Of a stretch of DNA of 64,000 bases, positions 1 through 64,000 are shown in pieces. The notes under the pieces are model-generated. The model was given only the letters and a program-made list of their open reading frames with translations, was not told the DNA's origin and did not search any database. Made by a program: the position numbers and the translations under genes. The DNA comes from Thalassobius sp. I31.1 (GTDB taxonomy: Bacteria > Pseudomonadota > Alphaproteobacteria > Rhodobacterales > Rhodobacteraceae), in contig NZ_PWAA01000006.1 in NCBI RefSeq assembly GCF_003031585.1, positions 1 to 64,000 of the forward strand, given 5' to 3'. How positions within the stretch are numbered: the first letter of the stretch is position 1; each line of letters starts with the position of its first letter.

Positions 1-80
1 TAGAAAACTAGAAAACTAGAAAACTAGAAAACTAGAAAACTAGAAAACTAGAAAACTAGAAAACTAGAAAACTAGAAAAC
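1..80. repeat. Octamer tandem repeat (TAGAAAAC)x10
   Basis: Ten exact head-to-tail copies of the 8-base unit TAGAAAAC fill the first 80 bases, and the array probably continues to the left of the window. It lies 46 bases beyond the stop codon of the minus-strand flavoprotein gene. The unit length is not a multiple of three and each copy contains TAG, so it is not coding in any obvious way. Copy number could vary by slippage. Confidence 0.95.
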
Positions 81-126
81 CGGAATTTCCATAAGCACGT
101 AAGCCGGACGCGCAAAGCGTATGGGT

Positions 127-1323
127 TTATTCCGCCACAGCCTGTCCGCAGGCCACGGCTGATGCCCAGGCCCATTGGAAATTAAATCCGCCCAGCCAGC
201 CGGTGACGTCCACGACCTCACCTATGAAATACAGTCCGGGCATGGATTTCGTCTCCATGGTTTTGGAAGACAGTTCATTTGTATCGACCCCGCCAAGGGT
301 CACTTCGGCTGTGCGGTAGCCTTCTGTGCCGGAAGGCGTTACCTGCCAGTCGCGCAATTTTGCGGTCAGCTCATCAATCGCCTGATCGGATTGATCCGCC
401 AGATTGCCGTCAGGGGCGAATTCTTCGGCAAGCAAGGCGGCAAGGCGTTTGGGGAAATATTCGGACAAAGCCCGGGTCATGCCGATGCCACCTTTGGCCT
501 GCCGCTGAGTCTTCAGGGCAGCCGCAAGATCTGTGTCCGGCAGAAGCGACAGGGACACAGGCGCGCCTTCTTCCCAGTAAGAGGAGGCCTGCAGCACTGC
601 CGGGCCGGAAAGACCCCGATGGGTGAAAAGCAAGGCTTCATCAAACCCGGTGCCACCAGCTGTCACCTTTGCAGGTATCGCGACCCCGGCAATAGATTTC
701 AGCTTGTCCAGAAGAGCACCCTGAAAGGTGAAAGGCACAAGCCCTGCGCGGGTCGGCACAATCCGCAGGTCAAATTGTTGCGCAATCTCATAGCCAAATC
801 CTGTCGCGCCCATCTTGGGAATGGATTTCCCACCACAGGCGACCACAAGCTTCGCACAGGTCAGAACCCGCCCGTTTGCCGTCACACGAAACCCGTCACG
901 GGCTTTCTCAATTCGGTTAATTTCAGTCTTCAGGGAAAGTTCAGCACCGCCCGTCTCCATCTCAGCCAACAACATCGCAATGATGTCTTTTGCCGAATTG
1001 TCACAAAACAGCTGCCCCAGGGTTTTCTCATGCCACCCAATTCCGTGACGGTCGACCATCTCAACAAAGTCCCAGGGGCCAAAGCGCGACAGGGCGGATT
1101 TGCAGAAGTGCGAATTTTGCGAGAGGAAATTTTCAGGTCCCGCATACATATTTGTAAAATTGCAGCGCCCACCACCGGAAATGCGGATTTTGTCACCCGC
1201 AGCTTTCGCATGATCCACGACCAGCACCCGCGCACCGCGCTGTCCGGCCACCGCAGCAGCCATCATACCGGCGGCACCCGCGCCAATGATAATCACGTCA
1301 TAATCCATGCCCTCTCTGATCAT
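127..1323 (-). CDS. NAD(P)/FAD-dependent oxidoreductase, HI0933/YhiN family
   Basis: A 398-residue flavoprotein of the HI0933-like (YhiN/BaiN) family, usually about 390-410 residues. The N-terminus has a dinucleotide-binding fold, DVIIIGAGAAGMMAA, at about residues 9-23, followed by the family signature SGGGRCNFTN near residue 50. The C-terminus carries FIGEVVDVTGWLGGFNFQWAW, the second FAD-contact region, within 25 residues of the end. The physiological substrate is unknown for most members. It is transcribed away from ftsW and is not part of the cell-wall operon. The first methionine is used here; MDYDVII, five residues in, is an equally good start. Confidence 0.9.
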   Translation of the reverse strand: MIREGMDYDVIIIGAGAAGMMAAAVAGQRGARVLVVDHAKAAGDKIRISGGGRCNFTNMYAGPENFLSQNSHFCKSALSRFGPWDFVEMVDRHGIGWHEKTLGQLFCDNSAKDIIAMLLAEMETGGAELSLKTEINRIEKARDGFRVTANGRVLTCAKLVVACGGKSIPKMGATGFGYEIAQQFDLRIVPTRAGLVPFTFQGALLDKLKSIAGVAIPAKVTAGGTGFDEALLFTHRGLSGPAVLQASSYWEEGAPVSLSLLPDTDLAAALKTQRQAKGGIGMTRALSEYFPKRLAALLAEEFAPDGNLADQSDQAIDELTAKLRDWQVTPSGTEGYRTAEVTLGGVDTNELSSKTMETKSMPGLYFIGEVVDVTGWLGGFNFQWAWASAVACGQAVAE

Positions 1324-1514
1324 GGGCGGCGGAATTGTGCAAGGGGGCAGGCGCGGGCTGGTCAGATGCAGATAAACGCGCTAGAATAAAAGGCAGACCC
1401 GGAAAACCGGGCAGGACTGAGCAGTCATTCACAAGAAAAACACCGGCTATCACCCGGGAAATAAAGTGTAAGGCCCTGATTTTGGGCGCGTTCTGAGGCA
1501 AAAAGGCAGTTTCC

Positions 1515-2711
1515 ATGACAGAGATGGTGTATGGTTCCGTTCCCGTAACCCGAGGTGAGCCGGTCTTGCCGCGCTGGTGGCGCACGATTGACAAATGGAC
1601 ACTGGCAAGCGTTTTGATCCTGTTCGGGATCGGAATTTTCCTTGGGCTTGCGGCGTCTCCGCCGCTTGCAGCGAAAAACGGATTTGCGGCTTTTCACTAT
1701 GTCGAACGTCAGGCGATCTTTGGCGGCATGGCACTGACAGTGATGTTGCTGACCTCCATGATGTCGCCATCCCTTGTGCGCCGTCTGGGCGTTCTTGGCT
1801 TTATCTGCGCCTTTATCGCGCTCGCACTCTTGCCGGTTCTGGGGACGGATTTCGGCAAAGGTGCGACCCGCTGGTATTCCCTTGGCTTCGCTTCTGTACA
1901 GCCCTCTGAATTCCTGAAACCGGGCTTTGTGATCATTGCAGCCTGGCTGATGGCAGCAAGCCAGGAAATCAACGGACCGCCCGGCAAAACCATGTCATTT
2001 TTCCTGACGGTGGTGATCTGTATGTTCCTTGCGATGCAGCCGGACTTTGGCCAGGCTTGTCTTGTGCTTTTTGGCTGGGGCGTGATGTATTTTGTCGCCG
2101 GTGCGCCCTTCATGCTGCTGGCGGTTATGGCCGGGTTTGTGATTGTCGCTGGCGTTGTTGCTTATAACAGTTCCGAACACTTCGCCCGCCGGATTGATGG
2201 TTTCATGAGCGCCGATGTCGATCCCACAACCCAGATGGGTTACGCAACCGATGCGATCCGCGAAGGCGGGCTGTTTGGCGTGGGTCTTGGTGAAGGTCAG
2301 GTCAAATGGTGGCTGCCGGATGCGCATACCGATTTCATCATTGCGGTTGCTGCGGAAGAATATGGCCTGGTGTTGGTTGTGATTATCATCGCGCTTTTTG
2401 CGCTGATCACTCTGCGGTCCCTTGTGCGTCTGGTGCGTGAACGTGATCCGTTCATTCGCCTCGCGGGTACAGGTCTGGCCTGTATGTTCGGCGTACAGGC
2501 GTTCGTGAATATGGGCGTTGCCGCGCGTATCCTGCCGGCCAAAGGCATGACTCTGCCATTCGTCAGCTATGGCGGTTCTTCCCTTATCGCAGGCGGCATT
2601 GCCCTTGGCATGTTGCTGGCCTTCACCCGCGAACGTCCGCAGGGCGCGCTGGGGGATCACTTCCGCCGTGCAGGCCATTTCAGCACCCATCCGGTGCACA
2701 ACCGAGGCTGA
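1515..2711 (+). CDS. ftsW: Peptidoglycan glycosyltransferase / SEDS protein FtsW
   Basis: A 398-residue polytopic inner-membrane protein of the SEDS (FtsW/RodA/SpoVE) family. With its cognate PBP it polymerises lipid II at the division septum. About ten hydrophobic segments are visible, beginning near residue 33 ([17 protein letters not shown]). The conserved SEDS signature near residue 340, [10 protein letters not shown], is intact. The position directly before murG and murC identifies it as FtsW rather than RodA. The stop codon lies 4 bases before the murG start, so the two are probably co-translated. murD and mraY, often upstream in relatives, are not seen here. Confidence 0.95.
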
Positions 2712-2715
2712 TATA

Positions 2716-3822
2716 ATGAACAATGCACCCTTAATGATTATCGCGGCCGGTGGCACCGGCGGCCATATGTTCCCGGCCCAGGCCCTGGCAGAAGCGATGC
2801 TGCGCAAGGGCTGGCGTGTGAAACTTTCCACCGATGCGCGTGGTGCGCGCTATACCGGTGGCTTCCCTCATGTGGTTGAGATTGAGGAAATCTCATCCGC
2901 CACTTTTGCACGCGGCGGTAAGCTCTCGAAACTGGCAGTGCCCTTTAAGATCCTTGGCGGAATTCTGTCGATGACCCGTCGCATGATGCGCGATAAACCC
3001 GATGTGGTTGTCGGGTTTGGTGGCTATCCTGCGATCCCTGCGGTGTCTGCCGCCTGGCTTTTGCGCTGTCCGCGCATGATCCATGAACAGAACGGCGTGC
3101 TGGGCCGCGTGAATAAGATCTTTGCAAAACGCGTCGATCAGGTTGCCTGCGGCACCTGGCCCACCGATCTGCCAGCGGGTGTTGAGGGCGTGCACACGGG
3201 CAACCCTGTGCGGGGTGCTGTGTTGGAAAAGGCCGGTGCGCCTTATATCCCGCCGGGTGACTACCCGATGGATATTCTGGTGATTGGCGGGTCGCAAGGC
3301 GCGCGCATTCTGTCGGATGTTGTGCCGGAAGCGATTGCCAGCCTGCCAGACCATATTCGTCAGCATGTGAATGTTTCACATCAGGCGCGGGGCGAGGATG
3401 AAGATCGTGTGCGTGCCTATTACGATCAGGCCGGGATCCGCGCTGACGTGCAGCCTTTCTTTGAAGATGTGCCGCGCCGCATGGGCGAAGCACAGCTGGT
3501 GATCAGCCGGTCCGGTGCGTCCAGCGTTGCAGATATCAGCGTGATTGGCCGCCCTTCAATCCTCATCCCTTTTGCCGCGGCAACCGGCGATCATCAGACC
3601 GCCAATGCCCGTGGCCTTGTGGATGCGGACGCCGCCGTGCTGATCCCGGAATCCCTGCTTGATTCCACGACCCTCAGCGGGCATATCACGGCAATTCTGG
3701 AAAACCCCGATGCCGCTATTCATATGGCACATTCCGCATTGGATCAGGGCCGCCCGGATGCCACAGAGGCGCTTGTTGCGCTTGTTGATCAGTTAACCGC
3801 CATGTCAGGCGCAGATAGTTAA
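2716..3822 (+). CDS. murG: UDP-GlcNAc:undecaprenyl-PP-MurNAc-pentapeptide GlcNAc transferase MurG
   Basis: 368 residues, normal for the family. MurG adds GlcNAc to lipid I to form lipid II on the inner face of the cytoplasmic membrane. It is a GT-B fold protein: the N-terminal glycine loop GGTGGHMFP sits at residues 12-20, and the second glycine loop [11 protein letters not shown] lies around residue 190. The donor-site segments [11 protein letters not shown] and [15 protein letters not shown] follow in the C-terminal half. The reading frame is open much further upstream, but the ATG at 2716 directly after the ftsW stop matches the usual N-terminus. Confidence 0.96.
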
Positions 3823-3834
3823 GAAAGAAGTCAT

Positions 3835-5241
3835 ATGAACGCCGCAGCCACCAAGCTCCCCACTGAAATTGGCCCAATCCATTTTGCCGGTATCGGGGGC
3901 ATTGGTATGTCGGGCATCGCCGAGGTGCTGCTGGAACATGGCTATACGGTGCAGGGATCTGACCTGAAGGCGTCAAAGATCACAGAACGTCTGGAACGTC
4001 TGGGCGCGAAGGTTTTTGTTGGCCAGAAGGCGGAAAACCTGGATGGTGCTGCGGTTGTGGTGATCTCATCCGCGATCAAACCGGGCAACCCGGAACTGGA
4101 CGAAGCCCGCCGCCGTGGCCTGCCCGTTGTGCGCCGCGCCGAAATGCTGGCGGAACTGATGCGCCTGCGCTCTAACATTGCGGTTGCGGGCACCCATGGC
4201 AAAACCACGACCACCACGATGGTTGCGGAACTGCTGGTCAAAGGCGGGATTGACCCGACCGTGATCAACGGCGGTATCATTCATGCCTATGGATCAAATG
4301 CGCGTATGGGCAAGGGCGACTGGATGGTGGTTGAGGCCGATGAAAGTGATGGCACTTTCAACCGTCTGCCGGCGACCATCGCGATCATCACCAACATCGA
4401 TCCGGAACATATGGAACACTGGGGCGACTTTGACACGTTGCGTCAGGGTTTCCGCGATTTTGTTGAGAACATCCCGTTTTATGGCATTGCTGTCTGCTGC
4501 ACGGATCATCCAGAGGTTCAGTCCCTTGTTGGCAAAATCACAGATCGCCGCGTGGTCAGCTTTGGTTTCAATCCGCAGGCCGATGTGCGTGCGGTGAACC
4601 TTGTCTGGAAAGCGGGTGTTGCGCATTTTGACATTGAACTGAACGCAGAGGGCACCGTGATCGAAGGTTGCACCCTTCCGATGCCGGGTGATCACAATGT
4701 GTCTAACGCACTGTCGGCTGTGGCGGTGTCCCGTCACCTTGGCATGAAGCGCGATGAGATCCGTCAGGCGCTTGCGGAATTTGGCGGGGTGAACCGCCGC
4801 TTTACCCGTGTGGGTGAGATTGATGGCGTGACCGTGATTGATGACTACGGCCACCATCCGGTTGAAATTAACGCGGTTCTGAAAGCGGCCCGCAATGCGG
4901 TGTCTGAAGGCGGGCGTGTTCTGGCTGTGCATCAGCCGCACCGTTATTCCCGTTTGCATGACCTATTCGAAGATTTCTGCACCTGTTTCAATGATGCTGA
5001 TATCGTTGGGATCACCAATATCTTTGCTGCGGGCGAGGAACCAATTGAAGGTGCGTCCCGCGAAGATCTGGTTGCTGGTCTGACGACCCATGGTCATAAA
5101 AATGCCCATGTGGTGGAAGATGAAGCAGGCCTGCTGGATTTCCTGCGCACCCATGGCAAGCCTGGCGATATGCTGGTCTGCCTTGGCGCGGGCACGATTT
5201 CTACCTGGACCAACGCCCTGCCTGAGAAAGCGAAGGCATAA
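3835..5241 (+). CDS. murC: UDP-N-acetylmuramate--L-alanine ligase MurC
   Basis: 468 residues. It ligates L-alanine to UDP-MurNAc, the first amino-acid step of the peptidoglycan stem. The N-terminal Rossmann loop [12 protein letters not shown] is at residues 19-30, the Mur-ligase P-loop [10 protein letters not shown] is near residue 120, and the C-terminal domain begins around [10 protein letters not shown] (about residue 340). It starts 12 bases after murG with an AAGAAAG ribosome-binding site. It belongs to the ftsW-murG-murC transcription unit. Confidence 0.97.
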
Positions 5242-5262
5242 GAACACAGAGGAGCGCAGAAC

Positions 5263-5553
5263 ATGGGAATTGTGATTTATATGCTGGCAGGGATTGCCGG
5301 TATCGCAGTTTTCTATCTGCTTGCGCGGGGGTATTCCCTGCGCGTCGCTCTGATCACGTTTGTGATCACCAATCTGGCCGTGATCGCGTTTGCCGGAATG
5401 ATGGCAGCAACGGAAGATACGGGCTACATCTCACCGGAAGGGTTGTTCATCGTTCTGATGGTATTGTTTGGCGCGCCACTGTTTCTGTCCGGGGCGACAG
5501 GAATTCTGTTGGCCTGGTGGGCCAATCGCAAAGAAGGGAAGTCCCGGACATGA
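5263..5553 (+). CDS. Small three-segment membrane protein
   Basis: A 96-residue protein with three hydrophobic stretches (about residues 3-20, 27-48 and 62-86) and a basic C-terminal tail. No family is recognised with confidence. It follows murC by 21 bases with an AGGAG site, and its stop overlaps the next start as ATGA, so it is translated with the murC-DUF2484 chain. A role in envelope biogenesis is inferred only from position. Confidence 0.75.
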   Translation: MGIVIYMLAGIAGIAVFYLLARGYSLRVALITFVITNLAVIAFAGMMAATEDTGYISPEGLFIVLMVLFGAPLFLSGATGILLAWWANRKEGKSRT

Positions 5554-5822
5554 GCCTCTCTCTGATGTTGGCCTGTTTCTGGGCGATTGCAGCAACGATC
5601 ACGGCGCTTTTGCCGATGCGCCTGCAGTTTCCGCCGGGGCTGACGCTTTTGGTGCTGGCACCATTTCTGATCGGCTTTATTGGGTATGAACATGGCGCGC
5701 TTCTGGCGCTTGTGGGATGTGCGGGCTTCGTTTCGATGTTCCGTCGTCCGCTGATTTTCTATGTCCGCAGGTGGACAGGGCGCGATGTGCAGCGCAGCCT
5801 CGGGCCGGAGGATCGCGTATGA
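5550..5822 (+). CDS. DUF2484 family membrane protein, copy 1
   Basis: A 90-residue protein with an N-terminal hydrophobic segment (LSLMLACFWAIAATITALL) and further hydrophobic stretches, matching the DUF2484 family found in Rhodobacteraceae between murC and murB. Function is unknown. The ATG at 5550 overlaps the previous stop (ATGA). Its own stop overlaps the start of a second, related gene in the same way. The shared pattern is LSL-LAC-W-IAA near the N-terminus and a basic C-terminus ending in an R-rich helix. Confidence 0.8.
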   Translation: MSLSLMLACFWAIAATITALLPMRLQFPPGLTLLVLAPFLIGFIGYEHGALLALVGCAGFVSMFRRPLIFYVRRWTGRDVQRSLGPEDRV

Positions 5823-6076
5823 TCAATCTGTCCCTTGCGCTGGCTTGTGTCTGGATGATTGCCGCCAATCTGCTGGCCATGCTGCCCTCAAAAGACAATT
5901 ACTGGACCCGCGCCTATTGGCTGATGGGGGTCGGTGTGCCGCTGTTGGGGTTCATCTGCTGGCAAAACGGCCCCTGGCTGACCCTGCTTGTCATGGCGGC
6001 GGGCCTGTCGATGCTGCGCTGGCCGGTGGTGTATCTGATGCGCTGGCTGCGCCGTTCCCTGCGCGGGCAGGGTTAA
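5819..6076 (+). CDS. DUF2484 family membrane protein, copy 2
   Basis: An 85-residue paralogue of the preceding gene. Both begin with a short polar tip followed by LSL-LAC-W-IAAN/T and an LP motif, and both end in a hydrophobic segment followed by a basic tail (here YLMRWLRRSLRGQG). The start is the ATG overlapping the previous stop. No catalytic residues are evident. Together with copy 1 it looks like a tandem duplication, or a two-subunit membrane complex encoded in the cell-wall operon. Confidence 0.78.
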   Translation: MINLSLALACVWMIAANLLAMLPSKDNYWTRAYWLMGVGVPLLGFICWQNGPWLTLLVMAAGLSMLRWPVVYLMRWLRRSLRGQG

Positions 6077-6374
6077 GATCGTAATTCTTTCCGGCGTCGC
6101 AATGCTGTGGATGGTTTCTGCAACCGGCCCGGGCTGATCCGCAACCGGTGCCACGCCCGGTGCGATTGTCAGCAAAGCAACCACCCCCGCCCACTGATAT
6201 GCCCTGCCGTGGGATGCAGGCAGATACGCGGCACTCAGCAGGGCAGAGGCGGGAATGACAAACAGAAATACGGATAACATAGCCCTGTTGTGAGGCAAAA
6301 AGATTACGATTCCCTTAGCGGTTTTCACTTTTGCACGGGTTGCTCTGTGAGGTGTGTTTGTTCAGAGTGCAGGT
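6077..6374. other. Gap between DUF2484 copy 2 and the unknown gene
   Basis: About 300 bases without a convincing gene. A hydrophobic reading frame on the minus strand from 6280 continues antisense into DUF2484 and becomes low-complexity, so it is not called. No clear hairpin terminator or tRNA is seen. Any promoter for the following gene should lie here. Confidence 0.5.
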
Positions 6375-7889
6375 ATGATTGAGCATGACCATATTGACAC
6401 GATAAACGACCTTGAAGCTTGGTTGTTGGCTTTTCCCTCCGACAACTGGCCTTTTGCGAAATGGCGGATTTTCGGCTTGCTAAGCTTGCGTGCCGGATTG
6501 CGGGTTTTGCCTGCTGCATGGGGGAATGATTGGACGCGCCCGTGGATGTTGCCCGTTTTGCGGGTTTGTCTTGCGGTAGATGTTGCTGTGACGAGCGGTG
6601 AGGAGCGTTTTGCTGCGCTTGCCAATGGGGCTGCGGACGAAGTCATGGATGAGTTGCGTGCAAGTGTTGAATTTATGCGGCGTTGGGGAGCGGAGGGCGA
6701 TGCAGTCAACGTTGCGGTTCGGACCGTCGTTGAGGCAGGGTTTATACCAACTGAGTTGGGTATTGAGGCTGGCGCTGCAACTGGTTTAGTTGATTTGCTT
6801 GATGGTGAATTTGATGACGCGGTTCGCGACGATTGCCGGTTTTTGGAGCAATCGGATTTGCCCATAGGTGCCCTTTGGCATGATGCCGCGAATCCGTTCC
6901 AGCAGACTTGGCGGGAACTGCGTGAGAAAATGCAGAGTTCGGCCCGTTCTGAAGAAGCCGCGCGCGGTCTGGATCCTGCCGGCTGGAATTTCTGGATTGA
7001 CTGGTATGAGGCGAAGCTTTCTGGGTACTCTCTGGATCAGAAGATGCTGGAAGAGGTGGCGACCAGCGAGGAGATTGACTGGGCGGCCTCTGATCAGGAG
7101 GTGAACGGCAAGATCAATGAAATCCGTCAGCGACATGCCCGTGAACACACTTACAATGCCGAACGGCTTACTCAGAGTGCCGAGACGGGGCGTCTGGATG
7201 TGGTGGTGGAACGGCCCTTGTCGGAACTACGGCTGTCAGATGTGCAGGCGAAGATGTTGGAAGCAGCCTCTGTCTTTGATGGTGAGGGCGGGGAGAACGG
7301 GCCTTATGGGGGGCTCAGTTCAGAGGTGGAGCTGATCCGCCAGGCCGCAGCCAGGAAAGACCCACGCCCGATCGGGCTATATGATGCTTGTCGCCGGGCG
7401 GCAAAGCGTGCCATGGGGAAAGCGGCGCGCGGGGAATGTCCGCAGGATGATCTGGTTGAGGATTTCGCAGAACAGCTGACTGAAACCGCCTTTGATATTT
7501 CTGGTTTTGATGAAGATGTGCGCCAGGTTGTCGCTAATCGGGCTACGTTGAAGCTGGAGGAACGTGTGCAGGCCGATCCAGCGATTGCGGCTGAGGTTCT
7601 GCCGGGGCTTGCGGTTGAGGTTGATCAGGTCTCTGAAGGCGACCTTCAGGCCGAATTCGCCGCGGATGCACAGATTGCTTCTGATCCTGATGCTGATGCA
7701 CGGAGCAGGGGCAATGCACTGTATCGCTTGGCCAGCCGGACTTTCCGGATTGTGCAATGGTTGGGGAAAGCAACAGCCGGTACATTGAAGGTGCTTGCAC
7801 TTGTGCCTGGTGCTTTGGCGGGAATTAAGTTAGTGGTCGCTTCACCGGCCTTTCAGGCTGCTTTGCGTTACTTACAGTCCTTCTTCTGA
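6375..7889 (+). CDS. Uncharacterised 504-residue protein inserted before murB
   Basis: No named family is recognised. The N-terminal third is Trp/Leu-rich and helical. At about residues 200-215 is a W-rich motif ([14 protein letters not shown]) of a kind I recall in uncharacterised alphaproteobacterial proteins. The middle is acidic and probably helical, and the last 60 residues contain a hydrophobic stretch ([18 protein letters not shown]) that could anchor it in a membrane. ATG 6375 is used; a GTG at 6354 in the same frame is possible, and neither has a strong ribosome-binding site. It ends 7 bases before murB. The open frame over 1.5 kb and its spacing support a real gene. Confidence 0.8.
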
Positions 7890-7896
7890 GGCTCCC

Positions 7897-8829
7897 ATGA
7901 CCCTGATTTCTGATCTTCCTGATGTGCGCGGTGCGTTGACTGAGAACCGTGATCTGGCCTCATTGACCTGGATGCGTGTGGGCGGGCCTGCGGATGTGTT
8001 GTTTCAGCCGGCGGATCAGGACGATCTTGCGCAGTTTCTGAAGGCCCTGCCTTCGGATGTGCCTGTGTTTCCTATGGGTGTCGGGTCAAACCTGATTGTG
8101 CGCGATGGCGGGATTGCCGGGGTTGTGATCCGTCTGGGGCGTGGCTTTAACGGTATCGCTTTTGACGGCGACACGGTGATTGCCGGTGCAGCGGCGCTGG
8201 ATGCCCATGTGGCGCGCAAGGCGGCGGATCAGGGGCGTGATCTGACGTTCCTGCGCACGATCCCAGGATCCATTGGTGGCGCTGTGCGAATGAACGCGGG
8301 GTGTTATGGGCAGTATCTTGCCGATGTGTTTGAAAGCGCGACTGTGATCACGCGGAATGGTGAGGTGAATACGGTCACCGCTGCGGATCTGCAATTTGCC
8401 TATCGTCAGACGGAACTGCCCGAGGGCTGGGTTCTGACGGAGGTGCGTCTGAAGGCCCCGGTTGGAGAGGCGGGAGCACTGCACCAGCGGATGGAAGAGC
8501 AACTGGCAAGGCGCGATGACACCCAGCCGACAAAGGATTGCACAGCAGGGTCAACTTTCCGCAACCCGGCTGGCTTCAGTTCCACCGGCAAGGCCGATGA
8601 TACCCATGAGCTGAAAGCCTGGAAAGTGATTGAGGATGCCGGCATGCGGGGTGCACGTCTGGGCGGGGCGGAAATGAATGAAAAACACCCGAATTTCCTG
8701 ACCAATCGCGATGGTGCTACGGCGGCTGAGCTGGAAGGTCTTGGTGAAGACGTGCGGAAAAAGGTTTACGAAACCAGCGGTATCACGTTACAATGGGAAA
8801 TCATGCGCGTAGGGCGGTCACAGGCATAA
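7897..8829 (+). CDS. murB: UDP-N-acetylenolpyruvoylglucosamine reductase MurB
   Basis: A 310-residue FAD enzyme of type I MurB. It reduces enolpyruvyl-UDP-GlcNAc to UDP-MurNAc with NADPH. The sequence shows [10 protein letters not shown] (about residue 25), the FAD-binding [10 protein letters not shown] and [15 protein letters not shown] (about residues 125-140), the catalytic-serine motif AGSTFRNP near residue 215, and the late [11 protein letters not shown] with the conserved glutamate region. Normal length. It is followed by a 128-base gap before ddl, longer than the other junctions of the cluster. Confidence 0.96.
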
Positions 8830-8906
8830 CGACCACTCTGCAGTGTCACTCGGAAAACCGGGGGCATGTGATCTGAAATATCGGATCAGAGGCGCGAAAA
8901 TTATAA

Positions 8907-8938
8907 GCAGGTAAAAACCTGCGGCAGACCATTTGGTC
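8907..8938 (+). other. Two small inverted repeats between murB and ddl
   Basis: GCAGGT-AAAA-ACCTGC (8907-8922) is followed by GACCA-TT-TGGTC (8927-8938) in the 128-base murB-ddl gap. Neither has a T-tract, so they could be an operator or RNA structure at an internal promoter rather than a terminator. Confidence 0.4.
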
Positions 8939-8957
8939 AAAGTGGTAAGGGGCGTTT

Positions 8958-9890
8958 ATGTCGGGCAAGACAGGTCTCCGGGTTGTTGTATTGATGGGTG
9001 GTCCTTCGGCTGAACGCGAAGTGTCCCTGTCCTCTGGTCGTGAATGCGCGGCCGCACTCCGGAGTGAAGGATTTGATGTTATTGAACTGGATCCGGGTGC
9101 GGAAACCGGGCAGGGGGCTGAACTTGTTGCCCGCCTGACGGAGGCTGCGCCGGATGTGGTCTTTAATGCGCTTCACGGGCAATATGGCGAAGATGGTCTG
9201 ATTCAGGGGCTTCTGGACTGGTTGGGGCTGAAATACACCCATTCCGGCGTGCTGGCTTCTGCAATTTCCATGGATAAAGAACGGTCCAAAGCTGTGTTCC
9301 GTGCCGCCGGTCTGCCGGTTGTTGACAGCATTGTTGCCGATGCGGATGACGTGCGTGCCCGTCATGTGATGCCTGCGCCCTATGTGGTGAAGCCCGTGAA
9401 TGAAGGGTCTTCCGTTGGCATTTACATCGTCAGTGAAGGCGCAAATCAGCCGCCGCAGCTTTCCGAAGATATGCCTGCAAAAGTGATGGTTGAAACCTTC
9501 GCACCCGGGCGTGAGCTGACCTGCACGATATTGGGGTCTGAAAACCCGCGTGCGCTGGGGGTGACCGATATTGTCACCGATGGCTGGTATGACTATGCGG
9601 CGAAATATGAAGTGGGTGGATCACGTCATGTGATCCCTGCGGATGTGCCTGCGGAGATTTATAAAGCCTGTCAGGATTATGCTTTGCGTGCGCATGCGGC
9701 GCTGGGCTGTACCGGGGTCAGCCGCACTGATTTTCGCTGGGATGAAACCCGTGGTCTTGATGGTCTGATCATTCTGGAAACCAACAATCAGCCGGGTATG
9801 ACGCCAACGTCGCTGTCGCCTGAACAGGCGGCCCATGAGGGTATGGATTTCGGTGCCTTCTGTCGTTTCCTCGTGGAGGATGCGCTGTGA
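8958..9890 (+). CDS. ddl: D-alanine--D-alanine ligase
   Basis: A 310-residue ATP-grasp ligase making the D-Ala-D-Ala dipeptide for peptidoglycan. The N-terminal substrate loop EREVSLSSG is at about residues 15-23, HGQYGEDGLIQGLL near residue 75, the ATP-binding YVVKPVNEGSSVGIY near residue 145, and the metal/ATP motif LETNNQPGMT near residue 275. Length fits a type B Ddl. The start has an AAGGGGCG site. The stop overlaps the GTG start of ftsQ by 4 bases. Confidence 0.96.
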   Translation: MSGKTGLRVVVLMGGPSAEREVSLSSGRECAAALRSEGFDVIELDPGAETGQGAELVARLTEAAPDVVFNALHGQYGEDGLIQGLLDWLGLKYTHSGVLASAISMDKERSKAVFRAAGLPVVDSIVADADDVRARHVMPAPYVVKPVNEGSSVGIYIVSEGANQPPQLSEDMPAKVMVETFAPGRELTCTILGSENPRALGVTDIVTDGWYDYAAKYEVGGSRHVIPADVPAEIYKACQDYALRAHAALGCTGVSRTDFRWDETRGLDGLIILETNNQPGMTPTSLSPEQAAHEGMDFGAFCRFLVEDAL

Positions 9891-10942
9891 CGGATTATCG
9901 CGTGGAGCCACCGGTTTTTGACCCTTCTCTGCACGGGAAAACGCAACCGCACCAGCCGGAGCGCCCGCTGACCCAGGAAGAAGTCGAAGCTGAAAGCCAG
10001 GCGCGCATTCAGGCAAGGATTCAGGCCCGTATTCAGGCGCATATTGACACCCATGGCAGTTTGCAGCCCGCACCTGAACCCAGGCAATATGAACGCCGGG
10101 CGGATCCGGCGCCAAGCCGTATGGCCTATCGTATGCAACGCCTGTCCCTGACGCCGCTTTTTCGCGGTTTTATGCGTTTTGGGGTGCCTGCACTGGCGGC
10201 ACTTGGGGTTGTTGGCTTTCTGATGAACAACGCGGCTTCGCGTGAAATGATCACAACGCAGGTGAATACGCTGCGCAAAGCCTTTGAGGAACGCCCCGAA
10301 TTCATGGTGAAGGCCATGGCGATTGACGGGGCGTCTGAAAAGGTTGCAGCTGACATCCGGGTGATCCTGCCGATCGAATTTCCCCTGACCAGCTTTGATC
10401 TGGATCTGGAAGAGATGCGCAGGCAGATCGGGGAACTTGATCCCGTTGCCACTGCAAGCCTGCGGGTGCGCGAGGGGGGTATTCTGCAGATTGATGTGAC
10501 GGAACGTGTTCCGGCGGTTGTCTGGCGCGGGCCGGAAGGTGTGTTCCTGCTGGATGAAGCCGGGCATCGCGTGCGCAGCCTTCTGGCGCGGGCTGAACGT
10601 CCGGATCTGCCGCTGATCACCGGGGCGGGGGCGGAACTGGCTGTGGAAGAAGCGCGCCGCCTGATGGCTGTCGCGCAGCCGCTTGAAAACCGTCTGCGCG
10701 GGCTTGTGCGCGTTGGGTCGCGTCGCTGGGATCTGGTGTTTGACCGCAATCAGCGGGTGATGTTGCCAGCGGAAGATCCGGTTTCTGCATTGCGCCGTGT
10801 GTTGGCGCTGAACAATGCGCAGGATCTGATGGAACGGGATGTGACCGTGATTGATATGCGTCTGCCTGGTCGCCCGACTTTACGTCTGGCGCAGGAGGCA
10901 AGTGAAGGATTGCAGCGTATTCGGGCGCTGGGAAATGAATAG
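9887..10942 (+). CDS. ftsQ: Cell division protein FtsQ
   Basis: A 351-residue bitopic divisome protein. A long, glutamine- and arginine-rich cytoplasmic tail (about residues 1-95) contains the repeated short unit QARIQ. It is followed by one transmembrane segment (ALAALGVVGFLM, about residues 102-114), the POTRA domain (FMVKAMAIDGASEKVAADIRV..) and the FtsQ-type beta domain. A GTG start overlaps the ddl stop. The unusually long N-terminal tail with four QARIQ/QAHI units is typical in kind for Rhodobacteraceae but could vary between strains. Confidence 0.93.
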   Translation: MTDYRVEPPVFDPSLHGKTQPHQPERPLTQEEVEAESQARIQARIQARIQAHIDTHGSLQPAPEPRQYERRADPAPSRMAYRMQRLSLTPLFRGFMRFGVPALAALGVVGFLMNNAASREMITTQVNTLRKAFEERPEFMVKAMAIDGASEKVAADIRVILPIEFPLTSFDLDLEEMRRQIGELDPVATASLRVREGGILQIDVTERVPAVVWRGPEGVFLLDEAGHRVRSLLARAERPDLPLITGAGAELAVEEARRLMAVAQPLENRLRGLVRVGSRRWDLVFDRNQRVMLPAEDPVSALRRVLALNNAQDLMERDVTVIDMRLPGRPTLRLAQEASEGLQRIRALGNE

Positions 10943-10998
10943 AATATGATGCCGGGACGTGAGGGATATGTTTTGGCGACAGGAGCAGAGGATTGGCT

Positions 10999-12333
10999 AT
11001 GAGCGATCTTTATGAGACCCAGCGGGCAATGCGCAATGTGCGCAAAGCGGCGATGCAACGCGGTGTGATTGCTGTGCTTGATGTAGGTACCTCTAAGGTG
11101 GCCTGCCTTGTCCTGCGCTTTGATGGCAGTGATCAGGGATATGATCCGGATGGGGTTGGCTCGCTGGCGGGGCAAAGCGGATTTCGTGTGATTGGCGCGG
11201 CGACAACGCGATCCCGTGGTGTGCGCTTTGGTGAAATTGATGCGATCCATGAAACAGAACGCGCCATTCGCACAGCACTTCAGTCGGCACAAAAGATGGC
11301 CGATGTGCGTGTTGATCATGTGATCGTCAGCTTTTCGGGGGCCAATCCGCGCAGCTATGGTCTGGCGGGGGAAGTTGAACTTGAAAGCGGCCCGGTGAGT
11401 GAAGGCGATATTGCCCGCGTGATGTCCGGGGCTGATGTGCCGGATTACGGGGCGGGGCGTGAGGTGCTGCATGCGCAACCTGTGAATTTCGCGGTAGATC
11501 ATCGTTCGGGTTACGCTGACCCGCGCGGCCAGATTGGCAATCGCCTGGCGGCGGATCTGCATATGCTGACGGTGGATGCCCATGTAATCCAGAATATTCT
11601 GTATTGCGTAAAGCGCTGTGACCTTGAACTGGCTGGTGTGGCGTCTTCTGCTTATGTGTCTGGCGTGTCATCCCTTGTGGAAGATGAACAGGAACTGGGC
11701 GCTGCGACCGTGGATCTTGGCGGCGGCTCTACCGGAATTTCGGTCTTTATTAAGAAACATATGATCTACGCGGATGCGGTGCGTCTTGGCGGGGATCATG
11801 TGACAAGTGACATTTCCGTCGGGCTTCAGGTGCCCTGGCAGGCGGCGGAACGCATAAAGACCCTGCATGGCGGTGTCGTGGCGACCGGTATGGATGATCG
11901 GGATATGATTGAAACCGGTGGTGATACCGGTGACTGGGAACATGACCGGCGTCAGGTGTCCCGGGCGGAACTGATCGGGATCATGCGCCCACGGGTCGAA
12001 GAGATCCTGGAAGAAGTTCGTGCGCGGCTGGATGCGGCCGGGTTTGACAGCCTTCCGGGGCAGAAGATCGTGTTGACAGGTGCTGGCAGTCAGATCCCGG
12101 GGCTGGATGGTCTTGCAAGCCGGATCTTGGGGCAGCAGGTACGAATGGGGCGGCCTATGCGCGTGCCTGGCCTGCCGCAATCGGCAACCGGCCCGGGTTT
12201 CTCTTCTGTTGTCGGCCTGTCGCTGTTTGCGGCAAATCCGCAGGATGAGTACTGGGATTTTGACATTCCGACAGCGACTTACCCTGCGCGATCTCTGCGT
12301 CGGGCTGTGCGCTGGTTCAAAGATAACTGGTAA
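10999..12333 (+). CDS. ftsA: Cell division protein FtsA
   Basis: A 444-residue actin-like ATPase that tethers FtsZ filaments to the membrane and recruits later divisome proteins. The phosphate-1 motif VLDVGTSKVACLV is near residue 25, the phosphate-2 motif ATVDLGGGSTGISVF near residue 235, and the adenosine motif VLTGAGSQIPGLDGLA near residue 360. It ends with a basic amphipathic helix (RSLRRAVRWFKDNW), the membrane-targeting sequence. ATG 10999 is preferred over TTG 10993 because an AGAGGA site sits 6 bases before it. Confidence 0.95.
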   Translation: MSDLYETQRAMRNVRKAAMQRGVIAVLDVGTSKVACLVLRFDGSDQGYDPDGVGSLAGQSGFRVIGAATTRSRGVRFGEIDAIHETERAIRTALQSAQKMADVRVDHVIVSFSGANPRSYGLAGEVELESGPVSEGDIARVMSGADVPDYGAGREVLHAQPVNFAVDHRSGYADPRGQIGNRLAADLHMLTVDAHVIQNILYCVKRCDLELAGVASSAYVSGVSSLVEDEQELGAATVDLGGGSTGISVFIKKHMIYADAVRLGGDHVTSDISVGLQVPWQAAERIKTLHGGVVATGMDDRDMIETGGDTGDWEHDRRQVSRAELIGIMRPRVEEILEEVRARLDAAGFDSLPGQKIVLTGAGSQIPGLDGLASRILGQQVRMGRPMRVPGLPQSATGPGFSSVVGLSLFAANPQDEYWDFDIPTATYPARSLRRAVRWFKDNW

Positions 12334-12543
12334 AAACAGCGCGTTAAGGGCCGGGATTTGGTGATTCTGGCAAATTCCCGCGCATTGCGGCGAAAATTTT
12401 GCAATATTTTGTTGTTTGCCTGCTTTTTTAGGTGACGTTGCGCGATCGTCACGGTAGAATCAGACAAACAAAGATTATTCGGTCGGGCAAATCAGTGGGA
12501 CAACTGAGCCGGATCTGATGGTAACAAACAGGCGGACAGTATC
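12334..12543 (+). promoter_or_regulatory. ftsA-ftsZ intergenic region, probable ftsZ promoter
   Basis: A 210-base gap separates ftsA from ftsZ. It holds an inverted repeat GTGACG-N9-CGTCAC (12432-12452) and two GANTC sites (12363-12367, 12457-12461), the recognition sequence of the alphaproteobacterial cell-cycle methylase CcrM. In Caulobacter, ftsZ transcription responds to GANTC methylation. That the same applies here is an inference. Confidence 0.45.
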
Positions 12544-14187
12544 ATGGCATTAAACTTCACGAGTTCCGAGCAAGAGGATCTGACACCCCGTATCACCGTA
12601 TTCGGTGTGGGTGGCGCAGGCGGCAATGCCGTCAACAACATGATTGAAAAAGAACTGGATGGCGTGGAGTTTGTTGTCGCAAACACCGACGCGCAGGCAC
12701 TGCAGAGCTCTCGCTCGCAGGCGCGCATTCAGATGGGTGTAAAAGTGACCGAAGGTCTGGGTGCCGGTGCGCGCCCTTCCGTTGGTGCTGCAGCCGCTGA
12801 AGAAACCATCGAGAGCATCGTAGATCACCTGGCCGGTGCGCATATGTGCTTTATCACGGCTGGTATGGGCGGTGGCACCGGAACAGGTGCGGCCCCGATT
12901 ATCGCACAGGCGGCCCGTGAACTGGGTGTTCTGACTGTTGGCGTTGTGACGAAACCTTTCCAGTTTGAGGGCGCAAAACGTATGCGTCAGGCGGAAGAGG
13001 GTGTCGAAGCGCTTCAGAAAGTTGTTGATACGCTGATCATCATTCCGAACCAGAACCTGTTCCGTCTGGCCAATGAAAAAACCACCTTCACCGAAGCTTT
13101 CTCTCTGGCAGATGATGTTCTGTATCAGGGTGTTAAAGGTGTGACTGATCTGATGGTTCGTCCTGGCCTGATCAACCTCGACTTTGCTGATGTTCGCGCT
13201 GTAATGGACGAAATGGGCAAAGCGATGATGGGCACCGGCGAAGCCGAAGGCGAAGATCGCGCCATTCAGGCTGCTGAAAAGGCCATTGCCAACCCGCTGC
13301 TGGATGAGATTTCCCTGCGTGGTGCAAACGGTGTTCTGATCAACATCACCGGTGGGTATGACCTGACCCTGTTTGAACTGGACGAAGCGGCAAACCGTAT
13401 CCGTGAGGAAGTTGATCCTGACGCGAATATCATTGTTGGTTCTACTCTGGATACCTCTCTTGATGGCATGATGCGTGTGTCTGTTGTTGCAACCGGCATC
13501 GACGCCACTGAAAAAGCTGAATCTGATTTCCCAGTGCCACGTCGTCGCCTGTCAGAGCCACTGACACAGGAAACTTCTGTTGAAGTGACTGTTTCTGAAA
13601 AGGTTCGGGAAGATGTTGTTGCAGAAGCGGCACCTGCTGCCCCAACAGCTTCCACGCCTGAACCATCCCTGTTCAGCGAAATCGACGCAACTGTTGCAGC
13701 GGTTCAGGCAACGAAAGAAGATGATGACGCTTTGCCACCGCCAGCTTATCAGCCTGCTGCGCGTGTGGATGTGGCACCGATTGAACAGCCTGCCGCAGAA
13801 TTTGTTGCACCGCGCGCGCCTGCGCCGGGCACGCCTTCCCCGGAAGCTCTGGCACGTCTGCAGGCCGCTGTTAAAAATGCACCTGCGCCAGAGGCCGCAC
13901 CTGCACCTCGCCCTGTTGCGGTTGCAGCACAGCGCCCTGTGCCGGTTCAACCTGCGCCACAGCCAATGGCTGAGGAAAAGCAGCGTTTCGGGATCGGGTC
14001 TCTGATCAACCGTATGACCGGTGGTGGTGAAGAAGAAGCTGCGCCAAAACCAGTAATGCGTGCGCCAGCTGCCAGCCCGCAGCCACGTCTTGCGGCCCAG
14101 GATTTCAATGCTGAGCCTGCGGAAGACAGCGATATGGAACAGGAACGCATCGAAATTCCGGCATTCCTGCGTCGCCAGGCGAATTAA
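12544..14187 (+). CDS. ftsZ: Cell division protein FtsZ
   Basis: A 547-residue tubulin-like GTPase forming the Z ring. The GTP-binding core occupies about residues 1-320, with [13 protein letters not shown] near residue 22 and the tubulin signature [12 protein letters not shown] near residue 107. A proline/alanine-rich linker of roughly 200 residues follows. The C-terminal peptide ends [14 protein letters not shown], the conserved FtsA/ZipA-binding tail. The long linker makes it larger than the E. coli protein, as is common in alphaproteobacteria. It is followed by a strong terminator. Confidence 0.97.
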
Positions 14188-14221
14188 TTCCGAGCCTGTT
14201 ATTACAGGATGAAAGATTTAG

Positions 14222-14253
14222 AAAGGCTCGCTTTGGCGGGCCTTTTTCTTTTT
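14222..14253 (+). terminator. Rho-independent terminator of the ftsZ operon
   Basis: Stem AAAGGCTCGC / GCGGGCCTTT with a TTTG loop and a following T-rich tract (TTCTTTTT), 34 bases after the ftsZ stop. It closes the ftsW-ftsZ gene cluster. Confidence 0.88.
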
Positions 14254-14416
14254 ATTCAAAGGTTTAGTTGGTAGGTGATGTGCGGCGTGGCGAAGATCTG
14301 CCTATGCTGAAACCAGATGTTTCAGTTGGTTACAAAGATTGAATTGTCTCTTTTTCGCCTGGTCCTTAGGTGTCTTACTGCGGATAGATGACGTCCGCGT
14401 GACACCGAGGCCGACC

Positions 14417-15352
14417 TTGCAGACCACAGTTAAAAATACCGTTAGCTTTACAGGCCAGGGCCTGCATTCCGGGAAACCGGCGACACTGACTGTGCGCCCG
14501 GCCTCTGCTGAATATGGCATCTGGTTCACCCGAACGGATCTGAGCGGCAATACAATGGTTCCGGCGCGCTGGGATTCTGTGATTGAAGGCGCAGCGCTGT
14601 GTACCCGTCTGCGTAACGCTGCAGGTGTTGAAGTATCTACCGTAGAACATATTATGGCGGCGCTTGCTGGTTGTGGCATTCACAATGCGCTGGTTGAAGT
14701 CGATGGGCCGGAAGTGCCGATTCTTGATGGAAGTTCGCATCCGTTTGTCGAAGGTCTGATGCGTGTTGGCACCCGCGTGCTGGATGCGCCTGTACGGGCC
14801 TTTGAAGTTCTGAAAACCGTTGAAGTACGCGAAGGCGAGGCAGTGGCCCGCCTTGAACCTTCCGACAATCTTTACATCGATTTCCAGATTGATTTTGCGG
14901 ATGAAGCCATTGGCCGTCAGAGCAAAACCCTGAATATGGCGAATGGCAATTTCGTGCGCGAGCTGTGTGACAGCCGTACCTTCTGCCGTCAGCGCGATGT
15001 TGATATTATGCGGGCCCAGGGGCTGGCACTTGGTGGTACCATGGGAAATGCTGTGGTGGTTGAGGGCGATAAGGTTCTTTCACCAGGAGGTTTGCGTCAC
15101 AACGACGAAGCGGTGCGCCATAAAATGCTGGATGCTCTGGGCGATCTGGCACTTGCTGCTGCGCCGGTTCTCGGGCGTTACACAGGCTATCGTTCCGGCC
15201 ATGCACTGACCAATAAGCTGCTGCGCGCGCTGTTTGCTGATCCTGATGCGTTCCGTATGATCACCTGCAGTTCTGCAACTGCAGCCCGTCTGCCAGGTGC
15301 TGGCCTTCACAAAGGCGACTTGCCACAGCTTATGGCGTTTGAAGCGGCCTGA
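14417..15352 (+). CDS. lpxC: UDP-3-O-acyl-N-acetylglucosamine deacetylase LpxC
   Basis: About 311 residues. The zinc-dependent deacetylase catalyses the committed step of lipid A synthesis. VSFTGQGLHSG lies close to the N-terminus, VEHIMAALAGCGIHN carries a conserved zinc ligand, and LRHNDEAVRHKMLDALGDLAL carries the second histidine and aspartate ligands. The frame is open from 14339 but no ATG fits the family N-terminus. A TTG at 14417 gives MQTTVKNTVSF and has a CGAGG site 6 bases upstream, so it is preferred over GTG 14399. Confidence 0.9.
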   Translation: MQTTVKNTVSFTGQGLHSGKPATLTVRPASAEYGIWFTRTDLSGNTMVPARWDSVIEGAALCTRLRNAAGVEVSTVEHIMAALAGCGIHNALVEVDGPEVPILDGSSHPFVEGLMRVGTRVLDAPVRAFEVLKTVEVREGEAVARLEPSDNLYIDFQIDFADEAIGRQSKTLNMANGNFVRELCDSRTFCRQRDVDIMRAQGLALGGTMGNAVVVEGDKVLSPGGLRHNDEAVRHKMLDALGDLALAAAPVLGRYTGYRSGHALTNKLLRALFADPDAFRMITCSSATAARLPGAGLHKGDLPQLMAFEAA

Positions 15353-15367
15353 TCCCTGAACAAGTAC

Positions 15368-15402
15368 AAGCGGCAGAAATACGATTTTACTGCCGCTTTT
15401 TT
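15368..15402 (+). terminator. Rho-independent terminator of lpxC
   Basis: Stem AAGCGGCAG / CTGCCGCTT followed by TTTTT, 16 bases after the lpxC stop. Confidence 0.88.
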
Positions 15403-15446
15403 ATGTGCATCCCGATATCCTGGCGAATGTCAGCCAGCGCGGAGGT

Positions 15447-15480
15447 AAATCTGCGCAAAAGCCGTTTTGCAGCAGATTTT
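15447..15480 (+). other. Long hairpin upstream of bamD
   Basis: AAATCTGC-GCAAAA pairs with TTTTGC-A-GCAGATTT across a GCCG loop, giving a nearly perfect 14-bp stem with one bulge, followed by TTTTC. It could be a second terminator for read-through from lpxC or a 5' structure close to the bamD promoter. Confidence 0.5.
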
Positions 15481-15548
15481 TCTGTGCTAGACCAGACGGG
15501 AACAAACCGGAATATACCGGGTAGAGTCCAATTCAGGTAGGCCTGCAG

Positions 15549-16430
15549 ATGAAACCATTGTTGAAAACCGTTAGCCTGATTGCAGTTGTCAGCGTGCTTT
15601 CTGCCTGTGGCGCCCGGGATGACGGCCAGCCGCGTCAGGGTTTTCTGGCCGGGTTCTTTAGCAATAAGAACCAGGAAGTTCCGCTGGAAAGCTATACAGC
15701 CGAAGAGATTTTCCAGCAGGCAGAGCATGCCCTGGAAAACCGGCGTAAGCCAGATGAAGCCATCCGCCTGTTTGGTGAGATCGAACGCCTGTATCCCTAT
15801 TCTGAATATGCGAAGCGGGCATTGATCATGCAGGCGTTTGCCAACCATGGTGCCAAGGACTTTGAGAACAGCCGCGCAGCTGCCCAGCGGTATATTGATT
15901 TCTATCCTGCGGATGAAGATGCAGCCTATGCGCAATATCTGCTGGCTCTGTCTTATTACGATCAGATTGACGAAATCGGTCGGGACCAGGGGCTGACTTT
16001 CCAGGCGCTTCAGGCGCTGCGGACGGTGATTGAACGCTATCCTGACAGCGAATATGCGCGTTCGGCAATTCTGAAATTTGATCTGGCCTTTGACCATCTT
16101 GGCGCAAAGGAAATGGAAATCGGGCGGTACTATCTGTCCCGTGGGCATTATGCGGCGGCCATTAACCGGTTCCGTGTGGTGGTGGAGCAGTTCCAGACCA
16201 CAAGCCACACGGCAGAAGCTTTGCACCGTCTGGTTGAAGCTTATATCGCGCTTGGCCTGACCAATGAAGCGCAGACTGCTGCGGCGATCCTGGGCCATAA
16301 CTTCCAGTCGTCTGAATTCTATCAGGACAGTTTTCACCTGCTGACCGGGGAAGGCCTGGCGCCGAACCCACGTGGCAATGGCTGGCTTGCGCAGATCTAT
16401 CGTCAGACCATCCGGGGCGAATGGCTCTGA
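15549..16430 (+). CDS. bamD: Outer membrane protein assembly factor BamD (ComL) lipoprotein
   Basis: A 293-residue lipoprotein of the BAM complex, which folds beta-barrel proteins into the outer membrane. The signal peptide MKPLLKTVSLIAVVSVLSAC ends in the lipobox LSAC, giving cysteine 20 as the lipidation site. The rest is TPR-like, with repeats such as ALENRRKPDEAIRLFGEIER and the YPYSEYAKRALIMQA type helices typical of BamD. Length and position next to lpxC and recN agree with other Rhodobacteraceae. Confidence 0.94.
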   Translation: MKPLLKTVSLIAVVSVLSACGARDDGQPRQGFLAGFFSNKNQEVPLESYTAEEIFQQAEHALENRRKPDEAIRLFGEIERLYPYSEYAKRALIMQAFANHGAKDFENSRAAAQRYIDFYPADEDAAYAQYLLALSYYDQIDEIGRDQGLTFQALQALRTVIERYPDSEYARSAILKFDLAFDHLGAKEMEIGRYYLSRGHYAAAINRFRVVVEQFQTTSHTAEALHRLVEAYIALGLTNEAQTAAAILGHNFQSSEFYQDSFHLLTGEGLAPNPRGNGWLAQIYRQTIRGEWL

Positions 16431-16454
16431 TCGGGTAATCATGCGGGGGGTGTG

Positions 16455-18119
16455 ATGCTTCGGACTGTTGAAATCCGGGATATGTTGATTATTGACCGGC
16501 TGGAACTTGCGTTTCAGCCCGGGTTGAACGTGCTGACCGGGGAAACCGGGGCGGGCAAATCTATTCTGCTGGACAGCCTTGGGTTTGTTCTGGGCTGGCG
16601 CGGTCGGGCTGAACTGGTGCGCCAGGGTGCGGATCAGGGCGAAGTGACCGCTGTGTTTGATCTGTCATCAGATCACCCGGCCCATGCGATTCTGGCGGAA
16701 GCTGGCCTGCCGGATGAAGGCGGCGAGCTGATTCTGCGGCGCATCAATACGCGTGATGGGCGAAAGACGGCCTGGGTCAATGACCGGCGCGCGTCTGGCG
16801 AAGTTCTGCGTCAACTGTCCGAAACCCTGCTGGAACTGCACGGGCAGCATGATGATCGCGGACTGCTGAACGCGCGGGGACATCAGAAGCTTTTGGATCT
16901 TTACGGTGGTTTTGAGAACGGCCTGCTTGCGAAAACCCGTAAGACCTGGCGCAATCTGCGGGCCGCGGATCAGGCGCTTGAGGCGGCGAAAGCACGGCTG
17001 GCGGAACTGCGCGATGAGGAAGATTTCCTGCGCCATTCTGTAGCGGAACTGGATGCCCTGGCACCGGAACCCGGTGAAGAGGGGCAACTTGACGCTGCAC
17101 GCCGCCGGATGCAGGCGGCAGAGAAAGTGCGCGCGGATGTGGCGCGGGCCTATGGTGCGATTTCCGGGGACGGGGCAGAGGGGCTTTTGTCTGATGCGCT
17201 GCGCTGGCTGGAAGAAGCGGACGGTCCGGCAGAGGGCCTGTTTGGGGGTGCGATCACAGCCCTGTCGCGGGCGATGAACGAATTGGGCGAGGCAGAAAAC
17301 CTGGTGTCGCGCGGTATGGACACGCTGGAATTTAACCCGGCGGAACTGGAAGACTGTGAAGAACGTCTTTTTGCGATCCGGGGGCTTGCGCGCAAACACG
17401 CGGTTCTGCCGGATGAACTGGCCGGCTTTGCCGATGGTCTGCGCAATCGTCTGGCCGCTTTGACCGGGGGGGAGGCGGATCTGGCAGATCTTGAAGTCGC
17501 TGCGAAAGAGGCGCGTGGGACGTATGAGGCTGCAGCGCAGAAACTGCGTGATGCGCGTATCAAAGCCGCTGCAAAGCTGGACAAAGCCATGGCGGCGGAA
17601 CTTGCGCCCCTGAAGATGGAACGCGCTGTGTTCCGTACAGAGGTTTCCGAGGCTGACGAAGGCCCGGAAGGCATTGATCAGGTCAGCTTTACTGTGGCGA
17701 CAAACCCGGGTGCACCTTCGGGGCCCCTGAATAAGATCGCATCCGGCGGGGAATTGTCCCGTTTCCTGCTGGCGCTGAAGGTATGCCTGACGGGTGATGA
17801 TGCGCAGCTGACAATGATCTTTGATGAAATTGACCGTGGTGTTGGCGGGGCGACAGCGGATGCTGTCGGGCGTCGCCTGAAGGCGCTTGCAGATGGTGGC
17901 CAGGTTCTGGTTGTGACCCATTCACCGCAGGTCGCAGCGCTTGGCGGGTATCACTGGCGGGTTGAGAAACATTCCGGCAAGTCCGAAACCATCAGCCGGG
18001 TTGTGCCGTTGGATAACGTGGAACGAGTGGATGAAATCGGCCGGATGCTGTCTGGTGACACGATTTCAGATGCAGCCCGTGCGGCGGCGGCGGAATTGCT
18101 GGAACTGGCCGCGCGCTGA
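16455..18119 (+). CDS. recN: DNA repair protein RecN
   Basis: An SMC-like ATPase of 554 residues acting in double-strand-break repair. The Walker A motif GETGAGKSILLD is near residue 30. A long coiled-coil-rich middle (about residues 160-380) follows, then the ABC signature region ASGGELSRFLLALK and the Walker B MIFDEIDRGVGG, with the late motif VTHSPQVAA. The ATG at 16455, behind a G-rich site, is chosen over the GTG immediately before it. Confidence 0.95.
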   Translation: MLRTVEIRDMLIIDRLELAFQPGLNVLTGETGAGKSILLDSLGFVLGWRGRAELVRQGADQGEVTAVFDLSSDHPAHAILAEAGLPDEGGELILRRINTRDGRKTAWVNDRRASGEVLRQLSETLLELHGQHDDRGLLNARGHQKLLDLYGGFENGLLAKTRKTWRNLRAADQALEAAKARLAELRDEEDFLRHSVAELDALAPEPGEEGQLDAARRRMQAAEKVRADVARAYGAISGDGAEGLLSDALRWLEEADGPAEGLFGGAITALSRAMNELGEAENLVSRGMDTLEFNPAELEDCEERLFAIRGLARKHAVLPDELAGFADGLRNRLAALTGGEADLADLEVAAKEARGTYEAAAQKLRDARIKAAAKLDKAMAAELAPLKMERAVFRTEVSEADEGPEGIDQVSFTVATNPGAPSGPLNKIASGGELSRFLLALKVCLTGDDAQLTMIFDEIDRGVGGATADAVGRRLKALADGGQVLVVTHSPQVAALGGYHWRVEKHSGKSETISRVVPLDNVERVDEIGRMLSGDTISDAARAAAAELLELAAR

Positions 18120-18121
18120 GA

Positions 18122-18973
18122 TTACCTTTGCGGCGGATGAAGTGCGCTGCGGGTGACAAGGGTGACAGTGGCAAAGCTGACATACAGCAGCAGATACCAG
18201 GACCCCATTTTCGCAAAACTGACGGCCTGACCATCGGCTTGTCCGGCATATATCCAGGTTTTTGTCAGGGTGCCGATGTTTTCGGCCAGCCAGAGAAAGA
18301 AGCTTGAGAAAAAGGCCGCAAGGGGCAGGGGCATCCACCAGTAGCGCGATTGCGTGCCCATGCGAAACCAGATGCGGGTACGGCCATAGAGCAGGAGTGT
18401 TGCGGCAAACAGGGCCAGGCGGATGTCAGGCAGGAAGTGATGCGCGAAGAAGTTCACATAGATCAGCACCGCCAGCAGGATATGCCAGTGAAATGTCGGG
18501 AAGGGATCAAAGCGCATCTGAAATACCCGGATCACCCGCGCCATATAAGAGCCGACCGCAGCATACATGAAGCCTGAGAACAGAGGCACCTGCATGATTT
18601 TCAACACGCCATCGCCAGGATAGGCCCATGATCCGGCGTGTATCTTGAAAATCTCCATCGCGGTTCCCGTCAGGTGAAACAGCAGGATCACGCGGGCTTC
18701 TTCCCAGGTTTCCAATTTGAAATACAGGAATGCGATTTGTGTGCTGATGGCGAAGATTACCAGGAAATCATAACGGGCCAGGGGCCAGTCGTCTTGCCAG
18801 ATCGCACGCGTGCCTATGATCGCCAGCAGGATCAGGATACCAAACAGTGCGGACCAGCCCTGTTTCAGTACAAACATCACAAATTCAGCTGTCAGGGGAG
18901 ACAGGCGGCTGCGGATCATATCGCCAAGGCGGCGCTCTTGCTGACGGGTGTTCTGCATGGGTGAACTCTTCAT
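18122..18973 (-). CDS. DUF817 family membrane protein
   Basis: About 283 residues with seven or more hydrophobic segments, e.g. ALFGILILLAIIG, FLVIFAISTQIAFLYF and the later LLAVLIYVNFFAHHFLP. It matches the DUF817 family of uncharacterised membrane proteins. Histidine-, glycine- and proline-rich polar loops such as FKIHAGSWAYPGDG are conserved-looking. The start at 18973 has an AGAGG site 8 bases upstream. It is convergent with recN (2-base gap) and divergent from tetR, sharing the operator at 19052. That suggests regulation by the TetR protein. Confidence 0.82.
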   Translation of the reverse strand: MKSSPMQNTRQQERRLGDMIRSRLSPLTAEFVMFVLKQGWSALFGILILLAIIGTRAIWQDDWPLARYDFLVIFAISTQIAFLYFKLETWEEARVILLFHLTGTAMEIFKIHAGSWAYPGDGVLKIMQVPLFSGFMYAAVGSYMARVIRVFQMRFDPFPTFHWHILLAVLIYVNFFAHHFLPDIRLALFAATLLLYGRTRIWFRMGTQSRYWWMPLPLAAFFSSFFLWLAENIGTLTKTWIYAGQADGQAVSFAKMGSWYLLLYVSFATVTLVTRSALHPPQR

Positions 18974-19051
18974 TAACACTGCCTCTGATGTACCCGTGGT
19001 GTGGGGAACTGTCGAGATTCTCTTGCCTCGATCCCGGATTGCGCCTATTCG

Positions 19052-19064
19052 TGAACGTAGTTCA
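19052..19064. promoter_or_regulatory. TetR operator between DUF817 and tetR genes
   Basis: A perfect inverted repeat TGAAC-GTA-GTTCA, 15 bases before the tetR start and about 80 bases upstream of the divergent DUF817 gene. It follows a plausible promoter for tetR (TTGCCT at 19023, TATTCG at 19046, 17-base spacer). The same sequence recurs three times before pspA, which supports autoregulation. Confidence 0.78.
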
Positions 19065-19078
19065 GAGATGGAGTTCCC

Positions 19079-19666
19079 ATGAGTGGAAAAGTCGCCGCCC
19101 GTAAAGAAGCCCTGCGTGTAAAGCTTGTGGATCTGGCAGAAGCGCAGATCGGTAAAGGCGGGCTGCGATCCGTGAAGGCACGCGATCTTGCAAAAGAGGC
19201 GGGCTGCGCGCTTGGGGCGATCTACAACGCATTTGATGATTTGCAGGCGTTGTTTATGGCGGTGAACGGGCGGACGTTCCAACGGCTTGGTTTTGCTGTG
19301 GCGCAATCGGTTGAAGATGTGCAGGCTGGCCCAAATGAGCGGCTGATCATCATGTCAGAGGCCTATCTGGGTTTCGCGGCAGAGAACACGAACCTCTGGC
19401 GGGCGATGTTTGATCTGGAAATGTCGACGGATGATGAGGTGCCAAACTGGTATCTGGTTGCGCTTGCCGGGTTGTTTGAGAATATTTCTCGCCCTCTCAG
19501 TGAAATTTACCCCGATATGGATGCAGAATCACTGGACCTGATGACCAGATCTTTGTTCTCATCCGTGCATGGAATTGTGCTTTTGGGGCTGGAAAAGCGC
19601 ATTTCAGGGGTGCCGCCTGAAAAAATAAAAACAATGATATCAATGCTTTTGAGCCAAATCAGTTGA
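19079..19666 (+). CDS. TetR/AcrR family transcriptional regulator
   Basis: A 195-residue TetR-type regulator. The N-terminal helix-turn-helix spans about residues 18-60 ([28 protein letters not shown]). The C-terminal all-helical domain holds a WRAMFDLEM segment resembling the TetR C-terminal WHG-type region. The effector is unknown. Four copies of TGAAC-N3-GTTCA flank it: one at its own promoter and three between it and pspA. It is therefore very likely a local repressor of itself, pspA and possibly DUF817. Confidence 0.9.
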
Positions 19667-19672
19667 TTGCCC

Positions 19673-19743
19673 TGAACAACGTTCAAAATAATTGTTGAAC
19701 GGCGTTCAGGAATTGGCTAAAACATTTTCATGAACGTTGTTCA
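19673..19743 (+). promoter_or_regulatory. Triple TetR operator and promoter of pspA
   Basis: Three perfect inverted repeats of the form TGAAC-N3-GTTCA lie at 19673-19685 (AAC spacer), 19696-19708 (GGC) and 19731-19743 (GTT). A promoter fits inside the array: TTGAAC at 19695-19700, a 17-base spacer, TAAAAC at 19718-19723. The middle operator covers the -35 box and the third covers the expected start region. This is the geometry of a strong repressor-controlled promoter. Confidence 0.78.
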
Positions 19744-19759
19744 GGAAATGGAGAAGGCA

Positions 19760-20434
19760 ATGTTTGGAACTTTCAAAACACTGATTATCGGGGCGAACGC
19801 CCGGGCTGAAGAAAACCTGCGTGGCCAGTATTCAATTGAACTGATTGACCAGAAGATCCGCGAAGCGCAGGCCAGCCTGAAAGCGGCAAAACTGACCCTA
19901 GCCAGTCTGATGCAGCGCCAGCGCTCAGAGGATCGCCAGATTGAAACGCTGGAAGGGCGCATCACTGATCTGACGGGGCGGGCGAAAGAAGCTTTGACAG
20001 ACGATCGTGAAGACCTGGCCCAGGAAGCGGCCCGCGCCATTGCAGAAATGGAAAACGAACAGACCGTGCGTCGTGAAACTTCAAATCGACTGGAAAGTCG
20101 CGTGATGCAGCTTCGTCAGTCAGTTGAGGCCGCGAACCGTCGGATCATTGATCTGAAACAGGGCGCAATTTCCGCCCGGGCGATTAAGCGTGAACAGGGC
20201 ATTCAGAAACGTCTGAATAAGACCCTTGGCGGTGGCAACGCGATTGATGAAGCAGAAGAACTGATCGCCAATGTGATCAACAAAGATGATCCGTTTGAAC
20301 AAAGCGAAATCCTGCGCGAGATCGATACAGGTCTTGGCCACTATGATGTGGCAGATCGTCTGGGGGATGCTGGCTTTGGCCATAAAACCCGATCCACTGC
20401 AGGTGACGTTCTAAAGCGTCTGCAAGCGAAATAA
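19760..20434 (+). CDS. pspA: PspA/IM30 family protein
   Basis: About 224 residues, almost entirely helical and coiled-coil-forming, with the PspA N-terminus MFGTFKTLIIGANARAEENL and the pattern IDQKIREAQASLKAAKLTLASL. PspA/IM30 proteins polymerise on the inner membrane and protect it under stress. The frame is open from 19730, but the ATG at 19760 has a GGAGAAGG site and gives the normal PspA start. The usual PspF/PspB/PspC partners are absent; control is by the adjacent TetR through three operators. Confidence 0.88.
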   Translation: MFGTFKTLIIGANARAEENLRGQYSIELIDQKIREAQASLKAAKLTLASLMQRQRSEDRQIETLEGRITDLTGRAKEALTDDREDLAQEAARAIAEMENEQTVRRETSNRLESRVMQLRQSVEAANRRIIDLKQGAISARAIKREQGIQKRLNKTLGGGNAIDEAEELIANVINKDDPFEQSEILREIDTGLGHYDVADRLGDAGFGHKTRSTAGDVLKRLQAK

Positions 20435-20502
20435 CCAACTAAAATACAATTAAATTAACTTAACTGGCCTTCGGGCCAAACCGGAAGACATGGAGAAAAC
20501 CA

Positions 20503-20790
20503 ATGAACAACGAACGTAACGATACTCACCTGATTATGATGCTGAACATTGCTGGCGTGGTTGCCGCTTACGGGCTGTTGGCACTGTCGCTGTACCACTC
20601 AACTGAGGTGCCGCTGTCGACCAAAGGCTACTGGGGCATGGGAATTGTTCTGCTGACCCTGAGCCTTGTGAATGTGGTGAAATACCGCTTTGACACACGT
20701 TCCAGCGAAGATCGCATTCGTCGCATTGAAGACGCCCGCAATGAAAAATTGCTGGAAGAAGCAATCCTGGATCCGGCCAAAGACATCTGA
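20503..20790 (+). CDS. YiaA/YiaB-like two-helix inner membrane protein
   Basis: 95 residues with two transmembrane helices (about 11-28 and 43-62) separated by a short loop (TEVPLSTKGYWGMG), then a charged helical tail. This fits the YiaAB two-helix domain family, of unknown function. It starts 68 bases after pspA with a GGAGAAAA-type site and shares its promoter, so it probably works with PspA at the membrane. Confidence 0.78.
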   Translation: MNNERNDTHLIMMLNIAGVVAAYGLLALSLYHSTEVPLSTKGYWGMGIVLLTLSLVNVVKYRFDTRSSEDRIRRIEDARNEKLLEEAILDPAKDI

Positions 20791-20876
20791 TCTCCATAGG
20801 ATGGCCCCCGCATAAACGGGGATGGTCGGTGGGGGAGCAGCGCCAAAAAAGCGCGCGGCGCTGCTTCCCCCAACAG

Positions 20877-20909
20877 AAACGCCCGGGTTCCTTCCCCCGG
20901 GCGTTTTTT
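20877..20909. terminator. Bidirectional terminator between yiaA-like and kptA genes
   Basis: Stem AAACGCCCGGG / CCCGGGCGTTT with a short loop and T's on the plus strand (TTTTTT). It serves the pspA unit on the plus strand and, with the opposing A-tract, kptA on the minus strand, whose stop codon overlaps its end. Confidence 0.85.
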
Positions 20910-21438
20910 ATTTGAGGTAGGTCACGGGCACATGGTCCGTGAGCCAGACACCGTTGTCAGAGCAGATGAAGGCAAACCCGTCCCGGTGCATCTGGCCGCT
21001 GGCGACGAGAAAAATGTGAGGTTTTCCGTGACGACTGCCAACCGTGCGGGCTGTGTTTTCATCTTGTGACAGATGTACATGCTGGCGCGACCCCGGGATC
21101 AGACCTTTGGCCTGGATACTGTCAACAAATCGTGTGGCGGTGCCGTGAAGCAGGGTTTCGGGTGGGGTCTGTGGCATCAGGCCCAGATCCACCGGGAAGG
21201 AATGCCCCTGATTGGCACGGATGCGTTGGCCATCCTGTGAGAGGGCAAAGCGTTGTTTGTCACTTGTGGCGACCACCTCGGCGATCAATTCCTTTGTCAT
21301 GGGAATGTCAGCTCCGGCGATCAGGGTGTCAACAGTCACCCAACCTCCACTGTCTGGGGTGACATTTGCTGCTTCTGGATTGTGGCGCAGAACAAGTGAG
21401 AGAAATTTACTGGCGGTTCTAATATCTTTTTCAGTCAT
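20908..21438 (-). CDS. kptA: RNA 2'-phosphotransferase, Tpt1/KptA family
   Basis: About 176 residues. In eukaryotes this family removes the splice-junction 2'-phosphate from tRNA using NAD+. Bacterial members have the same activity in vitro, but the substrate in cells is not settled. Seen here: SKFLSLVLRHNPEAA with the first catalytic arginine/histidine, GGWVTVDTLI, QGHSFPVD, LLHGTA and HVHLS, and the late IFLVASGQM. The internal ATG at 21438 is preferred (TEKDIRTASKFLS). It is a single gene between terminators, downstream of glyA. Confidence 0.92.
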   Translation of the reverse strand: MTEKDIRTASKFLSLVLRHNPEAANVTPDSGGWVTVDTLIAGADIPMTKELIAEVVATSDKQRFALSQDGQRIRANQGHSFPVDLGLMPQTPPETLLHGTATRFVDSIQAKGLIPGSRQHVHLSQDENTARTVGSRHGKPHIFLVASGQMHRDGFAFICSDNGVWLTDHVPVTYLK

Positions 21439-21449
21439 GGGAACCGCAT

Positions 21450-21485
21450 TAAAGAAAAGCCCCCGGCTTTGCAATCGGGGGCTTT
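21450..21485 (-). terminator. Rho-independent terminator downstream of glyA
   Basis: On the minus strand the stem AAAGCCCCCG / CGGGGGCTTT (21476-21485 with 21456-21465) is followed by TTTTCTTT. It lies beyond two further hairpins after the glyA stop and just before the kptA start. Confidence 0.82.
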
Positions 21486-21494
21486 GTGACTGGC

Positions 21495-21541
21495 CCGGAA
21501 ACTTTCAAAGTTTCCGGACCGTTTTCTTTCAAAGAAAACGG
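21495..21541. repeat. Two adjacent perfect 23-bp palindromes downstream of glyA
   Basis: CCGGAAACTTTCAAAGTTTCCGG is at 21495-21517 and CCGTTTTCTTTCAAAGAAAACGG at 21519-21541, one base apart, each perfectly symmetrical around a CTTTCAAAG core. They begin one base after the glyA stop codon. They may stabilise the glyA mRNA 3' end or be copies of a dispersed palindromic element. Confidence 0.8.
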
Positions 21542-21542
21542 A

Positions 21543-22838
21543 TCAGAGGTTTGGGTACAGCGGGAAGCGTGCGCAGAGGGCTGCGACTTTGCCGCGCACG
21601 GCTTCTTCCACAGCTGCGTTGCCGTCTTCGCCGTTTGCGGCCAGGCCATCCACAACTTCCACGATCAGATCTGCGATCTCGCGGAATTCTGCTTCGCCAA
21701 AGCCACGGGTCGTGCCCGCAGGGGTGCCCAGACGAATGCCGGAGGTCACGGTTGGCTTTTCAGGGTCAAACGGGATGCCGTTTTTGTTGGTGGTGATGTG
21801 GGCACGGCCAAGGGCCTTGTCGGTGATGTTGCCGGTCACGCCTTTTGGACGCAGGTCCACCAGCATCACGTGGGTGTCAGTGCCGCCGGTGACGATGTCC
21901 AGACCACCTTTGATCAGCTGATCCGCAAGGGCCACTGCGTTTGCACGCACCTGCTTCTGGTATGCTTTGAACTCAGGACGCAGAGCTTCGCCGAATGCCG
22001 CCGCTTTACCCGCGATGACGTGCATCAGAGGGCCACCCTGAATGCCAGGGAAAATCGCAGAGTTGATCTTTTTCGCCAGCGCTTCGTCGTTGGTGACGAT
22101 CATGCCGCCACGTGGGCCACGCAGGGTTTTGTGGGTGGTGGTTGTCGCAACATGGGCGTGTGGGAACGGGGAGGGGTGTTCGCCCGCCGCAATCAGACCC
22201 GCGATGTGCGCCATGTCGACCATGAAGAATGCGCCAACGGAATCAGCGATTTCACGGAACTTCGCAAAGTCGATCTGTCGCGGGATGGCGGAACCACCTG
22301 CGATGATCAGCTTTGGCTGGTGTTCAGTCGCCAGCGCCTGGATCTGATCGTAATCAATCAGGTTGTCGCTTTCACGTACGCCGTAATGCACAGCGTTGAA
22401 CCATTTGCCGGACTGGTTTGGTTTCGCACCATGGGTCAGGTGACCACCGGAAGAAAGATCCATACCCAGGATAGTGTCGCCGGGCTGGATCAGCGCCTGA
22501 AACACACCCTGGTTTGCTTGCGAGCCAGAGTTTGGCTGAACGTTGGCGAATTCACAGCCGAACAGTTCTTTTGCACGATCAATTGCCAGGTTCTCAGCAA
22601 CGTCAACATACTGGCAACCGCCATAGTAACGACGGCCCGGGTAACCTTCGGCGTATTTGTTGGTCAGAACGGAACCCTGTGCTTCCATCACGGCGGCGGA
22701 AACGATGTTCTCGGATGCGATCAGTTCGATCTCGTCGCGCTGACGGCCGAGTTCGCTGGTGATGGAGGCGTGAAGCTCCGGATCGCGTGTTGCGAGGGAT
22801 TCGGTGAAGAAGGCTTTCGTAGTGCTTTCACTGGTCAT
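21543..22838 (-). CDS. glyA: Serine hydroxymethyltransferase
   Basis: A 431-residue PLP enzyme converting serine and tetrahydrofolate to glycine and methylene-tetrahydrofolate. [19 protein letters not shown] is near residue 37, [11 protein letters not shown] near residue 125, and the PLP-lysine motif [15 protein letters not shown] near residue 230. The C-terminus has [16 protein letters not shown]. An AGGAAAA site precedes the start. Confidence 0.97.
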
Positions 22839-23253
22839 GGCGCATTTTCCTGTCTGAACGCGATGGGATTTTGGAAGTTTATTAACGACTCAGGCGGGAA
22901 AGCAGAAGCGGATAATGCGACGCAGCACCCGCATTCTGCGCCACTGGGGCAGGAAAATGTCGAAATATGCGCCCGGAAGCCCTTATTTTACGGTACACAA
23001 TTGTACGCAAATGTAGATTGCTCAACTTTCAGGCAGTGAGGCAGGCTGTGGTCAGCCCTGGCACTGAGGTCAGAAGGTTCTAACAGGTCCGTCTGGTCAA
23101 ACTGCGCAACTTCACAGGCGGCAGGCCGGACATGATTGCAGAGTGCCAGGCCCGGGGCGCAGGAAATGGATTGGTCCCTGGCTCTTGCCTTCCGGCGTTT
23201 TGCAGGCAAATGTGGTGTTGATTTCTCTCACTGTCCCGCAACAGGTCCATATC
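22839..23253. promoter_or_regulatory. Divergent intergenic region glyA / nadK
   Basis: About 415 bases containing the promoters of both genes. It holds a near-palindrome around GTACACAATTGTAC (22992-23005). No riboswitch with the glycine or SAM/SAH consensus was recognised, and no gene is supported. The nadK frame stays open upstream to 23143 but its N-terminus starts at 23254. Confidence 0.4.
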
Positions 23254-24021
23254 ATGAGTAAAGTTCTGAAAATTGCATTCACGGCCAGTGAAAGTGAAAA
23301 AGCCCGGGCTGGCCGATCCCGGCTGGTTGCCCGTTATGGGGAATGTGATCTGGCTGATGCGGATGTGATTGTTGCCCTGGGCGGTGATGGTTTTATGCTG
23401 CAGACCCTGCATGAAACCCGTGATCTTGAGGTGCCGGTTTACGGCATGAACCGGGGCACGGTTGGCTTTCTTATGAATGAATACAATGAAAGTGGGCTTG
23501 TAGGGCGGTTAATGGCGGCTGAAGAGGCTGTGATCAATCCGTTGCAGATGCATGCGCAATGCGTAGATGGCACGCATCATTCAGCGCTTGCGATTAACGA
23601 AGTTTCGCTTTTGCGTGCAGGTCCGCAGGCGGCCAAACTTCAGATCTCTGTCGATGATCGTGTACGGATGGAAGAACTTGTCTGTGACGGCGCACTATTG
23701 TCTACGCCCGCCGGTTCGACGGCCTATAACAATTCTGCCCATGGCCCGATCCTGCCAATCGGGGCCGAGGTTCTGGCCCTCACCGCAGTTGCGGCGTTCC
23801 GGCCACGACGTTGGCGGGGGGCATTGCTTCCGAAAAATGCCAAGGTGCGCTTTGATGTGCTGGAAGCTGCGAAGCGCCCCGTGATGGTGGATGCCGACAG
23901 CCGGTCTGTTTCCAATGTGGCTTTTGTTGAGATTGCCAGCCAGCCGGCGATAAGTCACCGACTGCTGTTTGATCCGGGGCGTGGTCTTGAAGAGCGCCTT
24001 TTGCAGGAACAATTCATCTGA
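23254..24021 (+). CDS. nadK: NAD kinase
   Basis: 255 residues, in the range of alphaproteobacterial NadK. It phosphorylates NAD+ to NADP+. The GGDG motif is in VALGGDGFMLQTLHE (about residue 42), followed by GMNRGTVGFLMNEY (about residue 67), INEVSLLR and the NAD-binding TPAGSTAYNNSAHGPI (about residue 150). The start is the ATG of MSKVLKIAFTAS. Confidence 0.95.
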   Translation: MSKVLKIAFTASESEKARAGRSRLVARYGECDLADADVIVALGGDGFMLQTLHETRDLEVPVYGMNRGTVGFLMNEYNESGLVGRLMAAEEAVINPLQMHAQCVDGTHHSALAINEVSLLRAGPQAAKLQISVDDRVRMEELVCDGALLSTPAGSTAYNNSAHGPILPIGAEVLALTAVAAFRPRRWRGALLPKNAKVRFDVLEAAKRPVMVDADSRSVSNVAFVEIASQPAISHRLLFDPGRGLEERLLQEQFI

Positions 24022-24046
24022 CTTCGGCAGTTTTCCAGCTTTTGGT

Positions 24047-25210
24047 TCAGCTTTTCTCGCGGTTGCGATTCTGTTTATCGGCCTGCTTCCAGCCAGAGAT
24101 CTTACGGTACAGCGTAGAAGGTGACACCGCGAGAACCCGTGCAGCAACAGGAATGGAACCTGAATTCCTGGCAATGGTTTCTTCGACAATAATGCGTTCG
24201 ATCTCATCAAGTGATTTGCCGATCAGATCGTCCAGTGCTGGCCCGGCTTGTTCTGGTTCCGCCCGGGGCGTGGGGGGGGCTGAGGGCAGCTGCGCGGGTT
24301 GCGGGGAACGCTGTCCCGCGCGCTGGAAATCATGCGGCAGCATATCCATCGTGACAGTGCTGTCGTTGTTGAGAACCACAATATTGCGCATGACATTCAG
24401 AAGTTGACGGACATTTCCTGGCCAATGATGTTCATTGAAGAAAGCTTCTACCTCGTCAGAAAAACCTTCAAAAAGTCTGTTTTCTTCGGCCGAAAACCTT
24501 TGTAGCGCGTTTCGGGCGATTTCCATGATGTCATCTCCGCGTTCCCGCAGCGGGGGAAGATGCAGGGGCACAACATGAAGGCGATAGTACAGATCTTCAC
24601 GGAATTTCCCCAGACGCATCTGTTCCAGAGGATCAAGGTTCGTTGCACAGACAATACGTACATTTACTTTGACCGGGCGCACAGATCCGACCGGTTGGAT
24701 CATTGATGTTTGCAGGAAGCGCAGCAATTTCGTTTGCAGCTCCATGCTCATTTCGCAGATTTCATCAAAAAACAACGTGCCGCCGTCTGCCATCGCAGCC
24801 GCACCCGGTTTGTCTGAAATCGCGCCGGTAAATGCGCCGCGCAGGTGACCGAAGATTTCGCTTTCCAGCAAATCATTCGGAATTGCCCCACAATTCAGGG
24901 GAATGAACGGTCCTTCTGAACGATTGGAAAGATCATGCAGCGCCTGTGCACAAATTTCTTTTCCGGTACCGCTTTCACCAGTGATAAACACGGTAGCCAT
25001 GGATCCTGCCACGGTGCGGATGTTGTCATAAACCTTTTCCATCACAGCCGATGACCCGATGAAACCCATCGTCTTCAGGGGGGGGGATGGCGGCGAGTGA
25101 CTGTATGGGGGCATTGCTTTCGCTGCGGCTGGCATTGCGTATCGCCGCGAGAAAACGCTGTTCATTGAAAGGTTTGAGCAGGAATTCATGCGCGCCAGCA
25201 CGCATTGCAT
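24047..25210 (-). CDS. Sigma-54 regulator, AAA+ and Fis-type HTH portion (frameshifted from its receiver domain)
   Basis: This frame carries the C-terminal two thirds of a LuxO/NtrC-type enhancer-binding protein. Walker A is GESGTGKE, the sigma-54 contact motif GAFTGA is intact, Walker B is GGTLFFDEI, and the sensor region is WPGNVRQLLN. The C-terminus is a Fis-like helix-turn-helix ending AARVLAVSPSTLYRKISGWKQ, closest in style to LuxO. The meaningful sequence begins around LKTMGFIGSSAVM (ATG at 25069). Residues upstream in this frame are an out-of-frame reading of the receiver domain. The break falls on a nine-G run at 25078-25086; removing one base would fuse the two frames into a protein of about 455 residues. 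Confidence 0.85.
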   Translation of the reverse strand: MQCVLARMNSCSNLSMNSVFSRRYAMPAAAKAMPPYSHSPPSPPLKTMGFIGSSAVMEKVYDNIRTVAGSMATVFITGESGTGKEICAQALHDLSNRSEGPFIPLNCGAIPNDLLESEIFGHLRGAFTGAISDKPGAAAMADGGTLFFDEICEMSMELQTKLLRFLQTSMIQPVGSVRPVKVNVRIVCATNLDPLEQMRLGKFREDLYYRLHVVPLHLPPLRERGDDIMEIARNALQRFSAEENRLFEGFSDEVEAFFNEHHWPGNVRQLLNVMRNIVVLNNDSTVTMDMLPHDFQRAGQRSPQPAQLPSAPPTPRAEPEQAGPALDDLIGKSLDEIERIIVEETIARNSGSIPVAARVLAVSPSTLYRKISGWKQADKQNRNREKS

Positions 25211-25481
25211 CTACGGCACGATCAATTGAACCGGTGGCTGTGATTACGATGACGCGGGTGTCAGGAGAAATGGTCAGAATTTCCTTCAACACTTCAAGAC
25301 CGTCACGATCAGGCAGGACAAGATCAAGCAGAACGACCTGAGGGCGAAGTTCCTGAAAGGCGATCAGCCCTTCCGCACCGCTGCGGCAAATGCGTATGCG
25401 ATATCCAGCCTCATTCAGTGAGCTCTGGTAAGTGGGTGGAAGTGAGGATGTGCCGTCAATCAGAAGCAATTGCGTGGTCAT
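25026..25481 (-). CDS. Response regulator receiver domain, N-terminal fragment of the sigma-54 regulator
   Basis: 151 residues: a CheY-like receiver domain with the phospho-acceptor aspartate in VVLLDLVLPDRDG (about residue 54), the switch threonine region VIVITATGS (about residue 82) and the conserved lysine in EFLLKPFN (about residue 105). The acidic pair expected near residue 9 appears only as LIDGTSS, so metal binding may be altered. After AAIPPP the frame changes at the nine-base C run on the coding strand and ends 18 residues later. As it stands it would be a stand-alone receiver. Confidence 0.82.
   Translation of the reverse strand: MTTQLLLIDGTSSLPPTYQSSLNEAGYRIRICRSGAEGLIAFQELRPQVVLLDLVLPDRDGLEVLKEILTISPDTRVIVITATGSIDRAVDAMRAGAHEFLLKPFNEQRFLAAIRNASRSESNAPIQSLAAIPPPEDDGFHRVIGCDGKGL
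25078..25086. repeat. Nine-base G homopolymer at the frameshift
   Basis: G9 on the plus strand (C9 on the coding strand) at the junction between the receiver and AAA+ domains. With eight or eleven C the two frames would join in phase; with nine they do not. Confidence 0.9.
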
Positions 25482-26153
25482 TGGTAGCTAACCTTTGTCT
25501 GATTATACGCCGGACCACGGAGCAGAATCAGAGCTGTAAGTTGTTTCATATTTACCCTGGTACCGATAACCTGGTGAAAGGCTGGCTTGGCAGTCTCTGA
25601 CAATGAGGGGTTATTTCCCCTTCCCGACAAGGGGGAAAAAGTCAGAAGATATCTCAGGTTGAACTGAGATATCATCCCCTGGCGGGGCGGGCTGACGGTT
25701 TGCCGCGATAGAACTGAGGAATGGTACCTGAGAGGAGAGAAAACGACTTGCAGCGGGCCGTAAAGGATTTCACCTGGTGAGTGATCGTTCTGATGATGCC
25801 TGACACCAACACGACAGGCGCAATAATACAAAAAACTGTTCAGAACAGGCGACAGCAGTAGAATGAGGGATATGGGATAAGAACGAAATATTCGTTTCAG
25901 ATTGTTCCAATGGAACAGACGCACGGATAGCGCAACGCTTCCATCAGTCAGGGATTCAGGCAAAAATTGCATCGCTTTTTCACCCTTTCGAAATGGCGAA
26001 AAAGCCCCTCTGATCAATATCAGAGGGTATAAAATACACCATACCAGTTAACTCACTCTAACACACAGTCACCTCACCAGGAGGAACCCCCTAAATCTGA
26101 CGTGTTTTCACTTCAAATTCAAGGGGGATAGGTCGTAATGGTTAACTGAATGG
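25482..26153. other. Long intergenic region with hairpins between the regulator and the prpE-type gene
   Basis: About 670 bases with no convincing coding frame. It contains the perfect hairpin GATATCTCAG-N6-CTGAGATATC (25648-25673), whose minus-strand 3' side runs on to TTTTT. Beside it is a smaller C/G stem (CCCCTT / AAGGGG, 25618-25636), and at 26000-26027 the terminator of the upstream gene. Two minus-strand hairpins with T-tracts in one gap could mean a small RNA transcribed here, but no promoter was identified. Confidence 0.45.
26000..26027 (-). terminator. Rho-independent terminator downstream of prpE-type gene
   Basis: On the minus strand CCCTCTGAT-ATTG-ATCAGAGGG is followed by GCTTTTTCG. 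It lies about 125 bases beyond the ligase stop codon at 26154. Confidence 0.78.
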
Positions 26154-28046
26154 TCAGTTTTTCGGATAGCCCAGCGTTTGCAGGGCTTCTCTGATTTCGT
26201 CCAGGATCACCGGATCATCAATGGTGGCCGGCATTTTGAACTCTTCCCCGTCTGCGATCTTCACCATGGTTGCGCGCAGGATTTTCCCGGAACGTGTTTT
26301 GGGCAGGCGATCCACGACGCAGGCCAGCTTAAAGGCGGCCACCGGGCCGATCTTTTCGCGTACCATTTGCACGACTTCTTTCGCGATGTCGGCGTGGTCC
26401 CGATCCGTACCCGCGTTGAGGCAAAGGAAGCCCATAGGCGCCTGGCCTTTCAAGGGATCCGCGACACCAATCACCGCGCATTCGGCAACATCGGGGTGAG
26501 CTGCCAGAACCTCTTCCATCGCGCCGGTTGACAGGCGGTGGCCCGCGACGTTGATCACGTCATCCGTGCGCGCCATGATGTAAAGATAGCCGTCCTCATC
26601 AATCATGCCCGCATCGCCGGTTTCATAATAACCCGGGAAGGTATTGAGATAGCTGGATTTGTAACGGTCTTCGGCATTCCACAGAGTCGGGAATGTGCCG
26701 GGCGGCAGGGGCAGTGGCGTGACAATTGCACCCAGTTCCCCGGCGGGCAGTTCATTCCCTTCATCATCGAGGATCTTCATGTCATAGCCGGGCAGTGGCA
26801 CGGAAGGTGATCCCAGTTTGACGTCCAGCAGTTCAATGCCCACAGGGTTGCAGACGCCAGGATATCCCAGTTCTGTCTGCCACCAGTGGTCAATGATCGG
26901 TTTCTGAAGTTGATCCTGTGCCCATACGATTGTGTCGGGGTCTGCACGTTCACCTGCAAGGAAAACCTGTTCCAGGCAGCTGAGATCGTATTTCTTCACA
27001 TATTCACCTTTCGGGTCTTCGCGTTTCACAGCACGGAAGGCGGTGGGGGCGGTGAAGAAGGTCTTAACCTTATGTTCTTCGATCACGCGCCAGAAGGTGC
27101 CCGCATCCGGGGTGCCAACGGGTTTGCCTTCAAAGACAATCGTGGTGTTGCCGTGGATCAGCGGACCGTAACAAATGTAGGAATGCCCCACGACCCAGCC
27201 CACGTCTGATGCAGCCCAGAAGACATCACCGGGGTCAACGTTGTAGATGTTCTTCATGGTCCAGTTCAGGGCCACAAGATGACCTGCCGTATGACGCACA
27301 ACGCCTTTTGGCTGGCCGGTGGTGCCGGATGTGTAAAGAATATAGGCGGGATGGTTGCCCTCTACAGGCAGGCAATCCGCAGGTTCCACGCCATATTGGA
27401 AGCCGTGCCAGTTGAAGTCACGACCCTCAACCAGTTCAGCCACTTCCTGTTCACGCTGGAAGATCACGCAAAAATCGGGCTTGTGCGTCGCAAGTTCAAT
27501 CGCACCGTCAAGCAGGGGTTTGTAATGCACGGTGCGGTTGGGTTCCAGGCCACAAGAGGCCGCGATGATGGCCTTAGGCGTACAATCATCAATGCGCACG
27601 GCCAGCTCATTTGCAGCAAAGCCACCAAAGACAACAGAATGCACAGCCCCAATCCGGGCACAGGCCAGCATGGCCTCAAGCGCCTCAGGGATCATCGGCA
27701 TATAGATGATAACGCGGTCGCCCTTTTCCACGCCTTTGGCGCGCAAAGCACCGGCAAGGGATGCTACACGGTTGCGCAGCTCCACGTAGGAAATTTCGCG
27801 TTTGGTGTGGGTGATCGGGCTGTCATAGATGATCGCAGTCTGTTCGCCCCGGCCGTTTTCAACGTGGCGGTCCACGGCGTTCCAGCAGGTGTTTACTTTG
27901 GCATCGGCATACCATTCATACAAAGGGGCATTTTCGTCAGAGAGCGCCTTAGAAGGTTTCTGGTCCCATTCGATCGCCTCGGCGGCTTCCATCCAGAATG
28001 CCTCCGGATCTGCTTTCCAGGCGTCATATGTTTCACGATATGTCAT
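26154..28046 (-). CDS. prpE: Propionyl-CoA synthetase (PrpE-type acyl-CoA ligase)
   Basis: A 630-residue AMP-forming ligase. It activates propionate (or acetate) with ATP and CoA. The ANL motifs are in order: YILYTSGTTGQPKG near residue 240, SDVGWVVGHSYI near residue 290, WWQTELGYP near residue 400, YYETGDAGMIDEDGY near residue 495, and the catalytic-lysine motif PKTRSGKILRATM near residue 590. The N-terminus with TYDAWKADPEAFWMEAA and KVNTCWNAVDRHV resembles PrpE more than Acs. A palindrome TTAGCGCTAA lies about 105 bases upstream. Confidence 0.9.
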   Translation of the reverse strand: MTYRETYDAWKADPEAFWMEAAEAIEWDQKPSKALSDENAPLYEWYADAKVNTCWNAVDRHVENGRGEQTAIIYDSPITHTKREISYVELRNRVASLAGALRAKGVEKGDRVIIYMPMIPEALEAMLACARIGAVHSVVFGGFAANELAVRIDDCTPKAIIAASCGLEPNRTVHYKPLLDGAIELATHKPDFCVIFQREQEVAELVEGRDFNWHGFQYGVEPADCLPVEGNHPAYILYTSGTTGQPKGVVRHTAGHLVALNWTMKNIYNVDPGDVFWAASDVGWVVGHSYICYGPLIHGNTTIVFEGKPVGTPDAGTFWRVIEEHKVKTFFTAPTAFRAVKREDPKGEYVKKYDLSCLEQVFLAGERADPDTIVWAQDQLQKPIIDHWWQTELGYPGVCNPVGIELLDVKLGSPSVPLPGYDMKILDDEGNELPAGELGAIVTPLPLPPGTFPTLWNAEDRYKSSYLNTFPGYYETGDAGMIDEDGYLYIMARTDDVINVAGHRLSTGAMEEVLAAHPDVAECAVIGVADPLKGQAPMGFLCLNAGTDRDHADIAKEVVQMVREKIGPVAAFKLACVVDRLPKTRSGKILRATMVKIADGEEFKMPATIDDPVILDEIREALQTLGYPKN

Positions 28047-28150
28047 GCGTCGTCCTCCCTGACTGCGTTATCCCTCTATGTTTCTTAAGCCTCGGGCAGA
28101 GCGGCAGGCAAGCGACATGAAATGTGACGCCTGCGCCCGAATGTCGCGAT

Positions 28151-28160
28151 TTAGCGCTAA
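28151..28160. promoter_or_regulatory. Palindrome TTAGCGCTAA upstream of prpE
   Basis: A perfect 10-base palindrome about 105 bases upstream of the prpE start. A related sequence, TTTAACGCTAAA, lies at about 30530-30541, some 35-45 bases upstream of the malic enzyme start. They may be operators of a common carbon-metabolism regulator. Confidence 0.4.
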
Positions 28161-28176
28161 CGGGTTCGGGGGAGGG

Positions 28177-28205
28177 AAGGCTTCAGCCATGGAGGCTGAA
28201 GCCTT
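28177..28205 (-). terminator. Perfect 12-bp hairpin downstream of the malic enzyme gene
   Basis: AAGGCTTCAGCC / GGCTGAAGCCTT with a 5-base loop, 10 bases past the maeB stop (28216). No T-tract follows on the minus strand, so it is either a T-less terminator or an mRNA 3' stabiliser. Confidence 0.6.
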
Positions 28206-28215
28206 AAGAGGTGTG

Positions 28216-30495
28216 TTACCCGTAAACCGAAACCGGTGTGCCCGCGATGGCAGACATGTTTAGCAGACCACGCGCGGTGATGGACGGCGTCACAATATGG
28301 GCGCGGTTGCCCATGCCCATCAGGATCGGACCGACTTCCAGACCATTGCCTTTCATCTTCAGAATATTGCGCACACCAGATGCAGCATCGGTATTGGCAA
28401 ACACCAGCACATTCGCCGCCCCTTTCAGGCGGGAGCAGGGCAGGGAGCGGGCGCGCAGTTCTTCATCAAGGGCGGCATCAATATGCATCTCACCCTCATA
28501 GATGAAATCACGCGGTTCGCTGTCAAGAATATCCATCGCAGCGCGGGTGCGTCGGCCTGTATCGCAGTTCAGGTTGCCAAACTGTGAATAGGAACAGAGC
28601 GCGATTTGCGGTGTCACACCAAAACGCGCCACGTGACGCGCGGCAGAAATCGCGGTTTCTGCGATCTGTTCCGGGGTTGGTTCCGGATGCACATGGGTGT
28701 CGGCAATAAACAGCGGCCCGTCTTCGAGGATCATCAGGCTGAGGGCACCAACCGGCTGCAATTCCTGCGTGCCCAGGATCTGGGTGACGTAATTCATATG
28801 CCACTGGAATTGCCCGAAGGTGCCACAGATCAGACTGTCGGCTTCTTCGCGCTGCACCATGATCGCACCAATTGCTGTGGTGTTGGTGCGCATGATCGCT
28901 TTCGCCAGATCCGGGGTCACGCCCTGACGCGACATCAGGTTGTGATAGGTGTTCCAGTAATCGCGATAGCGGGGGTCATTTTCCGGGTTCACCAGATCAA
29001 AATCATGCCCGGGTTTGATGGACAGGCCAGCGCGATCCAGGCGGCGTTCAATCACCTCGGGACGGCCAATGAGGATTGGTTTGTCGGTGGTTTCTTCCAG
29101 CATCGCGTTGGCCGCGCGCAATACGCGTTCATCTTCGCCCTCGGCAAAGACGATGCGCCGTTCTGCGGTTGATGCGGCGGCAAACACCGGACGCATGATC
29201 ATCGCGGATTTAAAGACAGAGGCATCCAGATTGTCTTTGTATTTCTCAAGGCAGTCCACCGGACGTTTCGCAACGCCGGTTTCCATCGCCGCGCGGGCAA
29301 CGGCGGTGGCAACAACCCCCATCAGACGTGGATCAAACGGTTTTGGGATCAGATAATCTGCGCCAAAGGTCAGCTGTTCGCCCTTATAAGCCGCCGCAGC
29401 TTCTGCCGAAGTTGTTGCGCGGGCCAGTTCCGCGATGCCCTCAACACAGGCGACTTTCATAGCCTCATTGATCTCGCTTGCCCCAACATCAAGCGCGCCG
29501 CGAAAGATAAACGGGAAACACAGCACGTTGTTGACCTGGTTTGGGAAATCGGATCGACCGGTGGCAATGATCGCATCCGGGGCAACGGAACGCACCTCAT
29601 CCGGCATGATTTCAGGTGTCGGGTTGGCCAGGGCAAAGACAACAGGTTTCGCGGCCATTTTGGCCACATGTTCCGGTTTCAGAACGCCAGGACCAGACAG
29701 GCCAAGGAACAGATCCGCCCCGTCAATCACATCGTCCAGCGTTGCTGGCGATTTCCCTTGCGCGAAGGCTGCCTTTTGCGGGGTCATTTCGCTTTCGCGC
29801 CCCTCATAAACCAGCCCGTCGATATCACAGAGCCATACGTTTTCGCGCTTTACCCCAAGGGACAAAAGCATGTTGAGGCATGCAATGCCAGCCGCCCCGC
29901 CACCTGTGGATACCACTTTGATTTCGCTGAATTTTTTACCAACCACATGTAGCGCGTTATAGGCCGCAGCGCCCACAACAATCGCGGTGCCGTGCTGGTC
30001 ATCATGGAAGACCGGGATGTTCATGCGCTGCCTGCAGAGTTCTTCGACAATGAAGCAATCCGGGGCTTTGATGTCTTCCAGATTGATCGCACCAAAGGTC
30101 GGTTCCAGCGCACAGACGATATCGGCCACACGTTCCGGATCTGCTTCGTCCAGTTCAATATCAAAGCAGTCGATATTGGCGAATTTCTTAAACAGAACGG
30201 CCTTGCCTTCCATCACTGGTTTTGAGGCCAGGCCACCAATGTTGCCCAGGCCCAGAACCGCTGTGCCATTTGACACAACAGCCACCAGATTACCCCGCGC
30301 CGTATAGCGTTCTGCGGTGGACGGATCCGCCTTAATTTCAAGGCAGGCCTCAGCCACACCTGGGGAATAGGCGCGCGCCAGATCACGACCATTTGCCATG
30401 GGTTTGGTTGCGCGAATTTCCAGTTTACCAGGGCGTGGGAACTCATGATAATCCAGCGCGCGCTGACGCCGTTTCTTTTCCTGACCGTCTGCCAT
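28216..30495 (-). CDS. maeB: NADP-dependent malic enzyme with phosphotransacetylase-like C-terminal domain
   Basis: 759 residues, the size of the two-domain MaeB type. Residues about 1-430 are malic enzyme: [12 protein letters not shown] near residue 50, the catalytic segment [20 protein letters not shown] near residue 165, the cofactor loop [15 protein letters not shown] near residue 200 and [12 protein letters not shown] near residue 290. From about residue 440 a phosphate acetyltransferase-like domain follows ([17 protein letters not shown]); in this family it is regulatory rather than catalytic. Converts malate to pyruvate and CO2 with NADPH. Confidence 0.95.
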
Positions 30496-30659
30496 CTGTC
30501 TGTCTCCCTGGGGTGGTGGCGTAGTATCGTTTAACGCTAAACCAATTTATTTTGTTGCATATTGCATGTCTGACGTCGGTAATTCAACTGTCTTGCATTT
30601 GCACTGTGTATCGCCCATGGTCTGGCGAAAGCTTTAAGTTTGAAGTAACGGGGGAAGAG

Positions 30660-31769
30660 ATGGCGAAAAATAATGTAGACAGCGCTGAGGAAATCCGCGC
30701 AGAGATCCGTATTCCAACGGATAACCTGCCGAAAGATATTCCGTTTTTCACCAAAACTCTGAAGATGCGGATGGATATGATTTATCCGGCAGATAATCCA
30801 CAAGTGGCTGTTTTTTCAGGACATGGCATTCGTCTGCGTATTGAAAACGGTGCGGCAGAGGCCCCGGCCACCCTGTGTATTCGGACGGATAATCCTGATG
30901 ATTTCGCAGATGGTGCACGCGTTTTGACCGCGCCCAATGGCACGAAAGTTGAAATTGATGACCTGAACCCGCCGCTTGTAATGCCGGAAACCGAACATGC
31001 CTTTGTTGTGCGTCGTCTGAAAGATCAGGCTCCCTGGGTGATTGGCCGCGCGGGCATGCATTACCGTGATCTGATCCCAACCCGTCTGGGTGGGTCTATC
31101 ATTGCAAGCCACATTCGCATTCCTGACGGCGGCCCGGTGCCCGACATGGTGCACTATCATAAGGTTGGTTTTCAGCTGATCTTCTGTCTCGCCGGTTGGG
31201 TGGATGTTGTTTATGAAGACCAAGGCGATAAGATCCGCCTGCATGCCGGGGATTGTTTCATTCAGCCGCCGGAAATCCGCCACCGGGTGCTGTATGCCAG
31301 TGAAGCGATTGAGGTGCTGGAAATTGGTGTTCCTGCCGAACATGTCACCGAGATTGATCACGACATGGAACTGCCCACCCCGCATTTCCGCCCGGAACGT
31401 GAATGGCAGGGGCAACGTTTTGTGCATAATGTTGGCAAAGACAGCCCGTTTAAACCCTTCCGCATTCCCGGTTTTGATGCCCGCGACACGACGATTTGTG
31501 AGAACACCAAAGAAGTTGCAGGCGTTCAGGTTATCCGCCCGGCCAATGGTGATGCACCCTGGGCGAAACATCATGCCGACATCCATTTCACCTTTGTGAA
31601 AACCGGGTCCATGGTGCTGGAAGGAGAAGGCAAAGACCCTTACACGCTTGAGGCCGGTGATGCATTTGTGATCCCGCCTGGCATGGAAACGCGTTATTCC
31701 CAGTCCTCTGGTGATCTGGAATTGATCGAGGTTTCTTTGCCCGGCGCTTTCAAGACTGAAACCCGCTAA
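30660..31769 (+). CDS. VOC-like domain fused to two cupin domains
   Basis: About 369 residues. Residues about 20-110 resemble a glyoxalase/VOC module (FFTKTLKMRMDMIYPADNP..), followed by two cupin barrels: the first around DMVHYHKVGFQLIFCLAGW (about residue 165) and the second around PWAKHHADIHFTFVKTGSM (about residue 305) with YTLEAGDAFVIPPG. Histidines that could bind a metal are present, but the usual cupin glutamate is replaced in the first barrel. The substrate is unknown. The start has a strong GGGGGAAGAG site; the frame upstream to 30552 is not needed. Divergent from maeB. Confidence 0.78.
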   Translation: MAKNNVDSAEEIRAEIRIPTDNLPKDIPFFTKTLKMRMDMIYPADNPQVAVFSGHGIRLRIENGAAEAPATLCIRTDNPDDFADGARVLTAPNGTKVEIDDLNPPLVMPETEHAFVVRRLKDQAPWVIGRAGMHYRDLIPTRLGGSIIASHIRIPDGGPVPDMVHYHKVGFQLIFCLAGWVDVVYEDQGDKIRLHAGDCFIQPPEIRHRVLYASEAIEVLEIGVPAEHVTEIDHDMELPTPHFRPEREWQGQRFVHNVGKDSPFKPFRIPGFDARDTTICENTKEVAGVQVIRPANGDAPWAKHHADIHFTFVKTGSMVLEGEGKDPYTLEAGDAFVIPPGMETRYSQSSGDLELIEVSLPGAFKTETR

Positions 31770-31835
31770 GAGACTTGCATCTCGCGGGGGCGGGTATAGT
31801 CTGGGGCATCTGATTTACTTCAAAGGATGCCCCGG

Positions 31836-32231
31836 ATGTCTGACCTTTTGACCGCCGCAAAAACCGCCCGTGAAAACGCCCATGCGCCTTATTCGCGCTT
31901 CCTGGTGGGGGCTGCTGTGCGCACCGCAGACGGGCAGGTGTTTCAGGGCTGCAACGTCGAAAACGTCGCCTATCCTGAAGGGACTTGTGCTGAAGCCGGG
32001 GCGATTGCTGCGATGTGTGTTGCAGGGCAACGGAAGATTGCGGAAATCACTGTGGTTGCCGACAGTCCGGCCCCGGTGCCGCCTTGTGGTGGTTGCCGTC
32101 AGAAAATCGCAGAATTCGCGGGTGATGATGTGGTTGTGACCATGGCGACGATGGAAGGCAAGACCCTGCAAATGACTGTAGGTGAATTGCTGCCCGGTCG
32201 TTTTTCGGAAGACCACATGGAGAATGCGTAA
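31836..32231 (+). CDS. cdd: Cytidine deaminase
   Basis: A 131-residue zinc enzyme deaminating cytidine and deoxycytidine. The zinc/catalytic motif CAEAGAI is near residue 52 (usual CAERxAI, so Arg is replaced) and PCGGCRQKIAEF near residue 88. SRFLVGAAV and GCNVENVAYPEGTCAE are intact. The ATG at 31836 is chosen because the AAGGA site is too close to the ATG at 31827. First gene of a five-gene salvage operon. Confidence 0.93.
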   Translation: MSDLLTAAKTARENAHAPYSRFLVGAAVRTADGQVFQGCNVENVAYPEGTCAEAGAIAAMCVAGQRKIAEITVVADSPAPVPPCGGCRQKIAEFAGDDVVVTMATMEGKTLQMTVGELLPGRFSEDHMENA

Positions 32232-32233
32232 TC

Positions 32234-33526
32234 ATGGACGCACGATCCATCATCCTGCGCCTGCGCGAAAAAGAAGCACTGACATCTGAGGAAATCCGCT
32301 GGTTCGCTTCGGGGCTTGCGGATGGCACTGTGACGGACGCCCAGGCGGGTGCTTTTGCGATGGCCACCTGTCTGAACGGGTTGGGTGAGGCTGGCCGTGT
32401 GGCCCTGACCCAGGCGATGCGTGACAGCGGTGATGTGATGACCTGGGATCTGCCAGGGCCAGTGGTCGACAAACATTCTACCGGTGGTGTGGGCGACTGT
32501 GTGTCTCTGATCCTTGCCCCGGCCCTTGCGGCCTGCGGGGCTTATGTGCCGATGATTTCCGGGCGCGGGCTGGGCCATACGGGCGGGACACTGGATAAAC
32601 TCGAGGCGATCCCCGGCGTGAACACCGAAGTATCCGAGGAAAAATTTCGCCAGATGGTTGGCGCGCTGGGCTGTGCGATTGTTTCGGCCACGGGCGACAT
32701 GGCCCCGGCGGATAAGCGGCTTTATGCGATCCGCGATGTGACCTCGACTGTGGAAAGCATCGATCTGATCACCGCGTCAATTCTGTCAAAGAAACTGGCG
32801 GCGGGACTGGAAACCCTGGTGCTGGATGTGAAATGCGGCACGGGCGCGTTTATGGACAATCCGGAGGATGCCGCAGCCCTTGCGCGCGCCCTGGTCGACA
32901 CGGCAAAAGGTGCGGGGTGCCCGACGCTGGCGCTTGTTACCGATATGAATTCGCCGCTTGCGCCTGCGGCAGGCAATGCGCTGGAAGTGCGCGAATGCCT
33001 GCGGGTGCTGGAAGGGCGTAGCGAGGGTGTGCTGCTGCAACTGACCGCGGCGCTGGGCGGGGCATTGCTGCTGGCGGCGGGGCTTGCGACAGATGAAGCC
33101 AAGGGACGCAGCATGATCCGCGCGGCCATTACATCGGGCCAGGCGCGAGAGATCTTTGCGCAGATGATATCCGCCCTTGGAGGGCCTGAAGACGTAAGCG
33201 AAGCCTGCCTGCCCGAAGCCCCGGTGGTGTTGGAGGTTTGTGCGCGGGAAGCTGGCGTGATCACGAAAATGGATGCCCGTGCGCTTGGCGAAGTCGTGGT
33301 GCATTTGGGCGGTGGGCGTCTTTATGGCGGACAGAAGCTTGATATGGCAGTCGGGCTCTCTGATCTGGGCCGGGTCGGTGAGCCCGTGAAAAAAGGCGCG
33401 CCGCTGGCGATGGTGCATGCGGCGGATGAAGCCGCAGCAGAGAAAGCAGCAAAAGCTGTGCGTGCCGCGATCACCCTTGGTGATGTCGCTGAGGCTGATT
33501 CATTGGTGTTGGAGACGCTGCAATGA
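32234..33526 (+). CDS. deoA: Thymidine phosphorylase
   Basis: 430 residues. It cleaves thymidine to thymine and deoxyribose-1-phosphate. The signature KHSTGGVGDCVSLILAP lies near residue 78, followed by SGRGLGHTGGTLDKLEAIPG (about residue 110) and the phosphate/pyrimidine contacts SKKLAAGLE and DVKCGTGAFM. It starts 3 bases after cdd and its stop overlaps the start of deoB by four bases. Confidence 0.96.
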   Translation: MDARSIILRLREKEALTSEEIRWFASGLADGTVTDAQAGAFAMATCLNGLGEAGRVALTQAMRDSGDVMTWDLPGPVVDKHSTGGVGDCVSLILAPALAACGAYVPMISGRGLGHTGGTLDKLEAIPGVNTEVSEEKFRQMVGALGCAIVSATGDMAPADKRLYAIRDVTSTVESIDLITASILSKKLAAGLETLVLDVKCGTGAFMDNPEDAAALARALVDTAKGAGCPTLALVTDMNSPLAPAAGNALEVRECLRVLEGRSEGVLLQLTAALGGALLLAAGLATDEAKGRSMIRAAITSGQAREIFAQMISALGGPEDVSEACLPEAPVVLEVCAREAGVITKMDARALGEVVVHLGGGRLYGGQKLDMAVGLSDLGRVGEPVKKGAPLAMVHAADEAAAEKAAKAVRAAITLGDVAEADSLVLETLQ

Positions 33527-34749
33527 CGCATAAACGCGCTTTTCTGGTGGTGATGGATTCCGTGGGCTGTGGTGGCGCGTCTGATGCGGATCAGTTTTTC
33601 AATGGCGATCGGCCGGATACGGGGGCCAATACGCTGGCCCATATTGCGCAGGCCTGTGCCGATGGTCTGGCGGAGGAGGGACGCAGCGGGGCGCTGAATA
33701 CGCCACATCTGGCAGCGTCCGGCATCGGAGCGGCGGTGCGCCTCGCCTCAGGGGCTGAAGCCCCCGGGCTCGGCGCACCCTCTGGCATGCCAGAGGGGCT
33801 TTGGGGCGCGGCCAGTGAAGTGTCAAAAGGCAAGGACACACCGTCAGGACATTGGGAAATTGCAGGAGTGCCTGTGCCCTGGGACTGGCATTACTTTCCG
33901 GATCAGGATGTGAGCTTTAGCGATGATCTGATGACCGAAGTTGCGCGTCTTTGCGGGGCAGGTGGCACGCTGTGCAACCGCCATGGTTCCGGCACTGCGG
34001 TGATTGATGAATTCGCGGAAGAGCACATCAAAAATGGCTGGCCGATTTGTTATACCTCTGCTGACAGCGTCTTTCAGATCGCGGCGCATGAGGAACATTT
34101 TGGGCTGGATCGCCTGCAGAAACTTTGTGCTGACATAGCACCGATCCTGCATGAAATGAAAGTTGGTCGTGTGATTGCCCGGCCGTTCATTGGTGATGCA
34201 GAGAACGGTTATCAGCGCACAGTCAATCGCCATGATTACGCCATTGCGCCGCCCTCCGACACACTGTGTGATGTGGCGCAAAATGCCGGAAGGCATGTTT
34301 ATGCGATTGGTAAGATTGGTGATATTTTCTCGATGCGTGGCATAGATGAAAATCGCAAAGGCAGTGATTGTGCCTTGATGGGGCATCTTCTGGATGTGAT
34401 GGAGGAAGCGCCGGAGGGCAGCTTTACCTTCGCGAATTTTGTCGAATTTGACAGCCTGTTCGGTCATCGTCGCGATGTGTCCGGCTATGCGAGCGCGCTG
34501 GAATGGTTTGACAGTTGCCTGCCGGATATCAACGCCCGGATGCGTGAAGGGGATCTGGTATTTTTCACCGCGGATCACGGCAATGACCCGACATGGAGCG
34601 GCACTGATCATACCCGCGAACGTGTGCCGGTGATTGCGTTGGGGATGGGCGCTGGGGAAATCGGCCTTATTGGGTTTTCTGACATCGCGGCTTCGGTCGC
34701 GGCACATCTGGATTTGCCCGCATTCGGGCCTGGTACAAGTTTTTTGTGA
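33523..34749 (+). CDS. deoB: Phosphopentomutase
   Basis: A 408-residue alkaline-phosphatase-superfamily enzyme interconverting (deoxy)ribose-1- and -5-phosphate. FLVVMDSVGCGGASDAD near residue 5 carries metal ligands, SKGKDTPSGHWE near residue 105 the catalytic threonine region, and FTADHGNDPTWSGTDHTRE near residue 345 the second metal site. Coupled to deoA by ATGA overlap. It processes the sugar phosphate released by deoA. Confidence 0.96.
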   Translation: MTHKRAFLVVMDSVGCGGASDADQFFNGDRPDTGANTLAHIAQACADGLAEEGRSGALNTPHLAASGIGAAVRLASGAEAPGLGAPSGMPEGLWGAASEVSKGKDTPSGHWEIAGVPVPWDWHYFPDQDVSFSDDLMTEVARLCGAGGTLCNRHGSGTAVIDEFAEEHIKNGWPICYTSADSVFQIAAHEEHFGLDRLQKLCADIAPILHEMKVGRVIARPFIGDAENGYQRTVNRHDYAIAPPSDTLCDVAQNAGRHVYAIGKIGDIFSMRGIDENRKGSDCALMGHLLDVMEEAPEGSFTFANFVEFDSLFGHRRDVSGYASALEWFDSCLPDINARMREGDLVFFTADHGNDPTWSGTDHTRERVPVIALGMGAGEIGLIGFSDIAASVAAHLDLPAFGPGTSFL

Positions 34750-34752
34750 GGA

Positions 34753-35733
34753 ATGATGGAATTTCAGGAAACGAAAAAAGTCGAACTTCATCTGCATATC
34801 GAAGGCGCGATGCCGCCGGAATTTGCCCGGCGTCTGGCGGATGAAAAGAACATCAGTCTTGAGGGCGTGTTTGATGAAAACGGCGGCTATGCTTACCGCG
34901 ATTTCTGGCATTTCCTTGAGGTCTATGAAGCCGCGACACAGGTTCTGACAGGGCCGGAAGAATTCGCGCGTCTGACAAAAGCGGTACTGGAACAATCCGC
35001 AGAGCAGGGTGTGATTTACACCGAAGCTTTCATCAGCCCGGATTTTTGCGGTGGTGGTGATGTGGGCGCCTGGAAGGAATATCTTGGGGCAATCACCCAG
35101 GCCGCAAGCGAGGCAGAGCGGGATCACGGCATTAAATTACGTGGCATTGCGACACCGATCCGTCATTTTGGACCGGAGAAGGCGAAAGCTGCCGCGATCT
35201 GTGCCGCGGAAACCGTTGGTGATTTTATCACAGGTCTGGGGATCGGCGGGGATGAGAAGGCCGGGAAGCTTGCTGATTTCGCCTGGAGCTTTGATTGTGC
35301 GCGTGAAGCAGGTCTGCAACTGACAGCCCATGCGGGTGAATGGGGCGGGCCGGAATCTGTACGTGACGCACTGACCCTGAATGTGGAACGCATCGGACAT
35401 GGTGTGCGGGCGATTGAAGATCCGGCACTTGTAAAGGAACTGGTGGCGCGTCAGGTGACGCTTGAGGTTTGCCCGGGGTCTAACGTTTTCCTCGGTGTTT
35501 ACCCGCGTCTGGAAGATCATCCGATCGCGCGCCTGATGGATGCCGGGGTGAATTGCACGGTGTCCACCGATGATCCGCCCTTCTTCCACACGACGATGAC
35601 AAAGGAATATCAGGATCTCGCCCGGGTTTTCCGCTTTGACGAACAGGTGTTTTCCGAATTAAACAGGGCAGCAGCAAAGGCCGCCTTCTGTGATGAAGAC
35701 ACGCGTGCCGATATTCTGAAACAGCTTAGCTAA
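34753..35733 (+). CDS. add: Adenosine deaminase
   Basis: A 326-residue amidohydrolase-fold deaminase. Zinc ligands occur in [14 protein letters not shown] near residue 10, HAGEWGG near residue 197, and the terminal STDDPPFF near residue 275. RIGHGVRAI follows the adenosine-binding helix. Close relatives include adenine deaminases, so adenosine as substrate is likely, not certain. It follows deoB by 3 bases in the same operon. Confidence 0.88.
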
Positions 35734-35747
35734 CCCGGGAGCCCGCC

Positions 35748-36380
35748 ATGACCGAGCATCTGACCATCGTTGATCACCCTCTGGTGCAACATAAACTGAC
35801 CCTGATGCGCCAGGAAAGCACCGCAACGGCCGGCTTCCGCCAGCTTCTGCGTGAGATTTCCCAACTGCTGGCCTATGAAGTCACCCGCGAATTGGAGATG
35901 ACCTCAAAAACCATCAACACGCCGATGCAGGAAATGGACGCCCCGGTTCTGGCTGGTAAGAAACTGGCGCTGATTTCCATTCTGCGTGCGGGCAATGGCC
36001 TGCTGGATGGTGTTCTGGAACTGATCCCATCTGCACGCGTTGGTTTTGTTGGTCTGTACCGTGATGAAGAAACCCTGCAACCGGTGGAATATTATTTCAA
36101 AGTGCCGGAAGCGATGGAAGACCGTCTGGTCATCGCCGTAGATCCGATGCTGGCCACCGGGAATTCTTCCGTGGCGGCGATTGATATGCTGAAAAAAGCT
36201 GGTGCGAAAAACATCCGCTTCCTGTGTCTGCTGGCCTCTCCAGAAGGAGTTGCCCGCATGAAAGAAGCCCACCCGGATGTGCCAATTGTGACGGCCTCTC
36301 TGGATGAGAAGCTGAACGATCAGGGCTACATCATTCCGGGCCTTGGCGACGCTGGTGACCGGATGTTCGGTACGAAATAA
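35748..36380 (+). CDS. upp: Uracil phosphoribosyltransferase
   Basis: 210 residues, full length. It converts uracil and PRPP to UMP. The PRPP-binding motif is [16 protein letters not shown] near residue 130, the flexible loop [12 protein letters not shown] near residue 72, and the uracil-binding tail ends [16 protein letters not shown]. Last gene of the salvage operon, closed by a terminator. Confidence 0.96.
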
Positions 36381-36403
36381 GGCCAGAAAAATTCTGTGGA
36401 AAG

Positions 36404-36432
36404 CGCCCCTGTGATTACAGGGGCGTTTTTTT
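36404..36432 (+). terminator. Rho-independent terminator of the cdd-upp operon
   Basis: Stem CGCCCCTG-N6-CAGGGGCG followed by TTTTTTT, 24 bases after the upp stop. Confidence 0.9.
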
Positions 36433-36552
36433 GCACCTGAAACATCCGTCACAAGCGGGTGAGAAATGCTGTAACATCTGGTGGTTGTGCTTTCCGTTGG
36501 GGAAGTGGCTATCTATATCACCTGTAACGAAACATTAATGATTGAGAAGACA

Positions 36553-37050
36553 ATGAGCACCCAGACCTCTTCCCGCCTTGGCGCGGTTCCCGCCCTGAAT
36601 GCCCAGACCCTGGGTTTTATGTTTGTTGCCGGCTTCTTTGCCAGCAATGCGTTTGACCTTTGGGGGCAGATGATTTCCCCGGCGCTGGGTTGGGCCAATC
36701 TTTCCCCGCATGGTCTGGCACGCAGCCTGCTGGGCACGCTTGGCCTGCCAAATGGTGATTTTGCAGGGTATTTCGTGCATTTCTATCTGGTGGGTCTGAT
36801 CGGCTATCCTGTGGGCTGGCTGTTTATCTTTGCGCCGATCTGGGCGCGGGTCATCGGCCAGACGCATTGGTTTATTCCGTCTGCGATCTATGGTTTTGGT
36901 CTCTGGGTTTTTGCAATTGGCGGGATCACGACCATTGCTGGTCTGCCCTTCTTCCTGGGCTTTACGGGTATCACCTGGGTCGCGCTGGCTGGTCACGTGC
37001 TTTATGGGATCGTCATGGTGGCCGTGATGAATTACATCAAACAAGACTGA
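36553..37050 (+). CDS. Four-segment integral membrane protein
   Basis: About 165 residues with four hydrophobic stretches (around residues 22-40, 75-100, 110-135 and 140-160). The first loop includes FDLWGQMISP, and a histidine sits in the FVHFYLVGLIGYPVGW segment. No family name is secure. The ATG at 36553 has a GAGAAG site; an ATG at 36538 is possible. A single-gene unit with its own terminator. Confidence 0.75.
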   Translation: MSTQTSSRLGAVPALNAQTLGFMFVAGFFASNAFDLWGQMISPALGWANLSPHGLARSLLGTLGLPNGDFAGYFVHFYLVGLIGYPVGWLFIFAPIWARVIGQTHWFIPSAIYGFGLWVFAIGGITTIAGLPFFLGFTGITWVALAGHVLYGIVMVAVMNYIKQD

Positions 37051-37069
37051 TCCGGACCTGATCTGATTG

Positions 37070-37098
37070 AAAGCCCCGCCTTGTGTGGGGCTTTTTTG
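37070..37098 (+). terminator. Rho-independent terminator after the membrane protein gene
   Basis: Stem AAAGCCCC / GGGGCTTT with a 9-base loop and TTTTTT on the plus strand; its position also serves the end of the minus-strand gene starting at 38162. Confidence 0.85.
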
Positions 37099-37118
37099 TT
37101 GCAGGATTGGTGTCGGCC

Positions 37119-38162
37119 TTAAGTGTCGGTGCAGATCGTCTGCAGGCGAACCCAATCATCATCGCTCAGAACCAGACGCGTATCCTGTCCGGGCCAGGGA
37201 TCAGCCTCGATCAGCCCCAGGGTGGCCTCGCCCGTTGGGTCAATGGCCCAGGCATAAGGGGAGGCAGGAACAGCACTTTCTGAGAACGCGGTCAGAAGTG
37301 TTGTATCAGCCACGGCCGGGCGGGGTTGAGTTACGATATGTTCAGCCCACTCGCGCAGATCCTCTTTGCTGATCATGCCAGTGGTGAGAAGGCGCAGGCT
37401 TGCGCTGAGATCCAGATAAGACAGCATATCCCGGATAGGGTCATGCCCGGATCGGCGCAGATCCTCTGCAATGACAAAACCTGCACTGACGGCCGGATCT
37501 TCATGATCTTCCACAACAGAACGGTTCAGAAGGATGATCCCGCCAGGCAGGCTGAGACTGTCCTGAAGGCCTGAGCGCAGAACAACGATGCGACGAAGCG
37601 CCGGATCAGGGTGAACAGGTGGCGGCAGATCAAGACGCATGCGCAGCGTGTGCAGGCTGCGTGTGCCGCCGGGGCTTTCGCAGAGGTTGCCTGCAAGATG
37701 GCGTATTTCAGAAAGAAGTTCGTCCCCGATCTGGGCACGAGAGATTGCAGGCAGCAGGCGGGTGGCCTGTTGGCGTACCGCATCAGGCAGCCAGAATACA
37801 GTTCCGGCCAGCAGGGCGATCAGTCCGCAGCCAACGACCGCGCGGCGCAAACGCCCCGGACGGGGGCTGCGTCGTTCAATTGCTGCCAGAACCTTATCAA
37901 TTGCGGCAACCATGTCCTCATCAGAGACCTCCAGCGTTTCACTGGCGTCCTCATCAGGGGCATAGATTGCGGGCATTTTGCCCTTGTTGGTCCGGCGAAT
38001 TGCCGCCAGAGACCAATGGGTCAGGGCCATCTCTGCCTGGTTGGACAGAGACAGGGAAGCATTGCCAAAAGAAATAATAACCTCGCGAAGCTGTGCTTCC
38101 GGGGTTTCTCGCCAGAGGCCGGTGGCCTCCAGGCGGTCATACTCTTTAAGTGCGGTCCTCAC
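37119..38162 (-). CDS. Single-span membrane protein with degenerate M48-like domain
   Basis: A 347-residue protein. The N-terminal 110 residues are cytoplasmic and charged, one transmembrane helix follows (RRAVVGCGLIALLAGTVFWL, about residues 106-125), then an extracytoplasmic domain. The latter contains SLPGGIILLNRSVVEDHEDP, reminiscent of the M48 peptidase pattern ahead of HExxH. At the equivalent place this protein has FVIAEDLRRSG, so the zinc motif is missing. If related, it would be a non-catalytic homologue. No operon partner is evident. Confidence 0.68.
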   Translation of the reverse strand: MRTALKEYDRLEATGLWRETPEAQLREVIISFGNASLSLSNQAEMALTHWSLAAIRRTNKGKMPAIYAPDEDASETLEVSDEDMVAAIDKVLAAIERRSPRPGRLRRAVVGCGLIALLAGTVFWLPDAVRQQATRLLPAISRAQIGDELLSEIRHLAGNLCESPGGTRSLHTLRMRLDLPPPVHPDPALRRIVVLRSGLQDSLSLPGGIILLNRSVVEDHEDPAVSAGFVIAEDLRRSGHDPIRDMLSYLDLSASLRLLTTGMISKEDLREWAEHIVTQPRPAVADTTLLTAFSESAVPASPYAWAIDPTGEATLGLIEADPWPGQDTRLVLSDDDWVRLQTICTDT

Positions 38163-38275
38163 GGGTGGTTCCGGCCTGTAAACTGCTTATGGTTTTCAAC
38201 AGAATACACGGAAACCCTGCACCGGACAATATCAGCTGCGAAGGTAACTTATCCGTCTGTGTGCCAGTGCCGTTT

Positions 38276-40513
38276 TTAGCGGAATATGCGCAAAATGCTA
38301 AGTGGATTGGCATAGTCATCCGTCCAGATCCGCCCGCCGTCACTGTCGATCTGATGCCAGTTCTCATCTTCCAGGATGTCATCCACCTGTGCACCGGGGC
38401 GTGCGACCATGACAACTGTGCTTCGGAATGCGTTGTCGTCAGTCTGACGTTCTGTCAGCGTTTCGTCATGCATCCAGATGTTCAGTCCAAGGGCTTCGGC
38501 GGATCGTGCAAGTGGCAGGTGAATATCGTAGAAACGGTTTGAGATATGATAGAGAACCACACCGTTGTCTTCGACCCGGTCAAAGTAAAGCTGCATTGCT
38601 TCTGTCGTGGTCAGATGCACAGGCACAGCGTCGGAACTATAGGCATCAATCACCAGAACGGACATTTTCAGATCTGCCTGCCCTTCGAGGACAACGCGCG
38701 CATCCCCAAGATAGGTTGGCTGATCCGCAGCACAGGCTGACATATAGGTGAAAAGCGCCGGATCGCGGGCGATCTGATCCACCAGACTGTCGATCTCGTA
38801 AAAATGATAGGTCTGTCCGGGGGTGCGATAACAGGCAAGGGATCCGATCCCAAGACCGACAATCCCAATATCAGAGGCAGATTGTGCAAGCGTGCTGTTA
38901 AGAACCCGGGCCATTGGCAGTTCAGGGTGGTAATACCCGAGGGGAACAGGCCGGTCACTGTCGAGATCCTCAAGGCGTTGTAACCCATGGACGGTTGTGC
39001 CGTTGAAATAATATCTCATACTGTATGGGGCAGGAAGATCACGTACCAGATGCGTCCCAAAGAAGCTGCGATCGGAAAAGACGACCTCGCGGTATTCCAG
39101 AAAAGCACCGGAGACAGTGACTGTGATCAGGGCAATCACAAAAGTGATCATCCGGCTTGCGATCAGAAGTGCCACAACCAGGGCCATGCCCGCCACGACC
39201 ATCAGGTATACGAGGTTTCCGGTGAAGGCTGTCAAAGCCAATGTGATTGCAGCAAGGATGACCGCTATGGTTATTACTACCCGGGTCGTCGTCTTGTTTA
39301 ACTGGTTCTGTGCAAGGAAAACTGGAATGATTACGGCCATTGCAACTGTGGTCGGGCCTTCCCGCAATGCATCAAAAACCGCGGGAGCGACGATTGAATT
39401 GTAAAGCCCTCCCAATGCGCCACCAACAGACATGATCAGATAGAATATCGTGAGCTGGCTGCCATCGGGGCGTGCAAGGTAAAGCTGCCGGTGCGCAAAA
39501 AGTGCGACCGAAAAGAAAGCCAGAAGAAGGGCCGTCGCCATGAGGACGCTTCCATGGGCGAGCGCACTTGTTGAAAAGACGTAAATAAGGAAGAGAACGC
39601 TGACACTGAACAGGGTCTTCAGCCAGCTGTCCGGCATGAAAGCGCGCTGACGGAAGGTCAGCGGAAATGTGGCCAGGAAAAGCGCCAGCGGCAGGATCCA
39701 GACCATGGGGATCGTCCCCATGTCCGTTGAAATCTTGGTCGTGACAGCCAGCATCAGCGAAGATGGGACAAAGGCCAGCATCAGCCAGGTTGCAACCTGA
39801 TCGGCTGTGATCCGTGTCGTGGGGGTGTCAGAGGCAGGGGCAATGTTGCCTGACTGTGTGGGTGTCGCCGGACGCGTGAAAAACACAGCGGCAATACCGG
39901 CAAGACAAGCGCCAAATACCATAAATCCGACGGCCCAGCCCCAGCCAATAGCGCTGGCCCCGAAGATGGGTTCTGCAAGCAGAGGAAAGGCAAGAAGGGC
40001 TGTCATCGATCCAAGGTTGGATGCCCCATAGAGAAAATAGGGGTCATCTCCGGATGGTGCCCCGGAATTCCGGTACCAGGCCTGAATCAGCGGTGCATTT
40101 GCGGAAAGCACAGCAAATGGAATGCCGATCCCTAAGGCAAAAAGCCAGAGCGTCTGAAGCGTGACGGGGCCTTGTGGATCAAACGTCCAGTTCTCAGGAA
40201 TTGCGAGGGGCAGGAAGAACAGCGCGAGGCCCCAGAAGGCCAGATGAATGCCAAGCTGCCAGCGGGTTGAGCAGAACCGCACAAGCAAATGCGCATAGAG
40301 ATAGCCACCAATCAGAACCGTCTGAAAAAACAGCATGGCCGTTGTCCAGACGGCTGGTGCGCCACCGATGACGGGCAGGGTCAGCTTTGCGAAAAGCGGC
40401 TGAACGAAGAACAGCAGCGATGCAGACAGAAAAATGGTCAGCGTGAAAAGGGCTGCAAGGCCTTTGCCATTCCGGATCTTGCCGGATGTCGCCTCTGGTG
40501 TCGGAACTGACAT
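38276..40513 (-). CDS. Fused MFS-type membrane / spermidine synthase-like protein
   Basis: 745 residues. The first about 500 residues form many transmembrane helices, with FLSASLLFFVQPLFAK near residue 29 and AMLFFQTVLIGGYLYAHLL near residue 58, typical of the fused MFS/spermidine synthase group. The C-terminal 250 residues resemble the aminopropyltransferase fold: DIGIVGLGIGSLACY, then VLVIDAYSSDAVPVHLTT and GVVLYHISNRFYD. Polyamine synthesis has not been shown for this group, and the substrate is unknown. Stand-alone gene. Confidence 0.85.
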   Translation of the reverse strand: MSVPTPEATSGKIRNGKGLAALFTLTIFLSASLLFFVQPLFAKLTLPVIGGAPAVWTTAMLFFQTVLIGGYLYAHLLVRFCSTRWQLGIHLAFWGLALFFLPLAIPENWTFDPQGPVTLQTLWLFALGIGIPFAVLSANAPLIQAWYRNSGAPSGDDPYFLYGASNLGSMTALLAFPLLAEPIFGASAIGWGWAVGFMVFGACLAGIAAVFFTRPATPTQSGNIAPASDTPTTRITADQVATWLMLAFVPSSLMLAVTTKISTDMGTIPMVWILPLALFLATFPLTFRQRAFMPDSWLKTLFSVSVLFLIYVFSTSALAHGSVLMATALLLAFFSVALFAHRQLYLARPDGSQLTIFYLIMSVGGALGGLYNSIVAPAVFDALREGPTTVAMAVIIPVFLAQNQLNKTTTRVVITIAVILAAITLALTAFTGNLVYLMVVAGMALVVALLIASRMITFVIALITVTVSGAFLEYREVVFSDRSFFGTHLVRDLPAPYSMRYYFNGTTVHGLQRLEDLDSDRPVPLGYYHPELPMARVLNSTLAQSASDIGIVGLGIGSLACYRTPGQTYHFYEIDSLVDQIARDPALFTYMSACAADQPTYLGDARVVLEGQADLKMSVLVIDAYSSDAVPVHLTTTEAMQLYFDRVEDNGVVLYHISNRFYDIHLPLARSAEALGLNIWMHDETLTERQTDDNAFRSTVVMVARPGAQVDDILEDENWHQIDSDGGRIWTDDYANPLSILRIFR

Positions 40514-40692
40514 GTTTTGGTTGCTCTGCTCTATATAAATTCATTGTGCAGAAACACGCACAGATGCACCACGTACAATTGTCACGGTATATCTGCTACA
40601 ACTATGACGAAGATAAGTCCAATTTCTATCTGCGGTGGCCTCTGTCGTATTGCCCCCGCGGTATTGCGTTCTTAATTTTCTCTCTGTGAATT

Positions 40693-41838
40693 TCAGTTTT
40701 GCCAGGGGTAATGTTGGTCTGCATACGCAGTTGCAAGGTTTCTGATCCGTTTGCCAGCGTTCATTTGCTGAAAACTCTCAAACAACGCATCGATCGGTTC
40801 GGCGGAGTCCCGGTAAGGGTGGCCCGCCATTCGGGAAACCTGGGATTGTGCAATGCGCCTTAAAATTGATGCTATATCCCCGGCTCCGCTGTTTTCCAGA
40901 GTGCGGCATGTATTGGTCAGCATGACATTGTCGAGGGCATCACTATGAAATTCACATAAGAGCCCGCCCATTTCATCTGCGTCTGCTTCAGATATATAGA
41001 CCAATTGGTCCAGGCGAAGAATATTGAGTTCCGCAGGGTGCAGTTCACTGTGTAGTAAAAACGTCTCGTGCCGCCTGATGACTTGTAGCGCGTCTTCGAA
41101 CAACTCATGAGGCTTTCCGCGTTTTGCATATTCCAGTGCTGGGGTGTCAACGAATGGGACCGGGCGAATCCTCTTCATCAAATCAGCAAGAACAATCGCT
41201 TTATTTGCAGGGGCACTGTGCCAGTCGCCATGCTTTGCAAGATATAGGTTTAGCGCTGCGTTTAGACGTGCTTCGGCATCAAGGCGGGAAAAGAGATTTG
41301 TAAGATAGTATTCGGTAGGGAAATCTGTGCGTTTGCTAAGGCGCTTTGTGCGCATGGTGTCCAGGCAATCATTCTCCAGCTGTTCATTATCGCTGTTGTA
41401 CGCAAATATCAAACGCGCCTGTTGAACGGGCTCTGCCAGATCATCCAGGCCGATCTGGTAAAGACCAGCGGACATTGCTGCAAATGTTTCAGGACTGTGA
41501 GTGGACAGAACTTGCCCGAGATGTTCGCAGCCGGAACCGATTGCGGCATAGAGCAGTATTAGCGCACGCGCGTTTTCTTGTTCCGGAGTGCGTGCACATA
41601 TGTTTGGTTTCCAATGGTTGTTGCTTAGTGTCTTCCACATTGGATTAAGGAAATCGGAATTGTCGGCAGGCCAGGCTGGGCAGATTCCTTTTTCCCAGGG
41701 AGATATAGGTTCAGGTGCTCGACGTCTTACAGGTGCCTTCTTGCGTGGCGTGTCGGTTGTCCACAACTCAAATAGTGCAAATATGATCCCGGCGGCGACG
41801 ACCAGAACAAACACTGAAGTGATTTCAAACCCGGGCAT
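40693..41838 (-). CDS. Uncharacterised membrane-anchored protein
   Basis: About 381 residues. An N-terminal signal anchor (ITSVFVLVVAAGIIFALFELW, residues about 5-25) is followed by a basic stretch and a large soluble helical domain without a recognised family. The start at 41838 has an AAAAGGA site; the frame upstream to 41919 lacks one. Base composition looks lower in GC than the neighbours and codon choice is less biased, which may mean recent acquisition. No partner gene. Confidence 0.72.
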   Translation of the reverse strand: MPGFEITSVFVLVVAAGIIFALFELWTTDTPRKKAPVRRRAPEPISPWEKGICPAWPADNSDFLNPMWKTLSNNHWKPNICARTPEQENARALILLYAAIGSGCEHLGQVLSTHSPETFAAMSAGLYQIGLDDLAEPVQQARLIFAYNSDNEQLENDCLDTMRTKRLSKRTDFPTEYYLTNLFSRLDAEARLNAALNLYLAKHGDWHSAPANKAIVLADLMKRIRPVPFVDTPALEYAKRGKPHELFEDALQVIRRHETFLLHSELHPAELNILRLDQLVYISEADADEMGGLLCEFHSDALDNVMLTNTCRTLENSGAGDIASILRRIAQSQVSRMAGHPYRDSAEPIDALFESFQQMNAGKRIRNLATAYADQHYPWQN

Positions 41839-41891
41839 AAAATATCCTTTTAGTAAAAAAATCGTGGCTTGGACTGTGGTTGTCCAGGATA

Positions 41892-41934
41892 AATTGAAGC
41901 TGATGTTCTTAATAGGCAATCACCAGCTTCAATT
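41892..41934. other. Inverted repeat between the membrane-anchored protein and the acyl-CoA ligase genes
   Basis: Perfect 11-base arms AATTGAAGCTG (41892-41902) and CAGCTTCAATT (41924-41934) with a 21-base loop, ending 15 bases past the ligase stop. It may be a terminator without a long T-tract, or part of a mobile-element footprint. Confidence 0.5.
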
Positions 41935-41948
41935 GTCTACTTTCGAAG

Positions 41949-43580
41949 TCAAACCTCCTTAAACCGTTTGCGCAGTTCAAACTTCTGGATCTTGCCGGTG
42001 GATGTCTTTGGCAGTTCTCCGAATTCAAACGCTTTCGGGCATTTGAAACCGGCCAGGCGGTCGCGGGCGAAGGAGCGAAGTTCATCGGATGTGACAGATG
42101 TGCCTTCTTTCAGCTCAATGAAGGCGCAGGGGACTTCGCCCCAGGTTTCATCGGGTTTTGCGACCACAGCGCATAGCAGCACGGCGGGGTGGTGCATCAG
42201 GGCGCCTTCGACCTCAACAGATGAGATATTTTCGCCGCCGGAAATGATGATGTCTTTTGCGCGGTCTGTGATGCGGATGTAGCCGTCATCATGCTGATAA
42301 GCCACATCTTCGGAATGGAAATATCCCCCCGCGAAGGCTTTGGCCGAGGCATCAGGGTTTTTCAGATAGCCTTTCATCACGGAATTGCCGCGGATCATGA
42401 TTTCACCAGCGGTTTCGCCGTCCCATGGCACTTGTTCCATGGTGTCAGGATCCAGCACGGTGATATCTTCCATATGCGGCATCAGGATGCCTGTGCGGGC
42501 TTTGATGTCAGCGCGGTCCGTTCCTTCCAGATCAGACCAGCGTGTTTCATCCCACAGACATTCGGTGACGTGACCGTAGGTTTCTGTCAGTCCGTAAACC
42601 TGGGTGACGTTAAAGCCCATGGGTTCAATCGCTTCAAGCACCGCAGCGGGGGGCGGGGCACCGGCGGTGAACACCTCAACAATGTGGTCAAACTCGCGAC
42701 GATCACCTTCGGGGGCGTGAATCATCATGTTCAAAACAATCGGTGCGCCGCCGAAATGTGTGACGCCTTCGTCCGCAATCGCGTTGAAGATATTCGCTGC
42801 CGAAATGTCGCGACAACAGATCAGCGTGCCCCCCAGCGCGGGCATCATCCAGGTGTGATTCCAGCCGTTGCAGTGAAACAGCGGCACAATCGTCAGGTAA
42901 CGCGGATACATGGTCATGCCCCAGGAAATCGGCGTGCCCATGGTTTTGAGATAAGCGCCGCGGTGATGGCAAACGACGCCCTTGGGACGGCCCGTGGTGC
43001 CAGAGGTGTAATTCAGGGAAATGCTTTCCCATTCGTCTTGCGGCATGATCCAGCGGAAATCTGTGTCGCCCCTTGCGATGAAGTCTTCATATTCCAAATG
43101 ATCGCCACTGGCAGCAATTCCGGCCTGACTGTCTGCGACTTCGATGATCAGTGGCTTTGGTCCGGTCATTTCAGCGACAGCGGTTTTCGCGAGCGTCAGC
43201 AGGGCGCTGTCGACCAGCAGAGCTTTCGCCTCGCCATGATCGAGGATGTAGGACACCGTGTCTGTTTCAAGCCGCGTGTTGATGGTGTTGAGAACCGCGC
43301 CGCAGGCTGGCACGCCGAAATGTGCTTCGGCCTGGGCAGGGACATTGGGCAGCAGGGATGCAACGACATCACCGGACTGAATGCCGGCTTTGACAAGGGC
43401 AGAGGCAAGCTGCGAACAACGCGCGTGATATTCGCCGTAGGTCAGGCGGGTGTTGCCATAGACCACCGCTTCGCGATGGGGAAAGATCATTTTTGCACGT
43501 TGAAGATGTGACAGCGGTGTCAGTGGCACAAAATTCGCGGCATTCTTTTCCAGCCCTGTTTCGTCGTTCATCCAACCCAT
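41949..43580 (-). CDS. AMP-binding acyl-CoA synthetase
   Basis: A 543-residue ANL-superfamily ligase of the medium/long-chain acyl-CoA synthetase type. LNYTSGTTGRPKGVVCHH lies near residue 190, TQVYGLTETYGHVTE near residue 330, YFHSEDVAYQHDDGYIRITDR near residue 425, and the lysine motif PKTSTGKIQKFELR is at the C-terminus. The carboxylate substrate cannot be told from sequence. Single gene, with no acyl-CoA dehydrogenase adjacent. Confidence 0.9.
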   Translation of the reverse strand: MGWMNDETGLEKNAANFVPLTPLSHLQRAKMIFPHREAVVYGNTRLTYGEYHARCSQLASALVKAGIQSGDVVASLLPNVPAQAEAHFGVPACGAVLNTINTRLETDTVSYILDHGEAKALLVDSALLTLAKTAVAEMTGPKPLIIEVADSQAGIAASGDHLEYEDFIARGDTDFRWIMPQDEWESISLNYTSGTTGRPKGVVCHHRGAYLKTMGTPISWGMTMYPRYLTIVPLFHCNGWNHTWMMPALGGTLICCRDISAANIFNAIADEGVTHFGGAPIVLNMMIHAPEGDRREFDHIVEVFTAGAPPPAAVLEAIEPMGFNVTQVYGLTETYGHVTECLWDETRWSDLEGTDRADIKARTGILMPHMEDITVLDPDTMEQVPWDGETAGEIMIRGNSVMKGYLKNPDASAKAFAGGYFHSEDVAYQHDDGYIRITDRAKDIIISGGENISSVEVEGALMHHPAVLLCAVVAKPDETWGEVPCAFIELKEGTSVTSDELRSFARDRLAGFKCPKAFEFGELPKTSTGKIQKFELRKRFKEV

Positions 43581-43738
43581 GATGTCCCCCCGGATTATTC
43601 ATTCTCCCGGGCTGCCCTCCCGGCTGGCCCTGGATATTGTGTTAACTGGAAGTATTGACGAGGACGCGCAGATTTGGGAAGCCTGTTTGCGACTGGTTAA
43701 GCATTATTCCAGACAGCCCCATTCCGACAGGTGAACAA

Positions 43739-44716
43739 ATGACAACGACTGCCCCGGCCTCGCGCCCTCTTCTTGCTGCGGGATGTATCACTCTTGGTAT
43801 GGCTTCGGTCGCACTGGTGGATCAGTTTATTGCCATCCTGAAAACTGAATCCAGTGTCTGGCAGTTCCTGTTCATCCGGGGAATGATCATGCTGGCACTG
43901 TTGTTTCTTTACGCCTGGCTGCGTGGCCTGTCTTGTCGACCACAAAACGCCTGGGCGGTTTTGTTTCGCTCGACCACCATGTCGTTGGGGCTTGTTGTCT
44001 ATTTTGGTGCCCTGGGTTTTGTCAGCGTCGCCACCGCTGCCGCAGGCTTGTTTACCTCTCCGATTTTCGTGCTGTTGATTTCAGCGCTGTTTCTGGGCCA
44101 GAAAGTAGGCATCTGGCGTATCAGTGCTGTTGCGCTGGGGTTCCTTGGGGTGACCTTTGCCTTGACGCCCGGCAGCGAACAATTCCTGAGCAATCCCGTC
44201 GCGGCCTGGCAGAGTTTTTCCACGTCAACTGACGAAGGGGCAGGTTGGGTGCGGTATGTACCAGCCTTGGGTGGCTTGTTTTACGGGACAGCGGTTGTTG
44301 CAACGCGGCAGTGGTGCGCGAAAGAAAGTACCATGGCGCTATTGTATGGCTATTTCGGAACACTGGCAGTGATGGGCGGGGTAGTGACCGGCGTGCTGAC
44401 TGTTTTTCCGGATATGCTGGCGCTGGATCCCTATCTGGCAGGAGGGTGGCGCGCGCCTTCAGTGACATTCTGGAGCTGGACGTTGGTGCAGGCGGTTGGC
44501 TCGGCTCTGGGTATCGTGTTTCTGACGATTGGCTATCAGCAGGGGGAAGCATCTTACGTTGCTGTTTTCGAATACACCGCGTTAATTTTTTCAGCCCTTT
44601 TCACCTGGATGATCTTCAGCGAGGTACCGACTGCCGGTGTTTTGATCGGGCTTGTGTTGATTACCCTGGGAGGCGTCGTGATCGCCTTGCGATCCAAAGG
44701 CGGTCAGGCGGGTTAA
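43739..44716 (+). CDS. DMT-family (EamA) transporter
   Basis: About 325 residues with ten hydrophobic segments and an internal two-fold repeat, typical of drug/metabolite transporters with two EamA domains. The first repeat includes FLFIRGMIMLALLFLYAWL and the second FEYTALIFSALFTWMIFSEVP near residue 280. Substrate unknown. ATG 43739 has an AGGTGA site; the ORF upstream to 43655 is unsupported. Confidence 0.86.
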   Translation: MTTTAPASRPLLAAGCITLGMASVALVDQFIAILKTESSVWQFLFIRGMIMLALLFLYAWLRGLSCRPQNAWAVLFRSTTMSLGLVVYFGALGFVSVATAAAGLFTSPIFVLLISALFLGQKVGIWRISAVALGFLGVTFALTPGSEQFLSNPVAAWQSFSTSTDEGAGWVRYVPALGGLFYGTAVVATRQWCAKESTMALLYGYFGTLAVMGGVVTGVLTVFPDMLALDPYLAGGWRAPSVTFWSWTLVQAVGSALGIVFLTIGYQQGEASYVAVFEYTALIFSALFTWMIFSEVPTAGVLIGLVLITLGGVVIALRSKGGQAG

Positions 44717-45000
44717 TCTGAAACGAATCGCGATTTCCGGGTTGTTAAGGTGTTAAACACCTGTCGAAATTAAAGTTAAATATCATTAACTTAGTTGCCT
44801 TGTGGTTTCGGGTTTGTTAACATTTATTAATGGCCCTGAACAGTGACGGGGCAACTGCGCGGATTGTCCCTGATCGCGCATCACTGACGCTTTTTCACCA
44901 AAATTCAGACGTGATTTTGCCGCGAATGACTGTCCAGAATTCCTCATCGCCGCATTTCTGCCGCGAAGAGAATTGGGACAGACAGCAAGGGAAGATCATC
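44717..45000 (+). promoter_or_regulatory. Intergenic region upstream of the Hint-domain gene
   Basis: About 280 bases, AT-rich in its first half, with a perfect inverted repeat AGGTGTT-A-AACACCT at 44748-44762 and several TTAA steps. The coding frame is open from 44830, but that ATG has no ribosome-binding site. Probably the promoter and 5' leader. Confidence 0.4.
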
Positions 45001-45633
45001 ATGTTTACACGCAACAAGACCGCATTCGCAGAATATGAACGTGTCATTCTGTCGGAAGAAGTAAATTCGCCAGGTGCGTTTACCAGAACCGGCATGGTCG
45101 CGGGCACATTGCTTGAAACACAACACGGCTGGTATCCGGTGGAACAGCTGAATGTCGGGGACAGGGTCGCGACGATAGATGGCGGCATGGCCCGCATTGT
45201 TGCCACACGCCATGATTTCGCAGGACCCGTGTCGTTGGGCAATCCGTCAGTAGGGTTTTTGCATGTGCCAGGCGGGGCGCTAGAAAACTGTGCTGCGTTG
45301 ATGTTGCCAGTCGATCAATATGTGGGGATTGAAAGTGCAGAGGCTGAAAAATTGTTGGGCGAACCTGCCGTTCTGATCCCCGCTACAGCGCTGGAAGGCT
45401 ATCGCGGAATTTCGCGTCGTTTTCCGGAAGAGCGCGTAGAGGTGATCAATCTGCAGTTTGAAGACGAGGAAATTGTTTTCGCCAATACGGGTGTGCAGAT
45501 TTATTGCGGATCCGGCATGGACAGCGATTATTTCACCCGCTTGGATGTGAAACGTGCGCGATCCCTGCTGCAGCTGATGGACAGTGAACTTGGCTTTCTG
45601 TCGCCGATCGCAGAGGCCCGCTTTGCGGCGTGA
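45001..45633 (+). CDS. Stand-alone Hint-domain protein
   Basis: About 210 residues. Most of the protein is a Hint (hedgehog/intein) fold of the Hint_2 type: GMVAGTLLETQHGWYPVEQLNVGDRVATIDG begins the domain near residue 32. The usual catalytic cysteine at the domain start (cf. CFTAGT..) is here GMVAGTLL, so self-splicing chemistry is probably lost. The C-terminal half has VINLQFEDEEIVFANTGVQIYC. Such proteins are frequent in Rhodobacteraceae, often of unknown function. Start chosen at 45001 (AAGGGAAG site). Confidence 0.85.
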   Translation: MFTRNKTAFAEYERVILSEEVNSPGAFTRTGMVAGTLLETQHGWYPVEQLNVGDRVATIDGGMARIVATRHDFAGPVSLGNPSVGFLHVPGGALENCAALMLPVDQYVGIESAEAEKLLGEPAVLIPATALEGYRGISRRFPEERVEVINLQFEDEEIVFANTGVQIYCGSGMDSDYFTRLDVKRARSLLQLMDSELGFLSPIAEARFAA

Positions 45634-45635
45634 TC

Positions 45636-45670
45636 TGAAAACGGAAAAGGCCGGGGAAATATCCCCGGCC
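45636..45670 (-). terminator. Terminator between the Hint gene and fadJ
   Basis: Perfect stem GGCCGGGG / CCCCGGCC with an AAATAT loop, between convergent genes. On the minus strand it is followed by TTTTCCGTTTTC, so it mainly serves fadJ. Confidence 0.8.
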
Positions 45671-45693
45671 CCGATTGCCAAAGTGAGTTCAGA

Positions 45694-47883
45694 TCAAGCG
45701 GCTTTGCCAAAACGATCATAAAACCCTTCGCCCTTTGCTGCGAGATCGCGCAGCAGGGCAGGGGCTTTGAAACGCACACCATGGCTGGCCTCAAGTGCGT
45801 CACAGATTTCAACGGCCTTATCGGCACCAATGATGTCGATCCAGGACAGCGGGCCACCGGACCAGGGGGCAAATCCCCAGCCAAGGATCGCCGCAACATC
45901 ACCTTCACGGATGTCCATCAAAACGCCTTCTTCCAGCGCACGCACTGCTTCCAGCGCCTGGGCCATCATCAGACGGTTCTGGGCATCATCCAGATCACGT
46001 TTGGACGTATCCACCGGATATTCATCCGCCAGACCTTCCCAATATCCCAGACGTTTGCCTTTCTCATCATAGGCATAGAAACCGGCCTTGGCTTTGCGCC
46101 CCAGACGTCCCAGTTCTTCCATGCGGAAGATAACCTCATCCACGGCGCCATCCGGGTAGTCATCCCCCATGGCAGCCCGTGTCGCGCGGGCGATTTTGGC
46201 CCCCAGATCAATCGAGGTTTCATCAACCAGCTGAAGCGGCCCCACAGGGAAACCCAGCATCTGCGCGGCGTTATCAACCAGTGCAGGTGCCACGCCTTCG
46301 GCAACCATGCGGATGCCTTCGTTGATATAGGGAATGATGCAGCGGTTGGCGTAGAAAAACCGCGCGTCATTTACCACAATCGGGGTCTTTTTGATCTGAC
46401 GGGCGAAATCCAGCGCCTTGGCCACCGCGCGATCACCGGTCTCAGCCCCTTTGATGATCTCAACCAGCATCATTTTCTCAACAGGAGAGAAGAAATGGAT
46501 GCCGATGAACTGTTCCGGGCGGCTGGATGCTTTGGCCAGATCAGAGATCGGCAGGGTGGAAGTGTTTGAGGCAAAGATGCAATCTTCGCCCACCACAGCT
46601 TCTACTCGTTTGGTGATCTCGGCCTTGACGGACATGTCTTCAAACACCGCCTCAACGATCAGATCACAGCCCTTCAGCGCGTTCACATCGTCGGTTGCGG
46701 TGATAAGGTTCAGCAGGGCATCTTTCTTTTCAGGTGTCGCCTTTTTGCGGGCGATGCCTTTGTCCATGTAGGCTTCGGAATAGGCTTTGCCTTTGTCCGC
46801 GGCTTCCTGGTTCTGATCTAGAAGCACGACTTCGATACCTGCCCGCGCAGAGACCAGCGCAATGCCCGCGCCCATCATGCCCGCGCCCAGAACGCCGACT
46901 TTGGCGACCTTCTGATCTGGTACGTCTTTCGGACGCACAGCACCTTTTTCAAGCGCCTCTTTGTTGATGAACAGACTACGGATCATGGCAGAGCTGGACG
47001 GGTTCATCAGAACCTTGGTGAACCAGCGTGCTTCGATCCGGATGGCGGTGTCAAAATCGACCTGCGCCCCTTCATAGACTGCGCTCAACAAGGCCTTTGC
47101 CGCAGGGAATGCGCCTTTGGTTTTGCCGTTGATCATCGCGTTTGCACCGACGAAGGTCATGAAACCAGCTGGGTGATAAGGTGCGCCGCCGGGCATTTTA
47201 TAGCCCTTCTCATCCCAAGGCTTGACGAATTTTGGCTCTGATAGGATCCAGGCTTTTGCTGCATCCAGCAGTTCATCCGCAGGCACAACCTCGTCAACAA
47301 CACCTGCCATTTTGGCTTTCTTTGGGTCGTTCAGCTTGCCTTCCAACAGCAGCGGAGCCGCCGCCATCGCGCCCATCTTGCGCACCAGACGTGTGGTGCC
47401 CCCCGCACCTGGGAAAATGCCAACCATGATTTCCGGCAGGCCGATCTTTGCCTTCGGGTTGTCGGCTGCAAAGATCCGGTGACAGGCCAGCGGGATTTCA
47501 AGACCAATGCCAAGCGCTGTGCCGGGCAGGGCGGCGGCGATAGGTTTGCCGCCTTTGTTCTTGTCGTCCATGCCGCCGCGTTCAATATGGCGCAGCATAC
47601 GGTGCATATCCATGACGCCGTCAAACAGGCCCTGCGCCGGGTTGTCGCCCGCACTTTCTTTCATCTTCGCGATGATGTTCAGATCCATGCCGCCCGCGAA
47701 AGAACCCGGTTTGCCAGAGGTGATGACGATGCCTTTGACAGCGTCATCCTTCAGCCCTGCATCCACCAGATTATGCAGATCAACAAAGCCCTGCTGGTTC
47801 ATCACGTTCATAGATTTCCCCTGGGTGTCCCAGGTGATGACAGCAACGCCCTGAGCGTCGGTTTCCATTGTGAAATCAGTCAT
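45694..47883 (-). CDS. fadJ: Fatty-acid oxidation complex subunit (enoyl-CoA hydratase / 3-hydroxyacyl-CoA dehydrogenase)
   Basis: 729 residues, the FadJ/FadB multifunctional enzyme of beta-oxidation. The N-terminal crotonase domain (about 1-200) has GKPGSFAGGMDLN and PEIMVGIFPGAGGTTRL with the catalytic glutamate. The C-terminal part is the NAD-binding domain VGVLGAGMMGAGIALVSARAG (about residue 335) and the 3-hydroxyacyl-CoA dehydrogenase domains, with IHFFSPVEKMMLVEII. An AGGAGA site precedes 47883. The reading frame upstream (to 48138) is antisense coding in the NADAR gene. The start overlaps the NADAR gene end by 8 bases. Confidence 0.95.
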   Translation of the reverse strand: MTDFTMETDAQGVAVITWDTQGKSMNVMNQQGFVDLHNLVDAGLKDDAVKGIVITSGKPGSFAGGMDLNIIAKMKESAGDNPAQGLFDGVMDMHRMLRHIERGGMDDKNKGGKPIAAALPGTALGIGLEIPLACHRIFAADNPKAKIGLPEIMVGIFPGAGGTTRLVRKMGAMAAAPLLLEGKLNDPKKAKMAGVVDEVVPADELLDAAKAWILSEPKFVKPWDEKGYKMPGGAPYHPAGFMTFVGANAMINGKTKGAFPAAKALLSAVYEGAQVDFDTAIRIEARWFTKVLMNPSSSAMIRSLFINKEALEKGAVRPKDVPDQKVAKVGVLGAGMMGAGIALVSARAGIEVVLLDQNQEAADKGKAYSEAYMDKGIARKKATPEKKDALLNLITATDDVNALKGCDLIVEAVFEDMSVKAEITKRVEAVVGEDCIFASNTSTLPISDLAKASSRPEQFIGIHFFSPVEKMMLVEIIKGAETGDRAVAKALDFARQIKKTPIVVNDARFFYANRCIIPYINEGIRMVAEGVAPALVDNAAQMLGFPVGPLQLVDETSIDLGAKIARATRAAMGDDYPDGAVDEVIFRMEELGRLGRKAKAGFYAYDEKGKRLGYWEGLADEYPVDTSKRDLDDAQNRLMMAQALEAVRALEEGVLMDIREGDVAAILGWGFAPWSGGPLSWIDIIGADKAVEICDALEASHGVRFKAPALLRDLAAKGEGFYDRFGKAA

Positions 47884-48412
47884 TTTCAGTCTCCTGATTT
47901 TCTCCGGCGCAGGCTTTTGCCTCTTCCGGATAAGTCTCGGCCAGTTCGGCCCGTGTTTCGTTAAGAATGCGTCCGAGCAGATTCTGCCCGGGCCAGTCAG
48001 CCACCGGCGTGCGCAAAGCGTGATCCGTGTCCAGCCCAATGCCCCAGATGGTATCAAGCGGACTGGCTTCGACCATTTCTTTCGGTATGGTCTGGAACAG
48101 CTTGCGACGCAGGCCTTTGTTCTGGCCGAATTTTGCAAGGTTCACACGTTTGACAATATCATAGCGTTCAGCGGCCCAGGTTTCCTCATGAAAACCTTTG
48201 ACACGCCGACCCAGTGCCTTCTGACGACCGGGTTCACCTTCCGCGAGGACTTGATCTGCGATCTTCTGATCGTTGAACAACATGGCTTTGAAATACATCA
48301 TTGCTTGTTCTGCAGAGGAGAAATCCCGTCCGTTCATCTCAAAGCGACACGCCTGCCATTGGCTGAACGGGCCGCTCCAGAAGAAATGATATGTGTCGGT
48401 GTGATCTGACAT
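47876..48412 (-). CDS. NADAR-domain protein (YbiA-like)
   Basis: 178 residues of the NADAR (NAD and ADP-ribose) family. FWSGPFSQWQACRF near residue 10, the signature FSSAEQAMMYFKAMLFND near residue 30 and VNLAKFGQNKGLRRKL near residue 90 fit. Family members hydrolyse N-glycosidic bonds of damaged riboflavin intermediates or ADP-ribosyl groups; which applies here is unknown. The start ATG overlaps the fadA stop (TAATG), and its end overlaps fadJ. It is therefore the middle gene of a tightly coupled fadA-NADAR-fadJ chain. Confidence 0.9.
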   Translation of the reverse strand: MSDHTDTYHFFWSGPFSQWQACRFEMNGRDFSSAEQAMMYFKAMLFNDQKIADQVLAEGEPGRQKALGRRVKGFHEETWAAERYDIVKRVNLAKFGQNKGLRRKLFQTIPKEMVEASPLDTIWGIGLDTDHALRTPVADWPGQNLLGRILNETRAELAETYPEEAKACAGENQETEND

Positions 48413-49623
48413 TATACGCGTTCAATGATGGTTGCGGCGCCCATGCCGGATGCGATGCAGAGGGTGGCGAGGCCAACTTCCTGATCGCGACGCTCAAGTT
48501 CATCCAGAAGCGTGCCGATGATGATCGCCCCGGTTGCGCCCAGCGGGTGACCCATGGCGATGGAACCGCCGTTGACGTTCACTTTTGCGGGATCTACGTC
48601 AAAGGCCTGCTGGAAGCGCAGAACGACGGATGCAAAGGCCTCGTTCACTTCAAACAGATCAATATCGCCAATCGCCATGCCATGATCCGCAAGGATCTTT
48701 TCGGTGACGGGCACGGGGCCGGTCAGCATGATGGTTGGGTCGGTGCCGATTTTCGCCGTGGCACGGATACGGGCGCGGGGTTTCAACCCGTGGGCCTCAC
48801 CAAATTCCTTATTGCCGATCAGAACGGCGGCAGATCCATCAACGATGCCGGACGAATTGCCCGCGTGGTGGATGTGATTGATCGCCTCAAGATGCGGGTA
48901 CTTCAGTTTTGCGATGTTGTCGAAACCTGGCATGGCCTCACCCATATCTTTGAACGATGCTTTCAGCGCGCCAAGGCTTTGCATATCCGTGGTCGGGCGC
49001 ATGAATTCGTCGTGATCCAGGATCAGAAGGCCATTTTGGTCACGCACAGCAACGATAGAGTTGGCGAAACGGTTGTCGTCCCAGGCGGCTTTGGCGCGAC
49101 GCTGGCTTTCGACTGCCAGCGCATCCGCATCTTCGCGGGAGAACCCGTATTCGGTTGCGATAAGGTCCGCAGAAATGCCCTGGGGGACGAAATAGGTGCC
49201 CATGGCGAGGGTCGGGTCAACGGCAATCGCCGCGCCGTCTGATCCCATGGGAACGCGACCCATCATTTCCACGCCGCCAGCGATATAGGCGTGTCCAGCG
49301 CCGCCTTTTACCTGGTTTGCCGCAAGGTTCACGGCTTCCATGCCCGAGGCACAGAACCGGTTGATCGCAAGGCCGGGGATGGACTGATCAAGGTTTGACG
49401 CCAGCACAGCAGAACGGGCCAGGCAGCCGCCCTGTTCTTTAACCTGGGTGACATTGCCCCAGATCACGTCTTCCACGGCGTGGCCTTCCAGACCATTGCG
49501 GTCTTTCACGGCGTTGAGCATTTGTGCAGACAGGCTGACGGCGGTGACTTCCTGCAAGGCGCCGTCTTTGCGCCCCTTGCCACGCGGGCTGCGCAGCGCG
49601 TCATAAATATAGGCTTCGGTCAT
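48412..49623 (-). CDS. fadA: Acetyl-CoA C-acyltransferase (3-ketoacyl-CoA thiolase)
   Basis: 403 residues. It cleaves 3-ketoacyl-CoA to acetyl-CoA and shortened acyl-CoA. The active-site cysteine is in KEQGGCLARSAVLAS near residue 86, with the general base histidine in GGSIAMGHPLGATGA near residue 355 and the final catalytic cysteine in LATLCIASGMGAAT. First gene of the fadA-NADAR-fadJ chain. Confidence 0.95.
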   Translation of the reverse strand: MTEAYIYDALRSPRGKGRKDGALQEVTAVSLSAQMLNAVKDRNGLEGHAVEDVIWGNVTQVKEQGGCLARSAVLASNLDQSIPGLAINRFCASGMEAVNLAANQVKGGAGHAYIAGGVEMMGRVPMGSDGAAIAVDPTLAMGTYFVPQGISADLIATEYGFSREDADALAVESQRRAKAAWDDNRFANSIVAVRDQNGLLILDHDEFMRPTTDMQSLGALKASFKDMGEAMPGFDNIAKLKYPHLEAINHIHHAGNSSGIVDGSAAVLIGNKEFGEAHGLKPRARIRATAKIGTDPTIMLTGPVPVTEKILADHGMAIGDIDLFEVNEAFASVVLRFQQAFDVDPAKVNVNGGSIAMGHPLGATGAIIIGTLLDELERRDQEVGLATLCIASGMGAATIIERV

Positions 49624-49638
49624 TGTGGTGTCCTTTCT

Positions 49639-50274
49639 TTATGCGCGATCGGCGGGAGAGCCGGGCATGAGATCATAGGGATGTTTGTAGCCGGGCAGGG
49701 CTTCGATGCGCGAAAGCCAGGCATCAATATTGGGCCAGGCCGCACGGCCGAAACCGAAGGGTTCCGGGTAAAAGAGATAACCGCAGCAGGAGAAATCTGC
49801 ATTGGTCGGGCCATTACCCACAAGCCAGTCACGACCTTCCAGGGCGGCGTTCAGGGTCTTATATGCGTTTTTCAGGCGGCCCTGACTGAAGGCGATGACC
49901 TCTTGCGGGCGTTTGTCTTCGGGCAGGAAGTTCATGAGGAAACGGGTCATACCGGCTTGCGATGATAGTTTATGATTGTCCCAAAGCACCCAGCGCAGTA
50001 CCTCGCGCTTTTCCTCGAGCGTTTCGCCTGAAAATCTGCCGGATTTCTCTGAAATATAAGCCTGGATCGCGCCGGATTGTGTCAGCGTCAGATCTCCGTC
50101 GACCAGGGCGGGCACTTCGCCCATGACGTTGATTTCCAGGAATTCTTCTTTGCGTGAAGCACCGTTGAAGAAGTCCACGTAAACAGCTTCCCAGGCAAGG
50201 TCTGAAAGCTCAAGCGGCAGAGCCGCCTTATAGGCGTTACCGCTTTCGCCGAAGCAATAGAGTTTAATGGTCAT
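49639..50274 (-). CDS. Glutathione S-transferase family protein
   Basis: About 211 residues. The N-terminal thioredoxin-like domain (1-80) has LYCFGESGNAYKAALPLELSDL and, later, VMGEVPALVDGDLTLTQSGAI, which carries the conserved cis-proline/Ser-Gly-like glutathione site. The C-terminal all-helical domain includes LPGYKHPYDLMPG at the end. ATG 50274 follows a GGGGAGG site. It sits inside the beta-oxidation block and may detoxify reactive acyl intermediates. Confidence 0.9.
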   Translation of the reverse strand: MTIKLYCFGESGNAYKAALPLELSDLAWEAVYVDFFNGASRKEEFLEINVMGEVPALVDGDLTLTQSGAIQAYISEKSGRFSGETLEEKREVLRWVLWDNHKLSSQAGMTRFLMNFLPEDKRPQEVIAFSQGRLKNAYKTLNAALEGRDWLVGNGPTNADFSCCGYLFYPEPFGFGRAAWPNIDAWLSRIEALPGYKHPYDLMPGSPADRA

Positions 50275-50368
50275 GCGCAACCTCCCCGTTGGCATATGTG
50301 GTGAGTTCGGGATTTGAGTATCCACAAACGGATGAAAGTAGAGCGGTGTCTGCTGTTTCATCTTGCGA

Positions 50369-50419
50369 CAAATACTCCCGCCGGAGGCAGACTGCCCCCA
50401 CAACACGCGGGAATATTTG
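50369..50419 (-). repeat. Intergenic inverted repeat containing CCTCCGGCGGGAGTATTTG
   Basis: Near-perfect 13-base arms CAAATACTCCCGC (50369-50381) and GCGGGAATATTTG (50407-50419), one mismatch, downstream of the acyl-CoA dehydrogenase stop (50443). The minus-strand right arm reads GCCTCCGGCGGGAGTATTTG. I recall sequences of this kind as an abundant dispersed intergenic element in Rhodobacteraceae; this is memory, not a search result. Confidence 0.55.
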
Positions 50420-50442
50420 TGTGTTTTGTATCATTGGCTTCC

Positions 50443-52221
50443 TCAGAAGGCGTCCGGGGTCAGATCCATCACCGGATCTGCGCCACTTTCGATACGGGCG
50501 AGATGCATCTTGGTGGCGGGCAACTGACGGGCCATATAGTAGCGGCCGGTTTTGATTTTATTGTTATAGAAATCAGCATCCGCTGCGCCATTTTCAAGCG
50601 CTTCCATGGCGGCCTTACCCATTTGTGACCAGATGAGACCAAGGCAGACATAACCAAAGAGATGCATGAAGTCAGTGGACCCGGCCAGCGCGTGATTTGG
50701 GTTTTTCATGCCGTTTTGCATGAAATACATGGCAGCCGCCTGGAGATCTTTTGAAGCAGCTTTCAGGGGCTCGAGGAAGCCATCATTCAGGGCTTCGTTA
50801 TCGCTGTTTTCCTTGATGAAGCTTTTCACCATATCAAAGAACGCCATCACATGTTTGCCGCCGTCCTGCGCCAGTTTTCGGCCGACAAGATCCAGCGCCT
50901 GAACGCCGTTTGCGCCCTCATAGATCTGGGTGATGCGGGCGTCGCGGGTGAACTGGCTCATGCCGTGTTCTTCGATATAGCCGTGACCGCCGTAAACCTG
51001 TTGGGCCGCGACACACATGTTAAAGCCCTGATCCGTCAGGAAGCCTTTGACAACTGGCGTCAGAAGGGAAATCAGACCGTCTGCATCTTTATCTTCGCCG
51101 CGGTGGGCGCGGTCGATCATGGAAGCGCCCCACATTGTAAACGCCCGCGCGCCCTCTACAAAGCTGCGCTGATCCATCAGGGTGCGGCGGATGTCCGGAT
51201 GCACGATCAGCGGATCAGCGGGACCATCGGGGTTTTTCGCGCCGGTCACGTCACGTCCCTGCAGACGATCATGGGCGTAAGACACCGCGTTCTGATAGGC
51301 GATTTCCGCCTGAGCATAGCCTTGCAGGCCAACGCCCATGCGCGCTTCGTTCATCATGGTGAACATGGCGCGCATGCCTTTGTGTTCTTCGCCCAGCAGC
51401 CAACCAGTGGCTTCGTCGTAGTTCATGACACAGGTGGCGTTGCCGTGGATGCCCATTTTCTTTTCGATATTGCCAACGGACACGCCATTGCGTTCGCCTG
51501 GGGTGCCGTCCTCGTTCACGATGAATTTTGGCACAATGAACAGGGAAACACCTTTGATGCCGTCCGGGCCACCGGGGATTTTTGCGAGAACCAGGTGAAT
51601 GATGTTGTCAGACAGGTCATTTTCACCGGCAGAGATAAAGATCTTCTGACCGGAAACCTTATAGCTGCCGTCGCCCTGCGGTTCTGCCTTGGTGCGCATC
51701 AGGCCCAGATCGGTGCCGCAATGCGGTTCGGTCAGGTTCATGGTGCCGGTCCATTCGCAGGACACCATTTTGGGCAGGTATTTTGCCTTCTGTTCATCCG
51801 AACCATGGGCGTGAATGGCAGAGTATGCCCCGTGGGTCAGGCCTGCGTACATGTTGAACGCCATGTTGGAGGATGAGAACATTTCGTTCACGGCGGTGTT
51901 CAGCACATAAGGCATGCCCTGGCCGCCATATTCCGGATCGCAATCCAGCGCGGTCCAGCCGCCTTCACGCACCTGATCAAACGCAGCCTTGAACCCGGTA
52001 GGGGTGCGCACAACGCCGTTTTCCAGGGTGCAGCCTTCCTGATCGCCTGTGGCGTTCAGCGGATGCATGACTTCGGATGCGATTTTGCCGGCTTCTTCCA
52101 GCACGGCAGAGGTGAAATCCGCCTCAAGTTCGTCGTAGCCCGGAATACCGGAGGTGGAAACATCCAGCATCTCGTGCAGGATGAATTGCATATCTTTTAC
52201 GGGTGCAGTGTAGGTGGTCAT
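50443..52221 (-). CDS. Acyl-CoA dehydrogenase (long, about 590-residue type)
   Basis: 592 residues, larger than classical 380-residue acyl-CoA dehydrogenases and of the type with an extra N-terminal domain and C-terminal extension, which includes DmdC. FAD- and substrate-binding segments [19 protein letters not shown] (about residue 155) and [16 protein letters not shown] (about residue 190) are intact. The catalytic base region is in [21 protein letters not shown] near residue 435. It starts beta-oxidation of an acyl-CoA; chain length and dimethylsulfoniopropionate pathway involvement cannot be judged. It lies downstream of the MerR gene in one transcription unit. Confidence 0.93.
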
Positions 52222-52234
52222 GGCGGTTCTCCTG

Positions 52235-52651
52235 TCAGGAATTCTTATTTTTCATTGCGGTAAGGTGGTTTTCCACCCACTTTAGCTGGTCTTCCAGGTC
52301 GGCAATCGCCTGGGTCAGTTCTTCGCGTTGGGCAATCATTGCGGCGTGGCGTTCGTAGGCGACGTCAAGGGTGCGGGTCAGCTGTGTTTCCTGCTGATCG
52401 CCGATGTCATAAAGATCCAGAAGCTGACGGATTTCTTCCAGCGAAAAGCCAAAGCGTTTGCCGCGCAGGATCAGTTTCAGGCGCGCTGCATCCCGGCGGG
52501 TAAACAGGCGGCGCTGTCCATCACGGATCGGGAACAGCAATTCCTTGGCTTCATAAAACCGCAGCGTGCGCGGTGTGACGTCAAAGGCATCACACATCTC
52601 GCGGATGGAGCGGCAGTTTTCGGCGGTGTCAGGTTCGATAGCCTCTGTCAC
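52235..52651 (-). CDS. MerR-family regulator 1
   Basis: A 138-residue MerR-type regulator with an N-terminal winged HTH ([24 protein letters not shown]..) and a long C-terminal helix for dimerisation. It ends 13 bases before the acyl-CoA dehydrogenase start. The C-terminus is short and has no cysteine-rich metal site, as in regulators of branched-chain and fatty-acid degradation (LiuR-like). A palindrome of the LiuR kind lies about 63 bases upstream of its start. Confidence 0.88.
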
Positions 52652-52713
52652 TGGGTTCTCCTCATCTTCGGGCCGCGGGGAATGCGGGCAGTTGAGAATA
52701 TGATAAGTATAAG

Positions 52714-52729
52714 TTGACGTTAACGTAAA
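52714..52729. promoter_or_regulatory. MerR-type operator TTGACGTTAACGTAAA
   Basis: A 16-base near-palindrome with the perfect core ACGTTAACGT, upstream of MerR regulator 1. It resembles the published LiuR-type consensus for Rhodobacterales branched-chain/fatty-acid regulators. One regulator probably binds here and controls the MerR-acyl-CoA dehydrogenase unit. Confidence 0.65.
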
Positions 52730-52771
52730 CGAAACGTCACGTCAAAATTGAGTGAAGCCCTGGTGAACAGA

Positions 52772-52806
52772 ACGAAAAACCCCTGATGCGGGCAAAGCAC
52801 CAGGGG
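52772..52806 (-). terminator. Rho-independent terminator of MerR regulator 2
   Basis: On the minus strand the stem CCCCTG / CAGGGG with a 15-base loop is followed by TTTTTCG; it lies about 30 bases past the stop of the regulator at 52835. Confidence 0.7.
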
Positions 52807-52834
52807 CGTATCGCTTTGTTTTTTAAGAAGAAGA

Positions 52835-53224
52835 TTAGTTTTCCGGGATTGGTTCACCCAAAGTTTCGCGGTGCAGTTCTTCCAGTTCAGAAATGGTCGC
52901 ATCCAGATCAATACGCTGCTGACGCAGGACTTTCAGCTGTCGATCTGCCATGGCGCGCCATTCTTCGCGCTGTGCATCTGTGCCTTCTGTTTCATAAAGT
53001 TCCAGCCACTGGCGCATTTCTTCCAGCGAAAATCCGAATCGTCTTCCGCGCAAGATCAGCACCATGCGGGCGACCTCTGTCGGACCATAGAAACGGCTGC
53101 GTCCTTCCTTCTCAGGTGTCAGAAGTTCGATATATTCATAGTAACGCAGGGTGCGCGGCGTGACGTCAAAACGGGCACACATTTCTTTGAAGTTCAGGCG
53201 GATAGGCGTGTCGTCTTCGGGCAT
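52835..53224 (-). CDS. MerR-family regulator 2
   Basis: About 129 residues, a paralogue of MerR regulator 1: both contain [20 protein letters not shown] and [19 protein letters not shown]. The ATG at 53224 gives the same spacing before the HTH as in the paralogue; the frame is open to 53287 and an earlier start is possible. It has its own terminator and is divergent from the thioesterase gene at 53415. It may share operators with the first regulator. Confidence 0.85.
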   Translation of the reverse strand: MPEDDTPIRLNFKEMCARFDVTPRTLRYYEYIELLTPEKEGRSRFYGPTEVARMVLILRGRRFGFSLEEMRQWLELYETEGTDAQREEWRAMADRQLKVLRQQRIDLDATISELEELHRETLGEPIPEN

Positions 53225-53414
53225 GAATTTGGCGTATTCCGTGGTTCGTGGTCGGCGCCAGACTAGGGTTTCTGACCATGAAGTCAATTACCCCATGATT
53301 TATCAATTGTTGAGTGAAATGCATATGGATGACGCCGGGATGTTTTGGAAAAGCCTTGCGCCTGACCAAATGGCACCGATAGATGAAAGAAAGCCCGTAG
53401 CGCAGGATCATGCC

Positions 53415-53897
53415 ATGAATGAACAGAAAACCAAGCTGACCCGCCAGTTTATGGAGGCGCTGCCCCATGGGAAGGCGCTGGATATGCAGGTGGCGGGTGT
53501 CGGGGACGGCTGGGCCGAGCTGACCATGGCTTATGATGAACGTTTCATTGGGGACCCGGAAACCGGCGTGATCCATGGCGGGGCGATTTCAGCATTGATG
53601 GATACCTGTTGCGGGGCGGCGGTGATGAGCCATCCACAACTGGCAACAATCACAGCGACTATTGACCTGCGGATTGATTATATGCGTTCCGCGACACCGC
53701 ATCAGCGCATCCTGTGCCGGGCCGAATGTTACCATGTGACCCGTTCCGTCGCTTTTGTGCGGGCGACTGCTTATGATGAAGATATGGAAAACCCTGTGGC
53801 AACTGCGACGGCCGCCTTCACTGCATCTGCCAATGATCCACGTGACCCGGAACGCCTTAAAAACGTGGGCGATACTGTAAAGGGGACCGTGCTATGA
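53415..53897 (+). CDS. PaaI-family hotdog thioesterase 1
   Basis: About 160 residues with the hotdog thioesterase core: GDPETGVIHGGAISALMDTCCG (the HGG helix) near residue 43, and TATIDLRIDYMRSATPHQRI near residue 77. PaaI-type enzymes hydrolyse acyl- or hydroxyaryl-CoA. The ATG at 53415 has an AGGA site; the frame upstream (to 53151) overlaps the divergent MerR gene and is not used. The stop overlaps the next gene as ATGA. Confidence 0.85.
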   Translation: MNEQKTKLTRQFMEALPHGKALDMQVAGVGDGWAELTMAYDERFIGDPETGVIHGGAISALMDTCCGAAVMSHPQLATITATIDLRIDYMRSATPHQRILCRAECYHVTRSVAFVRATAYDEDMENPVATATAAFTASANDPRDPERLKNVGDTVKGTVL

Positions 53898-54382
53898 GCC
53901 GCAAACCCGAACCCGTGCAGGTGATCAAACAACGTCGCGATGGCGCGTTAAAAGCGCTTGTAGGTCGCATCCCCTATGCACAATTCCTGGGCATTCATTT
54001 TGATCGCCGGGGTGATGAGCTGACCGGGATCATGCCGTTTAAAGAAGATCTGATCGGCAATCCCGTGCTGCCCGCCCTGCATGGTGGTGCGATTGCGGCT
54101 TTCCTTGAGATGACAGCAATCACGGAACTCAGCTGGTCGATGCTCTGGGCGGATATTGAGCATGGTGAAATCAGTCCCGAGGATTTTCCGCGTTTGCCCA
54201 AGACCATCGATTTCACCGTAGATTATCTGCGATCTGGTTTGCCGCGGGATGCCTATGCGCGCGCGCGGGTGAACCGGTCTGGCCGCCGCTATGCCAGCGT
54301 GCATGTCGAAGCCTGGCAAGATAATCGGACCAAACTTTTTGCCCAGGCCACCGGGCATTTTCTGATGCCGTCAAAGGATTGA
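53894..54382 (+). CDS. PaaI-family hotdog thioesterase 2
   Basis: 162 residues. Same fold and similar motifs (NPVLPALHGGAIAAFLEM near residue 57; PKTIDFTVDYLRSGLPRD near residue 105). Start overlaps the preceding gene by four bases. The two genes may encode one heteromeric thioesterase or be a duplication. Together with the neighbouring beta-oxidation genes they suggest acyl-CoA housekeeping. Confidence 0.84.
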   Translation: MSRKPEPVQVIKQRRDGALKALVGRIPYAQFLGIHFDRRGDELTGIMPFKEDLIGNPVLPALHGGAIAAFLEMTAITELSWSMLWADIEHGEISPEDFPRLPKTIDFTVDYLRSGLPRDAYARARVNRSGRRYASVHVEAWQDNRTKLFAQATGHFLMPSKD

Positions 54383-54386
54383 CCCT

Positions 54387-55727
54387 GTGTCTGATGCCAG
54401 TCACGCGCCAGCCGACATCACCCATAAACGCATTCTTGCGATAGCTGCGCCGATTGTTTTGTCAAACGCCACGGTGCCGATCCTTGGGTTGGTTGATACC
54501 GGTGTGGTCGGCCAACTGGGGGAAGCCGCGCCGATTGGTGCCGTTGGCATCGGGGCCGTGATCCTGTCTGCGATTTACTGGATCTTTGGTTTTCTGCGTA
54601 TGGGCACAACCGGGCTTGCGGCCCAGGCGCGCGGGGCAGGGGATCTGAAAGAAGGTGGTGCGCTACTGATGCGCGGGCTGATGATCGGCGGGGCTGCCGG
54701 TCTGATCTTTATTCTGACGCAATGGGCGCTGTTTGCGGGCGCCTTTACGCTTTCGCCGGCGTCTGCCGAAGTCGAAACCCTGGCAAAGCAATATATGAGC
54801 ATCCGCATCTGGGGGGCACCGGCGACGATTGCCCTGTTTGCGATCACCGGATGGTTGATTGCCATGGAAAAGACCCGGGGCGTCCTGATCCTGCAGCTCT
54901 GGATGAATGGTGTGAATATTCTGCTGGATCTGCTGTTCGTGTTGCAGCTGGACTGGGGCGTGGAAGGCGTGGCGATTGCGACGCTGATTGCGGAATGGAG
55001 TGGTCTTCTTCTTGGCCTGTACCTGTGCCGCAGCGCCTTTACAGGCAATCAGTGGTGCGACTGGGCGCGGATTTTTGACAAGGGGCGCCTGAAAAAGATG
55101 ATGCTGGTGAATGCAGACATTATGATCCGTTCCGTGGTGTTGACCGGATCTTTCACAGCCTTTCTGTTTCTGGGATCTGACTTTGGCGATGTTACGCTTG
55201 CGGCCAATCAGGTGCTTTTGCAATTTGTTGAGATCACAGCTTATGCGCTGGACGGGGTCGCCTTTTCTGCGGAAGCCCTTGTGGGTGCCGCCGCCGGGGC
55301 TGGCAACCGGCGCGGGTTGCGCCGGGCTTCCTGGATGTCGTCGCAATGGGGTATGGCGGGGGCGCTGCTGCTGGGGCTTGTTTTCTGGTTGGCCGGGCCC
55401 GGGATCATTGATCTCATGGCAAAATCGGAAGAGGTCCGGATAGCCGGGCGGGAATTCCTGCTTTGGGCCGCGATCCTGCCGCCGATCAGCTTGGCATCTT
55501 ACATGTTTGATGGCATCTTTGTTGGGGCGATCTGGACACGCGAGATGCGCAACGCGATGCTGGTATCCGTGGCGATCTATATCGTGGCGCTGTTGGTGTT
55601 ATTGCCCCTGATGGGCAATCATGGCCTCTGGGTGGCACTGGTGGTTCTGAACATTGCACGCGGCGCAACGCTTGGCTGGTATTACCCGCGCCTTGAGGCA
55701 CGGATAGGGACTGATGATCCGGTCTGA
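54387..55727 (+). CDS. MATE-family (DinF-like) efflux transporter
   Basis: 446 residues with twelve hydrophobic segments in two related halves. The N-terminus IAAPIVLSNATVPILGLVDTG is the usual first-helix signature of DinF-like MATE proteins, and the second half has LVNADIMIRSVVLTGSF and the mid-helix QVLLQFVEITAYALDG. It exports cationic compounds coupled to Na+ or H+, with the substrate undefined. A GTG start (54387) follows the thioesterase stop by 4 bases. Confidence 0.9.
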   Translation: MSDASHAPADITHKRILAIAAPIVLSNATVPILGLVDTGVVGQLGEAAPIGAVGIGAVILSAIYWIFGFLRMGTTGLAAQARGAGDLKEGGALLMRGLMIGGAAGLIFILTQWALFAGAFTLSPASAEVETLAKQYMSIRIWGAPATIALFAITGWLIAMEKTRGVLILQLWMNGVNILLDLLFVLQLDWGVEGVAIATLIAEWSGLLLGLYLCRSAFTGNQWCDWARIFDKGRLKKMMLVNADIMIRSVVLTGSFTAFLFLGSDFGDVTLAANQVLLQFVEITAYALDGVAFSAEALVGAAAGAGNRRGLRRASWMSSQWGMAGALLLGLVFWLAGPGIIDLMAKSEEVRIAGREFLLWAAILPPISLASYMFDGIFVGAIWTREMRNAMLVSVAIYIVALLVLLPLMGNHGLWVALVVLNIARGATLGWYYPRLEARIGTDDPV

Positions 55728-55741
55728 CGACCAGATCGCGT

Positions 55742-56089
55742 TCAGATAATCTCAAGCACATCTTCTGGCGGGCGACCCATGCGGGCTTTGCCGTCCTGGC
55801 GCACAATCGGGCGTTCAATCAGCGCAGGGTTTGCAACCATAGCCCGGATCAGATCATCGGGCGCTGGGTTTTTACTCAGCCCCAGATCCTTAAACAGGGC
55901 ATCTTTTACCCGCATGATTTCAACCGGGGTCTTGTCCAGTTCGGCCAGAACCGCACGCAGCGTGGCTTCATCCGGAGCATCCTGCAGGTAAAGACGGATT
56001 TGCGGGGCGATGCCGCGTTCTTCCAAAAGCGCCAGTGTCTGGCGGGATTTTGAGCAGCGCGGGTTGTGCCAGATTTCAGTTACAGCCAT
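55742..56089 (-). CDS. arsC: Arsenate reductase-like thioredoxin-fold protein (ArsC/YffB type)
   Basis: 115 residues. The catalytic cysteine is in [19 protein letters not shown] at about residue 12, and the arginine-rich tail includes [20 protein letters not shown]. It fits glutaredoxin-dependent arsenate reductase (YfgD-type). No ArsB or ArsR gene is near, so resistance is not implied. The 5' end overlaps pyrD by 10 bases. Confidence 0.85.
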
Positions 56090-57156
56090 TTTTCAGTCTC
56101 CGTCCCGACGGCTTCTGAGATATTTTTATAGCCGTGGTAAGCCAGAAGCTGATCCAGACCAAATCGGATGTCGGTGACCAGAGACATGCCCTTATACACA
56201 AGCGCGGAATAAAGCTGCACAGCACTTGCACCTGCGCGGATCTTTGCAAAGGCATCTTCAGCAGATGAAATGCCGCCCACGCCCATCAGGGGAATAGCAC
56301 CGCCGGTTTCATAGGCAACACGGGCCAGGACACGGGTGGATTTTTTAAACAGAGGCGCACCAGAAAGACCACCTGCCTGGCCCTTATGGCGGCTTTGCAA
56401 CCCGTCCCGGTCCAGTGTGGTGTTGGTTGTGATAATGCCGTCGATCCCAGTGTCAAAAGCCACTGCGACGATTTCAGCGATCTCTGCATCGGTCAGATCT
56501 GGCGCGATCTTCAGGAAGACCGGGATGGGGGTGTTCAGGGTATCGCGGGTTTCGAGAACGCCGTTGAGCAAGGCAGTCAAAGCGTCTGCGCCCTGAAGGT
56601 CACGCAGCTTTTCTGTGTTGGGGGAAGAGACATTCACCGTTGCGAAGTCAATATCTGCACCGCAATGGGCCAGAACGCGGGCAAAATCACCGGCGCGATC
56701 TTCGCTGTCTTTGTTTGCACCAAGGTTTAGCCCGACAATCCCTTTGCGTTTGCCATCTGCCTGTCCGCGGTCGGCAAGGCGGGCGCCGATTACGGACATG
56801 CCCTGGTTGTTAAAACCAAAGCGATTGATCACGCCCTGATCCTGGGGCAGGCGGAAAAGACGGGGTTTCGGGTTGCCGTCCTGGGGACGCGGGGTCGCTG
56901 CGCCGACTTCGATAAAACCAAAGCCGAGTTTCAGAAGCGGATCAATGACTTCGGCATTTTTGTCGAAACCTGCAGCCAGTCCAACAGGGTTGCTGAGTTT
57001 CAGACCTGCGAATTCGCACTTCAGCCGGGGCATGTCCGGCAGGGCTGCGGGTGCAGGGGCCAACCCTGATTTCAGGGCTTTGATTGCAAGACCATGGGCG
57101 CGTTCGGGATCAAGCTGGCGCAGGGCGCTCAGGCCGGCACGTTCGACAAATTTCAT
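56080..57156 (-). CDS. pyrD: Dihydroorotate dehydrogenase, quinone-dependent (class 2)
   Basis: 358 residues. It oxidises dihydroorotate to orotate in pyrimidine synthesis, membrane-associated through the N-terminal helix. [20 protein letters not shown] near residue 60, the FMN segment [20 protein letters not shown] near residue 82, the catalytic-serine motif [16 protein letters not shown] near residue 175 and the late [20 protein letters not shown] are all present. Overlaps DUF952 (start) and arsC-like (end), so the three form a coupled operon. Confidence 0.95.
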
Positions 57157-57500
57157 TCCATATCCTCTGGAAAAATATGTGTTCCGTTTTCAAGGGGCAG
57201 ATCCCGGACCCAGGCTAACCCAATAAGTGTCAGTTTCCGGTAAAGATGCGGGAAAAGTGCACCACCACGGGACACCTCCCATTTCAGGTCAGTGCCGTAA
57301 ACTTCGGGGTCAAAGGCCAGCAGTTTCAGCCCTTCAACATCGGAAAAATGCTTTGCGGCGGTTTCCTGAGCCTGTTCAGCGGTTGAAAAATGGATATAGC
57401 CATCTTCAACGTCAATCGGGGCACCCAGGCTTTCGCCGTTCTGTTCAAGGTCTGCCCATTCCGGGGCACGCAGGATCTTATAGATATACATATGGTTCAT
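57153..57500 (-). CDS. DUF952 family protein
   Basis: 115 residues matching DUF952: [17 protein letters not shown] at the start, [20 protein letters not shown] near residue 35 and the glycine-rich FPHLYRKL late. Function unknown. Its end overlaps the pyrD start by 4 bases, making it first in the pyrD operon. Rhodobacteraceae often have this order. Confidence 0.85.
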
Positions 57501-57683
57501 GTGCCCGCCCGATACGCGCAGGTCAAGAGCACCTTTGTCGCAAATGCGTTGAATATAAAGGACCTACACGCCCCGTGGTTGTGGAGAAAACCCGCTTTGT
57601 CAGCCAAATGCCTTAAGGTCGGGTTTTGACTTGGGGACAGATTGGCGTAAGTCTGTAAAGGATTCCAACCAGGGGGATTCCCA

Positions 57684-59258
57684 ATGATCAAAAAATTGAT
57701 GACAACCGCCGGTGCGCTGGCCTTGTCAGCCGGTGCCGCAAGTGCCGATTACACGCTGACAGTGCTGCATACCAACGACTTTCACGCACGCTTTCAGCCG
57801 ATCAGCAAATATGATTCCGGCTGCTCTGCTGAGAAAAACGCAGAAGGCGAATGTTTCGGTGGTTCTGCCCGTCTTGTGACTGCTGTTGCAGATGCACGTA
57901 CGCGTTCCAACAACTCTATCCTTGTGGATGGCGGTGACCAGTTCCAGGGCACGCTGTATTACACCTATTACAAAGGTGCTGTGGCTGCTGAAATGATGAA
58001 CAACCTTGGCTATGACGCGATGACCGTGGGCAACCACGAATTCGACGATGGCCCGGAAGTGCTGCGCGGCTTTGCTGAAACCGTGAACTTCCCGATCCTC
58101 ATGTCCAATGCAGATTTCTCAAACGAGCCTCTGATTTCTGACGTGATTGAAAAATCTGTCGTGATCGAACGTGGTGGTGAGAAAATCGGTCTGATCGGCC
58201 TGACGCCACAGGACACGGATGAGCTGGCAAGCCCCGGCCCGAATGTGACCTTTTCTGACCCTGTGCCTGCGGTGCAGGCTGAAGTTGACCGTCTGACGGC
58301 AGAAGGCGTGAACAAGATCGTTGTTCTGTCGCACTCTGGCTATGACGTGGATCAGCGCGTTGCTGCTGAAACCACCGGCGTTGATATCATCGTTGGTGGT
58401 CATTCTAACACACTGCTGTCCAACACCAATGAACGCGCGGTTGGCCCTTACCCGACAATGGTTGGCGACACTGCGGTTGTGCAGGCCTATGCTTACGGCA
58501 AGTTCCTGGGCGAACTGAACGTAACCTTTGATGATGAAGGTAAGATCACCGAAGCGGTGGGTGAGCCTCTGATCATGGATGCGTCTGTCACGGAAGATGA
58601 TGCAACAGTTGCACGTATTACTGAACTGGGTGAACCGCTGGAAGAAATCCGTCAGCGTGTTGTGGCTTCTTCAACTGAAGTGATTGAAGGTGACCGTTCC
58701 GTTTGTCGTGTTCAGGAATGTCCGATGGGCAACCTGGTGGTTGATGCGATGCTGGCGCGTGTTGCGGATCAGGGCGTAAGCATTGCGATTGCGAACTCTG
58801 GTGGTATTCGCGCGTCTATCGATGCGGGTGATGTGACCATGGGCGAAGTGCTGACTGTACTGCCGTTCCAGAACACGCTGTCTACCTTCCAGGTGTCTGG
58901 TCAGACTGTGATTGATGCGCTTGAAAACGGCGTAAGCCAGATTGAAGAAGTCAAAGGTCGCTTCCCACAGGTTGCTGGTCTGCGTTTCACATTTGATGCT
59001 TCTGTTGCACCGAATGAAGGTCGCGTGAAAGAGGTTCTCGTGTCTGAAGGTGACGCCTGGGTCGCGATTGATCCGGCGAAAACCTATACGCTTGTGTCCA
59101 ACAACTATGTGCGTGGCGGTGGCGACGGTTACAAAATGTTCCGTGACGCTGAAAACGTCTACGATTATGGCCCGGATGTTGCAGATGTTCTGGCTGAATA
59201 TATGGCAGCCAACGGCGACAACGCGCCTTACACAGATGGCCGTATTGCACAGCAATAA
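57684..59258 (+). CDS. Secreted 5'-nucleotidase / UDP-sugar-type metallophosphatase
   Basis: 524 residues. An N-terminal signal peptide (MIKKLMTTAGALALSAGAASA) is followed by the metallophosphatase domain: LTVLHTNDFHARF near residue 25, DGGDQFQGTLYY near residue 92, GNHEFDDGPEVLRGF near residue 117 and VGGHSNTLLS near residue 235. The C-terminal 5'-nucleotidase substrate domain follows from about residue 330 (NSGGIRASIDAGDVTMGE; later VSNNYVRGGGDGYKMF). It releases phosphate and nucleosides from periplasmic nucleotides. A terminator follows. Confidence 0.94.
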   Translation: MIKKLMTTAGALALSAGAASADYTLTVLHTNDFHARFQPISKYDSGCSAEKNAEGECFGGSARLVTAVADARTRSNNSILVDGGDQFQGTLYYTYYKGAVAAEMMNNLGYDAMTVGNHEFDDGPEVLRGFAETVNFPILMSNADFSNEPLISDVIEKSVVIERGGEKIGLIGLTPQDTDELASPGPNVTFSDPVPAVQAEVDRLTAEGVNKIVVLSHSGYDVDQRVAAETTGVDIIVGGHSNTLLSNTNERAVGPYPTMVGDTAVVQAYAYGKFLGELNVTFDDEGKITEAVGEPLIMDASVTEDDATVARITELGEPLEEIRQRVVASSTEVIEGDRSVCRVQECPMGNLVVDAMLARVADQGVSIAIANSGGIRASIDAGDVTMGEVLTVLPFQNTLSTFQVSGQTVIDALENGVSQIEEVKGRFPQVAGLRFTFDASVAPNEGRVKEVLVSEGDAWVAIDPAKTYTLVSNNYVRGGGDGYKMFRDAENVYDYGPDVADVLAEYMAANGDNAPYTDGRIAQQ

Positions 59259-59276
59259 ACCTGCGTGACTGAATTG

Positions 59277-59312
59277 AAAAGGGCGTGGCCGGTTGGCTGC
59301 GCCCTTTTTGTT
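59277..59312 (+). terminator. Rho-independent terminator of the 5'-nucleotidase gene
   Basis: Stem AAAAGGGCG / CGCCCTTTT with a 14-base loop and a T-tract, 19 bases after the stop. Confidence 0.85.
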
Positions 59313-59346
59313 TGCCGAGCAGCCAGTGGACTGGCAGAATATGCCC

Positions 59347-60006
59347 ATGTGTGGACGCCTTGCAGTAACCCTTCCAAATGACGCTATGGCGCAGATGTTT
59401 TCTGCTTTGCCTGCGAACAATCTGCCGACAGATCCCAATTATAATCTGTGCCCGACAGATCAGATCGCGGTGGTGACCGGTGGCGCTGACGCCCGGCGGT
59501 TTATATCCATGCGCTGGGGCTTCCTGCCACATTGGTATAAAACTGAAACAGACGGGCCGCTTTTGATTAACGCGCGCGCAGAAACATTGGCCGAGAAACC
59601 CGCCTTCCGGGAGGCCTGCCGCCAGAGGCGCTGTCTGATCCCGGTATCGGGTTGGTATGAATGGCAGAAAGACACGGATGGAAATCGTCTGCCCTGGTAT
59701 TTCTGGCCAACGGATAAGACACCGGCTGTGCTGGCTGGTATCTGGCAGAGCTGGGGCGATGGGACAAACAGCTGTGCGATTGTGACGACCACGGCAAATG
59801 AAACCCTGTCAAAGGTGCATCACCGGATGCCTGTGACGCTGACACCGGAGGAATGGGGTTTATGGCTGGGGGAAGAAGGTCACGGCGCCGCGCAACTGAT
59901 GACGCCTTCACCAGAAGGGCGGTTCACATGTCACCGCGTGGGAAAAGACGTGAACTCAAACCGGGCCTCCGGGGCGCAACTGATCCTTCCTCTGACAGAC
60001 GCATAA
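59347..60006 (+). CDS. SRAP-domain protein (YedK/HMCES family)
   Basis: About 219 residues. It must start at the ATG giving MCGR, because cysteine 2 forms the covalent link to abasic DNA; hence 59347 and not the upstream frame. Further SRAP motifs are INARAETLAEKPAFREA near residue 78, CLIPVSGWYEWQ near residue 98, and VHHRMPVTL near residue 158. It protects abasic sites in single-stranded DNA. Single gene, preceding the tRNA. Confidence 0.94.
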   Translation: MCGRLAVTLPNDAMAQMFSALPANNLPTDPNYNLCPTDQIAVVTGGADARRFISMRWGFLPHWYKTETDGPLLINARAETLAEKPAFREACRQRRCLIPVSGWYEWQKDTDGNRLPWYFWPTDKTPAVLAGIWQSWGDGTNSCAIVTTTANETLSKVHHRMPVTLTPEEWGLWLGEEGHGAAQLMTPSPEGRFTCHRVGKDVNSNRASGAQLILPLTDA

Positions 60007-60070
60007 TATCCCGGGTACGTCTCTTAATACCTTTGTACGGAAGTGGGTGCAGGAAAAGCCAGAGAAGGCC

Positions 60071-60099
60071 TTGACCTTCCCAGGAGGGTGTCATACTCA
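60071..60099 (+). promoter_or_regulatory. Candidate promoter of tRNA-Gly
   Basis: TTGACC at 60071-60076 and TACTCA at 60094-60099 with a 17-base spacer, which would start transcription about 5-8 bases before the tRNA. Confidence 0.45.
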
Positions 60100-60110
60100 A
60101 TCCCACGAGC

Positions 60111-60184
60111 GCGGGTATGGTGAAATGGTATCATAAGAGCCTTCCAAGCTTAAGGCGCGGGTTCGATTCCCGCTACCCGCTCCA
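60111..60184 (+). tRNA. tRNA-Gly (anticodon TCC)
   Basis: A 74-base cloverleaf: acceptor GCGGGTA pairs with TACCCGC, anticodon loop CTTCCAA (TCC), T-arm GCGGGTTCGATTCCCGC, and an encoded CCA end (TCCA to 60184). The integrase gene begins 82 bases beyond the 3' end, so this tRNA is the probable attachment site of the element that follows. Confidence 0.95.
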
Positions 60185-60265
60185 TATCATCCCATATATC
60201 CGTTATTTTTCAGCCCCTTAATGGCTTAGGTGTCCCACGAAATAAACGTGTGTGGGACACAATGA

Positions 60266-61342
60266 CTACCAGTCCAGCCCTTCAAGGCGCTGCATTGCTT
60301 CAGAAGCCATCCGCCAACGCTCCACGCCTTTCGTGTAAATCTCAGATGTCTGTGCCTGAGTGTGCCCGTGAATCGACATGATTTGATATTGGGTGCAGCC
60401 TTCTTGTGCCAATAGGTGGGCGGCTGCTTTTCTGATGCCGTGGCTGGATCTGTTTTGAAGCCCGGCGTCCCTGCACCAGCGGCGAAACATTTGGCCTAAA
60501 CTGTCGGGTGTCGAGAATGGTTGTCCTTTGTGGTTGAGAAGATAGGTTTCCCCCACAACAGATGCGGCGCGTGTTGCTTTGTAAAGCGGGGGGAGCATCG
60601 GGATCTCAACGCGGGCAGATCCTTTCTTTGCGGGTTGCCAGGCGAGACCTCTGACGCCGTTGCGCTCAAATTCGTGATTTCTTCCCAGGCGGATGGCGTC
60701 ACCGATCCTGCAAGCGGTAAACATGAACAGGGTCAGTGTGAGGTAGGGTGTCGTACCCTTGCCGTGAAACTTCTTGAACTTTTTGAGGTCGGCGGCGGTC
60801 CAGGGGAGGGCACCGCCTTTCCCTTTGTCGATTTTTCCCACGCCCATAGCTGGGTTTACGTCGCAATACCCGACGCTGCAGCCCCAGCGGTAGAGGACGC
60901 GAATTGCTTCCACCATGCTGTCTGCCGAAGCTGGTGTGCTGATCATGCTGTCCCGGAACTCGACGACTTTGGTTGCGGGCATGTCGAGGGCATATTCGCC
61001 GTATTCTGCGCGAAATCTGTTCAGAAGGTGGGACCGTTTCTTAAGGGTCAATTGTGAGTATTGCCCTGCCTGAACCTTCTTTTCCAGATCGGTCAGGTGT
61101 TTGATGACCAGCCAGTCAATGGAGCCTCGGATAACGCGATCTTCAGCAGGTATCTCTGGGGTCAGGCTGATTCCCCGTCTTGCTGCATGGTAGTGTTCGA
61201 GAAACTCTTTGTGATCCGGTGTGACCGTTAGGGTGATCCGGCGGGCCTTGTTTCCATGAGTGCGGACGCGATACCTGAACCCACCCGAAGGCAAGCGCTC
61301 TTTCAAAAGTCCAGGAAGATTAAGCTTCATTTCTGCACACAT
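60266..61342 (-). CDS. int: Tyrosine-type site-specific integrase
   Basis: 358 residues. The N-terminal half contains the SAM-like DNA-binding part. The catalytic C-terminus keeps the family residues: the first arginine in FTACRIGDAIRLG near residue 213, HGIRKAAAHL (HxxR) near residue 299, then the histidine in IHGHTQAQTSEIYTK and the nucleophilic tyrosine at the end of that motif. It sits next to tRNA-Gly and is read away from the element, the typical layout of a phage or island end. ATG 61342 overlaps closely with the upstream small gene. Confidence 0.94.
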   Translation of the reverse strand: MCAEMKLNLPGLLKERLPSGGFRYRVRTHGNKARRITLTVTPDHKEFLEHYHAARRGISLTPEIPAEDRVIRGSIDWLVIKHLTDLEKKVQAGQYSQLTLKKRSHLLNRFRAEYGEYALDMPATKVVEFRDSMISTPASADSMVEAIRVLYRWGCSVGYCDVNPAMGVGKIDKGKGGALPWTAADLKKFKKFHGKGTTPYLTLTLFMFTACRIGDAIRLGRNHEFERNGVRGLAWQPAKKGSARVEIPMLPPLYKATRAASVVGETYLLNHKGQPFSTPDSLGQMFRRWCRDAGLQNRSSHGIRKAAAHLLAQEGCTQYQIMSIHGHTQAQTSEIYTKGVERWRMASEAMQRLEGLDW

Positions 61343-61345
61343 TGG

Positions 61346-61531
61346 TCAGTTCCAGCTCTTCGGTTGTGGTCCTTCGGGGGCAGGGCTGTCAACCTTGTTG
61401 CCGGAATGGGGCAGGATGCGAATGCGACCATCGGTTTCGATCACAACTTCCAGATCAGCATCGGTTTGAGCAACGGCCCGCAGTACCCGGGCCACATCCG
61501 CCTGTGTAACTTTCGCAGCGCTGCGCGGCAT
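61346..61531 (-). CDS. Small hypothetical protein upstream of integrase
   Basis: 61 residues beginning KVTQADVARVLRAVAQTDADLEV. It resembles the short proteins that precede integrases in alphaproteobacterial prophages. Function unknown; a DNA-binding or excision role is only a guess. A GGAGG site lies 15 bases upstream. It is followed 3 bases later by the integrase start. Confidence 0.75.
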   Translation of the reverse strand: MPRSAAKVTQADVARVLRAVAQTDADLEVVIETDGRIRILPHSGNKVDSPAPEGPQPKSWN

Positions 61532-61538
61532 TGACCTC

Positions 61539-61676
61539 TCAACCTCCTACAGCAGCGGCATCTGCGCTGGTTTCGTTTGTGGTGTTGGCGGTTCCCAGAT
61601 CCATTGGCATGAGGCCCATATCAAGGCCTCCGCCGCCTGCGCAGAGGGACAATCCGTTTGTGGGACGTGGTGCCAT
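61539..61676 (-). CDS. 45-residue ORF with a cytosine-C5 methyltransferase motif I
   Basis: A short frame, MAPRPTNGLSLCAGGGGLDM.., whose LSLCAGGGGLDMGL matches the first (AdoMet-binding) motif of C5-cytosine DNA methyltransferases. It ends after 45 residues in an unrelated Ala/Thr-rich tail with no PCQ or other later motif. It starts 2 bases after the upstream gene stop with an AGGA site and its end carries the RBS of the next gene, so it is likely translated. It is probably a truncated remnant or a mini-protein; not an active methyltransferase. Confidence 0.6.
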   Translation of the reverse strand: MAPRPTNGLSLCAGGGGLDMGLMPMDLGTANTTNETSADAAAVGG

Positions 61677-61677
61677 G

Positions 61678-62025
61678 TCATTTCCTGTCCTCAAGAGCGC
61701 GGGTTCTCAACGGTTTGGTGATGTTGTTTACTTGTCCACATGATCCGCACTTGAAGCGCAGGCGGTCCTCGTAGCTGTCCACCTCTTTGCGTAAGGCTTC
61801 ACGTCGCCAGTAAAGGTTGTCATCCTGATTGGCGAAACGTGCCAGAATCGCGATTGGGTTCAGAAGTTCACCGCAATCGGCACATTCAACTTCGCTGCGC
61901 ATTTCATCGACAAGGATGTTGTGGTGCTTGCACTTGAAGTTGCGCACAGCCCGCACGGGAGGCTTGCTGTTTGGATCTGGCTTGGCCCTGACGCGCAGCT
62001 TGTGAACGTTGTCTTCGTCAGCCAT
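61678..62025 (-). CDS. Zinc-ribbon-type small protein
   Basis: About 115 residues. It has two cysteine pairs, CKHHNILV..CADC and FKCGSCG, a pattern of a zinc-binding ribbon, separated by a helical WRREALRKEVDSYEDRL segment. ATG 62025 has an AAGGAGAAG site. Its start overlaps the previous gene stop (TGATG). Function unknown; phage-type location. Confidence 0.75.
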   Translation of the reverse strand: MADEDNVHKLRVRAKPDPNSKPPVRAVRNFKCKHHNILVDEMRSEVECADCGELLNPIAILARFANQDDNLYWRREALRKEVDSYEDRLRFKCGSCGQVNNITKPLRTRALEDRK

Positions 62026-62420
62026 CACATCTTCTCCTTCCACCGGAACAGGCCCAGAGCGCCCTTTACCGGGATAAAAGGAAGGGGCTGCACGTTATCC
62101 AGCACATAGCCGTAGGGGCCGAAGAACCACGGGCTGTCGGATTCTGTGACAACATCCACGATTTCAGCGGTGCCGATGATGCCTCCGCGATAGACATCTA
62201 AGTCATATGGGCTATCCATCTGATACTGTTCCCAGATGAAGTTTGAAGCTTCTGCGTAGTCTTTGCCATTCTTATACAGACTTGCGTGAATGCAGATCGG
62301 CCCGCGATACTTCCAGCGCTGTGGCCGGTTCTCGATGCGCTTACCCGCGTTCAGGATCGCCCAGGCCCATGGCTGGCGGATCGACAGGGCGCGGTCGGGG
62401 AGGTTGGTGAAATCGGTCAT
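62025..62420 (-). CDS. ASCH-domain protein
   Basis: 131 residues resembling ASCH (ASC-1 homology) proteins: LSIRQPWAWAILNAGKRIENRPQRW near the N-terminus and VKGALGLFRW at the end. ASCH domains bind RNA or hydrolyse modified nucleosides; some phages use them. Start overlaps nothing upstream but follows the small gene by 1 base. Confidence 0.85.
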   Translation of the reverse strand: MTDFTNLPDRALSIRQPWAWAILNAGKRIENRPQRWKYRGPICIHASLYKNGKDYAEASNFIWEQYQMDSPYDLDVYRGGIIGTAEIVDVVTESDSPWFFGPYGYVLDNVQPLPFIPVKGALGLFRWKEKM

Positions 62421-62421
62421 T

Positions 62422-62589
62422 TTAATATCCCCAATCTGTAGCGGCTTTGGTGGTGTCTGCCGGGGTGATTTCTTTGCGATCTGGTTGCGGTTCTTCGTCC
62501 TGTTCCCAAGGGGCTTTGCCTATGGTGATCGGCACGTCACGCTGCACAAGGGAGCGGGCTTGCTTTGAGGAAACTGTCTCGCCCTTCAT
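62422..62589 (-). CDS. 55-residue protein in the phage-type operon
   Basis: An acidic peptide (MKGETVSSKQARSLVQRDVP..) ending TDWGY, not related to a known family. It starts inside the stop of the upstream gene (ATGA overlap) with a GGAGACC site and ends 2 bases before the ASCH gene. It is short but well placed in a compact operon. Confidence 0.62.
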   Translation of the reverse strand: MKGETVSSKQARSLVQRDVPITIGKAPWEQDEEPQPDRKEITPADTTKAATDWGY

Positions 62590-62783
62590 GATGGGTCTCC
62601 TTCATTGCAAACCGGGCATGGCAGGCCGCGCTTGTTTTCTGAAACGCTTTTCTCGTCAGCGATCCATCCGGTATCGTGCCCGCATTTCTCACACTCAAAA
62701 CGGATGCCTTCGCCAGCGTCGGCAACGTGCATCATCACGCGGGGTTTTGCGCGGGGCTTGGTGTATCCAAAGAGGTCGGTCAT
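62586..62783 (-). CDS. Small zinc-ribbon protein
   Basis: 65 residues. N-terminus MTDLFGYTKPRAKPRV, then FECEKCGHDTGW and GLPCPVC give two CxxC pairs, a likely zinc ribbon. Overlaps its neighbours by four bases on both sides. Unknown function; common type in phage and mobile elements. Confidence 0.78.
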   Translation of the reverse strand: MTDLFGYTKPRAKPRVMMHVADAGEGIRFECEKCGHDTGWIADEKSVSENKRGLPCPVCNEGDPS

Positions 62784-63082
62784 GCGTCACCGCCTTTTGG
62801 GTTCTTGACCGGTTCTTGATTGTCCGCCGGGTTGTCCGGTGATTTCGGTTCAAGGTCAGTGCTTTGCGTTCTTGATCCGCTCTTGACTGTCCCGCCTTTC
62901 AGGTCGTCCTGATGCACGTATCTAATCCCATCGCGCGGCCCGTCAGGTCCGTTGGGGTGGGAATATCTGATTGCTTCTTGCAGCGTGTATCTGCCAGCCT
63001 CCAAGGGGCTTGAGGTGTACCCTTGGCAATTGGGCCGATAGTAACCGCCGTATTTGGTAATGAGATAGACCGCCTCACTCAT
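62780..63082 (-). CDS. Phage-type hypothetical protein (100 residues)
   Basis: VYLITKYGGYYRPNCQGYTS at the N-terminus, then SPLEAGRYTLQEAIRYSHPNG, with a disordered, proline/lysine-rich C-terminus. Similar short proteins occur in Rhodobacteraceae prophages. Overlaps the neighbours by four bases. Confidence 0.72.
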   Translation of the reverse strand: MSEAVYLITKYGGYYRPNCQGYTSSPLEAGRYTLQEAIRYSHPNGPDGPRDGIRYVHQDDLKGGTVKSGSRTQSTDLEPKSPDNPADNQEPVKNPKGGDA

Positions 63083-63672
63083 GCGTCACCGCCTTTCAGG
63101 GCTGCGCGGATTGCTGGCCGTGGATCTTCCGTGTATGCCATGCCAACAATCCGTTCCTTTGGCGCTGCCATATGGTGTTCAATAACTTCCCAGCCGGGTT
63201 GGCTGTCACCGCCACCAGTGGGTGCTGAGACTCCGCGCAGATCCCATAGATTATCTTCCAGCGCCTGAAGCAAATCTGCATCCTCCCGCAGTCTGTCGTT
63301 TTCTCGCTGCACTTCCTGAATGCGGTCTTCGCACAGTTTGCGCTCTTTGAGCTGAGCGTCACTGAAGCCGTCTGCCCATTTATTCAGCCTGTCGTTCTCT
63401 GCCTTGGCGGCGGCAAGCTGGGCGCGGAGGGTGTCGCGTTCCAGGCAAATGTTGTTGATCATTTCGACGCTGTAGCGGACCTGGCTGTCGTAAATGTCAG
63501 CATCAACATACTTCTGTGCCGGTCGTTCACGCTCTTCGTCGCCCTCCCATCGCGGAATGGTACTGTGTACAGAGAGAACGTAGTCACCAACAAATTCGTG
63601 CTCACCCATCTGAAAAACATATAGTTCACGAGGCCATTTTACCGCCTCTGCGCTTGTGTCCACTTCACTCAT
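63079..63672 (-). CDS. Coiled-coil phage-type protein
   Basis: About 197 residues. An N-terminal domain (VFQMGEHEFVGDYVLSVHST) is followed by a long coiled coil (residues about 75-140: LRAQLAAAKAENDRLNKW.., KLCEDRIQEVQRENDRL), then a tail of the kind often seen in phage proteins. The ATG at 63672 has a GAGGATC site. Its first codons overlap the end of the upstream partial gene. Confidence 0.75.
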   Translation of the reverse strand: MSEVDTSAEAVKWPRELYVFQMGEHEFVGDYVLSVHSTIPRWEGDEERERPAQKYVDADIYDSQVRYSVEMINNICLERDTLRAQLAAAKAENDRLNKWADGFSDAQLKERKLCEDRIQEVQRENDRLREDADLLQALEDNLWDLRGVSAPTGGGDSQPGWEVIEHHMAAPKERIVGMAYTEDPRPAIRAALKGGDA

Positions 63673-64000
63673 GGGGCTGATCCTCAGACACTGGCGCAAT
63701 CAAAGCGCGTTTTACGATTTGGATAGCTCTGGGAATTTGAGCGAAATCTGACGACAAACAGCCCAGGTTTATAAAGGCGCGGCTAAGTGCGTAGGTTGTT
63801 TCTCCGGATATGTTCGTCAGGCTGCATTCAGAGAAATGCTCAATTTCAGACTGACAGCCTTCGGGCGTCAGGCAGTAAGAAAGCTGACAGCCGCACGTTT
63901 CACAATGCTCCGGTGTGTCACTTTCGGCGTCATAGCTGGACCCGATGCCATCGTGCAGATGTTCTTCAAATTCTGTATTTCGATACCAATCTTTGATTTC
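63665..64000 (-). CDS. Partial gene, Cys-rich phage-type protein (runs off the right edge)
   Basis: An open frame of 111 codons on the minus strand with no start inside the window. Its stop (63665-63667) overlaps the next gene. It contains HCETCGCQLSYCL (three cysteines, possible zinc site) and a second half rich in Ser/Leu. Unknown function. The reading frame and tight overlap with the next gene support it being real. Confidence 0.65.
   Translation of the reverse strand, partial: EIKDWYRNTEFEEHLHDGIGSSYDAESDTPEHCETCGCQLSYCLTPEGCQSEIEHFSECSLTNISGETTYALSRAFINLGCLSSDFAQIPRAIQIVKRALIAPVSEDQPHE

Follow-up and report, generated by a model that had tools for sequence, protein, structure and literature searches.

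The mini-ORF of 45 residues at 61539..61676 on the minus strand of the window, by which we mean the whole stretch of 64,000 nucleotides analysed here, is very probably the scar of an in-frame internal deletion in a prophage C5-methyltransferase (MTase) gene of the type that we call A. The 3' end of that gene would have been kept as the translation start of the following gene, the peptide itself (MAPRPTNGLSLCAGGGGLDMGLMPMDLGTANTTNETSADAAAVGG) would probably be functionless, and the spot appears to have been rearranged repeatedly. "Type A" denotes the phage C5-MTase family that matches the 5' end of the mini-ORF and occurs in many Rhodobacterales prophages.

The mini-ORF and its two halves

The mini-ORF reads from an ATG at 61676 to a TGA that ends at 61539. 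It is located at the edge of a prophage, between an integrase cassette next to a tRNA-Gly gene and a gene for a zinc-ribbon-like protein (61678..62043, minus strand; phrog_4865, 4.5e-21; PF08271 just below its cut-off). The cassette consists of a small gene of 61 residues in the excisionase position (61346..61531, minus strand), for which no family scored above its curated cut-off, and a tyrosine integrase (60266..61342, minus strand; PF00589, E 1.4e-10; phrog_1, E 3.1e-26). The tRNA-Gly(TCC) gene at 60111..60184 on the plus strand is the presumed attachment site. A preliminary description of this DNA had reported a ribosome-binding site of the mini-ORF's own and close spacing with both neighbours, and both observations hold: purine runs (GAGGACAGGAA) precede the ATG, which is 1 nt from the upstream stop ending at 61678, and 7 nt separate the mini-ORF from the next start at 61531. 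A second frame of 44 residues (MTWHHVPQTDCPSAQAAEALIWASCQWIWEPPTPQTKPAQMPLL; 61547..61681, minus strand) overlaps the mini-ORF in the +1 frame. Its ATG overlaps the stop codon of the upstream gene, and its C-terminus resembles, by eye, that of type A genes read in the +1 frame.

As previously described, the frame contains motif I of C5-MTases, the AdoMet-binding loop (LSLCAGGGGLDMGL), and its 45 residues hold neither the catalytic motif IV (PC) nor motifs VI, VIII, IX and X. Searched alone against Pfam and NCBIfam, the peptide matched no family, and its residues 7-25 weakly match phrog_116 DNA methyltransferase (E 0.037). At the DNA level, the 76 bp at 61607..61682 (minus strand), comprising the start region and motif I, match the 5' ends of C5-MTase genes with E-values down to 6e-21 in family genomes and 1e-24 against fetched loci. 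Identity over this segment ranges from 78 to 91% (88% in G025 and G042, 78% in G014, up to 91% in viral contigs), and the long matches all stop at one base, ...GGGCCTCATGC. The 10 nt at the join, GGCCTCATGC (61607-61616), still belong to this 5' segment.

One type A member scores 107 bits against PF00145 and matches phrog_363 with E 1.8e-53. With a type A query, matches at or below E 1e-20 were obtained in 69 of 384 family genomes, the weaker of these being other C5-MTases as judged by their low identity, and relatives are encoded at 36 viral loci. At the same threshold neither the window's genome (G000) nor that of the sister species (G001) gave a type A match, and a PF00145 search of the former found two other places only, both on contig C65. 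Type A 5' fragments ending at differing points occur at L125, L126 and L127 (genomes G344, G284 and G356), and the L128 stretch (G211) contained no match to the motif I pattern applied.

Past GGGCCTCATGC, the mini-ORF continues as MPMDLGTANTTNETSADAAAVGG, whose first residue overlaps the join. The preliminary description had seen motif I and nothing else, and took the Thr/Ala-rich tail as unrelated. This part of it does not stand, as the tail aligns with the 3' end of type A genes in the same frame and appears to be derived from the MTase gene too. The segment at 61539..61606 (minus strand; MDLGTANTTNETSADAAAVGG) is colinear and in frame with the type A C-terminus, of which GLGPVDLAADGPGPAPGADGFP and GLGPVDLAAERGAGEPSADESL are examples, and agrees with the type A 3' end in about 60% of bases without gaps.

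We took the 48 nt that run from the join as far as GCGCAGATG and compared them with 41 distinct type A genes, drawn from L006, L007, L009 and L029-L094 by a script filter, with loci failing the filter left out. In 38 of the 41 genes, each searched over its whole length, the best ungapped match falls at a single site, 59 nt from the end of the gene and in matching frame, with 25-29 of the 48 bases identical. One run of dinucleotide shuffles reached so concentrated a position in 0/500 cases, the mean score in 0/500 and the best score in 5/500; in a separate run of 500, at least one shuffle reached the observed mean and at least one the best score. Because the 41 genes are related and not independent, the position outweighs the score as evidence. 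When the site is fixed by TGG[AT]TCTGG, the next 56 nt beat shuffled sequence, with the mean reached in 2/2000 and the best score in 6/2000 shuffles. GCGCAGATG itself occurs in the tail with the same spacing as in most type A genes. Read in the +1 frame, the end of the small ORF (QWIWEPPTPQTKPAQMPLL) and the type A-like PWIWRPTDQAQRPAQMDFL are identical at 9 of 19 positions, gapless and counted by eye. An unrelated origin of the tail was rejected in view of the concentrated, in-frame match to the type A 3' end. Both halves of the mini-ORF thus most likely derive from one gene type, in frame.

The tail also occurs elsewhere in the same genome. Its last 56 bp (61536..61591, minus strand) are common to prophages on contigs C13 and C42, where they recur at C13:54-109 (100%) and C42:220065-220120 (98%), and 46 bp of them are present in the sister species. 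On C13 and C42 this shared end is preceded by an open frame, VCPDLAEALVRSNCRHLA, that forms the C-terminus of another and larger MTase (type B). This raises the question whether the mini-ORF is a hybrid, with its 5' end from type A, its final ~16 codons taken from a type B gene as on C13 and C42, and a short filler between the two. One type B C-terminus (L100) does end CAHLAANIEQEAAHG / LAANIEQEAAHG, and the tail by itself gives no preference for type A: without TGGATCTGG and searched freely, it gave no significant match, the best score being reached by 58/500 shuffles for A and 90/500 for B. However, the supposed filler TGGATCTGG stands at type A spacing and in the type A frame, the tail that follows is colinear with type A including GCGCAGATG, and the 15 type B 3' ends gave no concentrated match. 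We therefore regard a hybrid join as unlikely.

The probable deletion and its relatives

Derivation from a single type A gene allows the size of the loss to be estimated. Measured from LSLCAG of motif I, type A genes are 307-412 codons long, mostly 347, 374 or 405 (14, 9 and 12 of 40), compared with 37 codons in the scar, so that roughly 0.9-1.1 kb are missing. For the three common gene sizes, the deletion would have taken about 310-370 codons, from motif I to the last ~20 codons, and would have left the frame open. The join carries GGCCTC, perhaps GGCCTCATGC, and GGCCTC is present at both ends in most type A parents. Illegitimate or annealing recombination at GGCCTC(ATGC) may have produced the deletion. 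RNA folding around the join is unremarkable (z 0.29).

The two ends of the parent gene are present, colinear and in frame, and no type A body was found in the assembly. This supports the earlier proposal that a deletion removed the body of the MTase while operon geometry was preserved. With the phage C5-MTases of phrog_363/PF00145, the scar shares the first ~25 codons including motif I and the C-terminal ~20, in the same order and frame; it differs from them in having neither motifs IV, VI, VIII, IX and X nor the recognition region, so that no enzyme is possible. No intact parent with the same ends was found in a close relative, and the shared end itself is found in only two of 394 family genomes, those of the window and the sister species. 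Knowledge of the type A parent thus comes from other genera only. The 3' match to known type A genes is at most 29/48 bases, and the join is inferred from these relatives.

In the sister species a scar of 18 codons (21 from an earlier ATG) is located at C33:222044-222108 and starts ATG-CCA-CCA-CGT-CCC-ACA-AAC-GAA-ACC... Save for one base, it equals the mini-ORF of the window minus the 81 bp between two copies of CCACAAACG, and motif I is gone. By codon counting, the first copy lies at 61655..61663 and the second, 81 bp (27 codons) from it, at 61574..61582, both on the minus strand. The 18-codon form may descend from the 45-codon one, or the full gene may have been cut down to it in one step; either route would give the same product.

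The sister scar bears on the suggestion in the preliminary description that a minimal AdoMet-loop peptide was kept for another role, for example as an inhibitor or a regulatory leader peptide. The frame is intact, has its own start codon 1 nt from the upstream gene, and the residues of motif I are conserved. However, the sister species, which is 97% identical at one core gene and is the only other carrier of the scar that we found, has lost motif I and kept the 3' end. Likewise, the end is present in none of the 394 family genomes beyond these two and its pattern in no viral contig, and a lone motif I loop is without the rest of the AdoMet pocket of C5-MTases. We consider a retained AdoMet-loop peptide very improbable, and reject selection on such a peptide, since motif I is missing from the scar that the sister species retains. 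The deletion scar itself is ordinary gene decay: with the tail most likely being the enzyme's own end, no new peptide is needed.

Contigs C13 and C42 of the window's genome both end at one base inside the type B MTase 3' end (L012:1-110 and L013:15065-15174), and their common end probably reflects a repeat that prophages of this genome share and that was collapsed in the assembly. As the assembler evidently struggled with this element, the mini-ORF itself might be an artefact, in which near-identical prophage MTase ends were collapsed or misjoined. The scar is, however, more than 15 kb from the end of its contig (C6), and the separately assembled sister genome has the same two scar ends deep inside a 320-kb contig, which makes an artefact scarcely credible.

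The shared 3' end as a proposed translation start and cassette border

We next consider why this particular end of the gene would have survived the deletion. The last codons and stop of the scar, TAGGAGGTTGAGA (61537..61549, minus strand; one occurrence in the window), contain AGGAGGT, which is the Shine-Dalgarno sequence for the gene that follows. The element is the same in the window, C13, C42 and the sister species, and the distance from AGGAGGT to the next ATG is 7-10 nt in all four (by eye). Beyond the shared end follow four different integrase cassettes. The first gene is the 61-residue gene without a family in the window, an HTH_17/excisionase-like gene on C13 and in the sister species, and an excisionase-like gene on C42; the integrase is convergent on C13 and follows on the same strand in the window, on C42 and in the sister species.

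Beyond these four cases, the 56-bp end is absent from the third genome of the genus and from 392 of the 394 family genomes (all but the two named above). A degenerate pattern of the end matched no viral contig. In genome contigs it gave four matches, the sister species plus Bifidobacterium, Prosthecobacter and Virgibacillus, and the latter three, which belong to other phyla, are taken as chance, judged from their hosts. The 46-bp identity between the window's genome and the sister species was discarded as a sign of constraint because of the 97% identity of their core gene.

The preliminary description had advised comparing related islands for an MTase at this position, and MTase C-termini do precede the excisionase and integrase genes on C13, on C42 and in G017. 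The G017 frame is a 5'-truncated type B C-terminus of 142 codons, followed immediately by an excisionase-like gene and then an integrase, the latter 45% identical to the integrase of the sister species. Paracoccus phage Pyei1 has a full type B MTase three small genes ahead of its integrase. With ten query proteins, the type B loci with a downstream integrase match were L107 (G017) and L104 (G299). A position directly before the integrase was not seen as the usual place of type A with the same ten queries; at the viral loci with matches, the integrase matches lie ~3 kb before the MTase. At the end of contig C65 of the window's genome (L015:14499-16202), a type B MTase frame that lacks roughly 69 residues at its start, motif I among them, shares sequence in a different frame with the end of a fragment of a RecT-like gene (phrog_148), and the contig stops within the MTase.

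In the scenario that we favour, the body of the type A MTase was dispensable and would have been lost through short-homology deletion or replacement. The 3' end of the scar may then have been retained as the translation-initiation region of the gene in the excisionase position, since the last codons contain a full Shine-Dalgarno sequence, at which ribosomes that complete translation of the remnant would terminate. In line with this, an open frame runs onto the shared end in all three joins (type A to type A, the shortened form of the sister species, and type B to the tail), which fits coupling of translation, three cases being few. The peptide of the mini-ORF would probably have no function. 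This prophage spot has been rearranged repeatedly: the full gene and its forms of 45 and 18 codons make up a short series of sizes, at a boundary beyond which the integrase cassettes vary.

The prophage of the sister species (L014:13723-15253) encodes an ERF annealing protein and a YqaJ nuclease, separated from the downstream 18-codon scar by a few genes. By analogy, these proteins could supply recombination of the kind considered here. Mosaicism produced by phage annealing recombinases has been described for E. coli phages (De Paepe et al. 2014, PMC3945230). With such mosaicism, and with ordinary prophage gene decay by short-homology deletion, the scar shares joins at 6-10 nt of homology and an exchange at gene boundaries between prophages from a single host lineage. 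Next to the scar in the window no recombinase was identified among the ORFs scanned, and the mechanism proposed here is an inferred one.

Apparent coding in two frames in the parental methyltransferase

The type A genes themselves have an unusual coding pattern. The +1 frame is open over the whole gene in 40/40 and the third frame has stops, the openness of frame 0 in these 40 genes being a result of how the set was selected. In the example L007, frame 0 extends over 1498-2655 and frame +1 over 1502-2668. We calculated dN/dS-like ratios from pairwise substitutions along the type A genes. Across motifs I-VIII the ratio is 0.07 in frame 0 versus 2.61 in +1, the latter serving as an internal control, and just after motif VIII it is 0.40 in frame 0 and 0.24 in +1. 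In the region that follows, the ratio is 0.09 and 0.03 in +1 versus 2.86 and 4.87 in frame 0. The next stretch gives 0.24 in frame 0 versus 1.07 in +1, and then 0.33 and 0.40 in the two frames. Around RLNPLFVGWLMG, a motif-IX-like sequence in the +1 frame, the ratio is 0.12 in +1 versus 2.52 in frame 0. Finally, at LLGNGVHPLAAA (taken as motif X) it is 0.17 in frame 0 versus 0.67 in +1.

Motifs I-VIII and X thus share one frame, frame 0, under purifying selection, and it is this frame that scores 107 bits against PF00145. Of 33 +1-frame products listed, 23 were scanned, and every one of these matches both phrog_27243 and phrog_1008 (DNA methyltransferase). Type A genes therefore appear to be under purifying selection in two interleaved frames, with motifs I-VIII and X in frame 0, and the recognition region and a motif-IX-like region in +1. 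The assignment of the +1-frame domain draws on selection patterns and family matches. Structure prediction of the lone +1 domain gave no confident fold (mean pLDDT 37.9), and a search of solved structures with this domain returned only matches with E 0.6 and 0.71, which were taken as chance. In a distant relative from Sphingomonas (38% identity over 61% of the +1 domain), both frames are open. For this relative and for Roseicitreum the annotation table, which is incomplete and omits pseudogenes, lists only the +1 frame.

No start codon common to all genes was found within 60 codons before the +1 region. Type A genes thus appear to have no fixed internal start codon, and the second chain would probably be made by frameshifting or re-initiation. 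The genes of M.EcoHK31I, a C5-MTase, overlap in alternative frames. Together with M.AquI, this enzyme belongs to the C5-MTases that are composed of two polypeptides (PMC3404938). The large subunit of M.EcoHK31I has motifs I-VIII and X, as does frame 0 of type A, and in two-polypeptide C5-MTases the other chain has motif IX, in keeping with the motif-IX-like region of the type A +1 frame (PMC3404938). The recognition domain of M.EcoHK31I is, in contrast, assigned to the large subunit, whereas the conserved sequence between motifs VIII and IX of type A is in the +1 frame (PMC3404938). Our search of the open-licence literature found nothing on such two-frame enzymes in these prophages, which is no proof of novelty.

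We give even chances to the wider reading that the parent of the scar is a frequent Rhodobacterales prophage C5-MTase encoded in two interleaved frames, whose second chain is probably produced either when ribosomes shift frame downstream of motif VIII or when they re-initiate. The scar would then keep the shared start region and the 3' end of this gene, and the latter may serve both as a translation start and as a crossover anchor for the exchange of excisionase/integrase cassettes. If two-frame coding is true, type A would be a form, common in phages, of an enzyme architecture that is rare and that annotation may split or miss. It is this parent family, and not the scar, that is the part worth following.
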